A stretch of DNA of 10,104 nt from positions 1-10,104 of the forward strand of contig JAUUYI010000046.1 in the NCBI GenBank assembly GCA_030590525.1. Reading direction: 5' to 3'. This stretch comes from Sedimenticola sp. (GTDB lineage Bacteria > Pseudomonadota > Gammaproteobacteria > Chromatiales > Chromatiaceae). The translations under genes and the position numbers were made by a program. The notes under the pieces are model-generated. The model saw only the letters and a program-made list of their open reading frames with translations, made no database searches and was not told the DNA's origin. Of this stretch, positions 1 through 10,104 are shown piece after piece. Numbering within the stretch: position 1 is the stretch's first letter; every line of letters begins with the position of its first letter.

Positions 1-2178
1 GTAAAGGCGGTCAGCCCGGAATACCCGCTACGGGGAGAGTTGCGGGTGCGCGCTGCCCCGAACCTGCCGGAGCAAGGTATTCGAAAACTGCCCTCCTCCG
101 GCGAAATATGGGTGGGCGCCCGACTCCTGGCGGAACTGGGCATGGAGACCGGTGACCCGCTCTCTCTGGGAGAGCGGGAATTACACATTTCCCGGATCAT
201 CAGCCGTGACAACGGCGATGCTGTCAATCTGTTCCGGCTCGGCCCCAGGGTGCTCATGGCACTCGAAGAGATCCCCTCGACCGGACTGGTGACCCCGGCC
301 AGCAGGGTCCATCACCAGTTACTGGTTGCGGGTGCCCCCAAACGGGTAGAGCGTTATCGCCTCTGGGCCGGCAAGCGGCTCCCCAAGGGAGTCAGCCTGA
401 ACCACATGAGCAACGCACGGCCGGAGCTGAGAAGTGCCCTGGACCGGGGCGGTCGATTCCTCGGGCTGGCGGCTCTGGCCGCGGTATTGATGGCCAGCGC
501 CGCCGTTGCCCTTTCCGCCCGTCGTTTCGTGGAACGGCAATCCGACAGCAGCGCCATTCTCCGCTGCCTTGGCTGCAGCCGTGGATTCATCCTGCAGACC
601 CTGCTTTTGCGGCTCACACTACTCACCCTCCTGGCCAGCCTTGCCGGCATATTATTCGGTTATCTCTCCCAGTTTCTGCTCGCCAGCGCCATCGGGGAGT
701 GGTTTGGACCGGAACTTCCGATGCCGGGGATGACGCCCGCCTGGATCGGTTTCGGCACCGGTTTTGCCACCCTCTTCGGCTTCACCCTGCCCTCCCTGCT
801 TCGTCTGGGCTCGGTTCCCCCATTGCGGGTCCTGCGTCGTGACCTGGGTGCCCCACCGGCCAATGCCTGGCTGGCAGCACTGTCGGCCCTGCTCGCTATC
901 GCTCTACTGATGCTGTGGCAGTCGGGGGATATAAAACTGGCAATATCGGTCATGGCCGGGACCCTGCTGACCATCGCCCTGCTGCTGGCAGCCGCGCGCC
1001 TTCTGATCCGGCTGGTTACCCCACTCCGCCACCGGGGAGACAGCATCTGGCGTTACGGACTGGCGAGTCTGGCCCGAAATCCGGCCCTGACCAGCCTGCA
1101 GCTGGCTGGTTTTGGACTCGGCATCCTGGCGCTGCTACTGCTCGCCGTGGTGAGAGTGGACCTGCTGAACAGCTGGCAACGCACCATCCCGGCGCAGGCT
1201 CCCAATCAGTTTCTAATCAATATTCAACCGCGAGAAGTGCAACCACTTACCCGCTTTCTCCAGCAGAGCGATCTGAAGAGTGGTGGCATCTTCCCCATGC
1301 TGCGAGCCAGGCTGACCCGGATCAACGAACACACCGTCTCACCGGACGATTACCAGTCAGACCGGGCCCGGCGACTGGCCAGTCGGGAGTTCAATCTCTC
1401 CTGGTCAGAGCAGCTGCAGGCGGACAACCGCATCCTCAGTGGCCACTGGTGGGATCCACACCAGGTTGATCAAGCGCTATTCTCGGTGGAACAGGGACTG
1501 GCAGAAGAGTTGGGCATCGAGCTTGGCGATCGACTCACCTTTAACCTGGCCGGCGTCCCCATCGCAGGCCGGGTAGCCAGCCTGAGGAGCGTCCAGTGGG
1601 ACTCGTTCCACCCCAACTTCTTCGTCATTGGTACGCCCGGGCTATTGAAGAATCACCCTGCAACCTATATCACCAGTTTCTATCTTCCTGCTGGCGGAGA
1701 GAAACGGCTGGCCGGTCTGCTGCAGCGTTTCCCCTCAGTCACTATTATCGATGTCAGCACCCTGATGCAGCAGATCCGGGAGATCATCACCCGGGGTGCC
1801 AGCGCGGTGGAGTTCGTCTTTCTGTTTACTCTGGGCGCAGGTGTGCTGGTACTCTATGCCGGTATCCAGGCAACCCGGGAACACCGCCGTCAGGAATCAG
1901 CAATCCTGCGCACACTGGGCCTCAGACGTCGCCCCCTGCTGCTCGCAGTCAGTATCGAATTCATAACCCTCGGCGTACTGGCCGGTCTGCTGGCAAGCAG
2001 CTGTGCCAGCCTCACCGGCTGGTATATCTCCACCGAACTGCTGGGGCTGGGGTACCAGTTCAATCCCTGGCTCTGGGTGGCCGGTACCCTGGGCGGTGGT
2101 ATCGGTGTCGGGCTGGCGGGGGCGATGGCGACTTACCCGCTGGTGGTAAGGCCACCGCTGGAGACACTTCGGGGTTAG
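1..2178 (+). CDS. ybbP: FtsX-family ABC transporter permease, YbbP-like (5' end missing)
   Basis: This is an inner-membrane permease subunit with duplicated FtsX domains, expected to pair with a YbbA-type ATPase encoded upstream of the window. Frame 1 is open from base 1, so the gene is cut by the window edge; the TTG at 40 lies inside the protein. About 725 codons are visible, against roughly 800 for E. coli YbbP. Visible hydrophobic segments lie near residues 154-172, 200-226, 246-266, 288-308, 313-336 and 364-385. A soluble, presumably periplasmic domain (about 386-604) follows, then helices near 605-624, 645-673 and 688-711. With one helix lost upstream this would give the ten-helix YbbP layout. 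Each half has the same cytoplasmic motif after a helix: R-Q-S-D-S-S-A-I-L-R-C-L-G and R-R-Q-E-S-A-I-L-R-T-L-G. The substrate cannot be read from sequence; lipid or lipoprotein handling is usually suspected for this group. The family call is firm, the symbol less so. Confidence 0.85.
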   Translation, partial: VKAVSPEYPLRGELRVRAAPNLPEQGIRKLPSSGEIWVGARLLAELGMETGDPLSLGERELHISRIISRDNGDAVNLFRLGPRVLMALEEIPSTGLVTPASRVHHQLLVAGAPKRVERYRLWAGKRLPKGVSLNHMSNARPELRSALDRGGRFLGLAALAAVLMASAAVALSARRFVERQSDSSAILRCLGCSRGFILQTLLLRLTLLTLLASLAGILFGYLSQFLLASAIGEWFGPELPMPGMTPAWIGFGTGFATLFGFTLPSLLRLGSVPPLRVLRRDLGAPPANAWLAALSALLAIALLMLWQSGDIKLAISVMAGTLLTIALLLAAARLLIRLVTPLRHRGDSIWRYGLASLARNPALTSLQLAGFGLGILALLLLAVVRVDLLNSWQRTIPAQAPNQFLINIQPREVQPLTRFLQQSDLKSGGIFPMLRARLTRINEHTVSPDDYQSDRARRLASREFNLSWSEQLQADNRILSGHWWDPHQVDQALFSVEQGLAEELGIELGDRLTFNLAGVPIAGRVASLRSVQWDSFHPNFFVIGTPGLLKNHPATYITSFYLPAGGEKRLAGLLQRFPSVTIIDVSTLMQQIREIITRGASAVEFVFLFTLGAGVLVLYAGIQATREHRRQESAILRTLGLRRRPLLLAVSIEFITLGVLAGLLASSCASLTGWYISTELLGLGYQFNPWLWVAGTLGGGIGVGLAGAMATYPLVVRPPLETLRG

Positions 2179-2235
2179 AGGGAGGTACTAGTACCTTACC
2201 ACTGAAATCTTGAACAAAAATACAAAGAAATCTCC

Positions 2236-2264
2236 GTAGGGTGGGCACGTTGTTTGTGCCCACC
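2236..2264. repeat. REP-like hairpin, GTAGGGTGGGC type
   Basis: GTAGG at 2236-2240 leads into a perfect 9-bp stem, GGTGGGCAC (2240-2248) and GTGCCCACC (2256-2264), with a 7-base loop. It carries the GTAGG head but no CCTAC at the other end, so it resembles one half of the longer palindrome at 2346-2435. It lies 58 bases after the ybbP stop. No T-run follows, so it is a poor candidate for an intrinsic terminator. Confidence 0.7.
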
Positions 2265-2298
2265 ATTGCGGTACAAGGAGCTACGCGGCCACAAATCT

Positions 2299-2337
2299 GA
2301 GAATAACAAAATCGAGCAGTTACGATTATGTTATTCA
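2299..2337. repeat. 39-bp direct repeat, copy 1 (self-complementary)
   Basis: This 39-mer recurs at 2442-2480 with 36 of 39 bases identical. It is itself an imperfect palindrome: GAATAACAAAATCG (2301-2314) pairs with CGATTATGTTATTC (2323-2336) at 13 of 14 positions, leaving the loop AGCAGTTA. The two copies bracket the GTAGGATGGGC inverted pair. Confidence 0.8.
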
Positions 2338-2345
2338 AACTCTGT

Positions 2346-2435
2346 GTAGGATGGGCAAAGGCGCGAAGCGCCGTGCCCATCACCGGGGTAGGCAGCACGG
2401 CTTTTGATGGGCACGCTTCGCTTTGCCCATCCTAC
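2346..2435. repeat. REP-like inverted pair, GTAGGATGGGC type
   Basis: The left arm (2346-2382) begins GTAGGATGGGCAAAG and ends GTGCCCATCA. The right arm (2405-2435) is nearly its exact reverse complement, beginning TGATGGGCACGC and ending GCCCATCCTAC. The left arm carries six extra bases in its inner hairpin, which add GCG/CGC pairs. Each arm can also fold alone (ATGGGC with GCCCAT). This is the two-headed, BIME-like arrangement of REP sequences. GTAGGATGGGC palindromes are common between genes in several gammaproteobacteria. Confidence 0.8.
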
Positions 2436-2441
2436 GGTTCA

Positions 2442-2480
2442 GAGAATAATGAAATCAAGCAGTTACGATTATGTTATTCA
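2442..2480. repeat. 39-bp direct repeat, copy 2
   Basis: This is the second copy of the 39-mer at 2299-2337. All three differences (positions 9, 10 and 16 of the repeat) fall in or next to the left half of the palindrome, while the loop AGCAGTTA and the right half CGATTATGTTATTC are unchanged. The hairpin of this copy is therefore weaker than that of copy 1. Confidence 0.8.
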
Positions 2481-2524
2481 TGAGCCACTTTAATCCCGGA
2501 ATCTGATCTGAGACCAAAACTCTT

Positions 2525-2604
2525 GTAGGTTGGCGCTGAGCTTGCGAAGCCCAACGCGGAAGTGGCACTGAAATGTTGGGCTTCGTTCCTCAGCACCAAC
2601 CTAC
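2525..2604. repeat. REP-like palindrome, GTAGGTTGG type
   Basis: The left arm (2525-2557) starts GTAGGTTGGCGCTGAG and contains CGAAGCCCAAC. The right arm (2575-2604) starts GTTGGGCTTCG and ends CTCAGCACCAACCTAC. The outer 16 bases pair with one mismatch and the inner 11 pair perfectly. The ends GTAGG and CCTAC are shared with the 2346-2435 element, but the interior differs, so this is a separate subfamily. Confidence 0.75.
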
Positions 2605-2658
2605 CCGTTTATAAACAGTGTAATAATATTTTATCTTTCGTAAAAACAACAAGTAACG

Positions 2659-2679
2659 GGATGTTTGATGAGAACATCC
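2659..2679 (-). terminator. Possible weak terminator hairpin after the 59-aa gene
   Basis: GGATGTT (2659-2665) and AACATCC (2673-2679) form a 7-bp stem with a 7-base loop, 20 bases past the stop of the minus-strand gene. Reading on in the minus direction, a T-rich stretch (TTGTTGTTTTTAC) begins several bases after the stem rather than next to it, so this is a poor match to an intrinsic terminator. Confidence 0.25.
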
Positions 2680-2698
2680 GAGAATATTCCGGCACTGT

Positions 2699-2878
2699 TC
2701 AAACCAGCATCACCAGCAGCACCACGAACCCGGCCACCGCCAGTATCGGCAGTGCGATCCCCATCCACTCACCGGCTTCCGCCTTCCGGCTCTCTTTCAT
2801 CATCTGCTTTGCCCGGGGCCACAGAAACAGGATCATGGCGATCAGGAGCATCGCCGAGCCGATCTTCATCCAGTCCAT
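2699..2878 (-). CDS. Small two-helix membrane protein (59 aa), unknown function
   Basis: An ATG at 2878-2876 opens a 59-codon frame ending in TGA at 2701-2699. GGAG lies about 9 bases upstream of the ATG (GGAGAACGAGAT), a good ribosome binding site. The protein starts MDWMKIGSAM and has two hydrophobic stretches, about residues 5-20 and 39-59. They are joined by a charged segment (RAKQMMKESRKAEAGEW), which predicts a helical hairpin in the inner membrane. I do not recognise a named family. It lies 74 bases downstream of yccA on the same strand and may share its transcript, although a strong hairpin separates them. Codon choice (many ATG, CTG, ATC) and the ribosome site support a real gene. 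Confidence 0.7.
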   Translation of the reverse strand: MDWMKIGSAMLLIAMILFLWPRAKQMMKESRKAEAGEWMGIALPILAVAGFVVLLVMLV

Positions 2879-2898
2879 ATCTCGTTCTCCAAACTGCG

Positions 2899-2922
2899 GA
2901 GCCCCGGTGAAGACCGGGGCTC
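2899..2922 (-). promoter_or_regulatory. Perfect 10-bp stem hairpin between yccA and the 59-aa gene
   Basis: GAGCCCCGGT (2899-2908) and ACCGGGGCTC (2913-2922) pair perfectly around a 4-base loop. No T-run follows on either strand, so a classical terminator is unlikely. In the minus-strand transcript the hairpin would sit just after the yccA stop and about 20 bases before the next start. That position fits an element that protects the yccA 3' end or lowers read-through and translation of the second gene. A short palindrome, GTGGTTACCAC, adjoins it at 2923-2933. Confidence 0.6.
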
Positions 2923-2952
2923 GTGGTTACCACTTCATTGCACTTCCGGTGA

Positions 2953-3624
2953 TCAGTCGTCGCCGGAGAAGAAACCCAGGATCTGCAGCAGGCTGATGAA
3001 GATATTGTAGATGCTGAGGTAGAGGCTGATGGTCATGGTGATGTAATTGGTCTCACCGTCATGGATCATGCGGCTGGTGTCATACAGGATGAAACCACTC
3101 ATGATCATGATCACCACCGACGAGATCGCCAGGGCGAGGGCGGGCATATTGAGAAATATGTTGGCCAACGCTGCCACCAGCACCATCAGCATGCCGGCGA
3201 TCAGGAAACCACCCATGAAGCTGAAATCCTTGCGGGTGGTCAGCGCATAGCCGGAGAGACCCAGGAAGATCACGCCGGTGCCACCAAAGGCCGTGGCAAC
3301 GATCTGGGGCCCGTTGGACATGGCCAGGTACTGATTCAGAATGGGGCCGAGACCAAAACCCATCAGGCCGGTGATGGCAAACACCACCCACAACCCCGAT
3401 GCCGAGTTGGCGGTCTTGGGCAGCACCAGCCAGATCAGGAGCATGGCGCCGCCAATGCTCAACAGGTAGGTCATCGGCGGCATCTGGAGCACCACCGAAA
3501 CTGCCGCCATCACGGCGCTGAAAAACAGTGTCGCCGACAGCAGGGTGTAGGTGTTCTTCAGGACCTTGTTGACCGGTACCGACCTATCCACCGGGCGTGC
3601 AACGGAATAATCCAAGCGATTCAT
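2953..3624 (-). CDS. yccA: YccA, Bax inhibitor-1 family membrane protein (FtsH modulator)
   Basis: This 223-residue protein closely resembles E. coli YccA (219 aa). Shared blocks include V-L-K-N-T-Y-x-L-L-S near the N-terminus, L-G-P-I-L-N, Y-A-L-T-T-R-K-D-F-S-F and the ending L-L-Q-I-L-G-F. In E. coli, YccA is both a substrate and an inhibitor of the membrane protease FtsH. It has a cytosolic N-terminal tail, here about residues 1-28, followed by seven hydrophobic helices. Of the two aspartates that form the pH sensor in B. subtilis YetJ, only the first seems present (L-Y-D-T, D182); the second site is Y-L-S-x-x-N (S204), as in E. coli YccA. The ATG at 3624-3622 is preceded by AGGAG about 11 bases upstream. 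The gene heads a possible operon with the 59-aa gene. Confidence 0.92.
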   Translation of the reverse strand: MNRLDYSVARPVDRSVPVNKVLKNTYTLLSATLFFSAVMAAVSVVLQMPPMTYLLSIGGAMLLIWLVLPKTANSASGLWVVFAITGLMGFGLGPILNQYLAMSNGPQIVATAFGGTGVIFLGLSGYALTTRKDFSFMGGFLIAGMLMVLVAALANIFLNMPALALAISSVVIMIMSGFILYDTSRMIHDGETNYITMTISLYLSIYNIFISLLQILGFFSGDD

Positions 3625-3704
3625 AGAGTTACTCTCTCCTTTCTCTGGTATTGACTCAAGTCTGTTTCAAGTGATGAGACTTTAATGGTGTCTAATGGTT
3701 CCAC

Positions 3705-3734
3705 AGCATACTTAAACTTGAGTATAAAGATCAA
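3705..3734 (-). promoter_or_regulatory. Candidate sigma-70 promoter of yccA
   Basis: Read on the minus strand, TTGATC (3734-3729) and TATGCT (3710-3705) are 18 bases apart. Transcription would start near 3698 and give a leader of about 74 bases. The spacer overlaps an imperfect palindrome, ATACTTAAACTTGAGTAT (14 of 18 positions symmetrical), that could bind a regulator. The call rests on consensus matching only. Confidence 0.35.
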
Positions 3735-3835
3735 TAATTCAAGATCAATTCCGGTAGAAATAAAACAAAGCCGAGCGTGAAGGGTGGCGGCAGGGGCGCG
3801 CTTTCAGGTATCCTTCGCGTCTCTACTCTCTACCG

Positions 3836-3925
3836 GGAGAGGTGGCTGAGCGGTCGAAAGCACTGGTCTTGAAAACCAGCGAGGGCTCGCGTCCTCCCAG
3901 GGTTCGAATCCCTGCCTCTCCGCCA
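3836..3925 (+). tRNA. tRNA-Ser (anticodon UGA)
   Basis: The 90-base cloverleaf is complete. The acceptor stem is GGAGAGG (3836-3842) with CCTCTCC (3915-3921). The anticodon arm is CTGGT-CTTGAAA-ACCAG, with TGA at the anticodon position. A long variable arm, as in class II tRNAs, is followed by the T arm CAGGG-TTCGAAT-CCCTG. The discriminator base is G, and CCA is encoded (3923-3925). It reads UCA and other UCN serine codons. As I recall, the E. coli gene for this tRNA (serT) also lies next to yccA, which suggests an old shared gene order. Confidence 0.97.
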
Positions 3926-3980
3926 AATATTTCGATAAAATCGATAATAAACAGTAAGTAATTGAATTAAATGTCTTGCT

Positions 3981-4042
3981 AGTCCCCCGATTGGTCCCCC
4001 TTTGTGATATCGCTAGGTAGGTTTTTGGGGTGTATCCCCCGA
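3981..4042. repeat. Short TCCCCC repeats downstream of the tRNA
   Basis: AGTCCCCC (3981-3988) and GGTCCCCC (3993-4000) are spaced 12 bases apart. A third related word, GTATCCCCCGA, lies near 4032-4042. They sit between the tRNA 3' end and the truncated element gene. Arm-type binding sites of an integrase would lie in such a place, but nothing in the sequence proves that reading. Confidence 0.4.
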
Positions 4043-4163
4043 AGTTGCTGCCCGATGTCAGCAATCCTTCCCGATGCCAGCGCCGAACGTCGATCAGCAT
4101 GTAATCTTCGGTCGTATCCTTTGCGCCGAGATGCCAGTGCCGCCCGCTGCCCATGCCACCCAA
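4038..4163 (-). pseudogene. Truncated remnant of an MGGxGSGR-type element-borne gene
   Basis: On the minus strand, from TTG at 4163, 42 codons read MGGMGSGRHWHLGAKDTTED and on through a D-V-R-R-W-H-R-E-G-L-L segment. I recognise this as the conserved N-terminus of a family of unnamed proteins that commonly accompany integrated elements in proteobacteria. Full-length members, from memory, go on with an aromatic F-G-W-x-W segment and a cysteine-rich C-terminus. Here the match ends at S-N-F-G, and the open frame then runs without family resemblance through AT-rich DNA and antisense through the tRNA, which is not credible coding. The gene therefore appears cut off. The usual ATG is replaced by TTG and no clear ribosome site precedes it, consistent with decay. 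No function is assigned to the family. Confidence 0.6.
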
Positions 4164-4304
4164 TTTTTATCACCAGATTTTGCCGAAATCATTAGGGATT
4201 TTAGCCCATATATGAATGGCACTTACTTAAGCCGATAAGTTCATGGAATCAAGTGGTTATGAACGGGGGCCGTAACTTCTCAATAAGTGCGGGCAATAAT
4301 CTAA

Positions 4305-4474
4305 AGGGGGTGGGCGGTTTGCTCCTCCTGGTACAAGATATGGGGTCTGTGCTTTGTAGGTGCGAATTTATTCGCACGCGGCCGAATGAATTCGGCCCTA
4401 CAGCGTGGATCCGACGCAGGGATCTGAACGGTTACCTTTATGTTGGGGTAGGAGGAGCAAACCGCCCACCCCCT
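4305..4474. repeat. 170-bp nested palindrome with perfect 25-bp inverted arms
   Basis: The outer arms (4305-4329 and 4450-4474) are perfect reverse complements over 25 bp; they start AGGGGGTGGGCGG and end CCGCCCACCCCCT. Roughly in the middle of the 120-base interior is a REP-like unit bounded by TGTAGG (4355-4360) and CCTACA (4397-4402). Inside it are two further hairpins: TGCGAAT-TT-ATTCGCA (4361-4376) and GGCCGAAT-GA-ATTCGGCC (4380-4397). The remaining interior sequence is unique here. No clear target duplication is visible outside the arms. Folded, it would give a long stem topped by a branched head. It could be a small non-autonomous mobile element carrying a REP pair, or a REP insertion into an older palindrome. 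Confidence 0.8.
4355..4402. repeat. REP-like double hairpin, TGTAGG type, inside the nested palindrome
   Basis: The 48-bp unit has a 6-bp closing stem, TGTAGG/CCTACA, with two perfect internal hairpins (7- and 8-bp stems) separated by CGC. Sequences of this kind (GTAGGTGCGAAT...ATTCGGCCCTAC) are familiar REP elements in pseudomonads and related gammaproteobacteria. It shares the GTAGG/CCTAC ends with the elements at 2346-2435 and 2525-2604. Confidence 0.8.
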
Positions 4475-4634
4475 AAAAATCAAAATCAGCGACCTTTTGG
4501 AGAAGCATGCGATTGCATGCTGCCTCGGTCCCCGGTCCTTGCTGATTCATATTTACCGCGCTCTGCCGCTAAACAGGGAAATCTTCCCTCAAACATTTTC
4601 TTTGCAGCCACTCACCCGGCTGCCGGGCAGAGCA

Positions 4635-7106
4635 ATGAGCGCAATCGACCCCAACAGACACGATCACGGCTACCTGGGAACGGGGCCGGAAGAGATCCGG
4701 CACGCCATCAACAACCGCCTGGTCTACTCCATCGGCAAAGACCCTTTTACCGCTGTCGACCACGACTGGCTGCAGGCCCTCTCCTATGTGGTACGGGACC
4801 GATTGATCGAGCGCTGGATGGATACCCACCGCAACTATTCCCGACGTGACTGCAAACGGGTCTATTATCTCTCTCTCGAATTCCTTATCGGCCGCAGCCT
4901 GAACAATGCCCTGCTCAACATCGGCTTTCGCGATAATACGGCACAGGCACTCGAGTCACTGGGGCTCGATCTGGAGACGATGCAGACCCTGGAGCATGAT
5001 GCCGCCCTGGGCAACGGGGGGCTGGGACGCCTGGCGGCCTGTATTCTGGACTCCATCGCCACCCTTGATCTTCCCGCCACCGGTTACGGGATCCGTTACG
5101 AGTACGGCATGTTCCGCCAGCAGATCGAGAACGGAGAACAGCGGGAGCAGCCGGAAAACTGGCTGGCGGCGGGCAACCCCTGGGAGTTTTCCCGGCCCGA
5201 GGTGAGGTATCTGATCCGTTTCGGCGGGCAGGTTCAGGTTTCCACGGATGAGACCGGCAGGCTGAAACACCAATGGGGCGGCGGGGATGAAGTGATGGCC
5301 ATGGCCTTCGATACCCCGATCCCCGGCTACCACACCGAGACCGTCAACAATCTTCGGCTCTGGTCTGCCAGGGCCAGCAGCGACTTCGATCTTGGCTGCT
5401 TCAATCAGGGCAACTATATCAAGGCGGTGGAGCGGAAAACCCTGTCGGAAAACCTCTCCAAGGTGCTCTATCCGGATGACAGTTATGCGGAAAACCAGGA
5501 ACTGAGACTGCGCCAGCAGTACTTCTTCGTCAGTGCCTCACTGCAGGATATCGTACGCCGCTTCCTGCAGCACCACAGCGATCTGAAGCAACTGCCGGAC
5601 AAAGTGGCCATCCAACTGAACGATACCCACCCGGCCATCGCCATTCCGGAGTTGATGCGCATCCTGATAGATCAGCACCAGCTGGAGTGGCAGCCGGCCT
5701 GGGAGATCACAGCCCGGACCTTCAGCTACACCAACCATACCCTGCTGCCGGAGGCACTGGAGAGTTGGCCACTGAAGCTGCTCGAAGGCCTGCTTCCCCG
5801 ACACATGCAGATAATATATGAGATCAACGGTCACTTTCTGGAATGGGTAAGCAACCAGCACCCGGGGAACCATGACCTGCTCCGACGTCTCTCCATCATC
5901 GAAGAAGAGAACGGTCAGCGGGTGCGTATGGCACACCTGGCCATCGTCGGCAGCCACAAGGTGAACGGCGTCTCAGCCCTCCATACCAAACTATTGAAAA
6001 GGGAGACATTCGCCGACTTCCACCGCATCTATCCGGGTAAATTCATCAATATCACCAACGGGATAACCCCCCGGCGCTGGCTGCACCAGTCAAACCCGGC
6101 ACTGAGCAGCCTGATCTGCGATACCATCGGCAGCGGCTGGATCGATGACCTGCAACAGTTGGAACGCTTGTTGCCGCTGGCGGATGACGCCGCCTTCAGG
6201 GCTGAGTTCGCCGCCGCCAAGCGCACCAACAAGCTCCACCTGGCCAACCTTGCCGCGCGCTTCCTGGGTACCACTATCGACCCCGACAGCCTGTTCGACG
6301 TGCAGGTGAAGCGTATTCACGAGTACAAACGGCAACTGCTGAATCTGCTGCGGGTGGTCACCCTCTACAACCGCCTGCACGACGACCCGGGGCTCGATCT
6401 GATTCCCCGCACCGTCCTGATCGGTGGTAAAGCAGCCCCGGGCTATGCCATGGCCAAGCTGATCATCCGCCTGATCAACGATGTGGCCGGCGTGATCGAC
6501 AGCGACCCGACGATCAAAGGGCACCTGAAACTGCTGTTCATCCCCAACTACGACGTCACCACCGCCGGCGACATCATCCCCGCCGCCGATCTCTCACAGC
6601 AGATATCCACCGCAGGGATGGAGGCCTCCGGCACCGGCAACATGAAGCTGGCTCTCAACGGCACCATTACCATGGGCACCCTGGATGGCGCCAATATAGA
6701 GATCCACGACCGGGTGGGAGAGGAGAACATCTTCACCTTCGGCCTCACGGCAGACGAGGTGAAAGAGTCCAAGGCCCGGGGGTACGATCCCCGCCGTGTC
6801 TATGAGGCCGACCCGGAGCTGAGACGCGCCGTCGACCAGATCGCTGCAGGCCACTTCTCGCCCACGGACCCGGACCGCTACCGATCCATCGTCGACAGCC
6901 TGCTGAACGGCGGCGACCCCTTCATGGTACTGGCCGACTACCGCGCCTACCTGGCATGCGACGCCCGGGCCGACCGCCTCTACTGTGATCCGGACGCCTG
7001 GTTTCGCAGCGCCATCATCAACACCGCCCGCATGGGGTTTTTCTCCAGCGACCGGACGGTGTCGGAATATGCGGAGAAAATATGGGGAATAACCCCCGTA
7101 GACTGA
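4635..7106 (+). CDS. glgP: Glycogen/maltodextrin phosphorylase
   Basis: This PLP-dependent enzyme cleaves alpha-1,4-glucan ends with phosphate to release glucose 1-phosphate in the cytoplasm. The 823 residues match the family length (E. coli GlgP 815). Visible landmarks are GNGGLGRLAA (from residue 126), D-T-H-P-A (330-334), the active-site His of Y-T-N-H-T (H368), and V-K-R-I-H-E-Y-K-R-Q-L-L-N with K559, R560 and K565. The PLP lysine is K671 in EASGTGNMKLALNG. I chose the ATG at 4635 (M-S-A-I-D-P) because the frame upstream to TTG 4497 encodes 46 residues unlike the family. The ribosome site is weak (GGGCAGAGCA). A small oddity is N-Y-D-V-T-T-A-G-D before I-I-P-A-A-D-L, where animal and E. 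coli enzymes have V-S-x-A-E-K. No other glycogen gene adjoins it. GlgP and MalP cannot be told apart with certainty. Confidence 0.93.
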   Translation: MSAIDPNRHDHGYLGTGPEEIRHAINNRLVYSIGKDPFTAVDHDWLQALSYVVRDRLIERWMDTHRNYSRRDCKRVYYLSLEFLIGRSLNNALLNIGFRDNTAQALESLGLDLETMQTLEHDAALGNGGLGRLAACILDSIATLDLPATGYGIRYEYGMFRQQIENGEQREQPENWLAAGNPWEFSRPEVRYLIRFGGQVQVSTDETGRLKHQWGGGDEVMAMAFDTPIPGYHTETVNNLRLWSARASSDFDLGCFNQGNYIKAVERKTLSENLSKVLYPDDSYAENQELRLRQQYFFVSASLQDIVRRFLQHHSDLKQLPDKVAIQLNDTHPAIAIPELMRILIDQHQLEWQPAWEITARTFSYTNHTLLPEALESWPLKLLEGLLPRHMQIIYEINGHFLEWVSNQHPGNHDLLRRLSIIEEENGQRVRMAHLAIVGSHKVNGVSALHTKLLKRETFADFHRIYPGKFINITNGITPRRWLHQSNPALSSLICDTIGSGWIDDLQQLERLLPLADDAAFRAEFAAAKRTNKLHLANLAARFLGTTIDPDSLFDVQVKRIHEYKRQLLNLLRVVTLYNRLHDDPGLDLIPRTVLIGGKAAPGYAMAKLIIRLINDVAGVIDSDPTIKGHLKLLFIPNYDVTTAGDIIPAADLSQQISTAGMEASGTGNMKLALNGTITMGTLDGANIEIHDRVGEENIFTFGLTADEVKESKARGYDPRRVYEADPELRRAVDQIAAGHFSPTDPDRYRSIVDSLLNGGDPFMVLADYRAYLACDARADRLYCDPDAWFRSAIINTARMGFFSSDRTVSEYAEKIWGITPVD

Positions 7107-7118
7107 TACAATTACGGG
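7095..7118 (+). promoter_or_regulatory. Candidate extended -10 promoter of the PqqD/HprK-related trio
   Basis: TGATACAAT (7104-7112) is an extended -10 (TG-N-TACAAT) that overlaps the glgP stop codon TGA. No good -35 lies at the usual distance. The box sits in the 12-base loop of the inverted repeat CCCGTA (7095-7100) and TACGGG (7113-7118), which could be an operator or an RNA hairpin. Transcription would begin near 7119, giving a leader of about 29 bases. Confidence 0.35.
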
Positions 7119-7147
7119 CTAGAAACCCCTCTCTTTGATTCTTATTC

Positions 7148-7459
7148 ATGACACTCGAACCTGACATCACCGGCATCCTCTGGAGAGCCAATTTTCCTGA
7201 TTTCTTTCTCTGGGCAGAGTGGGAAGATGAAGAGGCATCTGTATTCTTCCACCAGGGTTCAGGGGAGACGCTGCTACTGAACCCGTTGGGCGCCTATTTA
7301 TTGAAGACCATCTGCAGCGAGGGTATATCGATCGAGAAACTCGCCCATCGGACAGCGCGGTATTTTGACCTGCCCGTGGATAAAGCGCTGCTGGGTACCA
7401 TCAACATGAGCCTGCGCACCTTCGAACAGAAGGGCCTGGTCCTCTCCTCAGTCTCGTGA
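7148..7459 (+). CDS. PqqD-related peptide chaperone (HPr-rel-A system type)
   Basis: This is a 103-residue protein of the PqqD fold. Members of that superfamily are winged-helix domains that bind the leader of a precursor peptide and present it to a modifying enzyme. The pattern fits: a W-x-x-W-E-D-E-E-A-S-V-F-F strand, then G-S-G-E-T-L-L-L-N-P-L-G-A-Y-L-L-K-T-I leading into a helix, a second helical half (I-E-K-L-A-H-R-T-A-R-Y-F-D), and a final L-x-x-F-E-Q-K-G-L-V. The start at 7148 has no Shine-Dalgarno sequence, but the family N-terminus (tryptophan a few residues in) agrees with it. It begins 41 bases after glgP and overlaps the kinase gene at its stop. No radical SAM or cyclodehydratase partner is nearby, so the client and chemistry remain open. 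Confidence 0.75.
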   Translation: MTLEPDITGILWRANFPDFFLWAEWEDEEASVFFHQGSGETLLLNPLGAYLLKTICSEGISIEKLAHRTARYFDLPVDKALLGTINMSLRTFEQKGLVLSSVS

Positions 7460-8361
7460 AACCCCTCAATCTCAAGCAGGGTAAAATTGCTCACTTGTTG
7501 CGCAACGACGGGGTACGGATTCAGATCGGCCCGTTCGCCGTCAGTCTGCGTTCACGATTGAGAAGAGTCGCCGAACAGATCGCCTTCTTCTATGCTGACT
7601 ACCCCAGGGTAGCAGAGGATGCGTTCGTGGATTTCCACATTCAGATCAACAACCCGACTGGCCTGCGGCACTGGATACGTCCCCAGGCCATCTTCTCCTT
7701 TGACGGTTTCGCACCTTTCAAGCCCCTACCCGAAGATCAGGCCTTCGCCATGTTCGAATGGGGTTTGAACTGGTGTATCGCCACCACCGCACACCAGTAT
7801 CTCATCGTACATGCCGCGGTCGTGGCAAAAAATGGGCAGGCGGTCATCCTTCCCGGTGAACCCGGGGCCGGCAAGAGTACCTTGTGCGCGGCACTGGTCA
7901 GCCGGGGATGGCGGTTGCTGTCGGACGAGATGGCAATGATTGACCCCGGGGGTTTGAGTATTACGCCCGTACCCCGCCCGATCGGCCTGAAAAATGAATC
8001 CATTGCCATCATGAAAAATTATGCTGACGGGGTGCAGATCGGTCCACCTGTAACAGACACGGCCAAAGGTACAGTGGCGCACATGCGTCCCCCGGCTGAA
8101 AGCGTTGCGCATGCGGATAGCGATGCTCAGCCTGAACACATCATCTTTCCGGCCTATTCCGCAGGGGCCGACACTCAACTCGAAAGAATCGAAAAGGCCC
8201 ATGGGCTCACCCGAATCGCGGAGCAGAGTTTCAACTACCACATCCTGGGAAGGGAGGGCTTCGAAACACTGACGAGGCTGGTCTCGAGATGTCCGGCCTT
8301 CGACCTCCGCTATTCGCAGCTCGATTCGGCTATCGCCAGGATCGATGCGCTGATCACCTGA
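7456..8361 (+). CDS. HprK-related kinase A
   Basis: This 301-residue protein has an HPr kinase-like P-loop domain. The Walker A motif G-E-P-G-A-G-K-S-T occupies residues 134-142 (K140) and is preceded by L-I-V-H-A-A-V-V, the strand typical of HprK. An acidic pair follows in L-L-S-D-E (D157, E158). The N-terminal 115 residues are a separate region of family type (I-G-P-F-A-V-S-L-R-S-R-L). Classical HprK phosphorylates a serine of HPr, but this family lacks the usual PTS context and its target is unknown. The start is GTG at 7456, overlapping the preceding TGA as GTGA, so translation of the two genes is probably coupled. The next gene starts 16 bases downstream. Confidence 0.82.
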   Translation: MKPLNLKQGKIAHLLRNDGVRIQIGPFAVSLRSRLRRVAEQIAFFYADYPRVAEDAFVDFHIQINNPTGLRHWIRPQAIFSFDGFAPFKPLPEDQAFAMFEWGLNWCIATTAHQYLIVHAAVVAKNGQAVILPGEPGAGKSTLCAALVSRGWRLLSDEMAMIDPGGLSITPVPRPIGLKNESIAIMKNYADGVQIGPPVTDTAKGTVAHMRPPAESVAHADSDAQPEHIIFPAYSAGADTQLERIEKAHGLTRIAEQSFNYHILGREGFETLTRLVSRCPAFDLRYSQLDSAIARIDALIT

Positions 8362-8377
8362 TTCCCTTGGCTACCCA

Positions 8378-9508
8378 ATGAAAAAGAGCTGCCTGCTGAC
8401 CGACACCCTGTGTCGTCCCTCCACTGCGAGCCACTACTCAGCCGCAGAGTGGGATCTTCTGTTACGCCAGGCCCGGGCGGCTAACCTGCTGGCACAGCTC
8501 GGGGTGCGCCTGGAGCAATGTTCGGAACAGATGGAGATAGCGCACAGCGTGGCCCGGCATCTCCGCTCGGCCCGGCTCATTGTCAAACGCCAGAACAATG
8601 CCATCCGCTGGGAAGTGAGCCTGCTGCAACATGCCCTGCATGACCTGGCCGTTCCTGTCGTGCTGCTGAAGGGTGCCGCCTATGTGCTGGCGGACCTCCC
8701 CAACAGCAACGGCCGACTGTTCCAGGATATCGACATCCTGGTGCCTCGTCCCGCCTTGAAAGAGGTGGAAAACCGGTTGCGGCGGTGGGGCTGGAGAAGC
8801 ACCCACAACAACGCCTATGACCAGCGCTACTACCGCCGCTGGATGCACGAACTCCCCCCCATGGAACATGCACAGCGTCGGACGGTGCTGGACGTACATC
8901 ACTCGATACTACCACTGACGGCACGGCTTCACCCTGACCCCAGGAAACTGATCGGGAATGCGGTTGCCGCCCCGGGCAACGAGGATATCTACCTGCTCTC
9001 CCCTGAGGACATGGTGCTGCACAGCATGACCCACCTGTTCCACGACGGGGAGTTGGAGAATGGCCTGAGGGATCTGGTCGATATGGAGATCCTTCTTCAA
9101 CACTTCGGGAAAGAAGCCGGGTTCCAGACCCGTTTGTGCGAACGGGCGCGGCTACTGGAACTCACCCGTCCGCTCTATTATGGATTGAGATACGTTGAGC
9201 GGGTATTTCAGGCGCCTGTTGCAGAAGAGACCCGTAAAACAGTGTCGTCCTGGGGGCCGGGGTGGCTGCTGGGTGGTTTGATGGACTTCCTGTTCCGCGA
9301 GGCACTGCAGCCAAGCCACGCATCCTGCACGACCGCTGCAACCTCCCTCGCCCGCTGGCTGCTCTACCTGAGATCACACTACCTGCGGATGCCACTGAGG
9401 CTGTTGATCCCTCATCTCATCCACAAGGCGCTGGTGAAAAAAGGGGATAATGAGATCGAGATACCCAAGGCGCTGAGAAAGATTATCCCCGACGCCGATA
9501 ACCGGTGA
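8378..9508 (+). CDS. Nucleotidyltransferase-fold protein (NTP_transf_5-like)
   Basis: This 376-residue protein carries the pattern of the uncharacterised nucleotidyltransferase family (NTP_transf_5 type). V-V-L-L-K-G-A-A-Y-V-L lies at about residues 93-103, and R-L-F-Q-D-I-D-I-L-V at 113-122. D117 and D119 are the expected metal ligands. A further D-V-H-H and H-S-M-T-H-L-F-H segments are typical of the middle of this family, and the C-terminal third is basic. Such proteins are often found next to HprK-related and PqqD-related genes. The reaction is unknown; transfer of a nucleotide to a protein or peptide is a reasonable guess. There is no clear ribosome site before ATG 8378, so it may depend on translation of the kinase gene. 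It is convergent with the exported-protein gene. Confidence 0.78.
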   Translation: MKKSCLLTDTLCRPSTASHYSAAEWDLLLRQARAANLLAQLGVRLEQCSEQMEIAHSVARHLRSARLIVKRQNNAIRWEVSLLQHALHDLAVPVVLLKGAAYVLADLPNSNGRLFQDIDILVPRPALKEVENRLRRWGWRSTHNNAYDQRYYRRWMHELPPMEHAQRRTVLDVHHSILPLTARLHPDPRKLIGNAVAAPGNEDIYLLSPEDMVLHSMTHLFHDGELENGLRDLVDMEILLQHFGKEAGFQTRLCERARLLELTRPLYYGLRYVERVFQAPVAEETRKTVSSWGPGWLLGGLMDFLFREALQPSHASCTTAATSLARWLLYLRSHYLRMPLRLLIPHLIHKALVKKGDNEIEIPKALRKIIPDADNR

Positions 9509-9523
9509 GTGCCGCATCGCAAA

Positions 9524-10104
9524 CTACTGCCACGTTGTCTCCAGGTAACCTTTTAATCCATCAAAGTGTGATACAAAAGCGGCATGTTGTCCGGCACACA
9601 AATCCTGCACCTGCATGACACTGAGTGGATAGTCGGGATAGGTTAAAGCATATAAAAGCGCCTTGACACACGCCGCTTCATCCGAATTGGGTGCTTCGCA
9701 CAGGATGCGATACATCGAATTTTGCTCACCGCTTGTGCAGAAAACAGCGTTGAAGGGCGTTCCCTCACTGCAAAGTTTTTTGTCCCACTTACCATTCTCT
9801 TTCCGACATTCAACACACGATGAGGGGAAAGTTTCACCGTCTCCATCGAGTGAATCTGGCACAACGGGTCCCATCTCCCCATTACATCTCATGACATTCC
9901 CTGTAGGCCAAATGCTCGCGTCCGTCCAATCCACAAAAGGGGCTTGCTCGCACAGCCCGCGTTCAGGATTTGAGAGATTCCCTGACAACGCATTCGAGAG
10001 GCAATTCACCCCTGCTGCCCCTAAGACCGGTCGCGCCGCCACCGACATCAGAATCGGCGACGCCAGAAGACCCATTTTGGCAAATCTCCGCCGGCCCTCC
10101 GATA
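9524..10104 (-). CDS. Exported cysteine-rich protein with Tat-like leader (start outside window)
   Basis: The frame ends in TAG at 9526-9524 and is still open at the window edge; the last visible codons upstream of ATG 10075 read S-E-G-R-R-R-F-A-K. Together they give RRRFAKMGLLASPILMSV followed by A-A-R-P-V-L-G-A. That is a twin-arginine-like box, a hydrophobic stretch and a likely cleavage site. The mature part (about 160 residues) has ten cysteines, including C-V-E-C, an early S-G-N-L-S-N-P segment and a hydrophobic C-terminal block (A-L-L-Y-A-L-T-Y-P-D-Y-P). I recall similar leaders and S-G-N-L-S motifs in proteins encoded beside HPr-rel-A trios, but cannot confirm it here. ATG 10075 also has GGAG about 10 bases upstream and could be the start; that would drop the arginine box. 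Function unknown. Confidence 0.7.
   Translation of the reverse strand, partial: SEGRRRFAKMGLLASPILMSVAARPVLGAAGVNCLSNALSGNLSNPERGLCEQAPFVDWTDASIWPTGNVMRCNGEMGPVVPDSLDGDGETFPSSCVECRKENGKWDKKLCSEGTPFNAVFCTSGEQNSMYRILCEAPNSDEAACVKALLYALTYPDYPLSVMQVQDLCAGQHAAFVSHFDGLKGYLETTWQ

Follow-up and report, generated by a model that had tools for sequence, protein, structure and literature searches.

The window (the whole stretch of DNA analysed, 10,104 bases) carries one copy of a four-gene system that is widespread in Proteobacteria. Three of its genes, encoding a PqqD-like leader-binding protein, an HprK-related kinase and a nucleotidyltransferase, are the HPr-rel-A set of NCBIfam, and the exported protein encoded beside them, called the client below for its proposed role, is the regular fourth gene of that set. 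With a probability of about 0.68, the four genes form a modification-and-export system in which the client leader would dock on the PqqD-like protein, a client serine would be phosphorylated, the nucleotidyltransferase would extend the phosphate and the product would leave the cell by the Tat route.

Locus and gene order

The window is the entire contig C112 of genome G000 (completeness 70 percent). The features were placed as follows:

7148..7459, + strand, PqqD-like leader-binding (RRE) protein, 103 aa
7456..8361, + strand, HprK-related kinase A, 301 aa, begins with GTG and overlaps the preceding stop as GTGA
8378..9508, + strand, nucleotidyltransferase of the NTP_transf_5 family, 376 aa, 16 bases after the kinase
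9524..10104, - strand, Cys-rich exported protein, client of class 1, open frame at 9524-10102, 192 aa readable, its start lost at the contig end
10019..10093, - strand, twin-arginine leader of the client, residues 4-28, RRRF to VLG
9950..10003, - strand, Ser stretch of the client, C34 to C51, with S36, S40 and S44 as candidate phospho-acceptors
9533..9949, - strand, folded C-terminal domain of the client, residues 52-190

The original prediction had described the packing of the trio (GTGA overlap, 16-base gap) and, 15 bases from the nucleotidyltransferase gene, a convergent gene for a protein with ten cysteines and an RRRF...ASPILMSV leader, and all of this is seen in the sequence. Because the window spans the whole contig and the client gene is cut at the contig end, the true start of the client is missing; 3 residues are readable ahead of the twin arginines, and 37 in the same-genus homologue at locus L061 (script-called start). 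The commonest gene order was client, PqqD-like protein, kinase and nucleotidyltransferase, with the client upstream on the same strand in 146/153 kinase-client placements; the convergent order of the window is a minority arrangement that was also found in L061, L064, L078 and L080. The remainder of the window holds a partial YbbP-like ABC permease (40-2178), a YccA/Bax1-I protein (2953-3624) and a long ORF (4497-7106) resembling glycogen phosphorylase by eye.

Linkage of the client to the trio

A single-sequence search with the window client found it in 14/274 genomes of the class, its own included, and in all 14 it lay on the same stretch as the kinase. The scan of named genomes met at least 501 kinase loci, of which the best 80 were taken; the client adjoined the trio in 76 of these 80, all four genes were present in 75, and the four loci without a client were L093, L105, L109 and L138, of which L105 and L109 start at a contig edge. 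Across the 274 genomes sampled from the class, the kinase exceeded its cut-off in 27 genomes and the client profile matched in 31. Client-profile matches were present in 24/27 genomes with the kinase vs 7/247 without it (Fisher test, 4e-25); the co-occurrence across genomes that the original prediction had set as its check is thus borne out. The coordinates of kinase and client were adjacent in 23 of the 24 genomes, the exception being G015. Three genomes had the kinase alone: in G134 and G091 the locus turned out, once the stretch was fetched, to contain a divergent client, and in G259 it is cut by a contig edge. Four of the 7 profile-only genomes matched through the C-terminal domain alone and three chiefly through the leader. 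When the list was widened to 166 kinase loci, 151 yielded a client and 15 none, some of the picks being weak (leader E-values 0.2-0.7).

The proposal that the trio acts on the exported protein as its client has strong linkage support from the named-genome scan, the class sample and the tracking of client class with kinase clade described below, and is very probably correct. In a Thiobacillus locus (L140:2584-8038), a single client is flanked by two kinase-nucleotidyltransferase pairs.

The enzyme trio

The window kinase scored 395.4 bits against the NCBIfam model HprK_rel_A (TIGR04352; curated cut-off 200) and is thus a clear member of HPr-rel-A. The trio had been called an orphan, which is wrong, HprK_rel_A being a named NCBIfam family that is over its cut-off in 27/274 genomes of the class. 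Its segment containing the His, P-loop and Asp aligns with 1jb1 and 2qmh, so that in the active site it resembles HPr(Ser) kinase/phosphatase, but it differs from that enzyme in its partner genes and in scoring 26.3 bits against TIGR00679, far under the cut-off of 240. A regulatory HPr kinase with incidental neighbours would be compatible with the presence of HPr in 39/41 trio genomes, and is nevertheless very improbable given the TIGR00679 score and the coordinates of HPr: no HPr match lay <20 kb from the kinase in these genomes, and in ten of them (G015, G284, G285, G299, G312, G313, G316, G318, G321 and G326) a separate, weaker HprK-like match lay 1.2-1.9 kb from HPr. The absence of an HPr gene from the window, as originally noted, holds, the HPr gene of this genome being on another contig (C74).

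The PqqD-like protein scored 30 bits against TIGR04353 (HPr-rel-A PqqD-like chaperone), under the cut-off of 35, and a profile built from 24 relatives matched the PDB entries for TbiB1 (E 6e-6) and TfuB1 (E 5e-4), which we take to be lasso B1 proteins. Despite its sub-cut-off score, we still place it with the HPr-rel-A set by position and profile. The nucleotidyltransferase scored 190 bits against PF14907 (cut-off 31), and K98-G99, D117, D119 and D172, presumably catalytic, were invariant among 26 relatives. The HPr-rel-A names seen in NCBIfam cover the kinase and the PqqD-like protein, and the clients scanned matched NCBIfam weakly.

Client leader, serines and domain

The clients share a common twin-arginine leader and have two different bodies. 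In class 1, to which the window client belongs, the serines stand directly behind the leader in an S-x3-S-x3-S stretch; in class 2 the leader is kept, the body is different and a C-x-x-S-[FLI] motif lies at the C-terminus. Clients were found with a profile that takes in the leader and the serines, so that the conservation counts for both hold partly by construction: Arg-Arg was present in 113/113 aligned client rows (109/109 once duplicates were dropped), and among the 103 distinct class-1 rows S36 and S40 were each present in 103/103 and S44 in 90/103, this third serine being absent in 13. When six class-2 loci were kept (109 rows), the figures were 103/107 for S36, 104/108 for S40 and 90/108 for S44. 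The class-1 cysteines flanking the Ser stretch were conserved in 100/102 rows (C34) and 98/101 rows (C51). The C-terminal block, which had looked conserved in the single sequence, is moderately so; the best conserved part is the leader together with the serine stretch behind it.

In the structural model of the window client, the leader was of low confidence (pLDDT about 50), the Ser stretch had a pLDDT of 62-65 and is therefore probably flexible, and a well-predicted domain began at about residue 55. A PDB fold search with the modelled client gave no match, searches of the window client against Pfam and NCBIfam gave none up to E 0.1, and among the clients scanned there was no convincing match to either collection, with weak NCBIfam matches only. 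By sequence, the exported client appears to fit no described family. The NCBIfam TAT model TIGR01409 matched 4/71 clients weakly (best E 0.056), and Pfam TAT_signal (PF10518) matched 1/9 class-2 clients at 18.4 bits, under its cut-off of 22.7, and no class-1 client at E 0.01. The C-terminal domain of the client also ends large secreted proteins that have no leader, at L229:2714-4153 (CTPGYW...) and L230:3920-5872; no kinase was found in the stretches fetched for these two loci.

Client classes and the kinase tree

Further class-2 loci were gathered with a class-2 kinase as the query. The strict class-1 motif C..S..SGNxS was found in 64/151 clients vs 0/11,672 of the remaining ORFs read in six frames from these loci, and the strict class-2 motif [STAGR]C[WFYLMIN]xS[FLI], sought in the last 26 residues, in 32/56 clients without the loose class-1 pattern vs 15/11,672 other ORFs. 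This contrast is flattered, since these clients also supplied the motifs and most of the control ORFs are non-coding frames. The aromatic class-2 form [ST]C[WFY]xS[FL] was present in 25/56 clients vs 2/11,672 other ORFs. Elsewhere in the protein, the strict class-2 motif occurred in 0/151 clients; 3/95 clients with the class-1 pattern also had it, and 19/151 clients had neither loose class pattern.

In a kinase tree of 163 rows, a clade of 99 rows contained 81 class-1 and zero class-2 labels, a clade of 43 rows contained 30 class-2 labels and 1 class-1 label, and a further clade of six rows contained 5 class-2 rows. The lone class-1 label in the 43-row clade was L221, whose client ends in a class-2-like motif. 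Client-class labels changed 35 times over the tree, vs a shuffled mean of 67. The tree was made by a quick method in which 47/160 branches were starred, and the branch joining the two big clades was not resolved. Client class follows kinase clade; co-inheritance of the operon alone would also have this effect.

At L226:4934-5209, L227:4555-4749 and 6200-6391, and L228:5191-5451, there are twin-arginine proteins of very small size whose leader includes a YxAP stretch. Weaker HprK-like kinases lie near those of L226 and L227, and GSRK/GSKK repeats occur in those of L227. These proteins may be a third class of client, nearer to the leaders of linear polyphosphorylated peptides (LPP).

Comparison with known systems

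Two published systems resemble the trio. The LPP systems of Bacillota (2026) comprise a leader-binding domain, an HprK-like kinase, an NTP transferase, an SpI peptidase and an MsbA-like transporter, with the kinase LppK placing phosphates on one Ser of the precursor and the clusters often lying within capsular polysaccharide loci (PMC13381572). In lasso peptides, the K enzymes, which phosphorylate the C-terminal Ser, are homologous to HPr kinase, and the nucleotidyltransferase (N) of pseudomycoidin adds one hexose or two to the peptide after its phosphorylation (PMC8498205).

The present system shares with LPP a discrete RRE, an HprK-like kinase and an NTP transferase in one cluster (matched by enzyme type alone), precursors with a conserved N-terminus and a variable remainder, the lack of a conserved lasso protease and a tie to polysaccharide loci (PMC13381572). 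It differs in its twin-arginine leader, where LPP precursors have a [Y/W]xxP leader, in clients that are mostly protein-sized (with a folded domain in the class of the window) and in its occurrence in Proteobacteria rather than Bacillota (PMC13381572). The [Y/W]xxP motif, the one recognised by lasso and LPP leader-binding domains, was essentially absent here: it was found in 6/144 client leader windows, 7/151 clients having yielded no such window, and in 2/121 windows of classes one and two, both times behind the leader core. The leader of the window client has none. SpI-like peptidases were sought with TIGR02228, which we take to cover the SipW type; this model was over its cut-off in 0/41 trio genomes and weak in 4, with none on the stretch of the trio. 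The nine neighbour families scanned do not include an MsbA-like transporter.

The B1, K and N enzymes of paeninodin-type and pseudomycoidin lasso systems correspond in kind to the trio (PMC8498205), and the PqqD-like profile matches B1 structures. Differences from these systems are that the presumed substrate here is a large exported protein and that no B2 protease is encoded on the contig of the trio: the lasso B2 leader protease family (PF13471) matched in 8/41 trio genomes (7 over the cut-off), in none of them on the trio's contig, and gave no match in the window genome. Asn_synthase (PF00733, the macrolactam cyclase type) matched in 40/41 trio genomes, with 4 matches in the window genome, 1 of them among the matches listed. 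Among the matches listed, it lay <5 kb from the kinase only in G249 and G247 (G249:C1:844764-845912 and G247:C2:2710292-2711440), both times in open frames >600 aa; the G249 gene is about 100 bases from the client.

We therefore regard the system as one that would act in the manner of LPP without belonging to them: the enzyme types and a variable precursor are shared, and [Y/W]xxP, SpI and lasso B2 are lacking to the extent given above. The original description of a pathway without the usual RiPP maturases stands for the lasso B2 protease, missing from the trio's contig, but a leader-binding domain, an HprK-like kinase and an NTP transferase are themselves a published set for RiPP maturation.

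Genomic setting

In the flanks of 113 clustered loci, genes for XrtA exopolysaccharide export occurred at 15 loci, PrsT at 10 and PrsK at 9, and nucleotide-sugar genes recurred. An exosortase match was present in 24/27 kinase genomes vs 67/247 without the kinase (Fisher test, 4e-10), and in five genomes (G091, G122, G124, G213 and G237) the exosortase lay <40 kb from the kinase on the same contig. This setting, with the recurrence of XrtA exopolysaccharide genes within the fetched flanks, could mean that the trio modifies some other cell-surface target, for example a polysaccharide precursor, with the exported protein serving as a mere partner or receptor. We consider this improbable, as it leaves the leader-binding domain and the conserved client serines unexplained and as the window genome, at 70 percent completeness, had no exosortase match.

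Proposed pathway

In the modification-and-export system that we favour, the PqqD-like protein would first bind the conserved client leader in the cytoplasm, and the HprK-related kinase would then phosphorylate a conserved client serine. In class 1 this would be one from the S-x3-S-x3-S stretch that directly follows the leader, and in class 2 the one in the C-terminal C-x-x-S-[FLI] motif. That the client is phosphorylated on serine is probable. In the third and weakest step, the NTP_transf_5 enzyme may extend or cap the phosphate, comparable to hexose addition in pseudomycoidin (PMC8498205); by this analogy, the chances that the nucleotidyltransferase acts on the client serine phosphate are about even. 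The client would finally exit through Tat and its leader would be removed, and Tat export is quite probable in view of the twin arginines and of TatC, which was present in 41/41 trio genomes. It is plausible, by analogy with LPP and paeninodin-type lasso peptides, that phosphorylation and the NTP-dependent step precede export (PMC13381572, PMC8498205). The analysis shows the constant grouping of the four genes, the conserved sites, the folds and the agreement of client class with kinase clade; the docking, the modification and its site, and the export route are inferred.

A bolder version of this pathway is offered tentatively and is on balance unlikely: a RiPP-type leader-binding domain would have been recruited to a Tat signal, and whole exported proteins would, before they leave the cell, be phosphorylated and receive a sugar or a nucleotide on that phosphate, which would tie them to the matrix of exopolysaccharide, with two unrelated bodies bearing the acceptor serine at opposite ends. 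The proposed system would fill in the substrate that a widespread kinase family has so far lacked, down to precise candidate serines, and would extend polyphosphorylated-peptide chemistry, known from the 2026 report on Bacillota (PMC13381572), to Proteobacteria, protein-sized clients and another export signal. It ties a system resembling that of the polyphosphorylated peptides statistically to exosortase-bearing genomes.

The client might alternatively be cut after export to yield a small modified peptide (a RiPP signal or antimicrobial), class 2 releasing its C-terminal motif. In 35 clients the strict class-2 serine stands at a distance of 1-16 residues from the C-terminus, one client has just 74 residues (L216), and an HtrA-like protease gene is near the operon in 25/113 clustered loci, three pairs of which are duplicates. 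Such cleavage is unlikely all the same: the modelled class-1 client has a large, confidently folded domain that it would be odd to discard, the nine named neighbour families included no leader peptidase and the SpI family of LPP had no match over its cut-off in the 41 genomes. The HtrA-like serine protease gene, at L057:5214-5972 and 24 other loci, may encode a client-processing enzyme.
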